DNA from: Bacteroidota bacterium
GTDB lineage: Bacteria; Bacteroidota; Bacteroidia; Chitinophagales; Chitinophagaceae
Direction of reading: 5' to 3'
NCBI GenBank assembly: GCA_030706735.1
Contig: JAUZNZ010000008.1
Location: forward strand, 62,001 to 126,000
Length of the DNA: 64,000 bases
The position numbers and the translations under genes were made by a program. The notes below the pieces were generated by a model, which saw only the letters and a program-made list of their open reading frames with translations, had not been told where the DNA came from and did no database searches. How positions within the stretch are numbered: the stretch's first letter is position 1; every line of letters starts with the position of its first letter. This document shows positions 1-64,000 of the stretch, one piece after another.

Positions 1-984
1 AATGATCCTATAAAAACTACAGGGCGAAAATTGATCAAAGACCTCGATGCATTGCCCATGCCGGCGTGGGATCTTGTAGATATGAGTATGTACAGGAATA
101 CCTGGCTCAGTCACGCCGGCTATTTTTCTCTCAACGTCGGAACGACTCGCGGCTGCCCCTTCAAATGCAACTGGTGCGCAAAGCCTATCTATGGGAATAG
201 GTACCATGCCAGATCGCCCCGCCACGTGGTGGAAGAACTTAAATGGCTGAAGGAACAGTACGCCTTTGACCATATCTGGTTTTGCGACGATATCTTCGGG
301 CTGAAGCCGGGGTGGGTCGATGAATTTGCCGATCTGGTCGAAGAGGCCGGACTGAAGTTCCGGTTCAAGATCCAATCCCGCGCCGATCTGCTGGTACAGC
401 AAAATTATGTCCGGGCACTGGCCCGGGCCGGATGCGCCGATGTCTGGATGGGCGCGGAGAGCGGTTCCCAAAAGATACTCGACGCCATGGACAAGGGCAT
501 CACCGTCGAACAGATCCGCGTGGCCACGCAACTCCTCAGGCAGCACGGCGTGAAAGCCTCCTTCTTCATCCAGTTCGGCTATCCGGGTGAGACGCGCGAA
601 GATATTCAAAAGACGATCCGGATGATCAATACCTTGCTTCCGGACAGCCTCGGCATTTCCGTCTCTTACCCATTGCCAGGCACCGTATTTTACGAACGCG
701 TGAAGGCTGATCTCAAAGAAAAAGCCAATTGGACCGACTCCGATGAACTGCAGATCATGTTCCGTAACGCCCATACGCCGGCCTTTTACAAACAGCTGCA
801 TCGCTACGTGCACAAAACCTATCGCAGACACCTTGCCCTGGCAAGTCTGAAGAACCTCTTTGCACATCCCGCCGCTACGTCCTGGGCTTCTCTTAAACGC
901 GCAGCCTCCCTGGCCTGGTACACCCCAAGCGCCCTCCTGGCCGGCTATCGCCTCCACCGGATAGCTAAAATCCCTCATTCTTAG
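1..984 (+). CDS. Radical SAM protein, 5' end outside the window
   Basis: The frame is open to the left edge, so the gene starts upstream of the window; 327 residues are visible. A CPFKCNWC motif (CX3CX2C, visible Cys 52, 56, 59) binds the 4Fe-4S cluster of radical SAM enzymes, and GAESG about 100 residues later is typical of the Elp3/B12-dependent group. In that group a cobalamin-binding domain usually precedes the radical SAM barrel; here it would lie outside the window, so B12 use is an inference. It sits 20 bp upstream of a methyltransferase and near glycosyltransferases, which suggests modification of a lipid or sugar during envelope polysaccharide synthesis. The substrate cannot be told from the sequence. 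Confidence 0.85.
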   Translation, partial: NDPIKTTGRKLIKDLDALPMPAWDLVDMSMYRNTWLSHAGYFSLNVGTTRGCPFKCNWCAKPIYGNRYHARSPRHVVEELKWLKEQYAFDHIWFCDDIFGLKPGWVDEFADLVEEAGLKFRFKIQSRADLLVQQNYVRALARAGCADVWMGAESGSQKILDAMDKGITVEQIRVATQLLRQHGVKASFFIQFGYPGETREDIQKTIRMINTLLPDSLGISVSYPLPGTVFYERVKADLKEKANWTDSDELQIMFRNAHTPAFYKQLHRYVHKTYRRHLALASLKNLFAHPAATSWASLKRAASLAWYTPSALLAGYRLHRIAKIPHS

Positions 985-1004
985 TACCTTAATGAAGCAA
1001 ACGC

Positions 1005-1853
1005 ATGTCGATGAACGAGTTGAGCCATGATCGGAACGAACAGGACGCGGCCTCGGCCTTCAGCAGACAGGCGCCCCTCTTCGATCAATATGACGCCGGG
1101 AATACGATCATTCAATATAAACGCCGCCGCGTACGTGATTGCGTCATGCAATGCCTCGCTCCGGGCAGCACGATCCTCGAGCTCAATGCCGGAACGGGTC
1201 AGGATTCGATCTGGCTGGCGGGTAAGGGCCACAAGGTGCACGCCACCGACATCGCACCGGGTATGCTCGCCGAGCTCGAAAAAAAAGTCAACGCCCTGGG
1301 ATTGGCCGCACAGGTGACCTGGGAACCCTGTTCGTTCACACAGCTGGCGGGGTTGAGATCCAAGGGGCCCTACGACCTGATCTTTTCCAATTTCGCAGGC
1401 CTTAACTGCACCGGCAAATTGGACGAGGTGCTGAACTCTTTTTCCGGATTGCTGAAGCCTGGTGGGCATGTCCTGCTCGTCGTATTGCCCTCCTTCTGCC
1501 TTTGGGAATCCTTACTGTTGTTCAGGGGGAAGTTCAGAACGGCTTTCCGGCGTCTGTTTGCTAAAAAAGGGGCCCGCTCACGCGTGGAGGGCGTCTATTT
1601 CAAATGCTGGTATTATCCTCCATCTTATATTACCCGCGTCCTGGCCCGGTCTTTCACGCTGAAAGGGCTCGAAGGGTTATGCAGCATCGTCCCGCCTTCC
1701 TATATCGAGCAATTCGCCGAGCGGCATCCCAAATTATACCATTGGTTGGTTAAAAAGGAAGATCGTTGGAAATCCAGCCGGCCATGGAGATCGATCGGGG
1801 ACTATTACATCATCACCTTGCAAAAGACGGAGGATCATTCCGCCGCGAAGTAA
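1005..1853 (+). CDS. Class I SAM-dependent methyltransferase
   Basis: A 282-residue protein with a Rossmann-type methyltransferase core. Motif I reads ILELNAGTGQD around residues 57-67, followed by an acidic strand end (ATDIAPGML, 80-88) that would bind the SAM ribose. The C-terminal third is basic and family-specific. It follows the radical SAM gene by 20 bp and is probably co-transcribed with it. Its 3' end overlaps the convergent nucleotidyltransferase gene by 19 bp. The methyl acceptor is unknown; a sugar or lipid acceptor fits the neighbourhood. The start could also be the ATG two codons downstream. Confidence 0.82.
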   Translation: MSMNELSHDRNEQDAASAFSRQAPLFDQYDAGNTIIQYKRRRVRDCVMQCLAPGSTILELNAGTGQDSIWLAGKGHKVHATDIAPGMLAELEKKVNALGLAAQVTWEPCSFTQLAGLRSKGPYDLIFSNFAGLNCTGKLDEVLNSFSGLLKPGGHVLLVVLPSFCLWESLLLFRGKFRTAFRRLFAKKGARSRVEGVYFKCWYYPPSYITRVLARSFTLKGLEGLCSIVPPSYIEQFAERHPKLYHWLVKKEDRWKSSRPWRSIGDYYIITLQKTEDHSAAK

Positions 1854-2758
1854 GCAGGCCACCGGGCCTCCAATCCCTTCATCTTGTCGGTGAAGAAGGC
1901 CATGATACGCGCTTGCAGATAGGCGGGATCCGGCTTGGAATAATGCTTGCCGGTCAGCAGGGACATCCGGTCGCCCTTTTTATTGCGCGCGCCGATATCG
2001 GCTTTTTTCTTCCAGCGCCGGGTGGTGAGGGCCATCAGGAAATTATCCAGGCGCTCACCCAATTTATTGTTCAGCGCCTTCTCGATAGCCGTCTTTAGCC
2101 AGGAATTGGGATGGGTGACCTGCATGGTCTCCTTTTTCGATCCGTAACTCGGAAAGTAGTCCAGGGCCCATTCATTGGCATCGAAAAATTGTTCAAGTAC
2201 CCCATTGCCGCAGACAGGCATAAGGGTGACAAGTTCGGTGGCGGTAAAGATATTTTTTTCCTCTATGCTCAGGGCTTCCTCATCTACGAAATAGTTCATG
2301 CAGTACCAATCCTGCCTCCCGATCACGAAGTTCAGCTTCTTGAACAGGTGCATCAGCGTCCTGGCGATCCACAGCCTGTTGGCACTGGTAATGATAAAAT
2401 AGTCGATATCGGCGTCCTCGGAGGCAAAATTCTTGGATAGCGAACCCGAGATGCCGATCCCCCTGACATACGGGAAGCGGAATAACAGCCTGGATCCCCT
2501 GGCGGCAATGGCCAGCAGCCGCTGGGCATTCCGATTCCCCCTCAACCTCCTTTCGGCCAGTTGGGGGTCATTGTGCAGGGAATAAAAAGCGCCCAGCCGG
2601 AAAAGACTTCCGTCATTCAGCAACGTGTCGAGAGCAGCAGCCAATTCCCGGCGGTCGGTAGGCCGGTCAAGAAAGAACAGGATGTCCTCTTCCGTGAGGG
2701 GATAATCGAAAAGGTCGAAGTAAGCGATCACTTTCAATATACTGTGCCTCAGTTGCAT
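1835..2758 (-). CDS. Nucleotidyltransferase-fold protein
   Basis: A 307-residue cytosolic protein on the strand opposite its neighbours. Residues 1-60 look like a winged-helix-type helical domain. Residues 103-121 hold the nucleotidyltransferase signature: GSLSKNF followed by a DADID acidic pair (Asp117, Asp119), i.e. GS-X10-DxD as in the pol-beta superfamily that includes MNT antitoxins and many polysaccharide-cluster proteins. The rest is helical and not recognised. I see no adjacent HEPN-type gene, so an MNT/HEPN toxin-antitoxin role is not supported. Genes of this kind often sit in exopolysaccharide clusters, but their reaction is not established to my knowledge. Confidence 0.7.
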   Translation of the reverse strand: MQLRHSILKVIAYFDLFDYPLTEEDILFFLDRPTDRRELAAALDTLLNDGSLFRLGAFYSLHNDPQLAERRLRGNRNAQRLLAIAARGSRLLFRFPYVRGIGISGSLSKNFASEDADIDYFIITSANRLWIARTLMHLFKKLNFVIGRQDWYCMNYFVDEEALSIEEKNIFTATELVTLMPVCGNGVLEQFFDANEWALDYFPSYGSKKETMQVTHPNSWLKTAIEKALNNKLGERLDNFLMALTTRRWKKKADIGARNKKGDRMSLLTGKHYSKPDPAYLQARIMAFFTDKMKGLEARWPAYFAAE

Positions 2759-2912
2759 AAAATCTTAAACGGGCTTTTAAATGCAAGGGTTGCTTGGAAA
2801 TTAAATGCCGGAGGCGGGGGCCGGGGCAACCCCCGGGTCCCTCTTTACGTTTGATTGACAAGGCACTATTTCAGATTCCACTGTTCGCCACCCATTGCAA
2901 GTATTTGTTAAA

Positions 2913-3593
2913 ATGTTAAGCATGGATTTGAACGTAAAGTATATACCCTATGTCATTCGCAAGGTCCCTGTACAAGAGCAGAAATTGCCGCTTAGGAACT
3001 TAATCGACAGTAAAAAGACCTACTTCTTCTGCAAGAGGGCGTTCGACGTGCTGGCTTCATCCTTCGTGATCCTGTTCCTCCTGAGCTGGGTGCTTCCGGT
3101 GCTGGCCCTTCTGATCGTAATGGAATCAAAAGGTCCCGTATTTTTTCGCCAGACCAGAACAGGACGGGGCGGAAAGTTATTCTCCTGCCTCAAGCTCCGT
3201 ACCATGATCGTAAATGACCAGGCCGATCTGCTGCCGGCATCAAAAAATGACGCCAGGATCACCCGGGTCGGGAAGTTCCTGCGTAATGCCAACCTCGACG
3301 AACTTCCTCAATTCTTTAACGTCCTCGCCGGTTCCATGAGCATTGTCGGTCCGCGCCCTCATATGATCGTCGATTGCAATAAATTCTCTGCCGTGGTGCC
3401 CCGCTACAAGCTCAGGAACCTCATGAAGCCGGGAATCACCGGGTTGGCCCAGGTAAAGGGGTTTCATGGGCCGGCTACGGATACGGGCAATATATTTCTG
3501 AGATATGGCTGGGACGCCTTCTACGTTCGCAACGCCGGCTTCTTATTGGATATTCGCATCATCCGGCAGACCGTCGGACTATTGTTCGCCTGA
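2913..3593 (+). CDS. Undecaprenyl-phosphate sugar-1-phosphate transferase (WbaP/EpsL type)
   Basis: Short form of the bacterial sugar transferase family, which starts a polysaccharide repeat unit by moving a sugar-1-phosphate from a UDP-sugar to undecaprenyl phosphate at the inner membrane. Visible marks are one hydrophobic segment after KRAFDV, then KLRTM, DELPQFFNVL, SMSIVGPRP and KPGITGLAQVKG, all in the family order, ending with the usual D-I-R-I-I-x-x-T helix. It lacks the four-helix N-terminal half of full-length WbaP, so it is the PglC-like minimal version. The start is uncertain: ATGs at 2913 and 2922 are both possible and neither has a Shine-Dalgarno sequence. It heads the glycosyltransferase run 2.9-7.1 kb. 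Confidence 0.88.
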   Translation: MLSMDLNVKYIPYVIRKVPVQEQKLPLRNLIDSKKTYFFCKRAFDVLASSFVILFLLSWVLPVLALLIVMESKGPVFFRQTRTGRGGKLFSCLKLRTMIVNDQADLLPASKNDARITRVGKFLRNANLDELPQFFNVLAGSMSIVGPRPHMIVDCNKFSAVVPRYKLRNLMKPGITGLAQVKGFHGPATDTGNIFLRYGWDAFYVRNAGFLLDIRIIRQTVGLLFA

Positions 3594-3613
3594 AGACCCT
3601 TGGAAAGAACTTA

Positions 3614-4702
3614 ATGTACGCTAACAAAAAGATAGTATTTATCACGAGGGCCACCTTGTATAAGGTCAAGGGAGGCGATACCTTCCAGGTCCTGCAGACC
3701 GCAAGGCACCTGGAGGCGCTGGGCGTTGAAGTGGATATCAGGCTGACCCATGAGAAGATCGACTATGACAACTATGATCTCCTCCATTTTTTCAATATCA
3801 TCCGGCCCGCCGATATTCTCTTTCACATCCGCAAAGCCCATAAACCCTTCGTCGTATCGACCATGCTCATCGATTACACCGGCTACGATAAGCACCACCG
3901 GAAGGGCGTCGCCGGACTGATCTTCAGGTCGCTTTCGGCCAACACGATCGAGTATGTCAAGACGATCGCCCGGTTTGTCCGGGGCAAGGATAAGCTGGTG
4001 ACCTGGTCCTACCTCTGGGAGGGCCATAAGCGGGCGATACGTGAAATCCTGTCCGGCGCCTCCCTCCTCTTCTCGAATTCCGGCCTGGAACACAAGCGCC
4101 TGATCGAAGAATATAATATCCTGACCGAATGCATCACGATCCCGAACGGTCTGGACACCGACCTTTTCGTCTACGATGACAAGGTGGAAAAAGATTCGCG
4201 GCTGATCCTCTGTGTGGCCCGCATCGAAGGCATCAAGAACCAGATGAACCTCATCAGGGCATTGAATAATACCAGCTATCGTCTGTTGATCATCGGCGCT
4301 CATGCTCCCAATCAATACGCCTATTACCGGGAGTGCCGTCGCATGGCCGGTCCCAATGTGGAGTTCATCGGGCACCTGCCTCAAAACGAATTGGTTCAGT
4401 ACTATCAGCGGGCCAAAGTACATATCCTGCCCAGCTGGTTCGAGACCTGCGGCCTTTCCTCCCTGGAGGCAGGAGCCATGGGATGCAATATCGTCGTCAC
4501 GGATAAGGGCTATACAAAGGAATATTATGAGGACTTCGCTTTTTATTGCGACCCGGGTCACCCGCATTCGATCTTGAATGCGGTGGATCGTGCAGCCAGG
4601 GCCGGCTATTCCCCCGACCTCCGGGACAAGATCCTCAGCAATTATACCTGGCGCCAGGCGGCAGCCCGAATTGCCGCCGCTTATGACCAATTATTGAATT
4701 AA
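3614..4702 (+). CDS. GT4 family glycosyltransferase
   Basis: A 362-residue retaining GT-B glycosyltransferase. The C-terminal Rossmann half begins about residue 195 (RLILCVARIEGIKNQ) and contains the donor-binding signature HILPSWFETCGLSSLEAGAMG around residues 272-292, with the E-x7-E pattern of GT4 enzymes. The N-terminal half carries a G-G-D-T acceptor-side loop near residue 21. It sits 20 bp after the initiating sugar transferase and 2 bp before the next glycosyltransferase, so the three are very likely one operon adding successive sugars. Donor and acceptor are unknown. Confidence 0.85.
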   Translation: MYANKKIVFITRATLYKVKGGDTFQVLQTARHLEALGVEVDIRLTHEKIDYDNYDLLHFFNIIRPADILFHIRKAHKPFVVSTMLIDYTGYDKHHRKGVAGLIFRSLSANTIEYVKTIARFVRGKDKLVTWSYLWEGHKRAIREILSGASLLFSNSGLEHKRLIEEYNILTECITIPNGLDTDLFVYDDKVEKDSRLILCVARIEGIKNQMNLIRALNNTSYRLLIIGAHAPNQYAYYRECRRMAGPNVEFIGHLPQNELVQYYQRAKVHILPSWFETCGLSSLEAGAMGCNIVVTDKGYTKEYYEDFAFYCDPGHPHSILNAVDRAARAGYSPDLRDKILSNYTWRQAAARIAAAYDQLLN

Positions 4703-4704
4703 CG

Positions 4705-5847
4705 ATGAGCCTACGAATTGCCATATTAGGAACCCGCGGGATCCCCAATCACTACGGAGGATTCGAAAGATTTGCAGAGCACCTGGCGCCTGCACTGGCC
4801 ACAGCCGGCTATGAGGTCTTCGTATACAATTCCCATAACCATCCGTATAAAAAAAGCGTTTGGAAGGGGGTGCAGATCCTCCATGTCTTCGATCCGGAGT
4901 ATATGCTGGGCAGCGCCGGCCAGTTTGTCTACGACCTGAATTGCATCCTCGACGCGCGCAAACGGCATTTCGATGTGATCCTCCAACTGGGCTATACGAG
5001 TAGCTCCGTGTGGGGCCGCCTGTTCCCGCAAAACTGCCTGGTGATCTATAATATGGATGGCATGGAATGGCAGCGCACCAAATATTCCCCCCTGGCGCGA
5101 AGATTTCTCCGCTACGCGGAAAAACTGGCCGTGAAATATGGCCATCGTTTTATCGCCGATTCCCTCGCCATTCAGTCGTACCTGCATAATAAATATGCGA
5201 TAAAGAGCGAATATATCGCCTACGGCGCAGAGCCGTTCCACCAGGCCAGTGAACAGACCCTGACGGAATACGGACTTTCTCCTTCCGGCTATTGCCTGCT
5301 CATCGCCAGGATGGAGCCCGAGAATAATATCGAGATCATACTCGACGGCTTCAGTCAAAGCAGTACGCAAAAGCAGTTCCTCGTTGTCGGCGACCCGGAC
5401 AATAAACTTGGCCGGCGCCTGGTAAGGAAATTCAGCAGGGATCCGCGGATTAACTTTGTCGGATCGATCTACGAGGACCGTAAGGTACACGATCTTAAAT
5501 TCCATTCGCACCTGTACTTTCATGGCCACAGTACCGGCGGCACCAACCCTTCCCTCCTCGAAGCAATGGCCAGCCGGTCCCTGATCGTCGCACATGACAA
5601 TCTCTTCAATAGGGAAGTATTGGGAAGGGATGCCTATTATTTTTCCGGAGCCCGCGAAGTGGCCGCGATCGTGGACTACACCTGTCGCGGCCCCCGCGAA
5701 GAATGCATGATCCGAAACAATCTGGACAAGATCAGGGATAAATACAATTGGGAACTGATCGTATCGAAGTATGAGTACTTCATGCTGGAATGTTTATATA
5801 GTCCCTCCAATGAAAGAAGTATTCTGTATAGAAGATACGCTGATTAA
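4705..5847 (+). CDS. GT4 glycosyltransferase with DUF1972 N-terminal domain
   Basis: A 380-residue GT-B enzyme. The N-terminus has the DUF1972 hallmark of rhamnosyltransferase-like proteins: RIAILGTRGIPNHYGGFE at residues 4-21, with the GIP-x-x-YGGFE acceptor loop. The C-terminal donor domain contains STGGTNPSLLEAMA (about 275-288). Cytosolic and membrane-associated, it would extend the lipid-linked oligosaccharide. It begins 2 bp after the preceding glycosyltransferase, and its 3' end overlaps the membrane ligase gene by 38 bp if that gene starts at 5810. A rhamnosyltransferase activity is possible, but the specificity cannot be read here. Confidence 0.87.
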   Translation: MSLRIAILGTRGIPNHYGGFERFAEHLAPALATAGYEVFVYNSHNHPYKKSVWKGVQILHVFDPEYMLGSAGQFVYDLNCILDARKRHFDVILQLGYTSSSVWGRLFPQNCLVIYNMDGMEWQRTKYSPLARRFLRYAEKLAVKYGHRFIADSLAIQSYLHNKYAIKSEYIAYGAEPFHQASEQTLTEYGLSPSGYCLLIARMEPENNIEIILDGFSQSSTQKQFLVVGDPDNKLGRRLVRKFSRDPRINFVGSIYEDRKVHDLKFHSHLYFHGHSTGGTNPSLLEAMASRSLIVAHDNLFNREVLGRDAYYFSGAREVAAIVDYTCRGPREECMIRNNLDKIRDKYNWELIVSKYEYFMLECLYSPSNERSILYRRYAD

Positions 5848-7087
5848 CCGCATCAGCTACTACCTCTCGCTGGCATTTCTGGTCGCCCTGCCCTTCGACC
5901 TTTTTTATAGCGAGATGATCCTCGTTTGCCTTGCCCTGCATACGATCATCCAGGCGGATTGGCGAAAACCCTTCCGCATCCGGAGATCCTTGCTCCTGGT
6001 CGTCGCTATTTATGCAGTGACGATGATCGGTACCCTCTATACCTCCGACCTCGCACAGGCCTGGAAGGATTGGGAAAAGCAATTGGCGCTCGTTCTGTTC
6101 CCGCTGATCTTTTCTATGCTCAGGCTGGACTTGGGCAAATACAAGTTTCCGCTCATGAAGGCATTCGCGTTCAGCTGCCTGCTTACCTCGCTTTATTTGT
6201 ACGGGGATGCTTTAATGACCATCCGGTTCAACGGCGTTTCACCACGGCTGCTGTTTACGCCGCCATTTATGAGCCATAATTTCTCGCGGCCGATCGATCT
6301 GCATGCCACGTATTTTTCAATGTACATCGCCATCTCCGTGGCAACATTCGCCTGCCTGTTCATCCGGTCCCGAAGTTCCATGGGCCGCTGGTTCTATGCC
6401 CTGGCATCCCTGGCCCTGCTTGCCGCGATGTTGCAGCTTGCCTCCCGCGCAGTCTGCATAGCCTTGCTGATCGGATTGGCTACCTTGCCCTTTTTTCTCG
6501 TTACCACACGCCGGGCATGGCGATTCGTCCTGGTTGCCCTGCCCCTCTCCATGGGCCTCGTATGGGCCATGGGTAGGATCGGCGGCTTGCACGAACGCTA
6601 TATCTCCGGCCTGAAAGAGGATCTGAGCGTATCAGCCGAAGAACCGGGGATCGTCGAGCCCCGCCTGGTCAGATGGAACTGTACACTCGATCTGATCAGG
6701 GCCCGGCCCCTGACAGGATATGGTACTGGCGCAGAAATAAAGCAATTGAAAGAAGTGTATTTCGACCGGCATCTCTATAGTTCCTATGTCCACGAGCTGA
6801 ATGCACACAGCGAATACCTGAGTTTCCTGCTTAAGACGGGACCCCTGGGGCTGATCGTCTTCCTGACCCTTCTGGGGACGGCCGTCTTCACGGCCCTGAG
6901 GACCAGGGATGCTCTATTTTACGCTTTTTGCGTGATCGTCCTTTGTGTCTCCTTTTCGGAGAACATCCTCGATACCAACAAAGGCATATTTTTCTTCGCT
7001 TTTTTCACCTCCTTCTTCTTTACTATTCTTCCCCCGAATCCCCGTCTTGAACCGAACCCCCGTCCCGCCCCGACAACGATTGCATAG
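5810..7087 (+). CDS. O-antigen ligase / Wzy-like polymerase
   Basis: A polytopic membrane protein of about 425 residues with some ten hydrophobic segments and a long extracytoplasmic loop containing RPLTGYGTGAE and NAHSEYLSFLLKTG. The latter is the conserved His-bearing loop of the Wzy_C/WaaL family, which transfers an undecaprenyl-linked glycan to an acceptor. It closes the glycosyltransferase operon and overlaps the upstream gene. The start chosen is the ATG at 5810, just before the first hydrophobic stretch; an in-frame ATG at 5771 is also possible. Ligase and polymerase cannot be separated by sequence alone. Confidence 0.82.
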   Translation: MKEVFCIEDTLINRISYYLSLAFLVALPFDLFYSEMILVCLALHTIIQADWRKPFRIRRSLLLVVAIYAVTMIGTLYTSDLAQAWKDWEKQLALVLFPLIFSMLRLDLGKYKFPLMKAFAFSCLLTSLYLYGDALMTIRFNGVSPRLLFTPPFMSHNFSRPIDLHATYFSMYIAISVATFACLFIRSRSSMGRWFYALASLALLAAMLQLASRAVCIALLIGLATLPFFLVTTRRAWRFVLVALPLSMGLVWAMGRIGGLHERYISGLKEDLSVSAEEPGIVEPRLVRWNCTLDLIRARPLTGYGTGAEIKQLKEVYFDRHLYSSYVHELNAHSEYLSFLLKTGPLGLIVFLTLLGTAVFTALRTRDALFYAFCVIVLCVSFSENILDTNKGIFFFAFFTSFFFTILPPNPRLEPNPRPAPTTIA

Positions 7088-7127
7088 CCATTTCCCGCAC
7101 GTTTCAGCGGAAATATTATCTTCAATC

Positions 7128-7979
7128 ATGCAACGATCCCATTCACCCGCTCATTCATCCCCGGCCTTCAGCTTGTCTTCCGCTCTTTTTTGGCTGCTGT
7201 CCGCCACGATGCTCCTCGCCGGCCTTCGTCTCTCCGCGCAGGAACGACCTTTGGCGGCTGCCGACACCCTGGCCAACATACAGGTACACGGGGATACGCT
7301 GGATCTGCCCGGACTTTCTGTCCAACTGACGGCCCAGGGTTTCCCCCGGCAATTGCGGGTCATCGGCAAGCCGGCTGCCGTCTCGCCCACGGATACGACC
7401 GATCTGCTCGCCGAGAACATTCACTTCCATTTTACCAGGATCGCCGACGACAAGGACATCCGCCTGACCCAGAAAGGATTGCATTCTTGGATGAGAAGGC
7501 CCGATAGGGTTCGATGGCAAGCCTCCGCCGGGTCGGAAGAATTGCAAATGGACGTGTATGGCTCTATGAACTCCGTCGGTTTGCTGTTCTATTCCGTTTC
7601 CGTGATGGCTCTCCAGGATCTGGAACTGAAGGACCTTACCTTCCATATCCCTTTTAACAAAGAGGCCTCTGGGCTGATGACCGGCCTCGGGATAAGCGGC
7701 GCCCGTCCCGATAGTATACTGCTATGGCCCTGGAGCGCCGCCAGGGGCCACATCGCAAATGCCTGGATCGGCATGCGACATGCGGGCTTGCACATAAATT
7801 TGTCCTCCACGCACGGCGATCACGGGCAGGGGAACATTTCCGTTGGCATTAAAGGGAAGTCGATGCTGTTCAATGATTATACCGGCACATGCTCCCTGAA
7901 GAAAGGAACCGTCTTGTATTATAATTTTTATCTCCTCATCACGCACAACCCGCCGGATAGCAGTACATTTATCGAATAA
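7128..7979 (+). CDS. Secreted protein of unknown function
   Basis: A 283-residue protein with a clear signal peptide (hydrophobic ALFWLLSATMLLAGL followed by SAQ, cleavage near residue 35). The mature part is beta-rich with no catalytic motif I recognise. It resembles the N-terminal sandwich domains found in some large secreted Bacteroidota glycosidases, with the catalytic part absent, but this is only an impression. The ATG at 7128 was chosen because the signal peptide follows directly; the frame stays open upstream into the ligase gene but codes for nothing plausible. It lies 13 bp before the FAH-family gene, with which it may be co-transcribed. Confidence 0.6.
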   Translation: MQRSHSPAHSSPAFSLSSALFWLLSATMLLAGLRLSAQERPLAAADTLANIQVHGDTLDLPGLSVQLTAQGFPRQLRVIGKPAAVSPTDTTDLLAENIHFHFTRIADDKDIRLTQKGLHSWMRRPDRVRWQASAGSEELQMDVYGSMNSVGLLFYSVSVMALQDLELKDLTFHIPFNKEASGLMTGLGISGARPDSILLWPWSAARGHIANAWIGMRHAGLHINLSSTHGDHGQGNISVGIKGKSMLFNDYTGTCSLKKGTVLYYNFYLLITHNPPDSSTFIE

Positions 7980-7992
7980 ATAAGCGAGCTGC

Positions 7993-8850
7993 ATGCGACT
8001 ATACAAGACCCTCAGAGGGAATTTATTGGAGGAGGATGGAAAGTATTACCTCCTGGACCTGGATTGGGATGAACTGATCAACCGTGACCATCTCCATGGC
8101 TGGCTATCGACGGTCCGGGCACAAAGCAAAGAACTGCCTGCGGGATCCGCCGCCGGCTGGATTGCAGAGGATGCCCTGGCGCCGATCGGCGAACAGGAGG
8201 TCTGGGCTGCCGGCGTGACCTATTTACGCAGTCGCGACGCCCGCATGGAGGAGTCCAAAGAATCTGGCGCCTCGTATTTCTATGACAAGGTCTATGAGGC
8301 CGAACGTCCCGAACTTTTTTTCAAAGCGCTGCCTCACCGGGTCGCCGCACCCGGAAAAGAGGTCTATATCCGGAGGGATTCCTCCTGGGATGTGCCTGAA
8401 CCGGAACTGGCTCTTTTTATCAATTCGAACGGGCTTATCCAGGGATACACGATCGGCAACGACATGAGTTCCCGCTCCATCGAAGGCGAAAATCCCCTTT
8501 ACCTGCCGCAGGCGAAAATGTATGAGATGAGCGCCTCCCTCGGCCCCTGCCTGTATGTGCCGGAAAAACCTGTTCCATCGACCACCACGATCCGGATGTC
8601 GATCACGCGGGCGGGAAAGGAAATGTATTCCGGATCGGTGGAGATCGCACGCATGCGCCGGTCCCTTCCTGAGTTGGCGTCCTGGCTATTTCGTGAGTTC
8701 GACTTCCCGCACGGTTGCTTTCTGATGACCGGCACCTGTCTCGTTCCCTCGAATGACTTCACGTTGCATGAAAAGGACCGGGTGGAGATCGGGATCGAGG
8801 GGATTGGAGTGCTTGTCAACACCATTGCGTATAAACCCACTAATCGCTGA
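7993..8850 (+). CDS. FAH-superfamily sugar-acid dehydratase (AraD1/KdaD-like)
   Basis: A 285-residue member of the fumarylacetoacetate hydrolase superfamily. The metal site is visible: Glu136 and Glu138 in VPEPELAL and Asp157 in GYTIGNDMSSR. The stretch YDKVYEAERPELFFKA together with EGENPLYLPQAK is characteristic of the subgroup acting on 2-dehydro-3-deoxy-pentonates (dehydration to 2-oxoglutarate semialdehyde) in non-phosphorylating arabinose/xylose pathways. No pentose dehydrogenase, lactonase or semialdehyde dehydrogenase is nearby, so the pathway assignment is an inference from family resemblance. The gene is 6 bp upstream of dgt. Confidence 0.75.
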   Translation: MRLYKTLRGNLLEEDGKYYLLDLDWDELINRDHLHGWLSTVRAQSKELPAGSAAGWIAEDALAPIGEQEVWAAGVTYLRSRDARMEESKESGASYFYDKVYEAERPELFFKALPHRVAAPGKEVYIRRDSSWDVPEPELALFINSNGLIQGYTIGNDMSSRSIEGENPLYLPQAKMYEMSASLGPCLYVPEKPVPSTTTIRMSITRAGKEMYSGSVEIARMRRSLPELASWLFREFDFPHGCFLMTGTCLVPSNDFTLHEKDRVEIGIEGIGVLVNTIAYKPTNR

Positions 8851-8856
8851 CCATCG

Positions 8857-10323
8857 ATGGCTTCCTCATCACGCATGAGCTGGGACCGGCTGTATAGCCC
8901 CAGGCGTACGGGCTCGGAAGGGAAGACCCGGACAGCGAACACCGCCCGCATCGCCACGCTGTCCCCGGCCGGCGCATTCCCTCCGGGTACTGCGGCGCCG
9001 GCGGAGTCCTATCTCCGCACGTCCTTTTTGCGCGACTATGATCGCGTCATTTTTTCCTCCGCATTCCGGAGACTCCAGAATAAAACACAGGTATTCCCCT
9101 TGCCGGGACCGGTATTCGTACACAACCGGCTTACGCATAGTCTTGAAGTCGCCTCGGTCGGACGCTCATTGGGAAAGGCCGTTGGAGATGCGCTCGCGGC
9201 CAGATACCCGGACCCGGGTGACGATTTCCGGGAGTTTTACAAATATGAGTTGCCTTCCGTGATCGCCGCGGCATGCCTGGCCCATGATATCGGTAACCCG
9301 CCATTCGGCCATTCCGGAGAAGAGGCGATACGCGGCTTCTTCCGGAACCTCGGCGGCGAAGCACGCAGGCGTTTTGAAGGGGAGTTGACGCCCAATCAGC
9401 AGCGGGACCTTGCCTTCTTCGAAGGAAATGCCAATGCATTCCGGACGCTGACCCATCATTTCAATGAGGCCCCGGGCGGGTTTCGCCTTACTTACGCCAC
9501 CCTGGCCTCTCTCGTGAAATATCCCTGCGATTCGCTGAACGGTTTCGACAAGGCGCGCCTGGCGACCAAAAAGTCCGGGTTCTTCGATTCGGAGATCGCC
9601 ACCTACTCCGCCATCGCGAAGGAATTAGGGATCCCTCAGGCTAGCCCGGAACAGAATGTCTTCGCACGCCACCCCTTCGTATTCCTCGTGGAGGCCGCCG
9701 ACGATATCTGCTATCGCATCATCGACTTTGAAGACGCTCATCGCTTGCATATCATCTCGATCGACACCATCCGGGAACTCTTCCTGGCTTTCTTCGACCA
9801 GGAACAGGGATATGACGCACGCGATCGCGTGGAACAAACCTTCAATAGCATCAACGACGACAACCAGAAGGTGCAGTTCTTGCGGGCCAAACTGATCAAT
9901 CTACTGATCCAGCGCGCCAGGGACGTGTTCATGGACCACGAGAATGATCTCCTGGACGGTAGTCTCAACCGTTCTCTGATCGACTGTCTGGCCCCACGAG
10001 AAAGAGAACTGATCGGACGGATCGACTCCTATTCGGTGCAGCATATTTATAATCACCGCTCCGTGGTGGAGATCGAGATCGCCGGCTATAACGTCATTGG
10101 AGGCATGCTGTCTGCATTCTTCGGCGCCATCATGGATCCCGGCACGCCACGGTCTAAAAAGCTGCTTCAACTCATCTCCAGCCAGTTCATCATCACGGGC
10201 AAGCCCGATTGCCTTTACTACGATATACAGGCCATCGTGGACTTTATCGCCGGCATGACCGACCTCTACGCGGTCGATCTTTACCGGAAAATGACCGGAA
10301 TGACCTTCCCGCAAATACGATAG
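8857..10323 (+). CDS. dgt: Deoxyguanosinetriphosphate triphosphohydrolase (dGTPase)
   Basis: A 488-residue HD-domain enzyme that hydrolyses dGTP to deoxyguanosine and triphosphate and so trims dNTP pools. The metal ligands are visible: His94 in NRLTHSLEVA, the HD pair His143-Asp144 in AHDIGNPPFGH, and a later Asp in EAADDICYRIIDFEDA. FSSAFRRLQNKTQVFPL (around 66-82) is the usual nucleotide-binding segment. The length matches the Escherichia coli-type long form. It starts 6 bp after the FAH gene, which suggests co-transcription without an obvious functional link. The next gene is convergent, 7 bp away. Confidence 0.93.
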   Translation: MASSSRMSWDRLYSPRRTGSEGKTRTANTARIATLSPAGAFPPGTAAPAESYLRTSFLRDYDRVIFSSAFRRLQNKTQVFPLPGPVFVHNRLTHSLEVASVGRSLGKAVGDALAARYPDPGDDFREFYKYELPSVIAAACLAHDIGNPPFGHSGEEAIRGFFRNLGGEARRRFEGELTPNQQRDLAFFEGNANAFRTLTHHFNEAPGGFRLTYATLASLVKYPCDSLNGFDKARLATKKSGFFDSEIATYSAIAKELGIPQASPEQNVFARHPFVFLVEAADDICYRIIDFEDAHRLHIISIDTIRELFLAFFDQEQGYDARDRVEQTFNSINDDNQKVQFLRAKLINLLIQRARDVFMDHENDLLDGSLNRSLIDCLAPRERELIGRIDSYSVQHIYNHRSVVEIEIAGYNVIGGMLSAFFGAIMDPGTPRSKKLLQLISSQFIITGKPDCLYYDIQAIVDFIAGMTDLYAVDLYRKMTGMTFPQIR

Positions 10324-10330
10324 CGCCGTC

Positions 10331-10975
10331 CTATCTCGTCGCAATCGCGGGCGGATGGATATTGTAATAGAATAGGATCGCATGCTCCGGCCATTCGGCG
10401 ATATGCGACTTGAATCCGGCCTTCAGCGAGATCAGGTTCCAGTTATGCGTCCCTGCCATGGTCAGCATCGGCCCCGACTCGGCAATTTTTTCCGGCGTAA
10501 GGGCATGCGGCGTCACCAGGGCAATATGACCCGGTACCTTGGCGTCCGGGTTCTTGTACGTGGCCACCACGATAAATCCTTGATTGGCCAATCGCTGCGC
10601 TTCTTCATAGATATTCGCGCCGCCGATGGGCGCCCACCCATTGTTCCGCGCCTCCGGCGAGGCCAGCCAATCGAATTGCGCATTGGCAAGCAACAGCGTC
10701 TTGTGCTCGGGAGGCCGGAGGATGTAGGTGTTCAGCCTCTTGCACGCCGAGGCCACGAAGGCGCTGCAATGCGTATGGATGTCCTGCTCCGCCCCCGGCC
10801 TGTCCGGTTCTCCGCTCTCCCAATCGACATGCTGGCCGGATAACCAAAGGGTTTCTACCTGCATTCCCCGATAAAAATCTTTTAGCGCACGGCCTTTGTC
10901 GTCGATCGAAAGTTTGTGCTGCCCGATGGCGGGAGCGGTGGCCGCCAGGAGCAGAAGGAAGAACAGATTTTTCAT
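10331..10975 (-). CDS. Secreted NlpC/P60- or CHAP-like cysteine hydrolase candidate
   Basis: A 214-residue protein with a signal peptide (MKNLFFLLLLAATAPAIG). The mature part has a Cys in THCSAFVASACKRL (Cys70) at the start of a predicted helix and a His in PGHIALV (His150) on a strand. This Cys-then-His arrangement is that of papain-like NlpC/P60 and CHAP peptidoglycan hydrolases. The overall match is weak, so the assignment is fold-level only. It is last in a minus-strand run after the LGFP protein (13 bp upstream), suggesting a shared transcript and a shared site of action in the periplasm or outside the cell. Confidence 0.5.
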   Translation of the reverse strand: MKNLFFLLLLAATAPAIGQHKLSIDDKGRALKDFYRGMQVETLWLSGQHVDWESGEPDRPGAEQDIHTHCSAFVASACKRLNTYILRPPEHKTLLLANAQFDWLASPEARNNGWAPIGGANIYEEAQRLANQGFIVVATYKNPDAKVPGHIALVTPHALTPEKIAESGPMLTMAGTHNWNLISLKAGFKSHIAEWPEHAILFYYNIHPPAIATR

Positions 10976-10988
10976 CGTAGGAGGTTAT

Positions 10989-13298
10989 TTATCTTGGTTG
11001 TTTGGTCATCACCTTATTCACTTTGGGAGGCAGGGGTTGCGGATTGATCGAACTGGCGGCGCCGGGCGCCGGTTTGCCTGAGGAGCCGGACTGTTGGCCC
11101 GATCCCGATCCCGATGCCGATCCCGCAGAAGCGAGGGGGATCATGGCCTTATTCTTCATGATCTCACTGTTCAATACGATCTCCGGCGGAGTTGGATTGG
11201 CGATGCCGCCGCACCGGATGATCCCGTTCTCGAATTTCTGATAACCGGACCCCGCAAGCGCGGTCTTGACTTGTTTTGAGCCGACCTCGTTAGGGATGAA
11301 ATCGGAGATCGGAAATCCGAGCGGGCCTTTTTCCCAATTGCTCTTCGCCCAGGCGTCCAACACCCTGCCATTCACTACCCAGGCGCCGTAACGGGGTGTC
11401 CAGTAAATGCTGCCGTGCTGGAAGTGCTGGAACAGGCCTCCATTGAGCGGTGTCACGCTGTTCAGCGGCCATCCCAGGTAGCCATGTTCGGCGCCGAAGG
11501 CTCCGTTGGAATATTGGATGGTTGCGGCGGCGTATTTATCGCGGATGGGACCCCAATTGGCGGCAGCCACCTTGGCATTGGAAGAGTAATAGAAGAAGGT
11601 CCCGGGTTTATGGCCGGACATGAAATATCCGGGTCCATCCTGTTTGTTGCCGCCGGTGGGTATCATGATCCCATTCGGTCCGGCTGCTCCTGTGCCGGGG
11701 TCCCTGGTGTTATCCAATACATATTTATCGGACTGAAAGAAATAGAAGAGGTTGTCCGAAGCCTGTTTGTCCAGAGGAACCCCTGCACGGACCTGGCTGA
11801 CAATATAACCTTGTTCGGTATTGCAGGCGCCTTTCGCGTTGATATAGTGGTAGCCATTATCGTATACCTGCAAATAACCGGCGTCGATGATCGAAGCCTG
11901 CTGTTCCAGGTTGTATTTGTTCCAATCGTCCTTGCAATCGGGATAATAGCCATACCTGTCCGTGCCGGCCAGGCCCAGGAAGGTGTTCCATATACCCTGC
12001 GTTACGGTGGGGATTACGCCCATCCTGGAGATCTGCCATGAATGGGATAGTTCGTGGACAAATACCTCACCGGGATAGGGATAGCCGCTGGCGGTCCTGA
12101 CGGCGCCGATCGGATCGTCCTGGGCGTCGCCGAGATTGAGGTTGATCGTGCCGTCGGGCATAGGCAGGGTCACGAAGCGGTGATCGGTCGTCATCAGGTT
12201 CGTAATATACAGCCGGTCGATGGGAGGAAGGGCTCCATTGAAAATATAGGCATTGGCCCAGTCATATTCATATTGGCTGATAGGTCGCCGGTGCGGGTTG
12301 GTCGTGCCGTACAGGATATAGTTCATTCCGTCGAGCGTGATCCCCATGAGACCGTTGCCAAGGTTCTTGTAGGCAGAGACAGCCCCGTCGATTATGCCGG
12401 CTGGCGCGTGAGCGATCATCGTCGTGATATCGCGCGCGTTATTTTTCACGAACTGGAAGAAGTCGGAATTCTGGGCGGGGATCAGGGCTACCAACTGATC
12501 GAAAAGTTTTACATAGTTATCTCCGAGGTCCTTCAGCCATCCCTGTACGTCGGTGACGGCGGAAGTCGCTGCGTTGACTACTCCGCTTAGCGCGTCTCCG
12601 ATGTCGCCTATCCCGTCGTCCATAAAATCCATCGTCTTTATGCCGCCCGTTGCCATGGCGGAGGACGCGTTGAACTTCACGGAGGAGGTCAAGCCCGGTC
12701 CGTCCAGAGAGTAGATCCCAAACGTGATATTGGGATCGTTGAGCACTTTCTTTGCGTTGCTGACGAATTTCTTATGTTGAAAAGAGGAGGCCCCGCCCTG
12801 TCCGCTATAGTAAGGGCGGCCAACGATCCTCATGTCGGTGGCTCCGGCGGGCGGCTGGCAGTATACCAGGACGGCGTAGCTGGTTCCTTTTGGGACGTTT
12901 AACATAGTATAGGCCACCCCATCGGTGGATTGTGCGATGGAAATATCGGGGTTCATTCTTTGTTGAAGCATGATCGCGATCGTGTTGGGGTCTTTTGCCA
13001 GGGGGGTATACATTACGCTCCACAGTTCCACATGTATCTTGCCTGCAACGTCCTGTTGCTGGCGGGCGGCCCATTGTGCGATTAGCTTGTTCATGAGCGG
13101 GACGGGGATCGCGAGGTCGATCGTGGTGCGGTTTGCGGCAGTCTGTCTTTCCAGGACCATGCCTGTGTGGCTGGTCTGCGCCTGTAATGGGGATGTCATC
13201 AGCAGAGCGTGGCACGCGGCAAGGAGAGAAATGATCGTATGGAACAGCGTGCCGGTGCTGTTCCGGCGATGTCCCGTAGGAGTGAAGTTGCTTGGCAT
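10989..13298 (-). CDS. Large secreted protein with HELSH metallopeptidase-like motif and LGFP repeats
   Basis: About 769 residues from the ATG at 13298, chosen because a signal peptide ending in PLQAQ follows; an upstream in-frame start at 13361 is less likely. After an unrecognised N-terminal beta region and a middle part with hydrophobic stretches, EVFVHELSHSWQ (His415 to His419) gives the HExxH zinc motif. The last third has LGFP-type repeats (GYLGWPL, GPLGFPISD, YQKFENGIIR), known as wall- or glycan-associated modules. The tail is Ser/Gly-rich and ends with a Pro-rich NPQPLPP motif. A third zinc ligand was not identified, so protease activity is unproven. It probably shares a transcript with its neighbours on both sides. 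Confidence 0.65.
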   Translation of the reverse strand: MPSNFTPTGHRRNSTGTLFHTIISLLAACHALLMTSPLQAQTSHTGMVLERQTAANRTTIDLAIPVPLMNKLIAQWAARQQQDVAGKIHVELWSVMYTPLAKDPNTIAIMLQQRMNPDISIAQSTDGVAYTMLNVPKGTSYAVLVYCQPPAGATDMRIVGRPYYSGQGGASSFQHKKFVSNAKKVLNDPNITFGIYSLDGPGLTSSVKFNASSAMATGGIKTMDFMDDGIGDIGDALSGVVNAATSAVTDVQGWLKDLGDNYVKLFDQLVALIPAQNSDFFQFVKNNARDITTMIAHAPAGIIDGAVSAYKNLGNGLMGITLDGMNYILYGTTNPHRRPISQYEYDWANAYIFNGALPPIDRLYITNLMTTDHRFVTLPMPDGTINLNLGDAQDDPIGAVRTASGYPYPGEVFVHELSHSWQISRMGVIPTVTQGIWNTFLGLAGTDRYGYYPDCKDDWNKYNLEQQASIIDAGYLQVYDNGYHYINAKGACNTEQGYIVSQVRAGVPLDKQASDNLFYFFQSDKYVLDNTRDPGTGAAGPNGIMIPTGGNKQDGPGYFMSGHKPGTFFYYSSNAKVAAANWGPIRDKYAAATIQYSNGAFGAEHGYLGWPLNSVTPLNGGLFQHFQHGSIYWTPRYGAWVVNGRVLDAWAKSNWEKGPLGFPISDFIPNEVGSKQVKTALAGSGYQKFENGIIRCGGIANPTPPEIVLNSEIMKNKAMIPLASAGSASGSGSGQQSGSSGKPAPGAASSINPQPLPPKVNKVMTKQPR

Positions 13299-13338
13299 TT
13301 TATCATTATTTAGAGTAAACAATTGCTGTAGGGGCCGA

Positions 13339-14406
13339 TCAGCGTATATAATTGCTGGCATCCGGGATACCGTTGTTGTTGTTGTCGATGCCCAGGGCTT
13401 TGATGCGGATCTTCAGGTATCCGTTGTTGCCGCTGGTGCCCATTTGTTTTTGGACCGCAATCAATGCGTACACTTCCCGGTTATCCATCTGAACTTTTAC
13501 GGCCAGTACCTGCCCGTCTAGTTTTTGACCGACGGAGGCGTAATAGCCGGCGTAGTTCTGGGCGTTCCTGACGGCGCTGCTGATCTGACCGTTGTTGCGT
13601 ATCTGGTCGAACTGTCCGAGTGTAAGGCGGGTCATGGCAACTTCGCTTTCGGTGACGTCCTTCCATTGCTGTACCTGGTCGCTGGTATGCTGGGTCATAT
13701 AGGTAGCGGTACTATTGTTGCGGGCGAAGCCGGGAGTCATTATATAGTAGGTATTCTGGCCATCGTCGGGTGCAAAAAAGAGAAGGTCTACAGAGGTCGG
13801 TTTGTCTGCGGCTTCACCCATCCCCAGTACCGTACCCGTCAGCGCGTCCAGGCAATTGCCATAAAGACCGTTATTCTGATTACCCCAGTTCCCCGAGGCA
13901 TCCTGGTTGACGGAAGCAGGATTGTTGACGGGTAAATAGAATTCGGGGTTCGGTTGGGTCACCGTCTGTCCCCCCGTTCCATAATTCGGCTGGCTGCCGG
14001 ACTGGCCCGCAGGCTGCGACCCCCCTGTTCCATAATTCGGCTGGCTGCCGGACTGGCCCGCAGGCTGCGACCCCCCTGTTCCATAATTCGGCTGCGACCC
14101 CGTCTGCCCGCCGGCGCCATTGGTCTTGGCGGCCCCTTTGACGTCCCGAACGAGTTGCTTTCCCTCACTATAGAGGAGCTGGGCCTTGAGAAGGTAGGGC
14201 TCGAATACGGCAATCAGGTTCTGCGCCTTATTGATCGCCTGCTGACTCTTTTGCAAGGTCCGGTCCACCCGATCGGGAGAATTCGCGCCCGGGCTATATC
14301 CGGGGGATGAACCGTAGCCGCTGCCGGTCTGAGCGCTCGAATAACAGGTTAGGGCGAGCAGGACCAAGGTCGGAGCGACCCTGGATCGAAGGTTGGTGAT
14401 TTTCAT
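13339..14406 (-). CDS. Secreted repeat-containing protein of unknown function
   Basis: 355 residues from the ATG at 14406, with a signal peptide (PTLVLLALTCYSSAQ). A short helical, coiled-coil-like segment follows (about 45-90), then a Gly/Gln/Pro/Ser-rich linker with tandem 17-residue repeats (SQPNYGTGGSQPAGQSG), then a globular domain of about 170 residues I do not recognise. The C-terminus contains DNNNNGIPDAS, close to the Asp/Asn-rich calcium loops of dockerin and thrombospondin type 3 repeats. The layout suggests a helical stalk, a flexible linker and an exposed domain. It lies 40 bp upstream of the LGFP/HELSH gene on the same strand. Confidence 0.6.
   Translation of the reverse strand: MKITNLRSRVAPTLVLLALTCYSSAQTGSGYGSSPGYSPGANSPDRVDRTLQKSQQAINKAQNLIAVFEPYLLKAQLLYSEGKQLVRDVKGAAKTNGAGGQTGSQPNYGTGGSQPAGQSGSQPNYGTGGSQPAGQSGSQPNYGTGGQTVTQPNPEFYLPVNNPASVNQDASGNWGNQNNGLYGNCLDALTGTVLGMGEAADKPTSVDLLFFAPDDGQNTYYIMTPGFARNNSTATYMTQHTSDQVQQWKDVTESEVAMTRLTLGQFDQIRNNGQISSAVRNAQNYAGYYASVGQKLDGQVLAVKVQMDNREVYALIAVQKQMGTSGNNGYLKIRIKALGIDNNNNGIPDASNYIR
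13979..14094 (-). repeat. 51-bp in-frame tandem repeat
   Basis: Two complete, near-identical 51-bp units (13979-14029 and 14030-14080) and a partial third lie inside the gene at 13339-14406. They encode the 17-residue Gly/Gln-rich unit SQPNYGTGGSQPAGQSG. The identity at DNA level suggests recent slippage or unequal exchange, and copy number may vary between strains. The units are directly adjacent without spacers, so this is not a CRISPR array. Confidence 0.9.
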
Positions 14407-14488
14407 ATTCCGCAATTTCTGCTAAGGAACGAAGGTTCACCTTTCCTTTCTAGTGATGTTCAGCAAACGGTGGATTTGAACAAGGGAA

Positions 14489-15241
14489 CTACACTTTGGC
14501 GAACATTTGCAGGAATTCTTCTTTCTTATTCCGGCTGAGAGCAATGTTCCGGCCATCCTGCATGATGATGTCTCCTCCCTCGCCTCGTATATATTGCTTG
14601 ATATAGCGGAGGTTGATCAAAAAAGATTTATGCGCCCGGAAGAATATCTTTTCCTCGGATAAGATATCGTCGAAATTCCCCAGGGTCTTGCTGACCAGAT
14701 GCTTCCTGCCATCGCTCATGACCACGTGGGTGTAGCAATCGTCCGCCTCGAGGTACATGATCTCGGCGGTCTTTACGAATAACAGGCCCTGACCCGTGGA
14801 CAGCGCCAGGGTGCCGGCGATCTTCTTTTCCTTGAACATTTGCAACTGATTGACCTGTTCCTTGCTCGTGTGGTCGCGCTCATGGCGGAACCTTTCCAGG
14901 GCCTCTTTCAGTTCGTTCTTGTCGATGGGCTTCAACAGGTAGTCCAACGCATTCAGCCGGATCGCCCGTATGGCATATTGGTCATATGCGGTAGTGAAGA
15001 TCACCTTGAAATGGAGCTCGGGGAACTGCGAAAGGAATTGCAGGCCATTCATGACCGGCATTTCAATGTCCAGGAAAAGGAGTTCCGGCTTGTGCTGGTC
15101 CATCAGCGGGCCGGCAGCCTCCGGATCGGTCGCCGTAAATACCAGCTCGACATCGGGGTGGGATTTCAATAGATAACTGAGCGTCTTGACGCCATGCGTC
15201 TCGTCATCGATGATCGCTGCTTTGATGGTTGGTAGGGACAT
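14489..15241 (-). CDS. LytTR-family response regulator
   Basis: A 250-residue regulator: receiver domain (1-120) with acidic pocket Asp12/Asp13, phosphoacceptor Asp58 in LLFLDIEMP and Lys104 in YLLKPID, followed by a LytTR DNA-binding domain (about 145-245) with the family pattern EIMYLEADDCYTHV, FFRAHKSFLIN and ALSRNKKEEF. It begins 3 bp after the sensor kinase stop codon, so the two form one operon and a cognate pair. LytTR regulators bind pairs of short direct repeats; no target site was identified here. The adjacent downstream secreted genes are obvious candidate targets by position. Confidence 0.93.
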   Translation of the reverse strand: MSLPTIKAAIIDDETHGVKTLSYLLKSHPDVELVFTATDPEAAGPLMDQHKPELLFLDIEMPVMNGLQFLSQFPELHFKVIFTTAYDQYAIRAIRLNALDYLLKPIDKNELKEALERFRHERDHTSKEQVNQLQMFKEKKIAGTLALSTGQGLLFVKTAEIMYLEADDCYTHVVMSDGRKHLVSKTLGNFDDILSEEKIFFRAHKSFLINLRYIKQYIRGEGGDIIMQDGRNIALSRNKKEEFLQMFAKV

Positions 15242-15244
15242 GGC

Positions 15245-18200
15245 TTATCGTGAGGTTTGATTTTCGAAAAAAATATGCACGCAGGTGCCGGCCGGAACAT
15301 GCGCCTCCGTGTAGAGGTCCTCAGTGATCACCCGGGCGCCCCGGTCATGCAATGTAAGACGTTCTGTGGTCGCCTTTACGCCAAAAGGGGCATTTCCACT
15401 CGCTTTCTGCGATCGGCCGGCCGTCGCACGTCCTATCCCGTCATCACGGATGGAAATATGGATGCCGGTGCCGGTTTTCCCGATGTGAATATCGATCAGC
15501 CCGCTGTCTTTCTTATTCTTGAGGCCATGCCAGATGGCATTTTCCACAAACGGCTGGATCACCAACGGAGGTAGCTGAACGTACGCCGTGTCGACTGCCG
15601 GGTCGATGGAAATACGATAGTCGAAGGATCGCTCCAGCCTCTTGGACTCGAGTTCCATATAGAGGGTCAATGCTTTGATCTCCTCGTCCAGGGTAACAAG
15701 CTGCTTACGCGAATTTTCCAGGACGATCCGCATTAACCGGCTGAAGTCCGTGAGGTACTCACTGGCTTCGTCCCCCTTCTTTTCCAGGATATAGCTATTG
15801 ATGCTGTTTAACGTGTTGAATATGAAATGCGGGTTCATCTGGCTACGGAGGGCGGACATCTCCGACTCGGCAAGCCGGTGCTTCAGATTGGCCTCCTGGC
15901 GAATGGCCTTCACTCTTCTTTTGATCAGGAATAGCCCAAGCAATAAGACGGAGGTCCACAACAACAGGTTGAACCACCAGGTACTGTAAAAGGGTGAACC
16001 GACAATGAATCGGATATGAAAGGTCCGCTGCGGATGGTTCTTTTCCCTTACCAGCAGATCATAGTTGTGCGGGGCAAGGTTCGCAAAGGATACATATTGT
16101 TGCGAGCCCAGGCTTTGCCACTTACTTTCATTCAGATTGTACTCGAACGAAAAAGGCGCGCTCCGCTCAAAGGAAAGACGGCCGAATTGGAACCGGATAT
16201 TGTTTTCCTTATAGGAAAAATGGTATATACTGTCGATAGGCAGATTGCGATCCGGCAATTGTGCATTGCGGAGATAAATTCTCCAGTTCCGCGGCTCCCT
16301 GGGGAAATGATCCGTATTCCAGCAATAATATCCCCGGTCGGCGGGCATATATACATTGCCCGCCGTATCGGCACTCAGGTGGCCGCTGCATTCCGGGAAC
16401 CCCTCCCCGGTATAAAAGTTTGTGAATTTCCCGGTCGCCGTGTCCATTTGTGCCAGGCCCTTATCCGAAGTGATCCAAAGCGATCCCCTGGCATCGAGAC
16501 AAGCCCAGGTGCAATTGTCCGAGATCAGCCCGTCGACCGTTGAATACCGCACGAAATCCCGGCTGCCGTAACGATAACATACCAGGCCCGCATGATAGTC
16601 GACCAAATAGACATTTCCCATTCCGTCACCCGTGATGCACAGGAAAGCCCCGGGTTTGCGTGACGCGGGAAGAGGGAGAGGGAAATGCCGGCAGGCCTTC
16701 TTATCAATATCATACACATATAATCCATCGAACTCCAGGCCAAGCCAAAGGCTATGCGACCGGGGTTCATAGTACAGCGCATTGATCTGCTTGTCTCTTG
16801 CCGTGGGGATCCCCTCCTCGAAATGGCATTCCTTTTTAACCGGATCATACCGCAGGATCCCCTGCTCGGCCGCTCTCGTCCAAACGATCCCCTTCTTGTC
16901 GATCACGGAATTACGCACGGCATAACCATTCTCCGGCCAACGCTTCGGAGGCAAGCTGATCTCCGTCGCCAGGTTATTCCGCTGATCATAGGCATACAGT
17001 TTTTCCTCTCCATTCAGATAAGCCTGCCCATCCGTCGCTTCGGCAAAATAAGGATAGGGGCTGATCTGCAGTTCGCCTTCGCGGCTTTTGACGGTAGCCG
17101 AGGCGCCCTTGTCGGAAACGACATACTCCGGGGGGCCGAATAGCAGCTTTGCCGTAAGTTTGGACCGATATACGCGGGACGGGTTGTATGGAGAGGGAAG
17201 AGGATGGAACCGGAAAAGGTCCTGTTGGGGCATGATCTTCACGAGACCCTTATCTGTGCTCGCCCAAAGCAGGGAACCCTGCCTGGCCAGATCCCTGAAC
17301 CCTTCTTCAGGCAGGTCGCGACTTCGTTCCGTACGTGTAGGGAACGGGCTAAAAAAAACCCCTTTCCGGCTGTCGAAAAAAATGATCGTTTCCGGAGTGC
17401 AATACATCAGCGTGTCCCCGCTGAATGGACGCGGCCCGTAAACGATATCGTTAAGCGATATGGAGGCGGGGGTGTGGAAATTGGCCCACCGGCCGGCCTG
17501 CGCATCATAGCAGAGGATCCCGCTCCCATAGGTCCCGATCCAAACCTTTCCTCCCGGCTCGGCATAATACAGGTGGGCGCCGAAAAAGTCGGTTATGGTG
17601 GGGTAGGGGTAATTTCGGAAAGCCAGGGTCCTCGTATCGACACTGAACAATCCGTCCGAGGTCAGCACCCAAAGCTCGGTTCCTGATTTCGCTACGATGT
17701 CCAGGATAACGACGCGCGTCTGGTTGCCCGTAGGTGAACGGAGAGGAGCGGCAAATCTGGCCCAACCCGAATTGCGGAATCGTCCCGACCGCGGATTGAA
17801 GATCAGCAGGTCATTGCGCGTACCGACCCATAAGTTGCCATCGGCATCATCGCACAGGGCCTGGAAGGTGGCCCCGATCCGTCGCAGGGTCAGGCTGTCC
17901 GGTACGTAGTTACTGAAGGTCTGGGACCGCGGGTGGAACAGGCTGATCCCCGCCCCGGTCCCGATCCAAAACCGCTGTTGGCGGTCAAAGAACAGGGCCT
18001 GTATCTCATTGCTGGCAAGGGAACTGCTGTCTGCCGGATCGTTCGTGAAGTTGTCAAAGGCATTTCCATCGAACCGGTTCAGGCCATTGGCCGTCCCCAC
18101 CCATAAAAAACCTTCCCGGTCAGGTAATACCGAATTGACTACATTGCTGCTTAAACCGTCCCTCTCCGTGTAGGTCTTGTACTGCGATTTCTGGGAGTTG

Positions 18201-18250
18201 GCAATACTGCTCAGGCTTTCAAGGCAGATGAACAGTATAAAGCTTCTCAT
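15245..18250 (-). CDS. LytS-type sensor histidine kinase with periplasmic propeller domain
   Basis: A 1001-residue membrane sensor. A signal peptide is followed by many two-component regulator-propeller repeats (DREGFLWVGTANGLNRFD and similar), a Y_Y_Y-type beta domain near 690-750, one transmembrane helix (WTSVLLLGLFLI), and a cytoplasmic kinase of the His_kinase family with LRSQMNPHFIFNTLNSI (phospho-His808) and an ATP-binding domain with PLVIQPFVENAIWHG. Unlike the hybrid regulators of many PULs it ends after the kinase and hands the phosphate to the LytTR protein encoded 3 bp downstream. The ligand is unknown; propeller sensors of this type often detect glycans. Confidence 0.92.
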   Translation of the reverse strand: MRSFILFICLESLSSIANSQKSQYKTYTERDGLSSNVVNSVLPDREGFLWVGTANGLNRFDGNAFDNFTNDPADSSSLASNEIQALFFDRQQRFWIGTGAGISLFHPRSQTFSNYVPDSLTLRRIGATFQALCDDADGNLWVGTRNDLLIFNPRSGRFRNSGWARFAAPLRSPTGNQTRVVILDIVAKSGTELWVLTSDGLFSVDTRTLAFRNYPYPTITDFFGAHLYYAEPGGKVWIGTYGSGILCYDAQAGRWANFHTPASISLNDIVYGPRPFSGDTLMYCTPETIIFFDSRKGVFFSPFPTRTERSRDLPEEGFRDLARQGSLLWASTDKGLVKIMPQQDLFRFHPLPSPYNPSRVYRSKLTAKLLFGPPEYVVSDKGASATVKSREGELQISPYPYFAEATDGQAYLNGEEKLYAYDQRNNLATEISLPPKRWPENGYAVRNSVIDKKGIVWTRAAEQGILRYDPVKKECHFEEGIPTARDKQINALYYEPRSHSLWLGLEFDGLYVYDIDKKACRHFPLPLPASRKPGAFLCITGDGMGNVYLVDYHAGLVCYRYGSRDFVRYSTVDGLISDNCTWACLDARGSLWITSDKGLAQMDTATGKFTNFYTGEGFPECSGHLSADTAGNVYMPADRGYYCWNTDHFPREPRNWRIYLRNAQLPDRNLPIDSIYHFSYKENNIRFQFGRLSFERSAPFSFEYNLNESKWQSLGSQQYVSFANLAPHNYDLLVREKNHPQRTFHIRFIVGSPFYSTWWFNLLLWTSVLLLGLFLIKRRVKAIRQEANLKHRLAESEMSALRSQMNPHFIFNTLNSINSYILEKKGDEASEYLTDFSRLMRIVLENSRKQLVTLDEEIKALTLYMELESKRLERSFDYRISIDPAVDTAYVQLPPLVIQPFVENAIWHGLKNKKDSGLIDIHIGKTGTGIHISIRDDGIGRATAGRSQKASGNAPFGVKATTERLTLHDRGARVITEDLYTEAHVPAGTCVHIFFENQTSR

Positions 18251-18375
18251 GTTATAAAATTAGGCAAAAAGGGCCCAAACAGCCGCCTGCAAGAAAGTCG
18301 ATCCAGACCGGAATAAAAAGCCGTATTTAGTGAAACGGGACTTTGAATAAGCCTCCCGCCAAAAAATATACACAT

Positions 18376-19554
18376 ATGACGATCAATTTTCGCGCGGCCA
18401 TTTCGATGCCGATAGTGCTTGTCGCCTTCCAGTCCTGCCAGGGCCCATCCGTACAGCCGGCAACGAATCCCCCGGCTGATTCCGATTCCTCGGCCTACTG
18501 GGCCTTGCTGCCTTTTTCTAAAGTGGATAGCGCGAACCCGATCCTCCAACCGGGGGATGGCCGGTTCATGGACCCGATCCGCCATCAAACGGTTTACTGG
18601 GAACGCAAGGACGTATTCAATCCGGCCATCGTGGTGCGGGACAACAAGGTATATATGTTGTACAGGGCGCAGGATAGTATCGGGAAACCCTCGGGAACTT
18701 CCCGGATCGGACTGGCCGTCAGCAGCGATGGCCTGCACTTTACGAGGCAGCCGGCGCCCGTGCTCTACCCGGATCATGATGCGCAAATGAAGTGGGAATG
18801 GGAGGGAGGCTGCGAAGATCCACGGGTGGTGGAGGATGACCAGGGGCTCTATTACATGACCTATACGGCCTACGATGGAGACAAGGCGCGCCTGATGATA
18901 GCCACCTCCTCCGACCTCCTCCATTGGGTAAAAAAAGGGCACGCGTTCGCCAAAGCGTATAACGGAAAATATGTGGATGAATGGTCTAAATCAGGGTCCA
19001 TCCTGTCCCGCTATGAACAGGGAAAGATCATCGCCACCCGCCTGAATGGCAAATATTGGATGTACTGGGGTGACCAGTTCATCTGGGCCGCCACCTCCGA
19101 CGACCTGGTTAATTGGACGCCGGTGGAAATGCAGCCCGGCGAACAGCCGCCTGTGCCGCTAAGAGGACTGGCGCAAAAAATGCCGCTGCTTAAGGTCGTG
19201 ATCCCCACCCGTGCAAAAAAATTCGATAGCGACCTCGTGGAATCAGGGCCACCGGCAATGATCACGGATAAAGGCATTCTGCTGATATTCAACAGTCGCA
19301 ATGTGCCGGGCATCGGCGACAGCAGTCTCCCCGAAGGAACATACGCCGCCTCCCAGGTACTCCTGGATAAGCAGGATCCGACGAAGATCCTGCACCGCAT
19401 GGACCACTACTTCATACGTCCTGATAAACCGTATGAGACGACCGGCCAGGTGAACCAGGTATGCTTTGTGGAAGGACTCGCCCGTTTCCGAGATAAATGG
19501 TTCCTCTATTATGGAACGGCCGATTCGCGCATTGCCGTAGCGGTGAATCCCTGA
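18376..19554 (+). CDS. Secreted GH130-like glycosidase/phosphorylase
   Basis: About 392 residues from the ATG at 18376; a hydrophobic segment ends in AFQSC, possibly a lipobox that would make it a lipoprotein. The five-bladed-propeller signatures of family GH130 are visible: FNPAIVVRDNKVYMLYRA, GTSRIGLAVSSDGLHF and GCEDPRVVEDD, where the EDPR Asp is the usual proposed general acid. GH130 contains mannoside phosphorylases and beta-mannosidases; a secreted form points to a hydrolase, since phosphate-dependent enzymes are mostly cytosolic. Alternatives are neighbouring GH43/GH32-like propeller families. It is divergent from the sensor kinase across 125 bp. Confidence 0.75.
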   Translation: MTINFRAAISMPIVLVAFQSCQGPSVQPATNPPADSDSSAYWALLPFSKVDSANPILQPGDGRFMDPIRHQTVYWERKDVFNPAIVVRDNKVYMLYRAQDSIGKPSGTSRIGLAVSSDGLHFTRQPAPVLYPDHDAQMKWEWEGGCEDPRVVEDDQGLYYMTYTAYDGDKARLMIATSSDLLHWVKKGHAFAKAYNGKYVDEWSKSGSILSRYEQGKIIATRLNGKYWMYWGDQFIWAATSDDLVNWTPVEMQPGEQPPVPLRGLAQKMPLLKVVIPTRAKKFDSDLVESGPPAMITDKGILLIFNSRNVPGIGDSSLPEGTYAASQVLLDKQDPTKILHRMDHYFIRPDKPYETTGQVNQVCFVEGLARFRDKWFLYYGTADSRIAVAVNP

Positions 19555-19577
19555 CCCGCCGTTGAGCATCCCGGACC

Positions 19578-20114
19578 CTATTTCTTGACCGGCACCTCGA
19601 GGTCGATGGTTATTTCTTCACCGACAGATCCTCCTGGTTTGCCCACCTTGTAGTCGTCCCGCTTGATGGAGAATTTCCCCTTGAACACCCCTCCGCCCTC
19701 ATGAGCAGTGAAGGTGAACGGGATATCCACAGGCTTGCTGACGCCTTTGAGGGTCAGCTCGCCGATCGCCTTGTACCCATTGCCGCTCTTCTCGATCTTC
19801 TTGGACCGGTAGCTGATCTCCGGATACTTAGCTACATCCAGCCATTCCGCCTTATTGCGCAGGTCGCTGTTCCGCAGTCCGATGCCCGTGCTCACCGTTT
19901 TAGCTTCCACGCTGGCCGAAACAGACCCGGCCGAAGGGTCCTTTTCGGAAAATTGGATGTCGGCTTTCAATCCGGTAAAGTGGCCATGAACGGTCCCGAA
20001 GGGTCCCTTCACACTGAAGTTGATCTTCGATTTCTCCGCGTCCACTTTCCAGTTTCCGGCGAACAAAAGGCTGCTGATAAAGGCCGATCCGGTTATCAGG
20101 TTCTTAATTGTCAT
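19578..20114 (-). CDS. YceI family periplasmic protein
   Basis: A 178-residue protein with a signal peptide and one YceI lipocalin-like beta-barrel. Typical features are WKVDAEKSKINFSVK at the start, GHFTGLKADI, LRNKAEWLDVAKYPEISY (the conserved D-x-x-x-Y-P motif), GELTLKGVSKPV, and a final KRDDYKVG segment. YceI proteins bind polyisoprenoid or amphiphilic molecules in the periplasm; the precise role is generally unknown. It starts 21 bp after the stop of the DUF5723 gene on the same strand, so the two are likely co-transcribed. Confidence 0.92.
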   Translation of the reverse strand: MTIKNLITGSAFISSLLFAGNWKVDAEKSKINFSVKGPFGTVHGHFTGLKADIQFSEKDPSAGSVSASVEAKTVSTGIGLRNSDLRNKAEWLDVAKYPEISYRSKKIEKSGNGYKAIGELTLKGVSKPVDIPFTFTAHEGGGVFKGKFSIKRDDYKVGKPGGSVGEEITIDLEVPVKK

Positions 20115-20135
20115 GTCTGATTTTTTAGGTGTTTA

Positions 20136-21533
20136 TCAATGTTTTCTTTCCGTTACATAAAAATGGATCCCGGCATAAAAATCCACGCCTTCCAGGTCAT
20201 GCAGCTTCAACAGGCTGCCGGGCGCATCGCCGCCAATGAAGAAGTAGCGGTATCTTCCCGCCAAACCCAACCTCGGGCGCACATGACCGTAAGACAATAG
20301 GGACATGGGCAGGCTTATTTCGAATTTCTCGGTTTCATAACGGGGCGTCAGGGAATAGACATCGGGTCTTACCACGCCCTGTCCGCTTCCATGGCCGATG
20401 CCCTTGACGACGGTCGCATTCGCGAAAAAGTCTTCACAGATATTCCAATCGGCCTGGACGCTTATGGCGGTCGGCATGCCCATCGTAAAATGGTCGCCCC
20501 GGAATGAAGCCGTCGAGTCGCCCTGATAGAAAACGGCACTGAGCGCGCGATCCAGCTGGGCATTGTCCGGGAACGCAGTCTGATGCCAATGGGCGAAGTT
20601 TGCACTGTCCGCCTGCAAATGGTATACCATGGCATCCTTGGAAAAACGTATGGAGCCGATATCGATCACGGAGAACCCGATCCGGTACAAATAGTGGCCG
20701 CCTTCGCCTTCGCCGGCATTTTTAAGGTGCACGTAGGTTACGCCGATATCCGCGCCGAATCCATGCCCATGACCCAGATCATGCAGCAAATTCGCATTCT
20801 TATATCCTGCATAATCCGTTCGGCCATAGTCGACCGACGTATGAAAGAACCGCAGATTCGAAGTATCCCCGACCTCATAGTTGAGATTCGTGTTCTTAGC
20901 GTAGGCGGCCGCAATGCCCCGCAAATAGTTCAGCGTGACGCCGGCCTTCCATTCGTTCACGCCCCCGCGATGGATCACGGTGGCATAGTGCACCCCGTAC
21001 TGCAGCCAGCCCATGGAGTTGGCCCGCGTGGAATGATCCTGGAGCGCCATATTCCAGAGACCGCCATTCAAAAAATAATCGAAGGCATTTTGCCCCAGGT
21101 TGCCGGTAACGTCCCGCACGTTCGCATAGCCTCTGGCGGACATCGTAAAGCCGATCTCATGCTGCCCGGCGATCTTCATGAAGAAAGAAGGTCCAAGGAG
21201 CTCGGTCGACAAGGTGAACTGGTAAAGTTTGTTCGGGTTTTTGGCGTCATACCGCGTCCGGAACAGGTTCTCATCGATACTCCCCTTGATGACCCTCCTG
21301 AATCCGAACAGGGGAAGATCCCCCTTCGGTGCGAATAAAAAGGTATTGTCGAAGACCACATCGCCCGACAGGACATTTATGTCCAATGCCAATTTCGAAT
21401 CGGCAATAGAACTGGGGTTAAGAAGGGAGCCTTGGATGCCGGCATAGTTGCTGTTCCGCATGCCGAGGTTTTGCTGCGCATGGATGCCCATCGCGGGCCA
21501 GCTGCAAAAGAGAAAAAATACCATTCTTTTCAT
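20136..21533 (-). CDS. DUF5723 family outer-membrane-type protein
   Basis: A 465-residue protein with a signal peptide ending in IHAQ. The early block NSNYAGIQGSLLNPSSIADSK is the signature I associate with DUF5723 proteins of Bacteroidota, and the rest consists of alternating amphipathic strands, as in an outer-membrane barrel. The function of the family is not established to my knowledge. It lies upstream of the YceI gene and is divergent from the GH123-like operon. Confidence 0.75.
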   Translation of the reverse strand: MKRMVFFLFCSWPAMGIHAQQNLGMRNSNYAGIQGSLLNPSSIADSKLALDINVLSGDVVFDNTFLFAPKGDLPLFGFRRVIKGSIDENLFRTRYDAKNPNKLYQFTLSTELLGPSFFMKIAGQHEIGFTMSARGYANVRDVTGNLGQNAFDYFLNGGLWNMALQDHSTRANSMGWLQYGVHYATVIHRGGVNEWKAGVTLNYLRGIAAAYAKNTNLNYEVGDTSNLRFFHTSVDYGRTDYAGYKNANLLHDLGHGHGFGADIGVTYVHLKNAGEGEGGHYLYRIGFSVIDIGSIRFSKDAMVYHLQADSANFAHWHQTAFPDNAQLDRALSAVFYQGDSTASFRGDHFTMGMPTAISVQADWNICEDFFANATVVKGIGHGSGQGVVRPDVYSLTPRYETEKFEISLPMSLLSYGHVRPRLGLAGRYRYFFIGGDAPGSLLKLHDLEGVDFYAGIHFYVTERKH

Positions 21534-21660
21534 ATACCACTGTTGAATCTTGAACGATCGAAAAACATACAGCGGCTAAAAAAAGGTATTGGAGAGGTTA
21601 GCTAGTGTTACAAACGGACGGATTTGTTCGGGGGTTGCGTAAGAAGGGGGCTTTTTGCAC

Positions 21661-21668
21661 TAAATTTG
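21661..21668 (+). promoter_or_regulatory. Bacteroidota -7 promoter element (TAAATTTG)
   Basis: A perfect match to the Bacteroidota sigma-ABfr -7 consensus TAnnTTTG, ending only 5 bp before the ATG at 21674. A possible -33 TTG lies at 21635-21637, with a spacing slightly longer than usual. Transcription would start at or very near the start codon. Confidence 0.6.
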
Positions 21669-21673
21669 CCAGG

Positions 21674-23494
21674 ATGTTCAGAACACTTGCCATGATGACC
21701 GGCCTGCTGATCCTGCCCGGGACGCAAGCTTTTACACAAGGGACGAGCGGCCAGGTGGAGTCATCGTATCTGCCCGTCCGGAATTCGCATGACCGACCCG
21801 AATATACCTTGGATGCCCCCGTCAACAGGCAGTCCTGGCTGGATCAAAAAGCCGGACTGCACGTTTCATTTGTATCTACGGATAAGGCATGGTTCAGAAC
21901 GGAAGTCCCGCAGCACCAGGAGGCGCTTTTGTGGACGGCATCGGGTTGGAAAGGGGAAAGACTGAACGCAGAGATCCTGATCTGGTCGCCGGACAGCCTG
22001 CGGCAGGTCAGGTTCGGACTGACGGACCTGGTCGACGCAAAGGGTAAAAGGTTGAGCCGGCGGAATATTAAACTGAATATGATCCGCTATGTGCTCTCCA
22101 ATTATCCCTATGGCGCAAAGGACGCCGTCTGCGGAGAAACCCCTTACAAGAACGGCTATTCCATGCCGGACAGGATGGAACCATTCGAACGGTTCGACCT
22201 GCCGGGGAAGACCGTAAGGCCGGTATGGTTGTCCCTCGATCTGCCCCGGACCACCGACCCGGGTATATATACCGGCGTGGTCAGGGTGAACGCTATGAAC
22301 GACAGTGTGCAACTCCATGTCAGGATAATTGTCCGCGATCAGGTATTGCCCCCTCCGCGCGAATGGAAATACCGGCTGGACCTTTGGCAGAACCCCTGGG
22401 TTATTGCCTGGTATTACCATCTGCAACCCTGGTCCGACGAGCACAAGGCCTTGTTGAAAAAACATCTGCAGCTTTACGCGGATGCGGGCGGAAAATATAT
22501 TACGACCTACGGCGTGCATTCACCCTGGGCTGATAATTCTTATTGGCCGGAAGGGGGCATGATCGAATGGATAAAAAAGAAAAATGGCGGATGGAGGTTT
22601 GATTACAAGATCTTCGATACGTACGTGGAATTGGCCATGCAGGCGGGGATCGATAAAGCCATCACCCTCTATACCCCCGTCCCCTGGGGGAATAGATTCC
22701 GCTATTTGGATGAATCCAACGGAAACTACGTGTATGCAACCTGGCCACCCGGCTCGGAGACGTATAGCGATCATTGGAAGGCGTTCCTCACGGATCTGAA
22801 AGCCCATCTGCAGGCCAAAGGATGGTTCGAAAGAACCTATATCGGGATCAACGAAAGCGAAATGGATCAGACGCTCGCCGCCATCAAGGTCGTCAGGGCC
22901 CATTCGAAGGATTGGAAGATAACCTATGCGGGTAATTGGCATAAGGAGCTCGACGGCTTGCTGGACGATTATTCTTTTCTATACGGGATGGAACCGGCCC
23001 CGGAGGCACTGAAACAACGTGCGGCAAGAGGCGCCACCTCCACCTTTTATGTGTGCTGCAATCCCCCGAAACCGAATAATTTTGTCTTTTCTCCCCCCGT
23101 GGAGGGCCGATGGATCAGTTGGTACTCCGCAGCGTGCGGATACAACGGATTCCTGCGTTGGGCCTATGATGCATGGCCTGAAGATCCATCCGTGGATGCC
23201 CGTTTCGGCTCATGGCCGGCTGGTGACTGTTTTCTGGTATACCCGGGGGCAAACAGCAGCATTCGCTATGAGAAACTCCGGGAAGGCATATCGGACTATG
23301 AGAAGATCGCCATATTACGCAGACTCGTCGCCCGGTCGGACAACAAAGAGGTCAAAGAACTTTGGAAGACGTTGGAAGAGCATCTCAAGGTCTTTACCTC
23401 GGAACATGTTTTCGATGAAGAGAAGATTACCGCCGACGTGAATAAGGGCCAGGTGCTGATCGATGAACTGAGCCGGAAATTAAGCGCGCCCTGA
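21674..23494 (+). CDS. Secreted GH123-like (DUF4091) glycoside hydrolase
   Basis: 606 residues from the ATG at 21674, which starts a signal peptide ending in AFTQG. Residues 60-230 form beta-sandwich-like domains; the catalytic barrel (about 230-560) has the DUF4091/GH123 layout, with RYLDESNGNYVYATWPP, the active-site strand IGINESE, and the closing LRWAYDAWPEDP and GDCFLVYPG motifs. GH123 enzymes are beta-N-acetylgalactosaminidases that use an adjacent Asp-Glu pair; here the pair reads Asn393-Glu394, so substrate or mechanism may differ. First gene of a probable operon with the GMC oxidoreductase (20 bp gap) and GH3. Confidence 0.78.
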   Translation: MFRTLAMMTGLLILPGTQAFTQGTSGQVESSYLPVRNSHDRPEYTLDAPVNRQSWLDQKAGLHVSFVSTDKAWFRTEVPQHQEALLWTASGWKGERLNAEILIWSPDSLRQVRFGLTDLVDAKGKRLSRRNIKLNMIRYVLSNYPYGAKDAVCGETPYKNGYSMPDRMEPFERFDLPGKTVRPVWLSLDLPRTTDPGIYTGVVRVNAMNDSVQLHVRIIVRDQVLPPPREWKYRLDLWQNPWVIAWYYHLQPWSDEHKALLKKHLQLYADAGGKYITTYGVHSPWADNSYWPEGGMIEWIKKKNGGWRFDYKIFDTYVELAMQAGIDKAITLYTPVPWGNRFRYLDESNGNYVYATWPPGSETYSDHWKAFLTDLKAHLQAKGWFERTYIGINESEMDQTLAAIKVVRAHSKDWKITYAGNWHKELDGLLDDYSFLYGMEPAPEALKQRAARGATSTFYVCCNPPKPNNFVFSPPVEGRWISWYSAACGYNGFLRWAYDAWPEDPSVDARFGSWPAGDCFLVYPGANSSIRYEKLREGISDYEKIAILRRLVARSDNKEVKELWKTLEEHLKVFTSEHVFDEEKITADVNKGQVLIDELSRKLSAP

Positions 23495-23514
23495 ATACGG
23501 ATAAATTCAACATC

Positions 23515-25248
23515 ATGCCAATTGATTCCCTTTCAGTCAATACCCGTTCCGGGTCCCCCAATCAGCGGCAATTCGATGCCATTGTGATCGGATCAGGCAT
23601 CAGCGGCGGATGGGCAGCCAAAGAGTTGTGCGACCACGGACTCAAAACGCTGGTATTAGAGCGGGGACGCAACGTGGTACATCTCAAAGATTATCCGACG
23701 GCCAATATGAGCTCCTGGGAGTTTCCCCATCGGGGGGAAATGCCCCGCAAGTTCGTAGAGGAGAATCCCCTGATCACCAAGGCAGCTGGGTTTGGCGAAG
23801 ACACCGCCCATTTCTTCATTAAGGACAAGGATCATCCTTACGAACAGGAAAAGCCATTCGATTGGATACGCGGCTACCAGGTGGGCGGTAAATCACTGAT
23901 CTGGGGGCGCGCCTGCCCGCGCTGGAGTCCAAATGAGTTCGTGGCGCCGGCAAGGGACGGGTATGGAATAGACTGGCCTATCCGGTATGAGGAGATCGCT
24001 CCCTGGTATTCCCATGTAGAGATCTTTTCGGGTATTTGCGGCAATCGCGATGGGCTGGAGGCCATGCCGGACGGCGAATATCTGCCCCCTTTCGATTTTA
24101 ATTGCCCCGAAAAGGATCTGCGGGACAGGATCCATGCAAAATATAAAGATCGTCACATGATCCAGGGTCGGTGGGCCCAACTGACCGAAGCCAGGGATAT
24201 CCATCTCCGTCAGGGCAGGGGTAAATGCCAGGCGAGGGATCTCTGCATGCGCGGATGCCCCTTCGGCGGATACTTCAGCTCGGTTTCCTCGACCTTGCCC
24301 TGGGCTCAGCAGACCGGCCATCTCACGATCCGCCCTTTTTCCGTTGTCCATTCCATCCTGTACGACGACAAGAAAGGGAAGGCCGTGGGGGTAAAGGTCA
24401 TCGATGCGAATACGGGTCAGGATACAGACTATTTTGCCAGGGTCATCTTTTTGAATGCCTCCGCCCTGAACAGCAACCTGATCCTGCTCAACTCCCGATC
24501 CAACCGCTTTCCAGATGGGCTCGGCAATGATAATGGGCTTCTGGGAAAATATATTTGCTTTCAGAATTACCGCGGTTCCGTCGGCGGCCATATCGAAGGC
24601 TACGAGGACAAATATTTTTATGGCCGCAGGACCGCGGAATGCATGATGGCGAATTTTCGAAATCTGGGGAAGAACGATATGGATTTTGTAGGGGGGTATA
24701 TGGCCTTCATGGGATGCTATCGTGAACGCGGGGATGTTTCCGGCGCCGCGGAAGCCATCGGCGCAGGCTTTAAAAAGGCCATGAGCGAACCCGGTCCATG
24801 GAAAATGTATATGTATATGCAGGGTGAAACGGTTCCAAAGGCGACCAACCAGGTGAGTCTCAGTAAGGATAAGAAGGACCAATGGGGTATTCCGCTATTG
24901 GTGACCTCCGTAGACTATGATGACAATGATGAACGACTGCTGAAAGACTTTCTGACGCAAGGCACTGAAATGCTGGACAGCAGCGGCGTGAAGGAGTTGA
25001 GTCAATACGACAACCACTGGGCGCCGGGCAGGGATATACACGAGATGGGCGGCTGCCGCATGGGCAAAGACCCAAAGACCTCGTTGCTTAACAAATGGAA
25101 CCAGTTTCATCAGTGCAGGAATGTCTTCGTCACCGACGGCGCCTGCATGACCAGCACCGGCAATCAAAGTCCTTCGATCTTATACATGGCGCTTACCGCA
25201 AGGGCCGTAGATCACGCCGTGAACGAACTGAAAAAATATAATGTATGA
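23515..25248 (+). CDS. GMC family FAD-dependent oxidoreductase
   Basis: A 577-residue flavoprotein. The N-terminal dinucleotide-binding motif is IVIGSGISGGWAA (about 22-34) with LVLERG as the second FAD-binding strand. The C-terminal substrate domain has HEMGGCRMG and GNQSPSILYMALTARAVDH, the GMC_oxred_C pattern with catalytic His and Asn. The closest type is the gluconate dehydrogenase/sugar oxidase group, which oxidises sugars or polyols. No Tat or Sec signal is apparent. It lies between two secreted glycosidases, and its stop overlaps the GH3 start (ATGA), so oxidation of the released sugar is a reasonable inference. Confidence 0.88.
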   Translation: MPIDSLSVNTRSGSPNQRQFDAIVIGSGISGGWAAKELCDHGLKTLVLERGRNVVHLKDYPTANMSSWEFPHRGEMPRKFVEENPLITKAAGFGEDTAHFFIKDKDHPYEQEKPFDWIRGYQVGGKSLIWGRACPRWSPNEFVAPARDGYGIDWPIRYEEIAPWYSHVEIFSGICGNRDGLEAMPDGEYLPPFDFNCPEKDLRDRIHAKYKDRHMIQGRWAQLTEARDIHLRQGRGKCQARDLCMRGCPFGGYFSSVSSTLPWAQQTGHLTIRPFSVVHSILYDDKKGKAVGVKVIDANTGQDTDYFARVIFLNASALNSNLILLNSRSNRFPDGLGNDNGLLGKYICFQNYRGSVGGHIEGYEDKYFYGRRTAECMMANFRNLGKNDMDFVGGYMAFMGCYRERGDVSGAAEAIGAGFKKAMSEPGPWKMYMYMQGETVPKATNQVSLSKDKKDQWGIPLLVTSVDYDDNDERLLKDFLTQGTEMLDSSGVKELSQYDNHWAPGRDIHEMGGCRMGKDPKTSLLNKWNQFHQCRNVFVTDGACMTSTGNQSPSILYMALTARAVDHAVNELKKYNV

Positions 25249-27479
25249 TCCCCAAACTACCTTTCCTTTCATTGCTCGGATGGTGGATCGCCGGTTCTAT
25301 CGCTGTTCAGGCGCAGAAAAGAACGATCGATCAAAAGGTGGACTCCGTGCTTCGCCTGATGACCCTCGACGAGAAAGTCGGGCAGATGAATCAGTATTCC
25401 GGAAACTGGGCGCAGACCGGCCCGATTACCGGGGACGACGACAAACTTCAGGAGATCAAAGAGGGAAAGCTGGGCTCCATGCTCAATATCAACGGCGTTC
25501 GCCATACCCGGGAATTGCAGCAACTGGCCATGCAATCCAGGCTGAAGATCCCTTTACTATTTGGACAGGATGTCATTCATGGATACAGAACGACCTTCCC
25601 CATCCCCCTGGCCGAAGCCGCATCCTGGGATTTGACCGCCATCGAACGATCGGCCCGCATCGCGGCCACCGAGGCGGCTGCCGGAGGGATCCACTGGGTC
25701 TTCGCGCCCATGGTGGATATTGCCCGCGATCCCCGCTGGGGAAGGATCATGGAAGGGGCCGGTGAGGATCCCTGGCTGGGCGCACAAGTCGCGGCGGCCC
25801 GGGTGAAGGGCTTCCAGGGAACAGGCCTCGGCCACACCGACGCGGTCATGGCTTGTGTCAAGCACTTCGCGGCCTATGGCGCGGCAATCGGCGGAAGGGA
25901 CTACAACTCGGTCGATATGAGCGACCGGACGCTTTGGGAAGTGTACCTGCCGCCGTTTAAAGCTGCAGCCGAAGCCGGCGCCGCCACGTTCATGAATAGC
26001 TTCAATGACCTGAACGGCATTCCCGCTTCTGCCAATAGCTATCTGCAGAGGGATATTCTGAAGGGTAAATGGAAATTTACCGGCTTTATAGTGAGCGATT
26101 GGGGTTCGATCGGCGAAATGATCCCGCACGGATTCGTAAAGGATAACTACGATGCGGCCCGCGCGGCCATCATGGCCGGCAATGACATGGATATGGAAAG
26201 CCGCAGCTATACGAAAAACCTGGCTCGGCTGGTAAAGGATGGCAAAGTCCCGGTGGAACGGGTGAACGAATCGGTGCGCCGCATCCTGAAGAAAAAATTT
26301 GAAATGGGACTGTTCGATGATCCCTTCCGGTTTTGCAATGAGGAAAGGGAACGCCGGGTACTGAATGACCCGGAACACCGGAAGAGTGCGAGGGATATGG
26401 CCAGGAAAAGTATCGTGCTGCTGAAGAACCAGGACCAACTGCTGCCTTTGAGAACGAATGTCGGAAAAGTGGCGGTCATCGGACCCCTGGCAAAGGCCAA
26501 AATGCAGATGCTCGGCTTCTGGTCCACCGAATGGCCGGACAGCGATTATATTGTTTCGGAATGGGAGGGCCTTCGCAATAAACTGGGCGCTGAGAACAAA
26601 TTAATATACGCGAAAGGCTGCGGGATCGATGACAGTTCACGGGCTAATTTCGGGGAGGCGATATCGGCAGCCCGGCAGGCCGATATCGTCATCGTCACCG
26701 TGGGCGAAAGCAGGGACATGACCGGCGAAGCAAAGAGCCGCTCAAATCTCCATCTGCCCGGCGTTCAGGAGGACCTGATCCGGGCGCTCTATGAGACAGG
26801 GAAACCCATTGTGGTACTCATCAGCGCCGGCCGGCCCTTGATATTCAACTGGACGGCCGATCATGTGCCGGCCATTCTCTATACCTGGTGGCTGGGCGAC
26901 GAGGCGGGAAATGCCATCGCCGACGTCTTGTTTGGCGACTATGATCCTTCGGCTAAATTGCCCGTCAGCTTCCCCCGCGCAGAAGGCCAGATCCCCATTT
27001 ACTATGATCACTTCAATACAGGCAGGCCCGCTTTGAATGATAGTGATCGATTTTACCGGTCGGCCTATAACGACCTTTCGATCTATCCCCGGTTTGCATT
27101 CGGGTACGGATTAAGCTATACCTCCTTCAGCTATTCGGACCTCCGGCTCAGCAGTAAGTCCCTGGACGCCGGCCAAAAGATCACAGTCAGCTTTAAATTG
27201 ACCAATACGGGCGCATATGCCGGAGAAGAGGTGGCGCAATGGTATCTGAAAGATGAGGTGGCTTCCCTGGTGCGACCCGTGAAGGAATTGAAAGGGTTCT
27301 CGAAGGTCATGCTCCGCCCGGGAGAATCTGCTTCGGTGCAATTCATCATCGACCAGGAGAAGCTTTCATTCTATAACAGACAACTCGACTGGGTGGCGGA
27401 ACCTGGAACCTTCGAACTGATGATTGGCAGCGCCTCCGACGATATCCGGCTGCACAGCAAGTTCGAACTGCGCAAATGA
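25245..27479 (+). CDS. GH3 beta-glucosidase-type glycoside hydrolase (BglX-like)
   Basis: A 744-residue enzyme of the standard three-domain GH3 type with a signal peptide (ending VQAQ), so periplasmic. The catalytic nucleophile is Asp285 in GFIVSDWGS; the second domain has GESRDMTGEAKSRSNL with Glu495 as likely acid/base; a C-terminal fibronectin-like domain begins near 640 (KITVSFKLTNTGAYAGEEV). KHFAAYG and GRIMEGAGEDP are also family hallmarks. GH3 enzymes release terminal beta-linked sugars (glucose, xylose, sometimes GlcNAc). The length and domain set resemble BglX; exact specificity is open. Translationally coupled to the GMC gene through an ATGA overlap. Confidence 0.93.
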   Translation: MIPKLPFLSLLGWWIAGSIAVQAQKRTIDQKVDSVLRLMTLDEKVGQMNQYSGNWAQTGPITGDDDKLQEIKEGKLGSMLNINGVRHTRELQQLAMQSRLKIPLLFGQDVIHGYRTTFPIPLAEAASWDLTAIERSARIAATEAAAGGIHWVFAPMVDIARDPRWGRIMEGAGEDPWLGAQVAAARVKGFQGTGLGHTDAVMACVKHFAAYGAAIGGRDYNSVDMSDRTLWEVYLPPFKAAAEAGAATFMNSFNDLNGIPASANSYLQRDILKGKWKFTGFIVSDWGSIGEMIPHGFVKDNYDAARAAIMAGNDMDMESRSYTKNLARLVKDGKVPVERVNESVRRILKKKFEMGLFDDPFRFCNEERERRVLNDPEHRKSARDMARKSIVLLKNQDQLLPLRTNVGKVAVIGPLAKAKMQMLGFWSTEWPDSDYIVSEWEGLRNKLGAENKLIYAKGCGIDDSSRANFGEAISAARQADIVIVTVGESRDMTGEAKSRSNLHLPGVQEDLIRALYETGKPIVVLISAGRPLIFNWTADHVPAILYTWWLGDEAGNAIADVLFGDYDPSAKLPVSFPRAEGQIPIYYDHFNTGRPALNDSDRFYRSAYNDLSIYPRFAFGYGLSYTSFSYSDLRLSSKSLDAGQKITVSFKLTNTGAYAGEEVAQWYLKDEVASLVRPVKELKGFSKVMLRPGESASVQFIIDQEKLSFYNRQLDWVAEPGTFELMIGSASDDIRLHSKFELRK

Positions 27480-27496
27480 CCCGCTCCCGGCACGTC

Positions 27497-28885
27497 TCAA
27501 AATTCGCTGCCGCGCGCAAAATCATTCTTCCTGTACATCCATTGTCCTCCCGTAAAATCGGGGAATTCCACCCGCTCATTGCCCATTTCGATGGAGGATT
27601 CACTCAATGGGCTGATGGCGCTCCAGGTCGCTGCATCATATACGTCCAGGGGGGTAGGCACATCGCGCTTTACGCTCTCAATGAACGCATGCAGAACGAA
27701 AAAATCCATCCCTCCATGCCCGGCGCCGTCCGCATCCTTGCTCCGGGTTTGCCACAATGGGTGGTCATATCTGTCATACCAGGACTGGGCCGCATCCCAA
27801 TCTTCGGCCTTGCTGACGCCTTCGATGTATATGCCGTGGTTGACGTCCATCCAAAGTCCGTTCGTGCCCTGGACCCTGAACCCAAGCGAATAGGGCCTGG
27901 GCAGATCCGTGTCGTGTTGTAACAGGATGGTCTCCCCGTTTGCACACCGGATCTGGGTCGTCACCACATCCCCCAGGCTGAAGCGTACCGAGGCATTCGG
28001 ATGATCCGCCCCTCCATTTTTGACGATATAATTGTGTAACCCCCTTGCCTTGCTGGAAAAGGAACAGAGCGACAGGAACCGGTTGCCGCGGTTGATATCG
28101 ATCATCATGGCCAATGGCCCGACGCCATGGGTGGGGTAGAGGTCACCATTGCGATGCACGGAATGGTTCGTTCGCCATCTGGCTTCAGAAAATGCTTTTT
28201 CCCCGAATTCCACCGGGCTGTTATGCGGGTCCCCGCCATTATTGAATTTTATCCCGCGAAGGTCATGCTGGTAACCACCCTGTAAATGGATGATCTCCCC
28301 GAATACCTGCCGGCGCACCATATTCAGGACGGCCATAACGTCCCGGCGATAGCAGACATTTTCAAGCATCATGACCTGCGCCTTATGCTGCTCCGCTGCC
28401 TTGACCACGTCCCAATGCTCGTCCATCGTAATACCCAACACCACCTCCGTGGCCACATACCTGATCCCCGCGGCCAATGCGTCCAGGATCATCGGCGCAT
28501 GCCACTCCCATGGCGTGGCGATAAGGATCGCGTCGAGTTCCTTCAGCTCCAACAGCCGCCGGTAAGCATGGTTGTCGCCTGTAAATACCTTCGGCATGGG
28601 TTTCCCCGACCTCCTAAGCAAGGCATCGGCCATTTGCAGCATCTTGGCATCGACATCGCAGATGGCGACAATGTCTGTATCGGAACGCCTCAGGGCCAGA
28701 CCGAGATGGCTCTGCCCCCGTAGTCCGGTGCCGATGATTCCGATCCTCACCCGCCGTTCTTCCCTGCCGGGATGATTGGATTTCCCCTCTTCCCGGGCGG
28801 CCAGCGCGCGCTCGGGACCCACCATGGCGATCCCGGCCGTGGCCATGGTCATATTTTTCACAAATTGTCTCCTGGTGGCACTCAT
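27497..28885 (-). CDS. GH109 family glycosidase (alpha-N-acetylgalactosaminidase type)
   Basis: A 462-residue protein of the Gfo/Idh/MocA fold with a Tat-type leader (TRRQFVKNM, then a hydrophobic stretch). The NAD site is GIIGTGLRGQSHL. Long blocks are those of GH109 enzymes such as Elizabethkingia NagA: ATPWEWHAPM, LENVCYRRDVMAVLNMVR, YQHDLRGIKFN, GEKAFSEARWRTNH, LYPTHGVGPL and GAGHGGMDFFV. GH109 cleaves alpha-GalNAc by an NAD-dependent oxidation-elimination route. It follows the NahK-like kinase gene by 48 bp on the same strand, consistent with release and phosphorylation of GalNAc. Some GH109 members have other specificities. Confidence 0.88.
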   Translation of the reverse strand: MSATRRQFVKNMTMATAGIAMVGPERALAAREEGKSNHPGREERRVRIGIIGTGLRGQSHLGLALRRSDTDIVAICDVDAKMLQMADALLRRSGKPMPKVFTGDNHAYRRLLELKELDAILIATPWEWHAPMILDALAAGIRYVATEVVLGITMDEHWDVVKAAEQHKAQVMMLENVCYRRDVMAVLNMVRRQVFGEIIHLQGGYQHDLRGIKFNNGGDPHNSPVEFGEKAFSEARWRTNHSVHRNGDLYPTHGVGPLAMMIDINRGNRFLSLCSFSSKARGLHNYIVKNGGADHPNASVRFSLGDVVTTQIRCANGETILLQHDTDLPRPYSLGFRVQGTNGLWMDVNHGIYIEGVSKAEDWDAAQSWYDRYDHPLWQTRSKDADGAGHGGMDFFVLHAFIESVKRDVPTPLDVYDAATWSAISPLSESSIEMGNERVEFPDFTGGQWMYRKNDFARGSEF

Positions 28886-28933
28886 GGTTCTGCATTTGAG
28901 ATGAACGAAAATGGTCCCTGGTTCGAGGACCGG

Positions 28934-29983
28934 TCAATATCTTTTGATCAGGTCGTTTAACATCGCCTCTTTTTCCGCCAGCCGCTCCAATAGGACGATC
29001 TGGTTGCCCGCCCTGACCAGGTTGTGGCCGGGATAATCCGATCCATAATACGGGTCATGCAGGAGATAGTCCGTCAGGAAGCGTATCGCCTGCATATAGC
29101 ACATAAATTTTCCCGCATAGACTAGGTGGTCCAACTCGTCCCGGCTTAACTCATCGCCCATTTCGTCCAGCCAACCCCGGACAATGGCTTCGAAATACGC
29201 CGGCCGCACCGCTACCAGCCCGTAGTCCCGTTCCTCCTCGCTGACCGGCGAAAGGCAGGTACGCAGCAAATCCCCCAGATCGCTGATAAAACGGCCGGGC
29301 ATCACCGTATCCAGGTCGATCACGCAAATGCCCTTGCCCTGTCCGTCGAACAGCACATTGCTGATCTTGCTGTCATGATGGGTAACGCGAAGAATAAATT
29401 GTCGATCGTTCCGTATCCTTTCGAATCGTTCCGGTATGCAGGCAAACCGGCGGATCGCATGGATCAGCTCCCCCGCCTCGGCAATCCTCAATGCATCGCC
29501 CCGGACAAGGGCCGATTCAAATTGCGCCTGCCGCAGGCCGAGATCATGGAAGCCGGGCAGGGTGGCATGGAGACGACCGGCAGGAAATCCGGAAAGCAAG
29601 CGCATGAAATGGCCGAATTGCCGCGAGGCCTCATAAGCCATGTCAGGATCTTCGGCTACACGTAAGGTATGTGACCCGTCCACAAATGAGGTTAAACGGA
29701 AATAACCCGATCCTTCCAGATGCACCAGGCGGCTCCCGTCCTTTGCAGGCAACGGTTTGATAAAGGGATACGCCGGAGCTGTCTTCTCCAGATACGACCC
29801 CAGAGCGCACATATTCTCCACGATCTGCGCAGGATGTGGAAATACCTTGTCATTGATCCGCTGCAGAATGTAGGATCTTTCCCCGCAATCGATCTTCCAG
29901 GTCGTATTGATCAACCCCGGGCCGAACGGCAGCGCGGGACAATGAGCGTCAAGGCCGAAGGCGGAGTACAACTCAGGCTCCAT
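28934..29983 (-). CDS. APH-family kinase, N-acetylhexosamine 1-kinase (NahK)-like
   Basis: 349 residues from the ATG at 29983; the open frame continues upstream but without homology. It has the aminoglycoside-phosphotransferase fold: N-lobe with GLINTTWKI and YILQRIND (ATP lysine region replaced as in NahK-type kinases), catalytic loop THHDSKISNVLFD and metal motif VIDLDTVMPG, then DLGDLLR. These motifs are those of NahK, which phosphorylates GlcNAc or GalNAc at C1. The neighbouring GH109 gene supports a GalNAc salvage role. No UDP-GalNAc pyrophosphorylase is present in the window. It is the first gene of a two-gene minus-strand unit. Confidence 0.8.
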   Translation of the reverse strand: MEPELYSAFGLDAHCPALPFGPGLINTTWKIDCGERSYILQRINDKVFPHPAQIVENMCALGSYLEKTAPAYPFIKPLPAKDGSRLVHLEGSGYFRLTSFVDGSHTLRVAEDPDMAYEASRQFGHFMRLLSGFPAGRLHATLPGFHDLGLRQAQFESALVRGDALRIAEAGELIHAIRRFACIPERFERIRNDRQFILRVTHHDSKISNVLFDGQGKGICVIDLDTVMPGRFISDLGDLLRTCLSPVSEEERDYGLVAVRPAYFEAIVRGWLDEMGDELSRDELDHLVYAGKFMCYMQAIRFLTDYLLHDPYYGSDYPGHNLVRAGNQIVLLERLAEKEAMLNDLIKRY

Positions 29984-30172
29984 ATGAAGGCATAATGCCC
30001 TAAAAATAAAGGAAATCGAATAATAATTACGGAAACCGGCCGGTAACCGCGGAATGAACGGGGAATCCGGAAAAAGGATGGCAAACCGCAGGCCGGCTAT
30101 GAAGAGCTTAACCATTGTACCGCCGACCCCGTCTGCCACCTTCAGCATAAAGATAGTATTTTTTCAGACTGC

Positions 30173-30208
30173 GGTCTTTTTAGACCTCAAAGATTTTGAA
30201 AAAATCTT
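30173..30208. promoter_or_regulatory. Two palindromes upstream of the first XRE gene, putative operators
   Basis: Within 70 bp upstream of the first XRE gene lie GGTCT-TTTT-AGACC (30173-30186) and a perfect 8-bp inverted repeat AAGATTTT-GAA-AAAATCTT (30190-30208). A further AGAC/GTCT pair overlaps the left one. Small dimeric XRE repressors typically bind such palindromes in their own promoters. Neither is followed by a run of T that would indicate a terminator for a plus-strand transcript. Confidence 0.45.
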
Positions 30209-30239
30209 CCATCTTAGGTAGTCCTTAGAAAAAAATGCA

Positions 30240-30476
30240 ATGATAAAGCCAGGCGACAAAAAAGTGTTGAAGAAATTCGGTGAAAATTTGCGAAAGCTCC
30301 GAAAGAACAAGAGCCTTAGTCTCCGTCAAATGTCGTATGCTTGCAGTATCGATAATAGTAAGATCGCCAAGATCGAAAAAGGCATGGTCAACGTAACACT
30401 GACGACCCTGTTGCAATTGGCGCATGCCCTCGACACCCATCCTTGTTCCTTGCTCGATTATGACAACCCGGAATAA
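30240..30476 (+). CDS. XRE-family helix-turn-helix regulator
   Basis: A 78-residue protein that is almost entirely one lambda-repressor-like HTH domain: FGENLRKLRKNKSLSLRQMSYACSIDNSKIAKIEKGMVNVTLTTL spans residues 12-56 in separate helices, and HPCSLLDY ends it. No effector domain is present, so it should act as a small dimeric DNA-binding protein. A paralogue of similar length follows 37 bp downstream. Palindromes just upstream suggest autoregulation. No toxin gene with a recognisable fold is adjacent. Confidence 0.85.
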   Translation: MIKPGDKKVLKKFGENLRKLRKNKSLSLRQMSYACSIDNSKIAKIEKGMVNVTLTTLLQLAHALDTHPCSLLDYDNPE

Positions 30477-30513
30477 TTGGATTTAATCATTCAATAGCAG
30501 GGATTCCTTTCTT

Positions 30514-30735
30514 ATGGATCGAAAAGAAGAGGTGCTCCGGACATTCGGGAGACAGCTCGCCAGGCTACGCGCGCAGAAACAACTCAGCATTAAGGAATTG
30601 GCTGCGGCAGCCGGCCTCGAACCCGCAAAGGTCATGAAGATCGAGGCCGGTAAGGTCAACCTCCTGTTTACTACTATTCTTGCCCTCGCCCGTGCACTGG
30701 ACGTAAGCCCCGACGAACTGCTGCATTCTCTCTAA
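30514..30735 (+). CDS. XRE-family helix-turn-helix regulator (tandem paralogue)
   Basis: A 73-residue single-domain HTH protein with the same layout as its upstream neighbour: FGRQLARLRAQKQLSIKEL, AAGLEPAKVMKIEAGKVNL and LALARALDVSPDELL. The two share the spacing of helices and the K-IE-GKVN motif but differ at many positions, so the duplication is not recent. It is probably co-transcribed with the first copy. Whether the two form heterodimers or have separate targets cannot be told. Confidence 0.85.
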   Translation: MDRKEEVLRTFGRQLARLRAQKQLSIKELAAAAGLEPAKVMKIEAGKVNLLFTTILALARALDVSPDELLHSL

Positions 30736-30878
30736 AGCCCATCGGAATGCGGCTGGCCTTCCGTGGGTTTACGGTGAAGGGGGGAAAAAATACCATGCGG
30801 TTTTCCTATAGGATGGCTACCTCGCGTTCCCTATCTTGTTATCAGGATCCAATCCATATCCATGATAAAACTATACCT

Positions 30879-31121
30879 ATGGCAACCTTAACGGGAATAT
30901 TCTTTTCCCTAATCTCCATTTTTGGTCTGGTCAAATGTCAAACCAAAACAACGATCAAAAGGGTCGTGCTTGTGGCCTTCTCGATTTTCCTGATCCTGGG
31001 ACAGATACTCTTCATCAATAGCGTCGTGCAGGTGGGCGGCGAGGAATTCCTAGGCTTCTCGGCGCTCATGAGTGGGATTATCCTGATCCTGGCCTTTCAA
31101 AAACCACAACCGCAAACCTGA
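30879..31121 (+). CDS. Small membrane protein, unknown
   Basis: 80 residues from the ATG at 30879 (the frame is open further upstream but unconvincing). Three hydrophobic segments are visible: LTGIFFSLISIFGLV, VVLVAFSIFLILGQILFI and FSALMSGIILILAFQ, with a Lys-rich loop between the first two. No family recognised. It could belong with the XRE pair upstream, since small membrane proteins and XRE regulators often share operons, but 143 bp separate them and a promoter element for the next gene lies at its 3' end. Confidence 0.45.
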   Translation: MATLTGIFFSLISIFGLVKCQTKTTIKRVVLVAFSIFLILGQILFINSVVQVGGEEFLGFSALMSGIILILAFQKPQPQT

Positions 31122-31131
31122 TTTTCCTCCT

Positions 31132-31139
31132 TACTTTTG
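31132..31139 (+). promoter_or_regulatory. Bacteroidota -7 promoter element (TACTTTTG)
   Basis: Perfect TAnnTTTG match, 6 bp upstream of the ATG at 31146 of the DadA-like gene. A -33 element is not obvious. The position implies a leaderless or nearly leaderless transcript. Confidence 0.5.
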
Positions 31140-31145
31140 GCCCGG

Positions 31146-32399
31146 ATGGAAAAAGTCATTGTCATCGGAGGGGGAATTATCGGATTAAGCGCTGCCTTCT
31201 ACCTCCAACGCGCAGGCTGCCAGGTCACGGTGCTGGACCGCGGCGATTTCTCGGACAATTGCTCCTATGGCAATTGCGGCTATGTCTGCCCCAGCCACTT
31301 TATTCCGCTGGCGACGCCGGGGATCGTCCGCCAGGGCCTGAAGTGGATGCTGAATTCCAGGAGTCCGTTCTATGTGGAACCCCGCTTGAGCCGCAGCCTG
31401 ATCGACTGGGGCTGGAAGTTCATGAGGAGCGCGACCCGCGCGAATGTCGACCGCGCCGCCATCCCCTTGCGTGATATCGCCCTGCTCAGTCAACAGGAAG
31501 TTGAATCCTGCTGGATCAAATTGCCGGGCTTCGACGCGGCTTACGAACATAAAGGACTCCTCGAGGTCTTTCAAACCGGGAAGGCGGCAGACCATGCCCA
31601 TCACACGGTGCAAAAAGCGCATGAACTCGGCCTGGATGCCCGGTTGCTGGACCATCAGGCATTGCAGTCGATGGAACCGCATACCCGGATAGAGGCCCTG
31701 GGCGCTATCTTTTTCAAATGCGACGCGCATTTGTATCCCAACAAGCTGATGAAGGCCCTGATAGCTCATTTGCGGGCGGAAGGCGTCCGGCTGTTGAGCG
31801 AAGCAGAAGTGACGGGTTTTTCAATCGAAAGAGGAAGGATCAGTCAGGTGCGCACGCGTGCGAATGCCTACGAGGCCGGCACGGTTGTCCTGGCCACGGG
31901 CTCCTGGAGCAGGTCCCTTGCTGCGCTTGCTTCGGTCAGGCTGCCGCTCATGCCGGGAAGAGGGTATTCGGTTACGCTCGAAGATTCTCCCTACCGGCTG
32001 AATTATCCCGCCATTCTCGTCGAAGGGCGCGCAGCCATCACGCCCATGGATGGCAATAAGATCCGCTTCGGAGGCACCATGGAGATCGTACCCACCGATA
32101 CGCCGCCCCGCTATGGCCGGGTACAAGGGATCCTGGATGCCGTGCGCAGGTTCTACCCCGAATTTGATGTTCCCTTTCCACCGAAAGAGAAGATATGGTA
32201 CGGCTACAGGCCCTGCTCCGCCGACGGCCTGCCCTATATCGGCAGGACCAGCAAATACCGTAATCTCATCGTCGCAACCGGCCACTCCATGCTGGGCCTG
32301 AGCCTGGGAGCAGGAACAGGCAGGCTGATCTGTGAACTGGTACAGGAACGGCGCCCCAGCGTCGACCTGCAACCCTTTGCCGTAGAACGATTCGGATGA
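31146..32399 (+). CDS. DadA-like FAD-dependent D-amino acid dehydrogenase/oxidase
   Basis: 417 residues from the ATG at 31146. The DAO-fold FAD motif VIVIGGGIIGLSAAFYL is at the N-terminus and the second strand is VTVLDRG. YGNCGYVCPSHFIPLATPG is characteristic of the DadA-like group, and the C-terminal WYGYRPCSADGLPYIG and ATGHSMLGLSLGAGTG close the FAD site. Enzymes of this group oxidise D-amino acids, or cis-4-hydroxy-D-proline when beside a hydroxyproline epimerase; no epimerase is nearby. It is cytosolic or membrane-peripheral. It is followed by GH39 after 19 bp. Confidence 0.83.
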   Translation: MEKVIVIGGGIIGLSAAFYLQRAGCQVTVLDRGDFSDNCSYGNCGYVCPSHFIPLATPGIVRQGLKWMLNSRSPFYVEPRLSRSLIDWGWKFMRSATRANVDRAAIPLRDIALLSQQEVESCWIKLPGFDAAYEHKGLLEVFQTGKAADHAHHTVQKAHELGLDARLLDHQALQSMEPHTRIEALGAIFFKCDAHLYPNKLMKALIAHLRAEGVRLLSEAEVTGFSIERGRISQVRTRANAYEAGTVVLATGSWSRSLAALASVRLPLMPGRGYSVTLEDSPYRLNYPAILVEGRAAITPMDGNKIRFGGTMEIVPTDTPPRYGRVQGILDAVRRFYPEFDVPFPPKEKIWYGYRPCSADGLPYIGRTSKYRNLIVATGHSMLGLSLGAGTGRLICELVQERRPSVDLQPFAVERFG

Positions 32400-32418
32400 G
32401 TTGTCGTAATATTGGGGT

Positions 32419-34122
32419 ATGAAACTCCTTTTATTAGCTGTCTCATTGACACTTTTTCGCTCGGCGGTTATCGGACAGGAGCAACCGCATGCCGGAGCGT
32501 CTGCGCCACGGAAGATCGTGGTCGATCTTTCAAAAAAGTCAGGCGCTCTGCGCCCGGTCTGGGCTCAATTCGGATATGACGAGCCGAATTTTACCTATAT
32601 GAAGGATGGCGCCAAACTCCTTGGCGAGCTCGCCTCGCTTAGTCCGGTACCGGTTTATGTCCGCTGCCACAATCTGCTGACGACCGGAGACGGCAAACCG
32701 GCCCTCAAATGGGGCTCGACCAATGCATATACCGAGGACGCCGATGGCCGTCCGGTCTATGACTGGCACATCGTCGACAGTATCTTCGGGACCTACATCA
32801 AAAGGAAAATGAGACCTCTCGTCGAGATCGGCTTTATGCCCGAGGCCTTATCGACGCATCCCCAGCCGTACCGGCATTCCTGGAGGCCCGGCGTTCAGTA
32901 TGACAGCGTATACACGGGCTGGGCCTGGCCACCTACGGATTATAAAAAGTGGGAGGAACTGGTTTTCCGTTGGGTGTCGCACTGCGTCCAACGTTATGGT
33001 GCGGCCGAAGTGAATACCTGGCTTTGGGAGGTATGGAACGAGCCCAATATCAGTTATTGGAAAGGCACCATGGAAGAATATTTCAGCTTATATGATCATG
33101 CGGTTGCCGCGGTCAGGAGAGCGCTGCCCGCTGCCCGCGTCGGAGGACCGGCGACCACCGGCCCCGGGGGAACGAAGGCCGCCACCTGGCTGCAGGATTT
33201 CCTCGCACACTGCGCGGATGGCAGGAACGCGGCGACGGGAGGCAAAGGGGCTCCGCTGGATTTCATCAGCTTCCACGCGAAAGGCAGCCCAAAATGGGTG
33301 AACGGTCATGTGCGAATGAACATGCTGCCCCAGCTAAACGATGTCGCCAGGGGTTTTGAGATCGTCAAGGCTTCCTCCTTCAGCACGCTGCCGGTATATA
33401 TTACGGAATGCGATCCGGAAGGCTGCGCGGCCTGCGGCATGACGACGAATCCGGAGAATGCGTACCGCAACGGAACGATGTACTCCAGTTATACCGCCGC
33501 AAGCTTTACGAGGATCTATGACCTGGCAGCCCGGTACGGGATCGATCTGGCAGGTCTTACCAGCTGGTCATTCGAATTTGAAGGACAGAAATGGTTTGAC
33601 GGGTTCCGCGACCTGGCCACAAATGGGGTCGACAAGCCCGTATTGAATGTATTCAGGATGTACGGCATGATGCTCGGCGATCGGGTTCAGGTGGACGATC
33701 CGGCCGGCCTGTCGCTCGATAGCCTGATGAGATCCGGCGTCCATGGCGCACAACCCGATATTCACGCGCTGGCGGCGGCAGGCAAAAAGGCAGCCACCGT
33801 CATGGTCTGGAATTATCATGATGACGACCTGCCCGGCGAAGACGCTCCGGTGGAACTAACGGTCACGCATATTCCGGGCTCGTCCGTTTGGGTACAGCAC
33901 TACCGGATCGACGAAGGGCATAGTAACGCATACCAGGCCTGGAAGAAAATGGGCTCGCCTCAATCGCCGACGGAGGACCAGTTCCGGATCCTGGAGCAAA
34001 GCGGACAATTGCAACAATTGGATAAGCCCAAAAAAATAGCCGCTCCGGATGGAGCGGCCAGGGTATTATTTTCTCTGCCGCGTCACGGCATATCGTTACT
34101 GAGATTGACCTATCTGTTGTGA
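32419..34122 (+). CDS. Secreted GH39 glycoside hydrolase (beta-xylosidase type)
   Basis: A 567-residue protein with a signal peptide (KLLLLAVSLTLF...AVIG). The (beta/alpha)8 barrel shows the clan GH-A pattern: acid/base Glu208 in WEVWNEPN after strand 4 and nucleophile Glu330 in VYITECDPEG after strand 7. The substrate-side VRCHNLL and DFISFHAKG motifs are typical of GH39. A C-terminal beta domain follows from about 450. Family GH39 contains beta-xylosidases and alpha-L-iduronidases, and a few members act on other sugars. The 3' end overlaps a small convergent lipoprotein gene by 13 bp. Confidence 0.9.
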   Translation: MKLLLLAVSLTLFRSAVIGQEQPHAGASAPRKIVVDLSKKSGALRPVWAQFGYDEPNFTYMKDGAKLLGELASLSPVPVYVRCHNLLTTGDGKPALKWGSTNAYTEDADGRPVYDWHIVDSIFGTYIKRKMRPLVEIGFMPEALSTHPQPYRHSWRPGVQYDSVYTGWAWPPTDYKKWEELVFRWVSHCVQRYGAAEVNTWLWEVWNEPNISYWKGTMEEYFSLYDHAVAAVRRALPAARVGGPATTGPGGTKAATWLQDFLAHCADGRNAATGGKGAPLDFISFHAKGSPKWVNGHVRMNMLPQLNDVARGFEIVKASSFSTLPVYITECDPEGCAACGMTTNPENAYRNGTMYSSYTAASFTRIYDLAARYGIDLAGLTSWSFEFEGQKWFDGFRDLATNGVDKPVLNVFRMYGMMLGDRVQVDDPAGLSLDSLMRSGVHGAQPDIHALAAAGKKAATVMVWNYHDDDLPGEDAPVELTVTHIPGSSVWVQHYRIDEGHSNAYQAWKKMGSPQSPTEDQFRILEQSGQLQQLDKPKKIAAPDGAARVLFSLPRHGISLLRLTYLL

Positions 34123-34292
34123 ATATCCAGTTCGACTCCTGCAGGCGGCGGGGTATTATGACGATGATACCACCCGCCGGTATGATAGTTATGTTCATGA
34201 TAATAACGATGCTCATAACAACCGGATGCCGTTACCGCGATCATAGCCAGGAGTGCAAACGCACCGAAAAGTCGGTTAAATGCCTTTTTCAT
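34110..34292 (-). CDS. Small His/Tyr-rich lipoprotein
   Basis: 60 residues. A basic N-terminus and hydrophobic stretch lead to a clear lipobox ASGC, so the mature lipoprotein is only about 35 residues. That part is rich in His and Tyr (YEHRYYHEHNYHTGGWYHRH), which could bind metal ions, followed by Pro and a charged end. No family recognised. It is a plausible real gene because the signal-lipobox architecture is complete, despite the 13-bp overlap with the convergent GH39 gene. Confidence 0.55.
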   Translation of the reverse strand: MKKAFNRLFGAFALLAMIAVTASGCYEHRYYHEHNYHTGGWYHRHNTPPPAGVELDIHNR

Positions 34293-34436
34293 AACAATGA
34301 ATTTTTCTTAAATAGGTCTAAAACCCTGCCATATCTGTTTTCAGCGGCTTGCCGGACACATTCGTGGCGAATCCCGCCGGGTACATGGCGAATGAGGAAA
34401 TTTGTGGATAATTTTCCCCTCGAAATGGCGCCTGGT

Positions 34437-34448
34437 GCAAACGTTTGC
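34437..34448. promoter_or_regulatory. LacI-family operator palindrome upstream of kduD
   Basis: The perfect 12-bp palindrome GCAAACGTTTGC with a central CpG is the canonical LacI/GalR-type half-site pair, close to PurR- and CcpA-like boxes. It is centred about 53 bp upstream of the kduD ATG. The LacI regulator encoded at 37506-38540 is the natural partner. I found no equally good copy in the lacI/sugar-porter intergenic region. Confidence 0.7.
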
Positions 34449-34495
34449 GTAAAAATCGTGATCGTCTTACCGAATTAGGGCGTAGAATTGCCAAT

Positions 34496-35260
34496 ATGAA
34501 CGATCTATTCAGCTTGCACGGGCAGACTGCGCTCGTCACCGGTTGTAACAAAGGCATCGGTAAGTCGATGGCCCTCGGCCTCGCCGCCGCTGGCGCCGAC
34601 ATCGTGGGGGTCTCCGCTTCGCTGGAATTGGACGGCAGCGAAGTGGGAAAAGAGGTGACGGGAATGGGCCGTCGCTTCACACCCTACCAGGCAGACCTGA
34701 CCAGCCGCAACTCGCTGTACGCGTTCATCGAAAGCGTGAAGCGCGAAAAGGAACGTATTGATATCCTCATCAACAATGCCGGCATGATCCTGCGCAAACC
34801 GGCTGCGGAACATCCGGACGAATACTGGGATAAAGTTTTATCGATCAATCTCGACGCGGCCTTTATCCTGGCCAGGGAGTTCGGACGGGAAATGATTGCC
34901 CGTCGCTCCGGCAAAATAATATTTACCTGCTCCCTCCTTAGCTTCCAGGGTGGCATAACCGTCCCGGGCTATGCCGCCAGCAAGGGAGCCCTCGCCAGCC
35001 TGGTCAAGGCCCTTGCGAATGAATGGGCCTCACAGGGCGTGAACGTGAACGGCATCGCGCCCGGTTACGTCAGTACGGACAATACGGAAGCGCTTCGCCA
35101 GGACCCCGTACGCAGCAAATCGATCCTCGACAGGATACCGGCCGGCCGCTGGGGCGAGCCCGACGATTTTCGGGGACCAGCCATCTTCCTGGCGTCCAAA
35201 GCCGCCGATTACGTGCATGGCACCATACTCACCGTGGACGGTGGCTGGATGGGGCGATAG
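34496..35260 (+). CDS. kduD: 2-dehydro-3-deoxy-D-gluconate 5-dehydrogenase (KduD-type SDR)
   Basis: 254 residues from the ATG at 34496; an upstream TTG in frame would run through the operator and is rejected. Classical short-chain dehydrogenase: NAD site TGCNKGIG (Gly16, Gly20, Gly22), NNAG, catalytic Ser146, Tyr159 and Lys163 (GYAASKG). KduD interconverts 2,5-diketo-3-deoxygluconate and 2-keto-3-deoxygluconate in uronate breakdown. kduI follows 36 bp downstream and a hexuronate-type transporter after that, which supports the specific name. Expected to be under the LacI operator just upstream. Confidence 0.88.
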   Translation: MNDLFSLHGQTALVTGCNKGIGKSMALGLAAAGADIVGVSASLELDGSEVGKEVTGMGRRFTPYQADLTSRNSLYAFIESVKREKERIDILINNAGMILRKPAAEHPDEYWDKVLSINLDAAFILAREFGREMIARRSGKIIFTCSLLSFQGGITVPGYAASKGALASLVKALANEWASQGVNVNGIAPGYVSTDNTEALRQDPVRSKSILDRIPAGRWGEPDDFRGPAIFLASKAADYVHGTILTVDGGWMGR

Positions 35261-35296
35261 GGCCGCCACATCTCACCAAACAAAAAAAGACAGAAA

Positions 35297-36127
35297 ATGG
35301 AAATACGATTCGAACACAGTCCGAAGGAGACGGCAGAAATGAACACCGAAGCCTTGCGCAGCTCATTCCTTGCCGGCCCGCTCATGAAGGACGACACGGT
35401 GCAACTGATGTACACCCACTATGATCGCGTGATCATCGGAGGGGCCAAACCGGTCCGGAGCGGACTTCTCCTTGATACGCATCCCGAGCTCAAGGCCGAC
35501 TTTTTTCTGGAACGTCGCGAGGTGGGGATCATCAACGTAGGAGGACGCGGCAGGATCCTTGCCGACGACCAGCCCCGGGAGATGGATCGGCTTGACTGCC
35601 TGTACCTTGGAAAAGGAGTGAAGAAAGTGATCTTTGAATCGATCGATCCCAAAGCGCCCGCATTGTTCTATCTCCTGTCTGCCCCGGCCCACGCCACGCA
35701 CCCGGTTCAATTCCTGGCAAAAGAAAATGCGCTTCCCTCCGACATGGGCGCGCCGGAAACGTCAAACGCCCGCACCATCTACAAATATATTCATGCGCAA
35801 GGCATCCGCAGTTGCCAGCTGGTGATGGGACTGACGATACTCAAGACCGGCAGCGTATGGAATACGATGCCCGCACATACGCATACGCGACGAATGGAGG
35901 CCTATTTTTATTTCGACCTGCCCGAAGGACAACGCGTTTTTCATTTTATGGGCCGGCCCGACGAGACAAGGCATCTTGTCGTCGAAGATCACCAGGCCAT
36001 TGTCTCGCCACCCTGGTCCATACATTCCGGATGCGGTACCAGCAATTACGCCTTCATTTGGGGAATGGCCGGCGAGAATTATACCTATACGGACATGGAT
36101 CCGGTATCGATCCCGGAGCTGCGCTGA
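35297..36127 (+). CDS. kduI: 5-dehydro-4-deoxy-D-glucuronate isomerase
   Basis: A 276-residue cupin-fold isomerase. The zinc ligands known for KduI are in place: His194 and His196 in PAHTHTRRMEAY, Glu201, and His243 in WSIHSGCGTSNYAFIWGM. The length matches the family. The enzyme converts 5-keto-4-deoxyuronate, the product of pectin or glycosaminoglycan lyase action, to 2,5-diketo-3-deoxygluconate for KduD; KduI/KduD can also take part in glucuronate and galacturonate use. The end is about 75 bp before the transporter gene. Confidence 0.96.
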   Translation: MEIRFEHSPKETAEMNTEALRSSFLAGPLMKDDTVQLMYTHYDRVIIGGAKPVRSGLLLDTHPELKADFFLERREVGIINVGGRGRILADDQPREMDRLDCLYLGKGVKKVIFESIDPKAPALFYLLSAPAHATHPVQFLAKENALPSDMGAPETSNARTIYKYIHAQGIRSCQLVMGLTILKTGSVWNTMPAHTHTRRMEAYFYFDLPEGQRVFHFMGRPDETRHLVVEDHQAIVSPPWSIHSGCGTSNYAFIWGMAGENYTYTDMDPVSIPELR

Positions 36128-36203
36128 AACGCCATTCGCCTGTCCGTCCGCTGGAATTCCTGAAACTGAAGTATCTTGAACAATAATCCTTCAATTGCCA
36201 TCC

Positions 36204-37493
36204 ATGTCTAACGTCCCCATGACCAGGTTCCGCTGGACCATCGTCGCCTTGCTCTTCTTCGCTACAAGCATAAATTATATCGACAGGCAGGTCATCGGCC
36301 TGCTGGAGCCGACGCTTGCAGCCGAATTTCATTGGGATAATACGACATACGGGTTCATCAACGGCATTTTTCAGTTCTTCTATGCCTTTGGGTTGCTCGC
36401 CTTCGGATGGATCGTCGACAAAGTGGGGACCAAACGGGGCTATTCCATTTCCATCACCATCTGGAGCGTATTCGCCATGGGCCATGCACTCGCCAAATCG
36501 ACCCTGGGGTTTACCGTAGCGCGCTCCGGCCTCGGTCTTGGTGAGTCCGGAAATTTCCCGACGGCCATCAAGTCCGTGGCTGAATGGTTCCCCAAAAAGG
36601 AGCGCGCGCTCGCGACCGGCATCTTCAACTCCGGCGCGAATATCGGCGCGGTGATCGCGCCCATCATGGTTCCCTGGATATTGGGGATCTACGGATGGCA
36701 GATGGCCTTCATGATCACGGGCGCACTGGGCTTCATCTGGCTTGTTTGCTGGTTGCTCATCTATGAGATCCCATCCCGCAAGAAAGGCCTCGGCAAATCG
36801 GAATTCGACTACATACACAGCGACGTGGAAGACGCGGCTTCGGTGAACGACAGGCCCGCGTCCTGGAAGAGGTTATTGGGCGTCAGGCAAACCTGGGCAT
36901 TCATATTCGGTAAGTTCCTGACCGACCCCATCTGGTGGTTCTTTCTGTTCTGGCTGCCCGGATATTTTAAGGATACCTTCAACCTGAGCCTGACCAAACC
37001 CGGGTGGCCCCTGGTGATCGTTTACTCCGCTACCACGGTGGGAAGTATCGGAGGAGGTTATCTCTCAGGCATGCTGATCCGGAAAGGCTGGCCTGTTTAT
37101 AAGGCGCGTAAAACAGTCATGCTGATCTTTGCCTTTTGCGTCGTCCCCATTATTACGGCCAGGTATTTTACCGACATGTGGATGGTCGTGGCGCTTATCA
37201 GTCTGGCCGCGGCCGCACACCAGGCATGGAGTGCAAATATCTTTACGACCTGCTCGGACATGTTTCCCAAAAGGGCCGTCAGCTCCGTGACCGGCATCGG
37301 CGGCATGGCTGGCTCCGTGGGCGGCATCATCTTTCAGCCGCTGGTTGGCTGGATTCTTGACTATTTTCAACGCGCCGGCAACAAAGGGCTGGGGTATAAC
37401 CTGATCTTTCTCATCTGCGGCTTCGCCTACCTCCTGGCCTGGCTCGTGATGCACTTCTTTGCACCCAAAATGACGCCGGTCAGGATGGAATAA
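36204..37493 (+). CDS. exuT: MFS hexuronate transporter (ExuT-like)
   Basis: 429 residues from the ATG at 36204, with 12 predicted transmembrane segments. The start RWTIVALLFFATSINYIDRQ and GESGNFPTAIKSVAEWFPKKERALATGIFNSGANIGA in separate blocks are the phthalate permease/ACS family pattern to which ExuT, GarP and GudP belong. Imports hexuronates or aldarates with protons across the inner membrane. It sits downstream of kduI, presumably in the kduD-kduI transcript. The precise acid sugar is inferred from the neighbours. Confidence 0.85.
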   Translation: MSNVPMTRFRWTIVALLFFATSINYIDRQVIGLLEPTLAAEFHWDNTTYGFINGIFQFFYAFGLLAFGWIVDKVGTKRGYSISITIWSVFAMGHALAKSTLGFTVARSGLGLGESGNFPTAIKSVAEWFPKKERALATGIFNSGANIGAVIAPIMVPWILGIYGWQMAFMITGALGFIWLVCWLLIYEIPSRKKGLGKSEFDYIHSDVEDAASVNDRPASWKRLLGVRQTWAFIFGKFLTDPIWWFFLFWLPGYFKDTFNLSLTKPGWPLVIVYSATTVGSIGGGYLSGMLIRKGWPVYKARKTVMLIFAFCVVPIITARYFTDMWMVVALISLAAAAHQAWSANIFTTCSDMFPKRAVSSVTGIGGMAGSVGGIIFQPLVGWILDYFQRAGNKGLGYNLIFLICGFAYLLAWLVMHFFAPKMTPVRME

Positions 37494-37505
37494 CACCTGT
37501 TACGC

Positions 37506-38540
37506 TTACTTCGACTTCACGCTCGATGCACGAACCGTTAACTCGGTGTTCAATACCTTCGTTTCATAGTTGGTCATGGGATGCTTGCTCTCGATGATCT
37601 GGATGAGCATCTCCATCGCTACCTGCCCCATTTCAAAGGCCGGCTGACGGACACTCGTAAGTGGCGGATGAAAGATTTCCGCCAGTTGGGAATTCGTGAA
37701 ACCGACAATACCCATATCGTCGGGCACACGCACCTTCCTCTTGGCCAGCGCCGTAAGACAGCCCGTGGACAGTTTGTCGCTGGCGGCTACGACCGCATCG
37801 GGACGTTTCTTGAGCGCCAGCAGGGCATCCACGGCCTGCTCGGTCTCGGAATAGACCAATCCCCCATATCTGCAGTATTTGATAAGGGACTCTTCGAACG
37901 GAAGGCCATGATCCGCCAGGGCCGCCTTATACCCGGCAAGCCGTTCCTTCGTGATGGACAGATGGGACGCGATGGTCAGGTGCGCGATCCGCTTGAATCC
38001 CGATTTGATGAGGTGCTCTGTCGCCTGGTACGCGCCGTTGAAATTATTGGCGATGACCTTATGGGTTTGCATCTCTTCGGTGATACGGTCGAAAAAAACG
38101 ATGGGCAAACCCTTGTCATGCAATTTATTCAGGTGGGAAAAGTCGGTGGTTTCCGTGGACAGCGACACCAACAGGCCGTCTACTGACCTCGAGGCAAGGT
38201 ATTGCGTGTTGGCGACCTCCCGCTCATAAGATTCATGGCTTTGAGAGATGATCACATAATAGCCCTTCTTGTAGGCCACGGATTCGATGCCGTTGATCAC
38301 CTGCGAAAAGAAATTATTGGCGATCTCGCAGACCACGATGCCGATCGAACGGCTTCTTTTTTCCTTAAGGCTGAGGGCGATAGGGTTCGGACGGTAGTTC
38401 AGCTTTTCGGCGTATTCCAGGACAAGCTTCTTGGTCTCGGCGCTGATCTCGTAACTCCCCCGGAGAGCCCTCGAAACGGTGGAAGTGGACAGCCCGAGCG
38501 CCTTGGCAATATCCTTTATCGTAATGGCTTCGAATTTCAT
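37506..38540 (-). CDS. LacI-family transcriptional regulator
   Basis: 344 residues from the ATG at 38540 (an upstream frame extension is ignored). The N-terminal LacI HTH is ITIKDIAKALGLSTSTVSRAL, followed by the hinge helix RPNPIALSLK. The periplasmic-binding-protein-like effector domain includes SRSIGIVVCEIANNFF, DGLLVSLS, LPIVFFDR and PDDMGIVGFTNSQLA. It is convergent with exuT (12 bp) and divergent from the sugar porter. The operator-like palindrome near kduD makes it the likely controller of the kduD-kduI-exuT block and perhaps of the porter. Confidence 0.92.
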   Translation of the reverse strand: MKFEAITIKDIAKALGLSTSTVSRALRGSYEISAETKKLVLEYAEKLNYRPNPIALSLKEKRSRSIGIVVCEIANNFFSQVINGIESVAYKKGYYVIISQSHESYEREVANTQYLASRSVDGLLVSLSTETTDFSHLNKLHDKGLPIVFFDRITEEMQTHKVIANNFNGAYQATEHLIKSGFKRIAHLTIASHLSITKERLAGYKAALADHGLPFEESLIKYCRYGGLVYSETEQAVDALLALKKRPDAVVAASDKLSTGCLTALAKRKVRVPDDMGIVGFTNSQLAEIFHPPLTSVRQPAFEMGQVAMEMLIQIIESKHPMTNYETKVLNTELTVRASSVKSK

Positions 38541-38666
38541 TGCTGAAACTAAATTAACGTTTTTTGAGGTACAACCCGCCGATTCCTCCCTCGTTGTCAT
38601 TGTGCTTTAAGAAATTAGGATTAGATTAGTGCGCAATCAACGATCGATCTACACAAACCGTCTAAC

Positions 38667-39986
38667 ATGCTTTCCTATCCCGTCCGCATTGCGCTCATCG
38701 CCGCCCTCGGCGGTTTTCTCTTCGGTTTCGAGACCGTGGTGATCTCCGGCGCAGAAAAAACGCTGGAACACCTGTGGTCCTTGAATACCTTCTGGCACGG
38801 ATTCACCGTAACCTCCAGCCTCCTGGGTACGATATTGGGTTCCATGATCGCCGGAGTGCCGGCTAAGAAATATGGTAGAAAAAAGGTACTGCAAGTGATC
38901 GCCCTGTTCTTCATCGTGGCCGCTGTAGGTTGCGCATCGATCTCCGCCTGGATATTATTCATCGTTTTCCGGATCATCGGCGGACTGGCCGTCGGGGCCT
39001 CTTCCGTCGTCGCCCCCATGTATATCTCTGAGATCGCGCCTTCCGGCCTGAGGGGTCGCCTCGCCGGATCCTTCCAGGTGAATATCGTGGCCGGCATCTG
39101 CATCGCATTCCTGACGAACTATGTATTCAACCTGTATCTTGGTGCGGGGGCCTGGCGCTTGATGCTGGGCGTGATGGCCGTTCCTTCCGTCTTATTCTGG
39201 ATACTGCTCCGCTCCATACCGGAAAGCCCGCGGTGGCTCATTCTGAATAGTCGCGATAACGAAGCGATCCCCGTAATGGAAAAGCTCGGGGAGGCAAACG
39301 TTCCCGCAGTAATCCAGTCCATCAGGGATTCCGTGAAAGAACATAAGGAGGCGCTCTTTCAAAAGAGGTATGCCAAACCGATCGTATACGCCATGCTGCT
39401 GGCCATGTTCAACCAGTTTTCAGGGATCAATGCGATCTTATATTATGCTCCGCGGATCTTTGAAATGGCGGGCTTTTCAAAGAACGACGCATTCGGACAA
39501 TCCATTTTTCTGGGTGTGGCCAACCTGACCTTTACCCTGCTGGCCATGTCCATCATCGATAAGTTCGGACGCAAGAAATTGTTGCTTATCGGATCGGTCG
39601 GCACAGCCGTATTTTTGGGCCTGACCGCTCATGCCTTCCATGGTGACGTATCCGGTAACAGCAATTTGCTTGTCTACCTGATCGGCTTTATCGCCTTCTT
39701 CGCGTTTTCCCAGGGGGCTGTGATTTGGGTTTTCATTTCCGAGATATTTCCCAATTCGGTCCGGTCGCAGGGAGGTTCCCTGGGAAGCTCAACGCATTGG
39801 GTCATGGCGGCGGCCATTTCCTGGATATTCCCGAGTGTGGCGGAAAACTTAACACACGGCGTTTACCTGTCTTTTGTGTTCTTTGCCCTGATGATGGTAT
39901 TACAATTGATCTTTATCTGGTGGTTCATGCCGGAAACCAAGGGCAGGAGCCTGGAGCAGATCCAAAAGGACCTCGGCATCGCCTGA
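38667..39986 (+). CDS. Sugar porter family MFS transporter (XylE/GLUT type)
   Basis: A 439-residue proton/sugar symporter with 12 predicted helices. Family motifs are LGGFLFGFETVVISGA, GRKKVL after helix 2, RIIGGLAVGASSVVAPMYISEI, PESPRWLI, QFSGINAILYYAPRIF and PETKGRSLEQI at the end. Sugar porters move xylose, arabinose, glucose or similar neutral sugars. It is divergent from lacI with a 126-bp shared control region, so it may be part of the same regulon. Substrate unknown. Confidence 0.9.
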   Translation: MLSYPVRIALIAALGGFLFGFETVVISGAEKTLEHLWSLNTFWHGFTVTSSLLGTILGSMIAGVPAKKYGRKKVLQVIALFFIVAAVGCASISAWILFIVFRIIGGLAVGASSVVAPMYISEIAPSGLRGRLAGSFQVNIVAGICIAFLTNYVFNLYLGAGAWRLMLGVMAVPSVLFWILLRSIPESPRWLILNSRDNEAIPVMEKLGEANVPAVIQSIRDSVKEHKEALFQKRYAKPIVYAMLLAMFNQFSGINAILYYAPRIFEMAGFSKNDAFGQSIFLGVANLTFTLLAMSIIDKFGRKKLLLIGSVGTAVFLGLTAHAFHGDVSGNSNLLVYLIGFIAFFAFSQGAVIWVFISEIFPNSVRSQGGSLGSSTHWVMAAAISWIFPSVAENLTHGVYLSFVFFALMMVLQLIFIWWFMPETKGRSLEQIQKDLGIA

Positions 39987-40025
39987 TCGGCCGCGCCTGA
40001 GCTTCTCTTTCAATAATGGAAAAAT

Positions 40026-40469
40026 ATGCATATGAATAAGACGATCATCTGCCTGTTAGCTCTCCTCCCACTGTTCGCCTCACGCGGCATGGCGCAGGAC
40101 AAAGAGGAAAGATCGGTCTCCGCGGCCGTAGAATCCTTACGCAAAGCCATGGTCGATCCGGATAAAGCCGTGCTCGACAAACTCACCATGGAAGAGCTTA
40201 GCTATGGCCACTCCAACGGCATGATCCAGGATAAACAAGCCTTCATGGACGCCCTGGTCAGCGGCAAATCCGACTTTGTCACTATCGACCTCAGCAATCA
40301 GACGGTCAGGGTGGTTGGCAAGACCGCCCTGGTGCGGCACATCCTGTCTGCCACGACCAACGACGGCGGTAAGCCCGGTTCGACCAAACTCTCGATCCTC
40401 ATGGTCTGGCAACAACAAAAGGATGGTAATTGGCGGCTCCTGGCCCGGCAGGCGACCAAAGTGCCTTGA
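40026..40469 (+). CDS. Secreted NTF2-like (DUF4440-type) protein
   Basis: A 147-residue protein with a signal peptide (IICLLALLPLFASRGMAQ). The mature part is one cone-shaped NTF2-like domain: a helix beginning VSAAVESLRKAMVDPD, LSYGHSNG, and the strands TVRVVGKTALVRHILS and KLSILMVWQQQKDGNWRLLARQATK. The W-R-L-x-x-R-Q-A-T ending is typical of DUF4440 proteins. Function unknown; such domains often bind small ligands. It follows the sugar porter by 39 bp. Confidence 0.8.
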   Translation: MHMNKTIICLLALLPLFASRGMAQDKEERSVSAAVESLRKAMVDPDKAVLDKLTMEELSYGHSNGMIQDKQAFMDALVSGKSDFVTIDLSNQTVRVVGKTALVRHILSATTNDGGKPGSTKLSILMVWQQQKDGNWRLLARQATKVP

Positions 40470-40510
40470 CCTTTGAGGCTCAAGCCCCCTCCCCAAGCCT
40501 ACGCCCCCGG

Positions 40511-40538
40511 CATGAAGCCAACGGCATGAAGCCAACGG
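40511..40538. repeat. 14-bp direct repeat, two copies
   Basis: The sequence CATGAAGCCAACGG occurs twice without a spacer in the 180-bp gap between the NTF2-like gene and rhaT. The rest of the gap shows a C-rich stretch and no clear terminator. Simple duplication is the most economical explanation. Confidence 0.8.
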
Positions 40539-40649
40539 CCTCAGGCTGGCAGTGCTATTCCAACCATGACAGTACATGATGGCCTGACCGACAATAATTT
40601 CTAGATTTACCGATCTATTGACAGCCATATTGAAAAAATCCCTGTTTCC

Positions 40650-41729
40650 ATGCAGTTAATACTCGGTATTTTCTTTCATTTCATCGGCGGTTTTGCCTCG
40701 GGCAGCTTCTATATGCCCTTCAAAAAGGTTAGAAAATGGGCCTGGGAAAGCTATTGGATCGTCGGTGGGCTATTTTCCTGGCTCATCGTCCCCCCACTGG
40801 CCGCATGGCTGACCGTGCCCCACTTCGCGGAGATCATTTCACTGACCTCCGCGTCCACTTTCTGGTGGACCTATTTCTGGGGGGTCCTATGGGGGGTCGG
40901 CGGCCTGATGTACGGTCTCGGAATGCGCTATCTCGGCATGTCGCTGGGCAATTCAGTTCTGCTGGGTTTTACTTCGGCATTCGGCGCCCTGGTTCCATCC
41001 ATCTATTATGGGATCATGCACACGCCGGGAAAAACGACTTTCCACGACCTGCTGACGACCTACTGGGGCAGGATCGCGCTGGCCGGCGTGATCCTTTGCC
41101 TGATCGGGATCTATATCTGCGGAAAAGCGGGCGTGATGAAGGAACGGGAGCTTTCAGACGAGAAAAAGAAAGAGAGCGTCAAAGAATTCAGTCTGGTAAA
41201 GGGCCTGATCGTCTGTACGATTTCGGGCATCCTCAGCGCCTGCTTCAATTATGGCATCGAATCCGGTAGCCCGATGGCCGGGGCGGCCAATAGCCTCTGG
41301 CATGCCGCCCACCCGGATGCCACGACCGAATTCCTTTACCAAAACAACGTCACCTACGTCGTTCTGCTATGGGGAGGGTTGACGACCAATTTCATATGGT
41401 GCATGATCCTCAATGCCCGAAACCGGACATTTGGGGATTATACCGACAAGTCTTCACCCCTCGCCAGAAATTATTTCTTTGCTGCACTCGCAGGGACGGT
41501 CTGGTTCCTCCAGTTCTTCTTTTATGGAATGGGGGAGAGCAGGCTGGGCAATGGAGCCAGTTCCTGGATCCTGCATATGGCCTTCATCATCCTGGTGGCC
41601 AACATGTGGGGGATCGCGCTCAGGGAATGGAAGGGAGTCAGCAGGAAGACCCGTGTCATGATTACCGTCGGCATCATTACGATACTCTTATCCGTATTAT
41701 TGGTGGGCTATGGTAATTCCCAAAAGTAG
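40650..41729 (+). CDS. rhaT: L-rhamnose/proton symporter RhaT
   Basis: A 359-residue inner-membrane transporter with about ten hydrophobic helices. The opening GIFFHFIGGFASGSFYMPFKK, then WWTYFWGVLWGVGGLMYGLGMRYLG and KGLIVCTISGILSACFNYGIE in separate blocks, are the RhaT family pattern. Imports L-rhamnose with protons. First gene of the rha operon: the aldolase/dehydrogenase follows 23 bp later. Confidence 0.95.
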   Translation: MQLILGIFFHFIGGFASGSFYMPFKKVRKWAWESYWIVGGLFSWLIVPPLAAWLTVPHFAEIISLTSASTFWWTYFWGVLWGVGGLMYGLGMRYLGMSLGNSVLLGFTSAFGALVPSIYYGIMHTPGKTTFHDLLTTYWGRIALAGVILCLIGIYICGKAGVMKERELSDEKKKESVKEFSLVKGLIVCTISGILSACFNYGIESGSPMAGAANSLWHAAHPDATTEFLYQNNVTYVVLLWGGLTTNFIWCMILNARNRTFGDYTDKSSPLARNYFFAALAGTVWFLQFFFYGMGESRLGNGASSWILHMAFIILVANMWGIALREWKGVSRKTRVMITVGIITILLSVLLVGYGNSQK

Positions 41730-41752
41730 AAGAACTCGTTAAATGGAAAAAT

Positions 41753-43873
41753 ATGCCTGGTAAACAGCAGGATTTCAAGCATGTCAGCTATCTCTGGGAC
41801 GAAAAAAAAGCCGCCGCGCTGGAAGGCGATGAGGTCGGGCTCCTGATCTACAGGTCCAATCTCCTGGGCGCGGACCTTCGTCTCACCAATTACGGCGGGG
41901 GCAACACATCCTGCAAGACCATGGCAAAGGATCCGCTCACCGGTCGCCAAACGGAAGTGATGTGGGTGAAGGGTTCCGGCGGCGATCTCGGAACGCTGAA
42001 ACGTAACGGACTGGCAGCCCTTTACCTGGATCGCCTGCGCAGTCTGGAGCAGGTTTACGGCGGTCTGGCCACGGAAGATAAAATGGTCGAATTGTTCAAT
42101 TACTGCATCTTCGACCTCAGCTCCAGGGCCCCTTCCATCGATACCCCATTGCACGCCTTTCTCCCGTTCGCACACATCGACCACCTCCATCCCGATGCGG
42201 CCATCGCCATCGCAGCCGCGAAGGAAGGAAAAGCCATTACCGATAAGTTATTCGGTGGCGCGATAGGCTGGGTGGATTGGCAGCGCCCGGGCTTCGATCT
42301 TGGCCTGAAGCTCCGGAAATGCCTTGAGTCAAACCCGGGGATACGTGGCATCATGCTCGGCTCTCATGGTCTCTTTACCTGGGGAAATACCGCCTACGAA
42401 AGTTATCTCAATACACTCGAAGTGGTCGAACGCTGTGCCCAATACCTCGAGGATCACATCGGGCAGCGCAAGCCGGTATTCGGAGGCTCCAAAGGGCAAC
42501 CGTTGCCGAAAAAAGAAAGATTATCCAGGGCCGCCTCGCTTGCGCCCCTGCTCAGGGGATATTGCTCTTCCCATACGCGGATGATCGGTCATTTTTCTGA
42601 TGACGAACGCGTGCTCGAATTCATTGGCTCCCGGGATCTGACCCGCCTGGCGCCGATGGGCACCAGTTGCCCCGACCATTTCCTGCGCACGAAGATCAGC
42701 CCCATGGTACTGGATCTCAGCCCTGCCGAAGACCTGAAGGACACGGCCGGGATCAGGGCGAAGCTAGCCCCCCAATTCGAGTCCTACCGCCGTCTCTATG
42801 CCCGGTATTATGAGTCCTGTAAGCATCCGGACAGCCCGCCCATGCGCGACCCCAACCCGGTGGTCATCCTTTACCCCGGCATAGGCATGTTCACTTTTGC
42901 AAAGGATAAACAAACGGCCAGGGTGGCTGCCGAGTTTTATATCAATGCGATCAACGTGATGAAGGGCGCTGAGGCGATCTCATCCTACACTTCGTTGCCC
43001 CGGCAGGAGGCCTTCAACATCGAATACTGGCTGCTCGAAGAGGCGAAGCTCCAACGCATGCCCAAACCCAGGCCACTGTCGGGCCGCGTCGCCCTGATCA
43101 CCGGCAGCGCCGGAGGTATCGGAAAGGCGATCGCTAAACGGTTTGTCGACGAAGGAGCCTGCGTGATCATCAATGATAATGACGGGAAGCGGCTCGCAGT
43201 GGCCAGCCAGGAGTTCCAGCAGCACTACGGAAAGGATGCGTTCATCGCGGAAGTGCTCGATGTCACGGAAGCGGATACCATCCGCAATACCTGCCGCGCC
43301 GCCTCGCTGGCGTTCGGCGGCATGGACATCGTGGTGAACTGCGCAGGATTGTCCATTTCGAAACCGATCGAGGAACATACCGAGCAGGATTGGGACCTGC
43401 TCTATGACGTGCTTGTGAAGGGGCAGTTCCTGGTGACACAGGCCGGCGTGGAGATCATGAGACAACAGGCCATCGGCGGCGACATCCTGAATATCGTTAG
43501 CAAGAACGCGTTGGTATCAGGTCCCAACAACGCGGCTTATGGGTCCGCCAAGGCCGCCCAGCTTCACCTTAGCCGGCTGAATGCCGCCGAGCTCGGCGCA
43601 GACAAGATCAGGGTCAATACCGTGAATCCGGATGCCGTCATCTCCGACAGCAAGATATGGGAAGGCGCATGGGCGGAAGGACGCGCCAAAGCATACGGCG
43701 TCAAGGTCGAAGACCTGCCCGCATACTATGCGAAACGGACCCTGCTCAATGAGATCATCCTGCCCGAAGACATTGCCAATGCCTGCTTCGCATTTGTGGG
43801 CGGTTTGCTCCATAAGTCGACGGGAAATGTCCTGAACGTGGACGGAGGGGTGGCCATGGCATTCGTACGATAA
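41753..43873 (+). CDS. rhaEW: Bifunctional rhamnulose-1-phosphate aldolase / short-chain dehydrogenase
   Basis: A 706-residue two-domain enzyme. Residues 1 to about 420 are a class II aldolase (RhaD-like; LTNYGGGNTSCK, VKGSGGDLG and the zinc-binding HAFLPFAHIDHLHPDA). Residues 435-706 are an SDR domain with TGSAGGIG (Gly451-Gly457), NCAG, and catalytic Tyr596/Lys600 in YGSAKAA. The known function of this fusion in Bacteroidota is cleavage of L-rhamnulose-1-phosphate to DHAP and L-lactaldehyde, with oxidation of the lactaldehyde by the second domain. It sits in the middle of a complete rhamnose operon. Confidence 0.92.
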   Translation: MPGKQQDFKHVSYLWDEKKAAALEGDEVGLLIYRSNLLGADLRLTNYGGGNTSCKTMAKDPLTGRQTEVMWVKGSGGDLGTLKRNGLAALYLDRLRSLEQVYGGLATEDKMVELFNYCIFDLSSRAPSIDTPLHAFLPFAHIDHLHPDAAIAIAAAKEGKAITDKLFGGAIGWVDWQRPGFDLGLKLRKCLESNPGIRGIMLGSHGLFTWGNTAYESYLNTLEVVERCAQYLEDHIGQRKPVFGGSKGQPLPKKERLSRAASLAPLLRGYCSSHTRMIGHFSDDERVLEFIGSRDLTRLAPMGTSCPDHFLRTKISPMVLDLSPAEDLKDTAGIRAKLAPQFESYRRLYARYYESCKHPDSPPMRDPNPVVILYPGIGMFTFAKDKQTARVAAEFYINAINVMKGAEAISSYTSLPRQEAFNIEYWLLEEAKLQRMPKPRPLSGRVALITGSAGGIGKAIAKRFVDEGACVIINDNDGKRLAVASQEFQQHYGKDAFIAEVLDVTEADTIRNTCRAASLAFGGMDIVVNCAGLSISKPIEEHTEQDWDLLYDVLVKGQFLVTQAGVEIMRQQAIGGDILNIVSKNALVSGPNNAAYGSAKAAQLHLSRLNAAELGADKIRVNTVNPDAVISDSKIWEGAWAEGRAKAYGVKVEDLPAYYAKRTLLNEIILPEDIANACFAFVGGLLHKSTGNVLNVDGGVAMAFVR

Positions 43874-43883
43874 AAACATACCC

Positions 43884-44198
43884 ATGCAACGCGTTGCTTT
43901 TAAAATGCGCCTCCATAAGGGTTGCGAGGCCGAATATCAACGTCGCCACGATGCCATCTGGCCCGGATTGGCGGACTTGCTGAAACAGAACGGCATTCGG
44001 GAATATTCCATATTTTTAGACGAGACGACAAACGACCTGTTCGGATACCTGACGATGGCCGACCCCGCGCGACTGGACAACTTGCCTGCGGAGGCGATCA
44101 TGCAGAAATGGTGGGAGCATATGAAGGATATCATGGACACGAATCCCGATAACTCGCCGGTGACCAGCCGGCTCAAAGAAGTTTTCTACCTTCCTTAA
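43884..44198 (+). CDS. rhaM: L-rhamnose mutarotase
   Basis: 104 residues, the normal length. RhaM catalyses anomer interconversion of L-rhamnose. The active-site residues known from Escherichia coli RhaM are at the same positions: Tyr18 and His22 in EYQRRHDAIWP and Tyr41 in REYSIF, with a tryptophan pair (76-77) in QKWWEHM. It lies 10 bp after the aldolase gene and 10 bp before rhaI. Confidence 0.95.
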   Translation: MQRVAFKMRLHKGCEAEYQRRHDAIWPGLADLLKQNGIREYSIFLDETTNDLFGYLTMADPARLDNLPAEAIMQKWWEHMKDIMDTNPDNSPVTSRLKEVFYLP

Positions 44199-44208
44199 AA
44201 TGTAAAAA

Positions 44209-45504
44209 ATGCGACTGGAACAGCACAAAGTGGAAGAGCATAACCGATCCTTGCTGGCCGCACATCGCCGGAAGTTCGATTTTCTGGCTTCGGATATCGG
44301 TCTGCGGGGGAACGGCGGCCCCGATCTGGCGCCGATCCTGCAGCGCCTGATCGATTTTCAGGTGGCCATACCCAGTTGGGCCCTCGGCGCCGGGGGTACC
44401 CGCTTCGGCCGTTTCACGACCGGGGGCGATCCGCGCAGCCTGGAAGAGAAGATCGAGGATATCGGCTTGCTTCATGCGCTGAATCGTTCCAGCGGAGCCA
44501 TCTCCCTCCACATCCCCTGGGACATTCCCACGGACCCCGCTGCCATAAAGGCCCTGGCCGCGGGTCTTGGCATCCGCTTCGATGCGATGAATTCAAATAC
44601 ATTCCAGGACCAGCCGGGCCAGCAGCACAGCTATAAATTCGGGTCCCTGCAGCATGTCCGGAAGGAAGTGCGCCGCCAGGCCGTCGAACATAATCTCGAC
44701 GTGATCCGCCATGGAGTGGAACTTGGATCCAAATCGCTGACCGTCTGGCTCGCCGACGGTTCCTGCTTCCCGGGACAACTCAATTTCAGGCAGGCATTCC
44801 GACATACCCTGGAGGGTCTGCAGGAGATTTACGCCGGCCTGCCGGCAGATTGGAAGATGTTTGTCGAGTACAAGGCTTTTGAACCGAATTTTTATTCCAT
44901 GACGGTCGGCGATTGGGGCCAGTCCCTGCTCTATGCGACCAAACTGGGGCCAAAAGCCTATACGCTGGTTGATCTGGGCCACCACCTGCCCAATGCAAAT
45001 ATCGAACAGATCGTAGCCCTCCTGCTGATGGAGGGGAAACTCGGCGGGTTTCATTTCAATGATTCCAAATACGGCGACGACGATCTCACCGTGGGCAGCA
45101 TCAAGCCCTATCAGCTGTTTCTTATTTTCAACGAACTGGTGGAAGGGATGGACGCCAGGCATATGGATCATGCCGCTGATCTGGGCTGGATGATCGATGC
45201 CTCCCACAATGTGAAGGACCCGCTCGAAGACCTTTTGCAATCCGTCGAGGCCATCATGATCTCCTATGCACAGTCACTTCTCATCGACCGCAGGCGCCTG
45301 GCGGAGGCGCAGGAATCCAATGACGTGACTTGCGCACAGGAGACGCTTCAAAATAGTTTTCGAACCGATGTGCGTCCTCTGGTGGCCGAAGCCCGCCTGC
45401 GGGCCGGCGGAGCCCTCGATCCCCTGTCCCTGTACCGAAGCGTGAAAGCGCGCGCAAACCTGATCAAAGAACGCGGCTCCAAGACCGTGGCAACGGGATT
45501 ATGA
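44209..45504 (+). CDS. rhaI: L-rhamnose isomerase (Pseudomonas RhaI type)
   Basis: A 431-residue TIM-barrel isomerase of the xylose-isomerase-like superfamily; it converts L-rhamnose to L-rhamnulose. Metal ligands can be seen in MFVEYKAFEP (Glu), TLVDLGHHLP (Asp and His) and FHFNDSKYGDDDL (His, Asp). VWLADGSCFPGQLNF is also characteristic of this type, which differs from the Escherichia coli RhaA family. The stop codon overlaps the kinase start (ATGA). Confidence 0.92.
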   Translation: MRLEQHKVEEHNRSLLAAHRRKFDFLASDIGLRGNGGPDLAPILQRLIDFQVAIPSWALGAGGTRFGRFTTGGDPRSLEEKIEDIGLLHALNRSSGAISLHIPWDIPTDPAAIKALAAGLGIRFDAMNSNTFQDQPGQQHSYKFGSLQHVRKEVRRQAVEHNLDVIRHGVELGSKSLTVWLADGSCFPGQLNFRQAFRHTLEGLQEIYAGLPADWKMFVEYKAFEPNFYSMTVGDWGQSLLYATKLGPKAYTLVDLGHHLPNANIEQIVALLLMEGKLGGFHFNDSKYGDDDLTVGSIKPYQLFLIFNELVEGMDARHMDHAADLGWMIDASHNVKDPLEDLLQSVEAIMISYAQSLLIDRRRLAEAQESNDVTCAQETLQNSFRTDVRPLVAEARLRAGGALDPLSLYRSVKARANLIKERGSKTVATGL

Positions 45505-46883
45505 ACGCCATCGCGATATTTGATATCGGGAAGACCAATAAAAAGCTGTTCCTGTTCGACGAGCAATACAAGATCGTATGGGAACGATCCTTCCTGATAA
45601 GGGAATGCCTGGATGAGGATGGGGACCCCTGCGAGGATCTCCATATGCTCACGGCCTGGGTGAAGGACGCATTGCTGGAATTGGGCAGTGAACCCGGCGA
45701 TCTCCGGATCCGCGCCCTGAACTTTTCGGCGTATGGCGCCAGCCTGGTGCATATCGGCGAGGATAACCGCCCGGTAACCTCTCTGTACAATTACCTGAAG
45801 CCCTATCCCGATACGCTCAAGCGGAAATTTTATGATAAGTACGGAGGAGAGGTGACCTTTTCCATGCTGACTGCTTCCCCCGTATTGGGAAGCCTCAACT
45901 CGGGTATGCAGTTGTACCGTATCAAAGAAGAGAGGCCGCACACGTTTGAACGGATAAGACATTCCCTCCACCTTCCCCAATATGTCAGCTGGCTATGGAC
46001 CGGCCAGGCTTGCTCCGATATCACCAGCATCGGCTGTCATACGAATTTGTGGAATTTTTCCCAACATCATTATCACGAGTGGGTCTACCGGGAGGGCATC
46101 ATGGATAAATTGGCTCCGCTCGTTCCCTCGACGAACGGTTATCCCCTCAAATGGCCGGCCGGCCAACCCCTTCCCCATGGGATGGCGGAGGATTGCGTGG
46201 CAGGTGTCGGACTGCATGATAGCTCGGCCGCCATGATCCCCTACCTGGCAAGTTTCCGGGAGCCCTTTGCGCTGATCTCCACAGGTACCTGGTGCATAAG
46301 CATGAACCCGTTTAATGAAACGCCGTTAACCGTCGCGGAATTGCAAAAGGACTGCCTTTGCTATCTGACCTGGCAGGGTAAACCGGTCAAGTCTGCCCGG
46401 CTCTTCGCAGGCTATCAGCACGAACAACAGGTCCGGAGGTTGGGCGATCATTTTCACCGGTCACCCGATCAGTATGCATCGGTCGCCTTCGATCCCGATC
46501 TCGCGGATCCCGTGCAGGCACGCATTCCGACTGGCAGCGCGCCGTTCTCCGCCGTGGACCTCTCCGCATTCGGCTCTTACGAACAGGCGTATCATGCCTT
46601 GCTGCTCGATATCATGGAGCAACAGGTCGCTTCGACGACCCTCATACTCCACGGAACCGATATCAAACGCATCTTCGTGGACGGAGGTTTCGGCAAGAAC
46701 CAGGTCTATATGCACTTACTGGCTGCCGCCTTTCCACATATCGAGGTGTTCGCGGCTTCCATTCCCCAGGCCAGCGCCATTGGCGCGGCCATGGCTATTC
46801 ACGGGCAATGGAATGAAGGCGGCCTGCCCGGCGACCTCATCGAATTACGGTATTACAGGAATTATCTAAATTCGAACCTGTGA
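45501..46883 (+). CDS. rhaK: FGGY-family rhamnulokinase
   Basis: A 460-residue sugar kinase. The N-terminal phosphate-binding motif is FDIGKTNKK (residues 7-15), the catalytic Asp240 is in GVGLHDSSAA, and the C-terminal lobe has ISTGTWCIS and VDGGFGKNQ for ATP binding. It phosphorylates L-rhamnulose to the 1-phosphate used by the aldolase. The RhaK identity comes from operon position between rhaI and the regulator; by sequence alone it could be another FGGY deoxysugar kinase. Coupled to both neighbours by 4-bp overlaps. Confidence 0.9.
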   Translation: MNAIAIFDIGKTNKKLFLFDEQYKIVWERSFLIRECLDEDGDPCEDLHMLTAWVKDALLELGSEPGDLRIRALNFSAYGASLVHIGEDNRPVTSLYNYLKPYPDTLKRKFYDKYGGEVTFSMLTASPVLGSLNSGMQLYRIKEERPHTFERIRHSLHLPQYVSWLWTGQACSDITSIGCHTNLWNFSQHHYHEWVYREGIMDKLAPLVPSTNGYPLKWPAGQPLPHGMAEDCVAGVGLHDSSAAMIPYLASFREPFALISTGTWCISMNPFNETPLTVAELQKDCLCYLTWQGKPVKSARLFAGYQHEQQVRRLGDHFHRSPDQYASVAFDPDLADPVQARIPTGSAPFSAVDLSAFGSYEQAYHALLLDIMEQQVASTTLILHGTDIKRIFVDGGFGKNQVYMHLLAAAFPHIEVFAASIPQASAIGAAMAIHGQWNEGGLPGDLIELRYYRNYLNSNL

Positions 46884-47911
46884 AACGTTCCACCATATTC
46901 GATCTGATCCAGGTTGACGAGTTGTCGGCAACGCCTAAATATCTGCAGCTGACCAATTCCATATTGAAGGCGGTCGAGAACGGCAGGATCAAAAAGAACG
47001 ATCTTATGCCTTCGATCAACGAACTGAGTTTCGAACTGGACATTTCGCGGGATACCGCCGAAAAAGGCTATAAATACCTGAAGAAAATGGGTGTGCTCGG
47101 CTCCGTCCCCGGCAAAGGCTATTTCATTCAAAATGCAGAGATTCGCCAAACCCTGAAGATCTTTCTGATCTTTAACAAACTGAGCGCGCACAAGAAGATC
47201 ATCTATGACGCCTTCACTTCGGCCCTCGGCGAATATGTGGTTATAGATTTTTATATATATAATAACGATTTCGGACTTTTCAAGAAGCTTCTGAACGCCC
47301 GCAAGGAAGACTATTCCCACTATGTCATCATACCCCACTTTCTCGAAGGCGGCGAGCTCGCGCACGAGATCATCAATGCCTTGCCGAAAGACAAGCTGGT
47401 CCTGCTCGACAAACAAGTGCCCGGCGTCCGGGGCGAATTTGCCGGCGTATATGAGAATTTCGAGCAGGACATCTATGGGGCGCTCGAACAGGCCAGGGAA
47501 CCCCTGAGCAAATACCATACGATAAAGATCATATTCCCGGGCTATACTTACTACCCGGTAGAGATACTCAAAGGGTGCAGCCGCTTTTGCCAGGAGTATG
47601 CCTTTGCCTACAAGGTCGTCCGCAATATCGCCGAAGAGCCCATCAGGGAGGGTGAAGTGTATATCAATGTCATGGAGGAGGACCTGGTCATCCTGATCGA
47701 AAGGTTGATTTCCATGAAGTGGAAGGTGGGCCAGGACGTCGGCGTGATCTCGTATAACGAAACGCCCCTGAAGAAGATCATCCTGAACGGAATCACGACC
47801 GTGTCCACCGATTTCCAGCAGATGGGGGCCATGGCGGCACGCCTGATCCTTGACAACGCCAAATTGCAGCAGGAGGTACCTTTTTATCTCACGCTCCGAA
47901 ATTCTCTTTAG
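46880..47911 (+). CDS. GntR-family regulator with PBP-like effector domain, likely rhamnose regulator
   Basis: A 343-residue protein starting with GTG, which overlaps the kinase stop by 3 bp. The N-terminal winged HTH is GntR type (NGRIKKNDLMPSINELSFEL and SRDTAEKGYKYLKKMGVLG); the rest is a periplasmic-binding-protein-like domain ending in DFQQMGAMAARLIL, as in LacI regulators. This HTH-effector combination is known in Bacteroidota sugar regulons. As the last gene of the rhamnose operon it most likely senses rhamnose or rhamnulose and controls the operon, presumably with feedback. No operator palindrome was identified upstream of rhaT. Confidence 0.88.
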   Translation: MKRSTIFDLIQVDELSATPKYLQLTNSILKAVENGRIKKNDLMPSINELSFELDISRDTAEKGYKYLKKMGVLGSVPGKGYFIQNAEIRQTLKIFLIFNKLSAHKKIIYDAFTSALGEYVVIDFYIYNNDFGLFKKLLNARKEDYSHYVIIPHFLEGGELAHEIINALPKDKLVLLDKQVPGVRGEFAGVYENFEQDIYGALEQAREPLSKYHTIKIIFPGYTYYPVEILKGCSRFCQEYAFAYKVVRNIAEEPIREGEVYINVMEEDLVILIERLISMKWKVGQDVGVISYNETPLKKIILNGITTVSTDFQQMGAMAARLILDNAKLQQEVPFYLTLRNSL

Positions 47912-47924
47912 CCTGCTGGTTTCC

Positions 47925-48902
47925 TCATTCCCCCGGATACCTGATCCCGCATTGCCCGCGTATTTTGTCCATGACCCGGCTCATCGCCAGGCTTAACGAA
48001 TGGGGCATGCGGGGACTCTCTGTCAGACCCCGGTCCAGGCAGCTCATCATTTCCCGGATCTGGTACTCGAATCCATTGACCATCGGCGTAAGGTCGAATG
48101 ATCGCGGCTCCTCTCCGGTACGTTCCAACAGGAACCGGTCATTCTTGTACCAGGGAGTGGGGATCCGGATCATTCCTTCTGTTCCGGCGATCTCCGCGGT
48201 AATGGAGGTCTGGCAGGCAAGCGTGGAATGAATAGCCGCCGAACGGCCGTCCCGGTAGTGGAATAGCGCCTGGCAGGTCTCGTCGGCGCCGGTAGGCGCC
48301 AAATGCGCCGAGGCAAGCAGCTCATCCGGTTCGCCAAGCAGGAACAGGCAAAGAAAAAGGGGATAAATACCGATGTCCAGGAGGGACCCTCCGCCTAACC
48401 GCAGATTGTATAGCCTCCCCTCCGGATTGAAAGGCGCCTTGAACCCGAAGTCGGCTCTGACATGGCGTATGGCCCCGAGTTGCCCCTCCCCGATAAGCCC
48501 GGTGACACGTTCCATGATCGGAAGAAATCGCGTCCACATCGCTTCCATCAGCAAACATTGATTGGCGCGCGCTACCCCGATCATAGCCTGTACCTGCCTG
48601 TTAGACAAGGCCATCGGCTTCTCGCACAACACGGCCTTTCCATTCGCCAGGCAAAGGCGCGCATGTTCGCAGTGATACCCGTGCGGCGTGGCGATATACA
48701 CCAGATCGATCGACGGGTCGGAAGCCAGCTCCTCATAGGAGCCATAGTGCCGGGGAGCGCCGAACCGGGCGGCAAATTCCCGCGCACGCTCCGCATCGCG
48801 CGACGCAACGGCCTGCAGGACGGCCCCTTCGGTAAGTTCCAGCGCGGCGGCGAATTTATTGGCGATCTTTCCGGGTCCGATAATTCCCCATTTGTAATTC
48901 AT
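47925..48902 (-). CDS. Gfo/Idh/MocA family oxidoreductase
   Basis: A 325-residue NAD(P)-dependent dehydrogenase with no signal peptide. The Rossmann motif is GIIGPGKIANKFA (residues 6-18), followed by DLVYIATPHGYH and VLCEKPMALS, where the EKP Lys is the catalytic lysine. The C-terminal alpha/beta domain includes GGGSLLDIGIYPL, with the usual Asp-x-x-x-Tyr pattern. It resembles trans-dihydrodiol or glucose-fructose-type oxidoreductases. Sugar substrate unknown. It is convergent with the GntR gene and divergent from the HAD gene. Confidence 0.9.
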   Translation of the reverse strand: MNYKWGIIGPGKIANKFAAALELTEGAVLQAVASRDAERAREFAARFGAPRHYGSYEELASDPSIDLVYIATPHGYHCEHARLCLANGKAVLCEKPMALSNRQVQAMIGVARANQCLLMEAMWTRFLPIMERVTGLIGEGQLGAIRHVRADFGFKAPFNPEGRLYNLRLGGGSLLDIGIYPLFLCLFLLGEPDELLASAHLAPTGADETCQALFHYRDGRSAAIHSTLACQTSITAEIAGTEGMIRIPTPWYKNDRFLLERTGEEPRSFDLTPMVNGFEYQIREMMSCLDRGLTESPRMPHSLSLAMSRVMDKIRGQCGIRYPGE

Positions 48903-48927
48903 AAAGCTAATTTAACACATACCGCCC

Positions 48928-48935
48928 TATCTTTG
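48928..48935 (+). promoter_or_regulatory. Bacteroidota -7 promoter element (TATCTTTG)
   Basis: Perfect TAnnTTTG match only 4 bp upstream of the ATG at 48940, in the 37-bp gap between two divergent genes. Transcription would start at or within the first codons. A -33 motif is not clear. Confidence 0.55.
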
Positions 48936-48939
48936 CGGA

Positions 48940-49599
48940 ATGGGAGCGAGATCGTTTATATTCGACCTGAATGGCACGATGATCAATGATATGGAGTACC
49001 ATGTCAGGGCCTGGTACCAGGTGCTCAACGAAGAGCTGAATGCGGGGCTGAGCTGGGACGAGGTGAAGAGCCACATGTACGGGAAGAACGAAGAACTCCT
49101 TGTCCGCGTATTCGGAAAGGACCGGTTCACCCGCGAGCAAACCGATCGGATCTCTTCCGTCAAGGAAAAGAAATATCAGGAGGCCTTCCGTCCGCACCTG
49201 GAATTGATCGCCGGCCTGCCGGCGTTCCTGCAGCGCGCGAAAAAGGCGGGCATCCCCATGGCCATCGGCTCGGCGGCCATCCCCCTGAACATCGATTTCG
49301 TTCTCGATAACCTCGACATCCGCCATTATTTCAGCGTCATCGTCAGCGCCCACGACGTCATCGTCAGCAAGCCCGACCCGGAAACCTATCTCAGGGCGGC
49401 GGAGTTGCTCGATGCGCAGCCGGCTGATTGCCTGGTCTTCGAGGATGCGCCCAAAGGAGTCGAGGCCGCTCTCCGGGCCGGGATGAAATGCATAGTGCTG
49501 ACCACAATGCATGAGAGGGAGGAATTCGGCAATTATCCCAATGTGGCGGGCATTGTTCGCGATTATACAGATCCGTTATTGAATGATTTTTTTTTGTAA
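48940..49599 (+). CDS. HAD-superfamily phosphatase/phosphomutase-like protein with Asn in place of the acid/base Asp
   Basis: A 219-residue HAD protein with the beta-phosphoglucomutase-type cap. Motif I reads FDLNGTM, so the nucleophile Asp9 is present but the second Asp (general acid/base) is Asn11. Motif II Ser111 (IGSAA), motif III Lys144 (VSKPDPETY) and motif IV Glu168-Asp169 (FEDAPKG) are intact. Loss of the acid/base should weaken phosphomutase and ordinary phosphatase turnover. I recall the same DLNGT form in other Bacteroidota, so it is probably a conserved subgroup rather than a mutation. Confidence 0.82.
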   Translation: MGARSFIFDLNGTMINDMEYHVRAWYQVLNEELNAGLSWDEVKSHMYGKNEELLVRVFGKDRFTREQTDRISSVKEKKYQEAFRPHLELIAGLPAFLQRAKKAGIPMAIGSAAIPLNIDFVLDNLDIRHYFSVIVSAHDVIVSKPDPETYLRAAELLDAQPADCLVFEDAPKGVEAALRAGMKCIVLTTMHEREEFGNYPNVAGIVRDYTDPLLNDFFL

Positions 49600-49625
49600 C
49601 CTGATGAAACGATGAACCCTACCCG

Positions 49626-51938
49626 ATGCTGCGGATCTTTCTCCTGATATTATGCTGTTTCCCCGTATGCCTGCAGGCTCAGACCTTTACCGTCAGCGGC
49701 ACCATCCGCGATAAAAGGACGGGCGAGGTGCTGATCGGCGCCAGCGCCATCCTGCTTGAGATGCCGCGGTCAGGCATGACCAGCAATTCTTATGGGTTCT
49801 ATTCCCTGAGCGCCCGGCCTGGCAACTATACCCTGGTGGTCAGCTTCACGGGATATCGCGCAGATACCCTGAAGATCGTTCTCGACCGGGACATACGCCT
49901 TCCCGTCGGATTGATCGCCGGCGGTACGGAGCTGCAGGAGGTCGTGATTAGTTCGATCAGGCGCAACGATAACGTGACCAGGCCCCTGATGGGCGTTCAG
50001 AAACTCTCCACCAGCGATATCAGGAACGTGCCGGTCATCTTTGGTGAAAAAGATGTACTGAAGACGATACAGCTTTTGCCGGGCATCCAGGCTGCCGGGG
50101 ATGGCAATAGCGGTTTTTTCGTCCGCGGAGGCGGCGCGGACCAGAACCTGATCCTGCTTGACGAAGCCACCGTATATAACCCGTCCCACCTGCTTGGCTT
50201 CTTTTCCACATTTAACTCCGATGCGATCAAGGATATTACCGTGTATAAAGGCGGAATGCCGGCTGAATACGGCGGACGGCTGTCTTCCGTGGTGGACATC
50301 AAAATGAATGACGGCAATAATAAAGAAGATCATTTCGGCGGCGGCATCGGCCTGATCTCCACCAGGCTGAATGCGGAAGGCCCGATCGTCAAGGACAAAG
50401 GGTCTTTTTCCATTAGCGGGAGACGAACCTATGCGGATCTTTTCCTGCGGCTTTCTCCCGATTCAAACATCAACAGCAATTCCCTTTATTTCTATGACCT
50501 GAATGTCAAAGCGAATTATAAACTGAATGAGCGCAACCGTTTCTACCTGTCCGGTTATTTCGGCAGAGATGCCCTGTCATTCGGCGGCGCCTTCGGGATC
50601 GATTACGGGAACGCGACGGGCACGGCAAGGTGGAATCACGTTTTCAACAGCCGCCTTTTTTCCAATACCTCTTTCATATATAGCGACTACAGCTACAAGA
50701 TAAAGATCAATTCGAACAACAATGACATCGACATTACGTCCGATATCCGCGACCTCGATTTGAAGGAGGATCTGCAGTACTACGTCAATACCGGCAATAA
50801 GATCGATTTCGGCTTCAATGCGATCCGTCACGCCATCTCCCCGGGGGTAATTACCGCTTCAGCTACGTCCAGCTTCAATTCCCTCCGGATCCAGGATAAA
50901 TATAGTCTCGAGAACGCAGCGTATATCTCTCACGAATGGTCGCCCGGCAAGGTTCATCTCAATTATGGGCTGCGACTTTCGGCCTTCTATGTTCTTGGTC
51001 CCGGGAATTTCTATACTTACGATGCAGCGGGCAATGCCGTCGACACGGCCCATTATCGCTCAGGCCAGCTGGTAACCAGCTATTTTGATCCGGAACCCCG
51101 CTTTTCCATGAGCTATACCTTGAATGATGAGGCCTCATTTAAGTGGGCGTACGACCGGAACGTCCAGGTTCTCCACCTTTTGTCCAATTCAACCTCCGCA
51201 AATCCTACGGACCTCTGGCTGCCGAGCAGTAATATCGTAAGACCCGGCATAGCCGACCAGGTCTCCATCGGCTATTACCGGAATTTTCATGATAACCAAT
51301 ATGAATTCTCGGCGGAGACCTACTATAAGGCCATGAAGAACCAGATTGACTATAAGAACGGCGCACAGCTGATCGCCAATGAAAACGTCGAATCCCAGCT
51401 CCTTTTCGGAAAAGGGCGTGCCTATGGTCTCGAACTTTTCATTAAGAAGAAAGCAGGCAAGCTCACCGGGTGGATCAGCTATACGCTCTCCCGTACCGAA
51501 TTGCAGATCGATGGGGTCAACGAAGGGAAATGGTATCCCGCCAGGCAGGACCGAACGCACGATATTTCGATCGTCGGCATTTATCAGGCAAATAAGAAAT
51601 GGACCCTTTCGGCTACCTGGGTCTATTATACCGGTAACGCAGTGACCTTTCCCAGCGGCAAATACCGGGTGAATGATCAGACCGCTTTTTATTATACGGA
51701 ACGGAATGCCTATCGTATGCCGGCCTATCACCGCATGGACGTCGCAGCCACTTTGCTGGGCAAGACGAAACGCAGATTCGGGAGCAGCTGGACCTTTTCG
51801 GTATACAATCTCTATGGAAGGGAAAATGCCTACAGCATCGTTTTCCAGGACGACCCGGCAGATTCGTCGAAAACCCAGGCTATCCAATATGCACTATTCC
51901 GATTTGTGCCCTCTGTAACCTACAATTTTAAATTTTGA
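49626..51938 (+). CDS. TonB-dependent receptor with carboxypeptidase-regulatory-like domain
   Basis: A 770-residue outer-membrane receptor. After the signal peptide (ending LQAQ), residues 22-105 form the CarboxypepD_reg-like domain (TVSGTIRDKRTGEVLIGASA and SYGFYSLSARPG). The plug domain follows (LLPGIQAAGDGNSGFFVRGGGADQN and VYKGGMPAEYGGRLSSVVDIK) and then a 22-strand barrel. It is shorter than SusC-type receptors and its partner is a DUF4249 lipoprotein rather than SusD, so the ligand need not be a polysaccharide. The gene starts 26 bp after the HAD gene. Confidence 0.92.
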   Translation: MLRIFLLILCCFPVCLQAQTFTVSGTIRDKRTGEVLIGASAILLEMPRSGMTSNSYGFYSLSARPGNYTLVVSFTGYRADTLKIVLDRDIRLPVGLIAGGTELQEVVISSIRRNDNVTRPLMGVQKLSTSDIRNVPVIFGEKDVLKTIQLLPGIQAAGDGNSGFFVRGGGADQNLILLDEATVYNPSHLLGFFSTFNSDAIKDITVYKGGMPAEYGGRLSSVVDIKMNDGNNKEDHFGGGIGLISTRLNAEGPIVKDKGSFSISGRRTYADLFLRLSPDSNINSNSLYFYDLNVKANYKLNERNRFYLSGYFGRDALSFGGAFGIDYGNATGTARWNHVFNSRLFSNTSFIYSDYSYKIKINSNNNDIDITSDIRDLDLKEDLQYYVNTGNKIDFGFNAIRHAISPGVITASATSSFNSLRIQDKYSLENAAYISHEWSPGKVHLNYGLRLSAFYVLGPGNFYTYDAAGNAVDTAHYRSGQLVTSYFDPEPRFSMSYTLNDEASFKWAYDRNVQVLHLLSNSTSANPTDLWLPSSNIVRPGIADQVSIGYYRNFHDNQYEFSAETYYKAMKNQIDYKNGAQLIANENVESQLLFGKGRAYGLELFIKKKAGKLTGWISYTLSRTELQIDGVNEGKWYPARQDRTHDISIVGIYQANKKWTLSATWVYYTGNAVTFPSGKYRVNDQTAFYYTERNAYRMPAYHRMDVAATLLGKTKRRFGSSWTFSVYNLYGRENAYSIVFQDDPADSSKTQAIQYALFRFVPSVTYNFKF

Positions 51939-51940
51939 CC

Positions 51941-52750
51941 ATGCCCATGCGCGTCGCCCGGATATTTTTCGCCATCCTTCCCTTCCTATCGGGTTTCGTT
52001 GCGTGTAAGAAAGTGGTCCAGGTTGATCTGAATAACGCGGCGCCGCAGATCGTTATCGAAGGGGAGGTAACGGATATGCCCGGACCTTACCAGGTAAAGA
52101 TCAGCAAAACGGTACCCTTCGGTTCAGGCAATAACTTTCCTCCGGTCAATGGCGCGATCGTCCGGATCACCGACAGCACTACGGGATTCACGTCCGCGCT
52201 TCTGGAAAACGACTCCTCCGGCATCTATCGCACAAATGCCTTCGTCGGCCAGCATGGGCACACCTATCTGCTGTCTGTAAACTCGGAGGGGATGTCCTAC
52301 GCCGCCAGCTCTGCCATGCCCGCCGCGGTGCGCCTGGATTCGGTAAATTTCGTCCGGAACCTTGATCTCAATAATAAGCCCGCCATCAACGCCGTGGCGA
52401 ACTTTCAGGACCCGCCCGGCCCCGGCAATAAATATCAGTTCACGGAATTTGTCAATGGGGTGCAGGTGCCGCAGATCTTCGTCTTCGAGGATCGGCTTTC
52501 GGATGGGAGGTATATCCGGAACACCCTCTATAACGATACCGTTCGCCTGCATCAGAACGACACGGTTCTGGTCAGGATGAACTGCATTGACAGGAATATA
52601 TATGATTATTTCTTCACTCTCCTGCAAATATCGGGAAATGGAAATTTCCAATCGGCGTCGCCCGCCAATCCGAATTCCAATCTCAGTAACGGAGCCCTCG
52701 GCTATTTTAGCGCGCACACCGTCTCCCAAAAAAGTCTGGTCGTGTATTGA
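51941..52750 (+). CDS. DUF4249 family lipoprotein
   Basis: 269 residues from the ATG at 51941. The leader ends in GFVACKK, a lipobox-type Cys. The mature region begins VVQVDLNNAAPQIVIEGEVTD, which with the DVRITDS-like strand (GAIVRITDSTTG) and HTYLLSV is the DUF4249 pattern. These lipoproteins are regularly encoded directly after TonB receptors of the kind seen here and are thought to be their surface partners. Starts 2 bp after the receptor stop. Its own stop abuts the stop of the convergent NtrC-type gene with no bases between. Confidence 0.88.
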   Translation: MPMRVARIFFAILPFLSGFVACKKVVQVDLNNAAPQIVIEGEVTDMPGPYQVKISKTVPFGSGNNFPPVNGAIVRITDSTTGFTSALLENDSSGIYRTNAFVGQHGHTYLLSVNSEGMSYAASSAMPAAVRLDSVNFVRNLDLNNKPAINAVANFQDPPGPGNKYQFTEFVNGVQVPQIFVFEDRLSDGRYIRNTLYNDTVRLHQNDTVLVRMNCIDRNIYDYFFTLLQISGNGNFQSASPANPNSNLSNGALGYFSAHTVSQKSLVVY

Positions 52751-54187
52751 TTAAGGCTGGTAGCTCTTTATTTTATTGTATAGCGTCTTCCGGTCGATCT
52801 TCAGGATCTCCGCCGCACGGGATTTATTGTAGTTGACCTGCTTGAGGACATTCATGATGGTGTCGTACTCCGCCTGGGCCGCCGCATTCTTCAGATCCGT
52901 GTCTTTGTGCGCGACGGGATGATGGACAGGCGCCGAATAAGCTTCTCCTGCAGAGGCGCCTGCCGGGGCAAATGAATGGCTGTCGACAATCTCCGGCGGT
53001 AATACCTTGGTGGAAATGAGACCGGACGAGGTGAGCAGCGCCGCACGCCGGATCACATTGCGGAACTCACGCAGGTTCCCGGGCCAGGAATAATTCATGA
53101 AGGTTTGCATCGTCTCTTCAGCCAATCCTTCCACTTCCTTATTCAGCTCCTTATTGGCCTTGACCAGAAAGAATTCGGCAAATAGCGGAATATCCTCTCT
53201 GCGATATCTCAGGGCCGGCAACTGGATCGAGAATTCATTGAACCGATGGAAGAGGTCCTCTCTGAACCTTCCTTTGCGATAGGCCTCCTGCAGGTTCTCA
53301 TTGGAGGCGACAATGATCCGCACGTCCACATCCATCTCTTTTACCCCGCCCACCCGCTTGAATTTTCTCTCCTGGATCACCCTCAGGAGCGCGGCCTGGA
53401 TCTCATAGGAGAGGTTGGCTACCTCATCCAGAAAAAGCGTTCCCCCATTGGCCAGTTCGAAATGGCCCTCCTTATCCCCCAGGGCGCCCGTAAAAGCGCC
53501 TTTGACATGTCCGAATAATTCACTGCCGGCAAGCTCCTTGGACAGGGTGCCGCAATCCATGGCGACGAAGGGTTTGTCTTTCCTGGCGCTGTACTGATGG
53601 ATCGTCCTGGCAATGACCTCCTTTCCGGTGCCGCTCTCGCCATACAGGATAATACTGTAGTTTGTAGGGGCCACCAGCTCGATCTGACGGTAAAGCTCCT
53701 TAGTGGCCGGCGACTGTCCGACCAGGAATTCCTCATCGCCAACGGGACGGCCATTGACCTTTTTCATTGAGTAGGCAGACGTCGAAGCAGGCGCATTTCT
53801 GGCCGGCCCCTGCTCCGACGAGGCAACCGGCTGCTGCATCGCCCTTCCGATCACATTCACGACCTCCTCGGGGATCAGGGGCTTGGTAATATAGTCGAAC
53901 GCCCCCGCCTTGATGACATCGACGGCTGTCTTGATGTCCGAATACCCGGTGATGATGATCACAATCGCCTGAGGATCAAATTGCTTTATCTCGCGCAATA
54001 CTTCCCTGCCCTCCTTATCCCCCAAGCGGAAATCGCAAAGCACCACATCGAATTTCGACTCCTTGAACTTGGCGATCCCCTTATTGCCGCTGTGAGACGC
54101 ATCGGTCTCGAATCCCTTCTTTTGTAAAAAACGGCTCAGCAGATTGCACATATCCATGTCATCGTCGATGATCAGTATTCGCTTCAT
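52751..54187 (-). CDS. Sigma-54-dependent response regulator (NtrC family)
   Basis: A 478-residue regulator of three parts: receiver (1-120; acidic pocket Asp8-Asp10, phosphoacceptor Asp52, Lys102 in ITKPL), AAA+ activator (about 155-390; Walker A GESGTGKE at 183-190, GAFTGA at 230-235 for sigma-54 contact, Walker B GGTLFLDEV), and a C-terminal Fis-type HTH (NYNKSRAAEILKIDRKTLYNKI). GAFTGA is intact, so it should activate sigma-54 promoters. No cognate kinase is adjacent. It is divergent from a receiver-only protein across 315 bp. Confidence 0.95.
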   Translation of the reverse strand: MKRILIIDDDMDMCNLLSRFLQKKGFETDASHSGNKGIAKFKESKFDVVLCDFRLGDKEGREVLREIKQFDPQAIVIIITGYSDIKTAVDVIKAGAFDYITKPLIPEEVVNVIGRAMQQPVASSEQGPARNAPASTSAYSMKKVNGRPVGDEEFLVGQSPATKELYRQIELVAPTNYSIILYGESGTGKEVIARTIHQYSARKDKPFVAMDCGTLSKELAGSELFGHVKGAFTGALGDKEGHFELANGGTLFLDEVANLSYEIQAALLRVIQERKFKRVGGVKEMDVDVRIIVASNENLQEAYRKGRFREDLFHRFNEFSIQLPALRYRREDIPLFAEFFLVKANKELNKEVEGLAEETMQTFMNYSWPGNLREFRNVIRRAALLTSSGLISTKVLPPEIVDSHSFAPAGASAGEAYSAPVHHPVAHKDTDLKNAAAQAEYDTIMNVLKQVNYNKSRAAEILKIDRKTLYNKIKSYQP

Positions 54188-54502
54188 AATCTAGGATTTC
54201 AAGTTAAAATTACAGGAAAAAGCATAAACAGTATTCCGAACATCTTGCCAAATTCTCGCCGCCCGCTGGCAGGCCCTTGAAGGCATGGAATACCAATTGT
54301 TTGGGTAAATTATTCCCCAAACCGGGAAATACTGTCCCTGAGATAGGGCATTATATTTAACCGGGCTGCCTTATTTTTGGAGTTCTGTAGGAGTTTGGGT
54401 TCGTTTAAACAGGCTCCCATTTTAATGGCTTTAAAATTGTACAATTGTTGATCGATAATGTTTTTGTGAGGTCTAAAATGTGGACAAGTGGAAACAAGCT
54501 TT
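54188..54502. other. Divergent intergenic region with an inverted repeat
   Basis: 315 bp between two response-regulator genes transcribed away from each other; no convincing gene. It is AT-rich near the receiver-only gene. A perfect 7-bp inverted repeat GTTTGGG/CCCAAAC with a 10-bp loop lies at 54299-54305 and 54316-54322, roughly mid-region, and could be an operator or a hairpin. A sequence resembling a sigma-54 -24/-12 element near 54269 has wrong spacing. Both promoters must lie here. Confidence 0.5.
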
Positions 54503-54907
54503 ATGACAGCCATTTCAAAAGTATTAATTGTTGACGATGAGCTGGATATTTGTTATTTGCTGAGCGGCATGCTGAAACAGTTGAACTTTCTGGCTGGTTT
54601 TGTCAATACCCTGTCCGACGCCGTGGTTGCTTTGCAGAACGATACTCCTGACGTGCTCTTCCTGGATAATCACCTGCCCGATGGGTTCGGTCTCGATTTC
54701 ATCCCCTATGTGAAAAAGAACTTCCCGGAGACCAAAGTGGTCATGATCACCGCGCACGACAGCGCGGCAGAAAGAAATACGGCTTACAAGGGCGGAGTGG
54801 ACCTGTTCATCGCCAAGCCGCTAAACCGGAAAGTGATCGTAGACGCGATCGAAAAGCTCTCCAGTTCCGGCTCTGCCGGGAAACCCTTAGTTACCCAACC
54901 GGCCTGA
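54503..54907 (+). CDS. Single-domain response regulator (receiver only)
   Basis: 134 residues from the ATG at 54503, essentially one CheY-like receiver: Asp11-Asp12 acidic pocket (LIVDDELD), phosphoacceptor Asp55 (VLFLDNHLPDG), Thr in VVMITAHDS and Lys in FIAKPLNRK. No output domain, only a short Ser/Gly-rich tail. It may pass phosphate on or bind a partner; the divergent NtrC-type regulator is the obvious candidate by position only. Confidence 0.9.
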   Translation: MTAISKVLIVDDELDICYLLSGMLKQLNFLAGFVNTLSDAVVALQNDTPDVLFLDNHLPDGFGLDFIPYVKKNFPETKVVMITAHDSAAERNTAYKGGVDLFIAKPLNRKVIVDAIEKLSSSGSAGKPLVTQPA

Positions 54908-55020
54908 CCCCTCCGCTGCCCGATCCCCCTTCGCTCCCTGACCCCTCTCCGCTGCTTGAATTCTCCCCATCCCTCGTATAGTACCAATGGAAGAATTGGA
55001 TCATGGTTCCGCCTTTCATA

Positions 55021-55494
55021 TTAATCCAGATATCTCCTCAGTTTCCAGGCATTGGTTTCGTGATCTTCCATAAGGCCCGTCAGGAAGTCTGCCGTTCCCG
55101 CATCCTCGAATTTGTCGGAGCATTCGTCGATGTCCTTTCTCAGCTTGACAATGATGCTTTCATGGTCGCTGAGCAGCTCCTTGATCATTTCTTTCCGTGT
55201 AGGGTACTTGCCGGGTGCCTCTTTTAGATGGGTCTGCTGCAGGAACTCGTGCATGGTGCCGATGGGATGGCCACCCAGTTTGCTGATCCGTTCCGCGATC
55301 TCGTCGATCGCCTCCGCTAACTCCGTATACTGCTTTTCAAACAGGAGATGCAGCTCCATAAAACTCTCTCCCGCGACATTCCAATGGAATTTCCTTGTTT
55401 TTGTGTACAGGACGGCCTCGTCCGCCAAACCCGACGTCAGCAAGGTCATTACGCCCTTTAAATTTTTTTCTGAAATACCTAAATGGGGTTGCAT
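55021..55494 (-). CDS. dps: Dps family DNA-binding/ferritin-like protein
   Basis: 157 residues from the ATG at 55494; an in-frame extension upstream is not needed. Four-helix ferritin-like subunit with the intersubunit ferroxidase residues in KFHWNVAGESFMELHLLFE and AEAIDEIAERI (His, Asp, Glu). The 12-mer stores iron, consumes hydrogen peroxide and protects DNA in stationary phase. The lysine-rich N-terminal tail is short. It is divergent from the YtxH operon, and both fit a general-stress setting. Confidence 0.94.
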   Translation of the reverse strand: MQPHLGISEKNLKGVMTLLTSGLADEAVLYTKTRKFHWNVAGESFMELHLLFEKQYTELAEAIDEIAERISKLGGHPIGTMHEFLQQTHLKEAPGKYPTRKEMIKELLSDHESIIVKLRKDIDECSDKFEDAGTADFLTGLMEDHETNAWKLRRYLD

Positions 55495-55740
55495 ATTGAA
55501 TTTGTTTTCCTTCAATAACCATAAATGATACCACAATCCGTCAGGCGTTCTTTTGATCCGCCCTTCCTCAACGTGTAGAAAAAATTGCTCATTTTTTTGG
55601 TTGGGAGGGCATCATGCTGAACGTTCCTTTGTCTGGCTTCCGCAATATTCAACGGGATTTGAAAAAAAATGAGCGTGATCGAGAATTTGGCAGGGATTTT
55701 TAACTATCAACACGACGGAATGTCGTAAAAATGTAAAACT

Positions 55741-55965
55741 ATGAGCAACTCAAAATTATTAATGGGATTTTTAGTCGGCGCGGCAGTAGGCGGCGCTCTG
55801 GGTATTTTATTGGCCCCGGATAAGGGCTCGGAGACACGCCGGAAGATCATGGAGAAAGGCGCCGACCTGGGCGATTCCATAAAGGGTAAGTTCAATGATG
55901 TCGTGGACGGTGTGAAAGAGAATTTTGGACGGGCCAAAGGCGAGGCCAAGAACGCTATGTCATGA
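55741..55965 (+). CDS. YtxH domain-containing small membrane protein
   Basis: 74 residues: an N-terminal glycine-rich transmembrane helix (LLMGFLVGAAVGGALGILLA, residues 6-25) followed by APDKGSETRRKI and an amphipathic helix. This is the YtxH/gas-vesicle-like stress protein layout. First gene of a three-gene operon: its stop overlaps the next start (ATGA). Function in the cell envelope under stress is inferred from the family. Confidence 0.88.
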   Translation: MSNSKLLMGFLVGAAVGGALGILLAPDKGSETRRKIMEKGADLGDSIKGKFNDVVDGVKENFGRAKGEAKNAMS

Positions 55966-56351
55966 ACGAGCTCCGGCAACCCATCAACAAAATGAATATG
56001 GAAGAGCAAAGGAGCGATTTGGATATGCTGTTCTCGGACGCGGGTGATTTCATAGAGACTAGGGCCGCTCTCTGGAAATTGAAGGCCGTGGACTCATTGG
56101 CGGATTCAGTGTCCGACCTGGCGTCCGGGATCGGGATCATTTGTATCATCTCGGCGTTTGTTTTGATCGTGAGTATCGGATTTGCTCTTTTGATCGGCGA
56201 ATGGCTTGGGAAAAATTTTTATGGCTTTTTTATCATCGGGGGTTTGTATGGGATTGCCGGGCTTGTTTGTTATGCTTGTCGCAACCGCTGGTTCAAGGAA
56301 CCTGTCGGAGACCTGCTTGTTAGGAAGCTATTAAAGCATCATAAGAAATGA
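55962..56351 (+). CDS. Holin-X/phage-holin-like membrane protein
   Basis: 129 residues with an N-terminal soluble helix (ETRAALWKLKAVDSLADSVSDLAS) and two transmembrane segments (GIIICIISAFVLIVSIGFALL-like around 55-77 and FFIIGGLYGIAGLVCYA). This matches the small family named after actinobacterial holin X. In Bacteroidota it is typically paired with YtxH proteins outside prophages, so a lysis role is unlikely. Overlaps the genes on both sides by 4 bp. Confidence 0.75.
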   Translation: MNELRQPINKMNMEEQRSDLDMLFSDAGDFIETRAALWKLKAVDSLADSVSDLASGIGIICIISAFVLIVSIGFALLIGEWLGKNFYGFFIIGGLYGIAGLVCYACRNRWFKEPVGDLLVRKLLKHHKK

Positions 56352-56605
56352 CATCGACATCGATCGCCAACATGGAAGAGCTGAAGAACGCGATCCGCGA
56401 ACTGGAAGATCAGAATTATGTGAACGAACAGTTCATGCGCCGTCGCGTAGAGCATATCGTCCAGAACCTGAAACCGCTCAATATCGTCAAAAACCTGGTG
56501 CATGACGTGATCAAGGGTTCCGAAACAAGGAACAATCTCCTGCGCATGGCGGCAGGCCTCGCCACCAGTTTCGTACTGAAGAAATTTTTCAGGCGCCGCG
56601 CATGA
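56348..56605 (+). CDS. Small protein of the YtxH/holin-like operon, unknown
   Basis: 85 residues, mostly helical. The N-terminal half is charged (MEELKNAIRELEDQNYVNEQ), and the C-terminal half has KNLVHDVIKGSETRNNLLRM, then a short hydrophobic stretch (AAGLATSFVLKKFF) and a basic end RRRA. It may attach to the membrane through the last helix. The ATGA overlap with the holin-like gene supports joint expression. No family name is certain. Confidence 0.7.
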   Translation: MTSTSIANMEELKNAIRELEDQNYVNEQFMRRRVEHIVQNLKPLNIVKNLVHDVIKGSETRNNLLRMAAGLATSFVLKKFFRRRA

Positions 56606-56619
56606 CCCTTCCTTCGCTC

Positions 56620-56864
56620 TTATTTCTGCTTTTTTTCGGATTGCTTCATATTGAGATAGTCAGTGGGGGTCATCCCGAATTGTTTCAAAAAATTCCTTCC
56701 AAAATTCGTTTGAGAGCCGTAACCCACCATTTCGGCAACCTCATAGATCTTATAGTGACTTTGTAAGAGGAGCTCAGTTGCCCTTTTGAGTCTCGTGATA
56801 TTGATGAGCTCATTGGGCGTAAGGTCGGTCTGCTCATGTTTACCAATTGGGCCAGCTTTTCAAC
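56620..56864 (-). pseudogene. Remnant of an AraC-type regulator (C-terminal HTH only)
   Basis: Reading the minus strand from about 56819 to the stop at 56620 gives the second half of an AraC DNA-binding domain: TPNELINITRLKRATELLL, YKIYEVAEMVGYGSQTNF, RNFLKQFGMTPTDYL. Further upstream (56822-56864) the first HTH helices VEKLAQLVNMSRPTL appear in another frame, so the gene is frameshifted as well as truncated. Everything upstream (sensor or ligand domain and promoter) is missing; homology stops at about 56864, where GH51 sequence begins on the other strand. In intact relatives this HTH ends PUL-type hybrid regulators. Not expected to make a functional protein. Confidence 0.85.
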
Positions 56865-58018
56865 AGACCTTCGGACTTGGGTTCTTCGAATATTTCCAGT
56901 TGGCGGAAGACATAGGTGCCGAACCGCTGCCCATCCTCAATTGTGGTATGGCCTGCCAGTTCAATTCTGCTGAAGTAGTGCCGCTGGAAGATATCGGACC
57001 CTATGTGCAGGATGCCCTGGACCTGGTAGAATTCGCTAACGGGGATACAACCACCGCCTGGGGCCGGATCCGTGCCAAAATGGGCCATCTCAACCCGTTC
57101 CACTTAAAAATGATGGGCATTGGCAACGAGAACTGGGGACCGCAATATGTTGCCCGTCTGGAGGTCTTTACCAGGGCTATCAAAAGCAGGTATCCCGATA
57201 TTAAATTAGTGAATAGTTCCGGCACGGATCCCAATGGCAGTCGCTTTGATTACCTGAATGGCGAGTTGCGTCGCATGAACGCCGATATCATCGACGAACA
57301 CTATTATCGTACGCCTGACTGGTTTTTTAGCAACGCCAGACGGTACGATCATTACCCCCGCAATGGCACAAAAGTATTCTGCGGCGAGTACGCAGCGCAA
57401 AGCGTTAAGGCGGTTAGCGTGGACAATAAGAATACCTGGCTTACGGCCTTATCTGAAGCCGCTTTCATGACCGGCCTCGAGCGTAACGCGGATGTCGTAT
57501 GTATGGCGTCTTATGCGCCCCTGTTCGCGCACGTCGACGCATGGCAATGGACTCCGGACCTGATCTGGGTCAATAACCTGCAATCTTTTGGTACGCCGGA
57601 CTATTATGTTCAGAAACTATACTCCCTGAACAGGGGCACACGGGTCGTTCCTATTACCCTGAATAATGACGCGCTGGCGGGCCAGGATAGTTTGTATGCC
57701 TCGGCCTGTATAGACGACGCCACAAATGAGTTGATCATCAAAATGGTAAATGCGTCCGCCATCGGGCAATCGGAGAAGATCCTGCTGAACGGAGCGAGAA
57801 AAATAGCACCGCAAGGGCAGTTCACGGTATTAAAATGTGACGACCTGCATTCCGTAAATTCCTTTGATGATCCGAAAAAGATTGCTCCGGTGGAATCCCT
57901 GGTGCCTGTCAAAGGCGGCAGGATCAGCATGACCGCCGCGCCCTATTCATTCAGCATTTTCCGGGTGAAAATGAACGCGCCTGCCGGCGGCGGTCTTATC
58001 ATAGAAAATCGAAAATGA
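56804..58018 (+). pseudogene. 5'-truncated GH51 alpha-L-arabinofuranosidase
   Basis: GH51 homology begins at about 56864 with QTFGLGFFEYFQLAEDIGAEP; only 26 or fewer non-homologous codons, antisense to the AraC remnant, precede it in the open frame. The acid/base Glu (MMGIGNENWG) and nucleophile Glu (VFCGEYAAQS) are present, and the C-terminal beta domain is complete. The signal peptide and the first strands of the barrel, several hundred residues in full-length enzymes, are missing. It should therefore be neither exported nor correctly folded. The reading frame has no internal stop, suggesting a recent event. The stop overlaps the GH43 start. Confidence 0.82.
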
Positions 58019-58995
58019 AGATTTCTCTCCTCGTCGTCCTCGCATTCCTTGTTGGGAATATCAGTGCCCAGCCGATCCGAACCAACATATCGGTGCATGA
58101 CCCGGTCATGATCCGCCAGGATAGCGTGTATTATATATTCTGCACCGGCTTTGGGATAAATGTTTGGTCCTCCCGCGATTTGACGGAATGGAAGAGGGAA
58201 CCTCCGGTCTTTTCCAGGCCTCCGCAATGGGCGGCGAACGCGGTTCCGGGTTTCAAAGGATCTGTCTGGGCCCCGGATATCAGTTATCACCATGGCAGAT
58301 TCTACCTGTATTATGCCATATCCGCTTTTGGAAAGAATACGTCCTGTATCGGGCTGGCCCTGAACAAGACCCTCGATAACCGCTCCCCGGATTATAAATG
58401 GGAAGATGTCGGCATGGTGATCCAGTCCGTTCCCGGCAGGGACATGTGGAATGCGATCGACCCCAACCTGGCTATGGATGAAACAGGAACGCCCTGGCTG
58501 GCATTCGGCTCTTTCTGGGACGGGATCAAACTGGTAAGGCTGAACGATCGGCTCGACTCGGTGGCCCGACCGGAACAGTGGTATACCATCGCCAGGAGGC
58601 CCAGGGACCCTGCGCTCGCGGATTCCCTGGCGGGAAATGGGGCGATTGAGGCTCCATTTATCTTTCGGAAGAATGGATGGTATTATCTCTTCGTGTCCTT
58701 CGACTATTGTTGCCGGGGCGAAAAGAGCACCTATAAAATGATGGTGGGCAGGTCGGAGAAGATTCAGGGCCCCTATCTCGACCGGGCAGGAACGCCGATG
58801 CTCCAGGGTGGCGGTTCACTGGTAATGGAAGGAGATAAGAATTGGTATGGGGTGGGGCATAATGCCGTAGTGAGCGATCCCGGGGGCGATTTGCTGATCT
58901 TCCATGGGTATGACGCCCATGATAAAGGCAGGTCTAAGCTGCGGATCGGGAGACTGACCTGGAATAATGAATGGCCGGCAGTCGCCACATATTGA
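58015..58995 (+). CDS. Secreted GH43 arabinan endo-1,5-alpha-L-arabinosidase type enzyme
   Basis: A 326-residue five-bladed-propeller glycosidase with a signal peptide (VVLAFLVGNISAQ). The catalytic triad of GH43 is visible: base Asp29 (VHDPVMI), pKa-modulating Asp149 (NAIDPNL) and acid Glu212 (GAIEAPFIF). WAPDISYHHGRFYLYY and FGSFWDGIKL are typical of the arabinanase subgroup. The start overlaps the GH51 stop (ATGA), so translation was probably coupled to GH51. With the shared promoter lost, its expression is doubtful unless a new promoter has formed. Confidence 0.9.
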   Translation: MKISLLVVLAFLVGNISAQPIRTNISVHDPVMIRQDSVYYIFCTGFGINVWSSRDLTEWKREPPVFSRPPQWAANAVPGFKGSVWAPDISYHHGRFYLYYAISAFGKNTSCIGLALNKTLDNRSPDYKWEDVGMVIQSVPGRDMWNAIDPNLAMDETGTPWLAFGSFWDGIKLVRLNDRLDSVARPEQWYTIARRPRDPALADSLAGNGAIEAPFIFRKNGWYYLFVSFDYCCRGEKSTYKMMVGRSEKIQGPYLDRAGTPMLQGGGSLVMEGDKNWYGVGHNAVVSDPGGDLLIFHGYDAHDKGRSKLRIGRLTWNNEWPAVATY

Positions 58996-59016
58996 TATTT
59001 CTACGGAGCTTTGTTC

Positions 59017-59841
59017 ATGAGCCCGCAATCCTTTCAAATTTTTACCGGCAACCTGCCGAAGCAGGAAAAGCCCATGCCCATCCTGTTCGTTGGACACGGT
59101 TCGCCGATGAATGGTATCGAAGACAATGAGTTCAGCCTCCGGTGGCAACAAATGGCAAAAGAAATTCCCAGGCCGCGCGCCGTCCTTGTCGTGTCCGCTC
59201 ACTGGTTCACCAGAGGCACCCATATCACGGCCATGGACCATCCGCCGACCATTCACGACTTCGGAGGATTCCCCCAGGCCCTTTTCGACGTGCAATACCC
59301 TGCGCCCGGCGACCCGCAACTCGCCCTGGACACGGCTTCGCTCGTGAGGTCGACGCCCGTCGGACTCGCACACGACTGGGGGCTTGATCATGGCGCCTGG
59401 GCCATCGTCCGCCATATGTACCCCCATGCAGACATCCCGGTTCTTCAGCTGAGCATCGACTTTACCAGGAATGGCCGCCAACACTACGACCTGGCAAAAG
59501 AGCTGTCGGACCTGCGTAAAAAAGGAGTACTGATCATCGGCAGCGGAAATATGGTACATAATTTGCGGCTCATTTCGTGGGAGTTAATAAAAGGTGGAGG
59601 CTACGATTGGGCGATCGCCATGAATGAAAAGCTCAAAGACCTGATAATGGATGGTGATCACGCGGCCCTGGCTAACTTCGAAAGCCTGGGGAAAGAGGCA
59701 AAACTAGCGATACCTACTCCCGAACATTATCTGCCGCTGCTGTACATTTTGGCCCTACAGGAAAAGAACGAGACACCCTTATTTTTCAATGATAAAGCCG
59801 TCGCAGGGTCACTTACAATGACCTCGGTTAAGATCGGTTAA
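59017..59841 (+). CDS. ygiD: 4,5-DOPA-extradiol-dioxygenase-like protein (YgiD/LigB family)
   Basis: 274 residues from the ATG at 59017. LigB-type extradiol dioxygenase fold: PILFVGHGSPMN (His ligand), VSAHWFTRGTHIT (His ligand), GLDHGAWAIVRHMYP and IIGSGNMVHNLR with the catalytic His. YgiD from Escherichia coli opens the ring of L-DOPA and related catechols; the natural substrate in this organism is unknown. A terminator lies about 90 bp downstream. Confidence 0.92.
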   Translation: MSPQSFQIFTGNLPKQEKPMPILFVGHGSPMNGIEDNEFSLRWQQMAKEIPRPRAVLVVSAHWFTRGTHITAMDHPPTIHDFGGFPQALFDVQYPAPGDPQLALDTASLVRSTPVGLAHDWGLDHGAWAIVRHMYPHADIPVLQLSIDFTRNGRQHYDLAKELSDLRKKGVLIIGSGNMVHNLRLISWELIKGGGYDWAIAMNEKLKDLIMDGDHAALANFESLGKEAKLAIPTPEHYLPLLYILALQEKNETPLFFNDKAVAGSLTMTSVKIG

Positions 59842-59928
59842 AATTATCTTCCTGTGATCAACCCGCTAGAATGCTCATTTCGGATGAGATAGAAATGGAT
59901 TGGCGTCATGCCCGTCACATCAAGCATC

Positions 59929-59975
59929 GGTAATGTACGATTACTTACTAACCCACCGTACATTACCTTTTTTTT
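59929..59975 (+). terminator. Intrinsic terminator after ygiD
   Basis: A perfect 11-bp inverted repeat (GGTAATGTACG at 59929-59939 and CGTACATTACC at 59957-59967, loop 17 bp) is followed directly by eight T (59968-59975) on the plus strand. The right arm covers the stop codon and last codons of the convergent minus-strand gene that ends at 59963. There is no T run on the minus-strand side, so it should work for the plus strand only. Confidence 0.8.
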
Positions 59976-61369
59976 GCTTCAAACAAGGTCCAAGGACTGG
60001 CCTTCATGTCATGCAGGTACTCTGCCTGCCATTGAAACTCCGGATGCAGCTGAAAGAAAGGGGCCGCAAGGAAATCTTCCCCGCTGGGATTGCCCATATG
60101 GGCCCAGAAGGTAAGATCCTTCGCCATCGCCGCGGTGGTAACCTTCCCTTGCACTGTTCCTCCCGGATAGAAGGGCGGCCAGCCCCATTCGGGACAACCC
60201 TTGGGATCGGTATCGACCCTGCCGGCAATCACGCAACGGCTCGATTCCTTCGCTTTGCTGAGCTCACTGTAACTGTCGCTCTCGATCGTTCGGGCCGCCG
60301 TGGCGTCGATCCTTCCCTTATATTGTTCGGCTAGCTCCTGCCAGCGGCGCTTGCGGCTGTTGGGAGAGTTGCTGGCATCCGTGGAGTCGAAGGTCGTCTC
60401 CTCCTTCATTAACTTCGGATCGCTCGGAAAATTGGAGCCGGTATAGATCCCGTCCTTCGTTCGCCACACGGGATGATTCTTCAGCCCCAGTTCCAGCCGC
60501 GCGATCTCATTGGTCTTGATGTCGCCGACCAGCCAGTCATTGGCATATCCGCCATTATTGCCCGTGGTCATGATCCGGATAAAGTCGTCAATGCTGTTCG
60601 CATACTGGGCAGCCTTGCGGGCCCGCACAAATTCCGGTATGCCCGACTCATCGAATCCCTTGAATTGAGTGATGGTGGTCTCTGTGATCAGGATGCCGCC
60701 GCCCGTTATGACAAAGTCATCCCCGCTGTGAATGAAGCCGGGCATCATGTCCATGAACAACCTGTTCCCGCTAACCGGAACAATGTCGGCGATCACATTC
60801 CACCGTTCTCCGACAATATAGTCCGTCCAGCTGTTATGTCCCATCGCGATCTTACCATCGGAAGTATACCTGCCCGTGGCTATAAAGGCGCTGCAATTTC
60901 CGGGCGCCTTATTGTCCGCAGAGCCCGGTTTGGCCCGATCCGCCAGCCAGGGCACATAGTATTGCCCCAATTCGATATTGCCGTTCAGCACGACGATGTC
61001 ATAGACGTCATAGTCATATCCTTTAGCCTTCAATCCTTCCACGATCCCGCTCATCTCTTCCCGGTATTCCTGATCGACCTTGCTCCAGAATATCCTTTTC
61101 ACGGCCCCCCGATAAAAGGACCAATCCTTGCCGGAACTGTGTGCCAGCCAAAGCTTCATCGTCCGGATCAGGTCGTCGATCTCCCGTGCCAGCAAATAGC
61201 CATGCTGGTAACCGATGTCCTTCGGCTTACCCTCCAGGTGAATATAGATCCAACCGGCCTTGTCTTGCCGGGATGCCTTCGACAAACGAGGGTCGTTCGG
61301 CTGGGCAGGGGCCACGGTGGCAGAGCCCGTCAGCCATGCCATGATCAGTAAGAGGAAAGGTATTCGCAT
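59963..61369 (-). CDS. C45/phospholipase-B-like autoproteolytic hydrolase
   Basis: 468 residues from the ATG at 61369, which starts a signal peptide ending VAPAQ. Ntn-hydrolase features: GNCSAFIATG with Cys159 as the likely self-cleavage site and N-terminal nucleophile, followed by KIAMGHNSWTDYIVGERWNV, and later NNGGYANDWLVGDIKTNEIARLELG in separate parts. This arrangement is that of the phospholipase B-like and acyl-CoA:6-APA acyltransferase (C45) group, which cleaves or transfers acyl amide or ester bonds. Mature enzyme periplasmic. The preceding gene on this strand, an Omp85-like barrel, ends 8 bp upstream. Confidence 0.8.
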   Translation of the reverse strand: MRIPFLLLIMAWLTGSATVAPAQPNDPRLSKASRQDKAGWIYIHLEGKPKDIGYQHGYLLAREIDDLIRTMKLWLAHSSGKDWSFYRGAVKRIFWSKVDQEYREEMSGIVEGLKAKGYDYDVYDIVVLNGNIELGQYYVPWLADRAKPGSADNKAPGNCSAFIATGRYTSDGKIAMGHNSWTDYIVGERWNVIADIVPVSGNRLFMDMMPGFIHSGDDFVITGGGILITETTITQFKGFDESGIPEFVRARKAAQYANSIDDFIRIMTTGNNGGYANDWLVGDIKTNEIARLELGLKNHPVWRTKDGIYTGSNFPSDPKLMKEETTFDSTDASNSPNSRKRRWQELAEQYKGRIDATAARTIESDSYSELSKAKESSRCVIAGRVDTDPKGCPEWGWPPFYPGGTVQGKVTTAAMAKDLTFWAHMGNPSGEDFLAAPFFQLHPEFQWQAEYLHDMKASPWTLFEAKKR

Positions 61370-61377
61370 ATCCGAAG

Positions 61378-62613
61378 TTAAAAAACTTCGCCCAGGTTGA
61401 CGAAAAATCCGCCGGATCCCTTCTGCCCCCAGCCATAATCGATGCAAAGGTTGGTGCGGGAGAACTTGTTCAGCGTGATCCTGAACCCGCCCCCATAACC
61501 GGGAACGACGTATTCGAACCGGCCCGAGGCAGGCTCGGTGAAAGACTGGGCATTGGCAAAAACGACCGCTCCGAGTAACCCGTTCGACGTGATGCCGAAA
61601 CGGTATTCCGATTCAAAATACAGCATATTCTTACTCCGGAACCGCCCCTGGATATATCCCCTGGCCGTATTGCTGTAAGCGTCCCAGCCCGTACTGGGCA
61701 GCAACAGGTAAGGCGGATCCCCGCCCCCGGTGGTGAACCAGTCATAGCTCCATAAGGCCAGCACATTATGCGTGGTACCCGGAAACCGGATGTAGCGGCG
61801 CAGGTCGAATAAGAGGGATTGCCAGTTATTGTCGCTCCCCATGAACGTAAAATTGGGCCGGTAGGTAATGCTCGCGTAACCCCCATTCTCCGGATTGATC
61901 TGGTTCCTCCTCGAGTCGTACAGCAAATGCGCCGAGATGCCGGACGCGGTTTCCGTTTTCGTCAGGCCATAGGTCTCAAAGTCCGTGGCCTTCCCCATCG
62001 GGGGATCGATCTCACGGATGTTCCAGAAGTAGTCCAGGTCATATCCCAGCCCCGCATACAGATCTTTCCCGATCGTCTTCAGGATGGCCTGATGCAGGCG
62101 CACATAGGAATAATCGATGCTATAGCCCGTATCCGCAGACGTATTCCCTCCCAGACCATAGGTAAAGGAGGGGTATTTAAGGTACCGCCAGTCGGTAACG
62201 ATATTGTACTTATTGTCCTTGGTCCATAGGTCGGCCTGGATGGGAAATAGGATCTGCTCGTATTGGGAATACGTGATGCTGGTCAGCACGCTGGACAGGT
62301 TCGCATTGGGGCGATCGCTCGTGTAAAAGGCGAAGTTGGAACTGAGTACCCCTGCAAAACCGGTTTGCAGGGTATAGCCCACCACGGGCAACGCGGAAAT
62401 ATGCAGCTTGCCGGTCTTCCGCTGGCTGGTGTCCATCCTCACCTCCGAGGTCTTTTTAAGCCATTTTCTACCGAGATCCACCAGATCGGTTTGGATATGG
62501 GCCGAATCCTGGGCGCGAACGGGCAGTGCATGGCACAGCAGGGCCAGTAGGGTAATGGATATGCTTAAAGGGCGGCTCAAAAAGAGTTTTTTGATGAAAC
62601 CATTGGTTCGCAC
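61378..62613 (-). CDS. BamA/TamA-like outer-membrane barrel protein
   Basis: A 411-residue protein with a signal peptide (ISITLLALLCHALPVRAQ) and a start that appears to be GTG; no ATG fits before the signal peptide. The mature part is one barrel of the Omp85 type without POTRA domains: LPVVGYTLQTGFAG near the start, YDSRRNQINPENGGYASITYRPNF (split over two strands), ARGYIQGRFRSKNML as the RGF/Y-containing loop motif, and a terminal GEVF with aromatic end. Bacteroidota carry many such single-barrel paralogues of unknown cargo. Likely co-transcribed with the downstream C45 hydrolase, 8 bp away. Confidence 0.85.
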   Translation of the reverse strand: MRTNGFIKKLFLSRPLSISITLLALLCHALPVRAQDSAHIQTDLVDLGRKWLKKTSEVRMDTSQRKTGKLHISALPVVGYTLQTGFAGVLSSNFAFYTSDRPNANLSSVLTSITYSQYEQILFPIQADLWTKDNKYNIVTDWRYLKYPSFTYGLGGNTSADTGYSIDYSYVRLHQAILKTIGKDLYAGLGYDLDYFWNIREIDPPMGKATDFETYGLTKTETASGISAHLLYDSRRNQINPENGGYASITYRPNFTFMGSDNNWQSLLFDLRRYIRFPGTTHNVLALWSYDWFTTGGGDPPYLLLPSTGWDAYSNTARGYIQGRFRSKNMLYFESEYRFGITSNGLLGAVVFANAQSFTEPASGRFEYVVPGYGGGFRITLNKFSRTNLCIDYGWGQKGSGGFFVNLGEVF

Positions 62614-62689
62614 ATGATTAAAACGAAAACAAATGATTAAAATTACCTATGGACGACATGAATTGATCCCGCTGACGGGGAGGCATAGT

Positions 62690-63649
62690 TTACGGTATTT
62701 TTACGAATTCGTTGAGTTTATGCAGCTCCAGGATAGTAGTCCGTCCATCATCGCTTTCCCTGTACATCGGAATGAACTTCCCGTTGAACTTTATTTCCCG
62801 GTACGTATAAGAGGTCCTCTGCTGTACCAGATTGGAAAAAACGTCGTCGAAACCCCGGATCAGAACATAGATCTCCACATCGGAGGCCTTCATATCTTCA
62901 TGGGTAAAACCCTGGAACGGACTGTTCTCGTCGATGGGATGCACCACGGTCCAATTCATCGGAAGGCTCTCCACCCTGGTTCGTTCCAGCTTAAGGTCAT
63001 AGTATCTGTAGATGGCTTCTTCGTTCTCATGCACCTGCAAGCCCACATTGACGCGGATCTCGACGTCGGTCAGCGTATGCTTGTCCTTATACGAGGCGAA
63101 TCGGAACATGAGGCCCATGCCGTTCTTATAAGGGCTGACCAGCGCATGTTCACTGAAGACCAGGTAGGCGCGCGGCCTGGAGAAACGCCCGTACATCAGG
63201 CCCGTGGCGAGGGCAAAGGACAGCAGTCCGCTCATCGCCTCGATACTGGCCGCAAAATTGGCCCAGTCGCCTATCGGGTTAACCCGGCCATAACCCACCG
63301 TAGTGAAGGTTTCCGTACTGAAGAAGTACGCTTCCTTGAATTTCCCCCAAGGCGTAGAGGCGATAACTCCCTGTAACTGACCGACGCCGATCCACAAATA
63401 GAGGAAGGCATAGGCAAGGTTGATGGTGAAATAGAAGATCCCCAGGACGGAGATGAACTTCCATAAAGGCATGGTCAGCATGTTATGGTAGACGCTGAAC
63501 CGGTTCATGAAGGAGACCCCTTCCTTGCGAAGGTTGAAGCTGCCATCCCGGTTTATGAAACGGCCTCCATAGCTGCTGGCATTATTGCCAAAGCCCGTAT
63601 CATTATTGACCTTCAGTACAGGGTTGATCTTCTTCGTGTGCAATGCCAT
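62690..63649 (-). CDS. Inward-rectifier-type potassium channel (KirBac)
   Basis: A 319-residue KirBac-like channel: cytoplasmic slide helix, outer helix FISVLGIFYFTINLAYAFLYL, pore with the selectivity filter TTVGYG (116-121), inner helix MSGLLSFALATGLMYGRFSRP, then a C-terminal immunoglobulin-like gating domain with YLVFSEHALVSPY and LMFRFA. It forms tetramers in the inner membrane and passes potassium. It is transcribed in the same direction as the barrel gene with a 76-bp gap. Ligand control (PIP2 in animal homologues) is not known for bacteria. Confidence 0.95.
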   Translation of the reverse strand: MALHTKKINPVLKVNNDTGFGNNASSYGGRFINRDGSFNLRKEGVSFMNRFSVYHNMLTMPLWKFISVLGIFYFTINLAYAFLYLWIGVGQLQGVIASTPWGKFKEAYFFSTETFTTVGYGRVNPIGDWANFAASIEAMSGLLSFALATGLMYGRFSRPRAYLVFSEHALVSPYKNGMGLMFRFASYKDKHTLTDVEIRVNVGLQVHENEEAIYRYYDLKLERTRVESLPMNWTVVHPIDENSPFQGFTHEDMKASDVEIYVLIRGFDDVFSNLVQQRTSYTYREIKFNGKFIPMYRESDDGRTTILELHKLNEFVKIP

Positions 63650-63688
63650 GGTCGCGCGATATTTGATCTCATAAAGGTAGCAACATAT

Positions 63689-64000
63689 TCAAATTAACGC
63701 TTCATACAGTACTTCGACCGGATGCAGGGCCTTTCTGGCCGTTCCGTCCTTGATCTGATGGCGGCAGCTCGTGCCCGGGGCCGCAATGATCACTTCTTCC
63801 GCCTGCTGCCTGACGGCCGGCAGCAGAACCAACTCTCCGATATTCATGGAGAGGTCATAGTGCTCCTTCTCATATCCGAAGGAACCCGCCATGCCGCAAC
63901 AACCGGAAGGGATCTGGCTCACCGAATAATTTTCAGGCAGCGACAGGATCTTCATCGAGCCCGCGACCGTGGTCAGCGCCTTTTGCTGGCAATGGCCATG
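63689..64000 (-). CDS. Fe-S oxidoreductase, C-terminal part (GlpC/D-lactate dehydrogenase type)
   Basis: The frame is open to the right edge, so the N-terminal part lies outside the window; 103 residues are visible. HGHCQQKALT at the start and SGCCGMAGSFGYEK (CCG domain), then APGTSCRHQIKDG and KALHPVEVL are the ending of the (Fe-S)-binding domain found in GlpC and in FAD-linked oxidase/Fe-S fusions that oxidise D-lactate or glycolate. Which of these it is cannot be decided from the fragment. Confidence 0.88.
   Translation of the reverse strand, partial: HGHCQQKALTTVAGSMKILSLPENYSVSQIPSGCCGMAGSFGYEKEHYDLSMNIGELVLLPAVRQQAEEVIIAAPGTSCRHQIKDGTARKALHPVEVLYEALI

Follow-up and report, generated by a model that had tools for sequence, protein, structure and literature searches.

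The window, by which we mean the whole 64,000-nucleotide stretch of DNA analyzed here (positions 62001-126000 of contig C79 of its own genome), contains two truncated genes joined to one another. The two meet at positions 56864-56865, where a regulator gene's 3' end, in antisense, abuts a GH51 arabinofuranosidase gene that is entered in mid-barrel, and the GH51 frame in turn runs into an intact GH43 gene.

The regulator piece (56620..56865, minus strand) is a response-regulator 3' stub holding part of an AraC-type HTH only; the receiver domain and the front of the protein are absent. Its stop codon lies at 56620-56622, and 56623-56823 encode the second part of HTH_18 (profile positions 23-79 of 80), with the 67-aa piece matching at 1.9e-15. 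The stub is 84% identical over 61 aa to its orthologue in the relative G023. From about 56824 to 56865 the regulator homology continues in a different frame, and 31 bases are absent inside the HTH, a gap seen both against seven aligned sequences from six genomes and pairwise against G023. This frameshifting deletion in the HTH coding region (minus strand) lies at approximately 56820..56832, where its placement is ambiguous. The original prediction, that the HTH end could be read up to about 56864, thus holds for the homology, which reaches 56865, but not for a single reading frame.

The same prediction had described an AraC-type regulator, which is right as to the HTH; by its orthologue, the protein is a response regulator with a receiver and an HTH. 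Since the G021 orthologue has both a receiver domain and HTH_18, of which the window keeps only part of the HTH, we regard the regulator as a response regulator separate from its kinase. Kinase and receiver-HTH occupy separate ORFs, as judged from kinase domains and frames in G023 and receiver-HTH domains in G021. HTH matches at 71-84% identity lie in open frames of 252-345 aa. At 57-68% identity, the matches of several genomes include frames of 1321-1368 aa, so hybrid relatives appear to exist one step further out. Near the G002 locus (L144, contig C15), two copies of the regulator HTH lie about 5.5 kb apart (contig coordinates 296381-296578 and 301854-302051), the first lying in a frame of 113 aa with a stop.

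On the other side of the junction lies the 3' half of a GH51 alpha-L-arabinofuranosidase gene (56864..58018, plus strand), an open frame that lacks a start of its own. The ORF as listed (56786-58018, plus strand) is open throughout and begins with a TTG at 56786, within the antisense regulator sequence. Pfam finds ASD1_dom from profile position 49 of 239, followed by a complete Alpha-L-AF_C; the intact G023 orthologue has 723 aa and covers ASD1 profile positions 1-239, and the window matches its residues 349-721. These two lines of evidence agree with the earlier claim that GH51 homology starts in mid-barrel at the junction. Aligned to MgGH51 (PDB 6zps), the window fragment corresponds to residues 266-625 (1.2e-50); residues 5-265 have no counterpart in the fragment but do have one in the intact G023 protein, which aligns from residue 5. 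A functional GH51 would be expected to have a complete barrel and C-terminal domain; here the C-terminal domain is whole and the barrel is incomplete. The GNEN and GEY motifs, which we take to be the catalytic Glu motifs of GH51, are both present, so any loss of function would stem from the absent front half. From their sequences, the regulator and GH51 pieces are predicted to be non-functional remnants. Matches to the GH51 fragment occur in 27 of 58 genomes searched (its own included), many of them distant GH51s. The closest relative for this stretch is G023, at 76% identity, and G004 has a 59-residue GH51 piece at a contig end that is 86% identical to the window.

As had also been noted, the GH51 frame has no internal stops and overlaps the GH43 gene, stop and start sharing 58015-58018. 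The GH43 gene (58015..58995, plus strand) contains the full catalytic profile (PF04616, positions 8-288 of 288), and its G023 orthologue likewise stands directly after GH51. It is changed at 0 of 68 invariant positions and at 3 of 96 positions conserved at 90%, a rate reached or exceeded by 13 of 40 sequences, the window included. For this set, 82 loci were screened; thresholds of 48% identity and 85% cover left 40 relatives, and one sequence was dropped as too alike.

Upstream of the stub are a YtxH-like gene (PF12732; 55741-55965) and two small genes (55962-56351 and 56348-56605), all on the plus strand and thus co-directional with the GH51 remnant. Successive genes of this trio (55741..56605) share 4 bases, with 14 bases between the stop of the third and that of the regulator stub. 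They occur at the matching site in G023, G009, G013, G021, G004, G030, G032, G002 and G007, the third being only 29% identical in G030. The right flank spans 59011..63649 and consists of a LigB-type dioxygenase gene (59011-59841, plus strand) and three minus-strand genes (59963-61447, 61378-62613 and 62690-63649). In relatives, some or all of these three bound the site on the right.

An intact version of this region is found in G023, where a response regulator and a sensor kinase on the minus strand are followed on the plus strand by SusC, SusD, GH51, GH43, GH51 and GH43. The kinase contains Reg_prop, Y_Y_Y, HisKA and HATPase domains. The whole G023 locus sits between the same left neighbors and the 61378/62690 genes as in the window; its regulator adjoins the orthologue of the 56348 gene and its GH43 directly follows GH51, both as in the window. 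Beyond GH43 the contents differ: the places of the dioxygenase and the 59963 gene are occupied in G023 by a kinase and a LuxR-type regulator (named by eye). SusC/SusD pairs are present in the loci of G023, G009, G002, G007, G021, G011 and G004. Between window positions 50000 and 64000 we found no SusC/SusD match, so that the glycosidases lack the neighboring pair by which a PUL is recognized.

Comparison with G023 at the DNA level places the junction sharply. On the regulator side, identity is 83% over 56836-56865 and 15% in the next 40 bases; on the GH51 side, it is 82.5% over 56864-56903 and 25% in the 40 bases preceding. These breaks bear out the predicted junction coordinate of 56864. Judged from G023, the two sides have just two bases in common, 56864-56865, and the junction mapped onto G023 spans 12,908 bases. 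The proposal of one deletion that fused two remnants lacking their 5' ends is therefore right in kind, as flank synteny and identity breaks support, but not in scale: it had the deletion take only the two 5' ends and the promoter, whereas most of a PUL is gone, some 12.9 kb on G023.

We consider it very likely that the window holds the scar of an arabinan-type PUL, about 13 kb of which was lost by recent deletion, with arabinan as the presumed substrate from the GH51/GH43 content only. The ancestor would have been arranged as in G023, with the left flank, the response regulator (minus strand), a propeller sensor kinase (minus strand), a divergent promoter and SusC, then SusD, glycosidases, GH51, GH43 and the right flank. 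This ancestral state is modeled on other species, among which the order and content of the locus vary. A single illegitimate joining with about two common bases would have removed the roughly 13 kb from the interior of the regulator HTH to the interior of the GH51 barrel. A separate 31-base deletion, perhaps by slippage between short near-repeats, would have frameshifted the regulator stub; it may have preceded the large deletion and so silenced the locus first, or may have followed it.

The lost genes were sought in the remainder of the genome (5.05 Mb in 100 contigs, rated 99.98% complete). The GH51 front half has no close copy there, the best match being a 34% paralogue on contig C51. For the kinase, the best match by E-value is 33% identical, compared with 56-71% between G023 and five other genomes; for SusD, the best is 34%, compared with 45-60% between G023 and six other genomes. 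An 11.7-kb G023 DNA query recovered the stub (75%) and eight matches of 50-413 bases at 65-86%. No SusC copy was found with this query, the sole search made for that gene and a weak test, the SusC proteins of relatives being 44-58% identical to that of G023. Apart from the stub, the matches are a GH51 gene on contig C45 (72% over 333 bases, 55% as protein), perhaps related to the lost first GH51, and short scraps. An arabinose isomerase is still present in the genome, and C51 carries a GH43-GH43-GH51 run next to an ORF of 1393 aa with a 30% match to the kinase, so the use of arabinose itself is not necessarily gone.

These searches bear on an assembly artefact, in which the real genome has the full locus and the assembler skipped it. 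The number of contigs in the assembly leaves room for such an error, and G021, with reduced and fuller versions of the locus on two contigs, shows that data of this kind may contain mixed populations or misassemblies. At the window junction, however, the two common bases offer no repeat to collapse, no other contig of a nearly complete genome has a close match to the kinase, SusD or GH51 front half, and the stub bears a second lesion, the 31-base deletion. We therefore judge an artefact highly improbable.

We give almost no credence to a small deletion, in which an adjacent, divergent regulator and GH51 gene lost only their 5' ends. The strands of the two stubs do fit a divergent pair, as the original prediction had it, with a shared promoter between them. 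Yet the two genes lie 12-15 kb apart in each of the four relatives that have both on one contig (G023, G009, G002 and G007), and the pair that is divergent is kinase/SusC. A rearrangement that left the remainder of the locus elsewhere in the genome seems scarcely conceivable, for although the place of the locus does vary, G002 and G007 having it on a contig other than that of this site, the kinase, SusD, GH51-front and 11.7-kb DNA queries (SusC by DNA alone) returned only distant relatives from the window's own genome.

The reading as a deleted PUL can also be set against the content of this site across the genus. The search covered 33 genomes, the window's own included, with one genome per species; the site, or the part of it held on a contig, was examined in 21 of the 32 others, and both flanks lie on one contig in eight. 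Two of these eight (G023 and G009) have a regulated locus at the site and two (G013 and G021) have reduced versions that keep GH51. The other four (G002, G007, G030 and G032) have no PUL gene there, which counts against a deletion from an ancestral PUL. Left uncounted, where a contig ended early or a marker was missing, were G031, G016, G029, G018, G012, G028, G024, G026, G014, G006, G008 and G011.

The contents of the site thus vary across the genus. In G009, the locus is in another order, with GH43 before GH51 and a LuxR-type pair on the other side, and no match to the first GH51 was found in it. G013 retains only GH51, beside a 151-aa regulator with a receiver domain alone; this is a LuxR-type response regulator cut short (L148, contig C1, contig coordinates 951172-951627), which suggests further reduction of the locus. 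The G021 site holds GH51 and a broken GH43 piece, and a second G021 contig has a fuller locus that ends inside GH43. The piece is interrupted by an internal gap and is flanked by a LuxR-type regulator and GH51 (L149, contig C166, contig coordinates 12162-12375); it may record an independent loss at this site in a different genome. G004, for which one flank is seen, has SusC, SusD, GH43 and GH51 and no close match to the kinase or regulator. An open frame of 393 codons and a frame of 165 codons replace these two (L152, contig C25, contig coordinates 11385-13828) and resemble, by eye, a FecR-type protein and a SusC front end; the G004 locus may be under a different control system.

At conserved residues, both stubs are unchanged. 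At the 133 positions that 83 other GH51s conserve at 95%, the GH51 fragment shows 0 departures, where the median of all 84 sequences is 0.75%, and, like most of the 84, it shows 0 at 78 invariant positions. In the regulator piece, none of the 32 positions that do not vary among six relatives is altered. The GH51 set began as 88 loci plus the window (89), of which five were dropped as at least 95% alike, giving 84; it omits L063 and L081 (same contigs as G002 and G009), L009, L010, L013 and L014 (cut short or with in-frame stops) and L031 (41% identical). For the regulator, 84 loci were screened and six passed 50% identity and 90% cover. With zero departures in both stubs and an open GH51 frame, the loss looks recent, as had been predicted. 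From zero changes in 133 codons, a rough hand estimate suggests a neutral divergence under about 1% per site if the GH51 fragment has been changing freely ever since its truncation. Many intact GH51s show zero departures as well, and a fragment still under selection would do the same, so the figure dates the loss only if the fragment is free to change.

In G023, GH43 is the last in a run of genes beginning at SusC and spaced by 5-111 bases, so its native promoter probably stood before SusC and is now gone from the window. Kinase and SusC diverge in G023 across 122 bases, and the promoter in this interval is most likely the one that was lost. The prediction that GH43 might be left without a promoter is supported as regards the native one, GH43 itself being intact, and the gene is probably no longer induced by substrate.

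Scanning 56607-58014 (plus strand) with TTTG / TANNTTTG, which we take to be a Bacteroidota-type promoter consensus, gave no match at up to one mismatch, with 0.32 expected from 200 single-base shuffles, and six matches at two mismatches, with 4.5 expected. The scan says little, since it found nothing at up to one mismatch upstream of the YtxH gene and a single one-mismatch match, on one strand, in the G023 kinase/SusC gap. Sigma-70-type and terminator scans over 54400-59100 were near background (5 versus 4.9 and 7 versus 5.1, respectively). A weak terminator-like site (56664-56677, plus strand, 5 pairs) lies between the YtxH group and the GH51 stub, and no stable hairpin was found at the 14-base gap between the YtxH-group and regulator-stub stops. 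In G023, a strong 12-pair terminator-like hairpin lies between the convergent 56348-gene orthologue and regulator (L140, 8185-8211); in this comparison with one relative, it is absent at the same place in the window. From the gene order, read-through from the co-directional YtxH group into GH43 is possible. That GH43 has been rewired, expressed by such read-through as a constitutive or stress-linked enzyme, strikes us as rather doubtful; were it so, the cell would take arabinan products freed by others, not sense or import the polymer.

As a biological event, this is a new instance of a known process, a clear but ordinary gene loss, in which the loss of a PUL is caught before visible decay. 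Subject to confirmation, the site could serve for studying the piecemeal loss of glycan-use loci and whether a last remaining gene gains a new promoter.

Among the nearest known systems are the loci of G009 and G023, which have the same flanking genes as the window and orthologues of its regulator, GH51 and GH43 but, unlike the window, keep the kinase, SusC, SusD and further glycosidases. Another is the arabinan PUL of Bacteroides thetaiotaomicron, outlined as BT0348-BT0369 (PMC8002723). As described there, it too combines homologues of SusC and SusD with arabinan enzymes of families GH43 and GH51, and it is switched on by a sensor-regulator; it differs in its hybrid two-component sensor, BT0366, and its two SusC/SusD pairs (PMC8002723). 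In the relatives studied here, the kinase and the receiver-AraC regulator are instead two adjacent ORFs, and of such a system the window retains only the end of the regulator, half of a GH51 gene and GH43.
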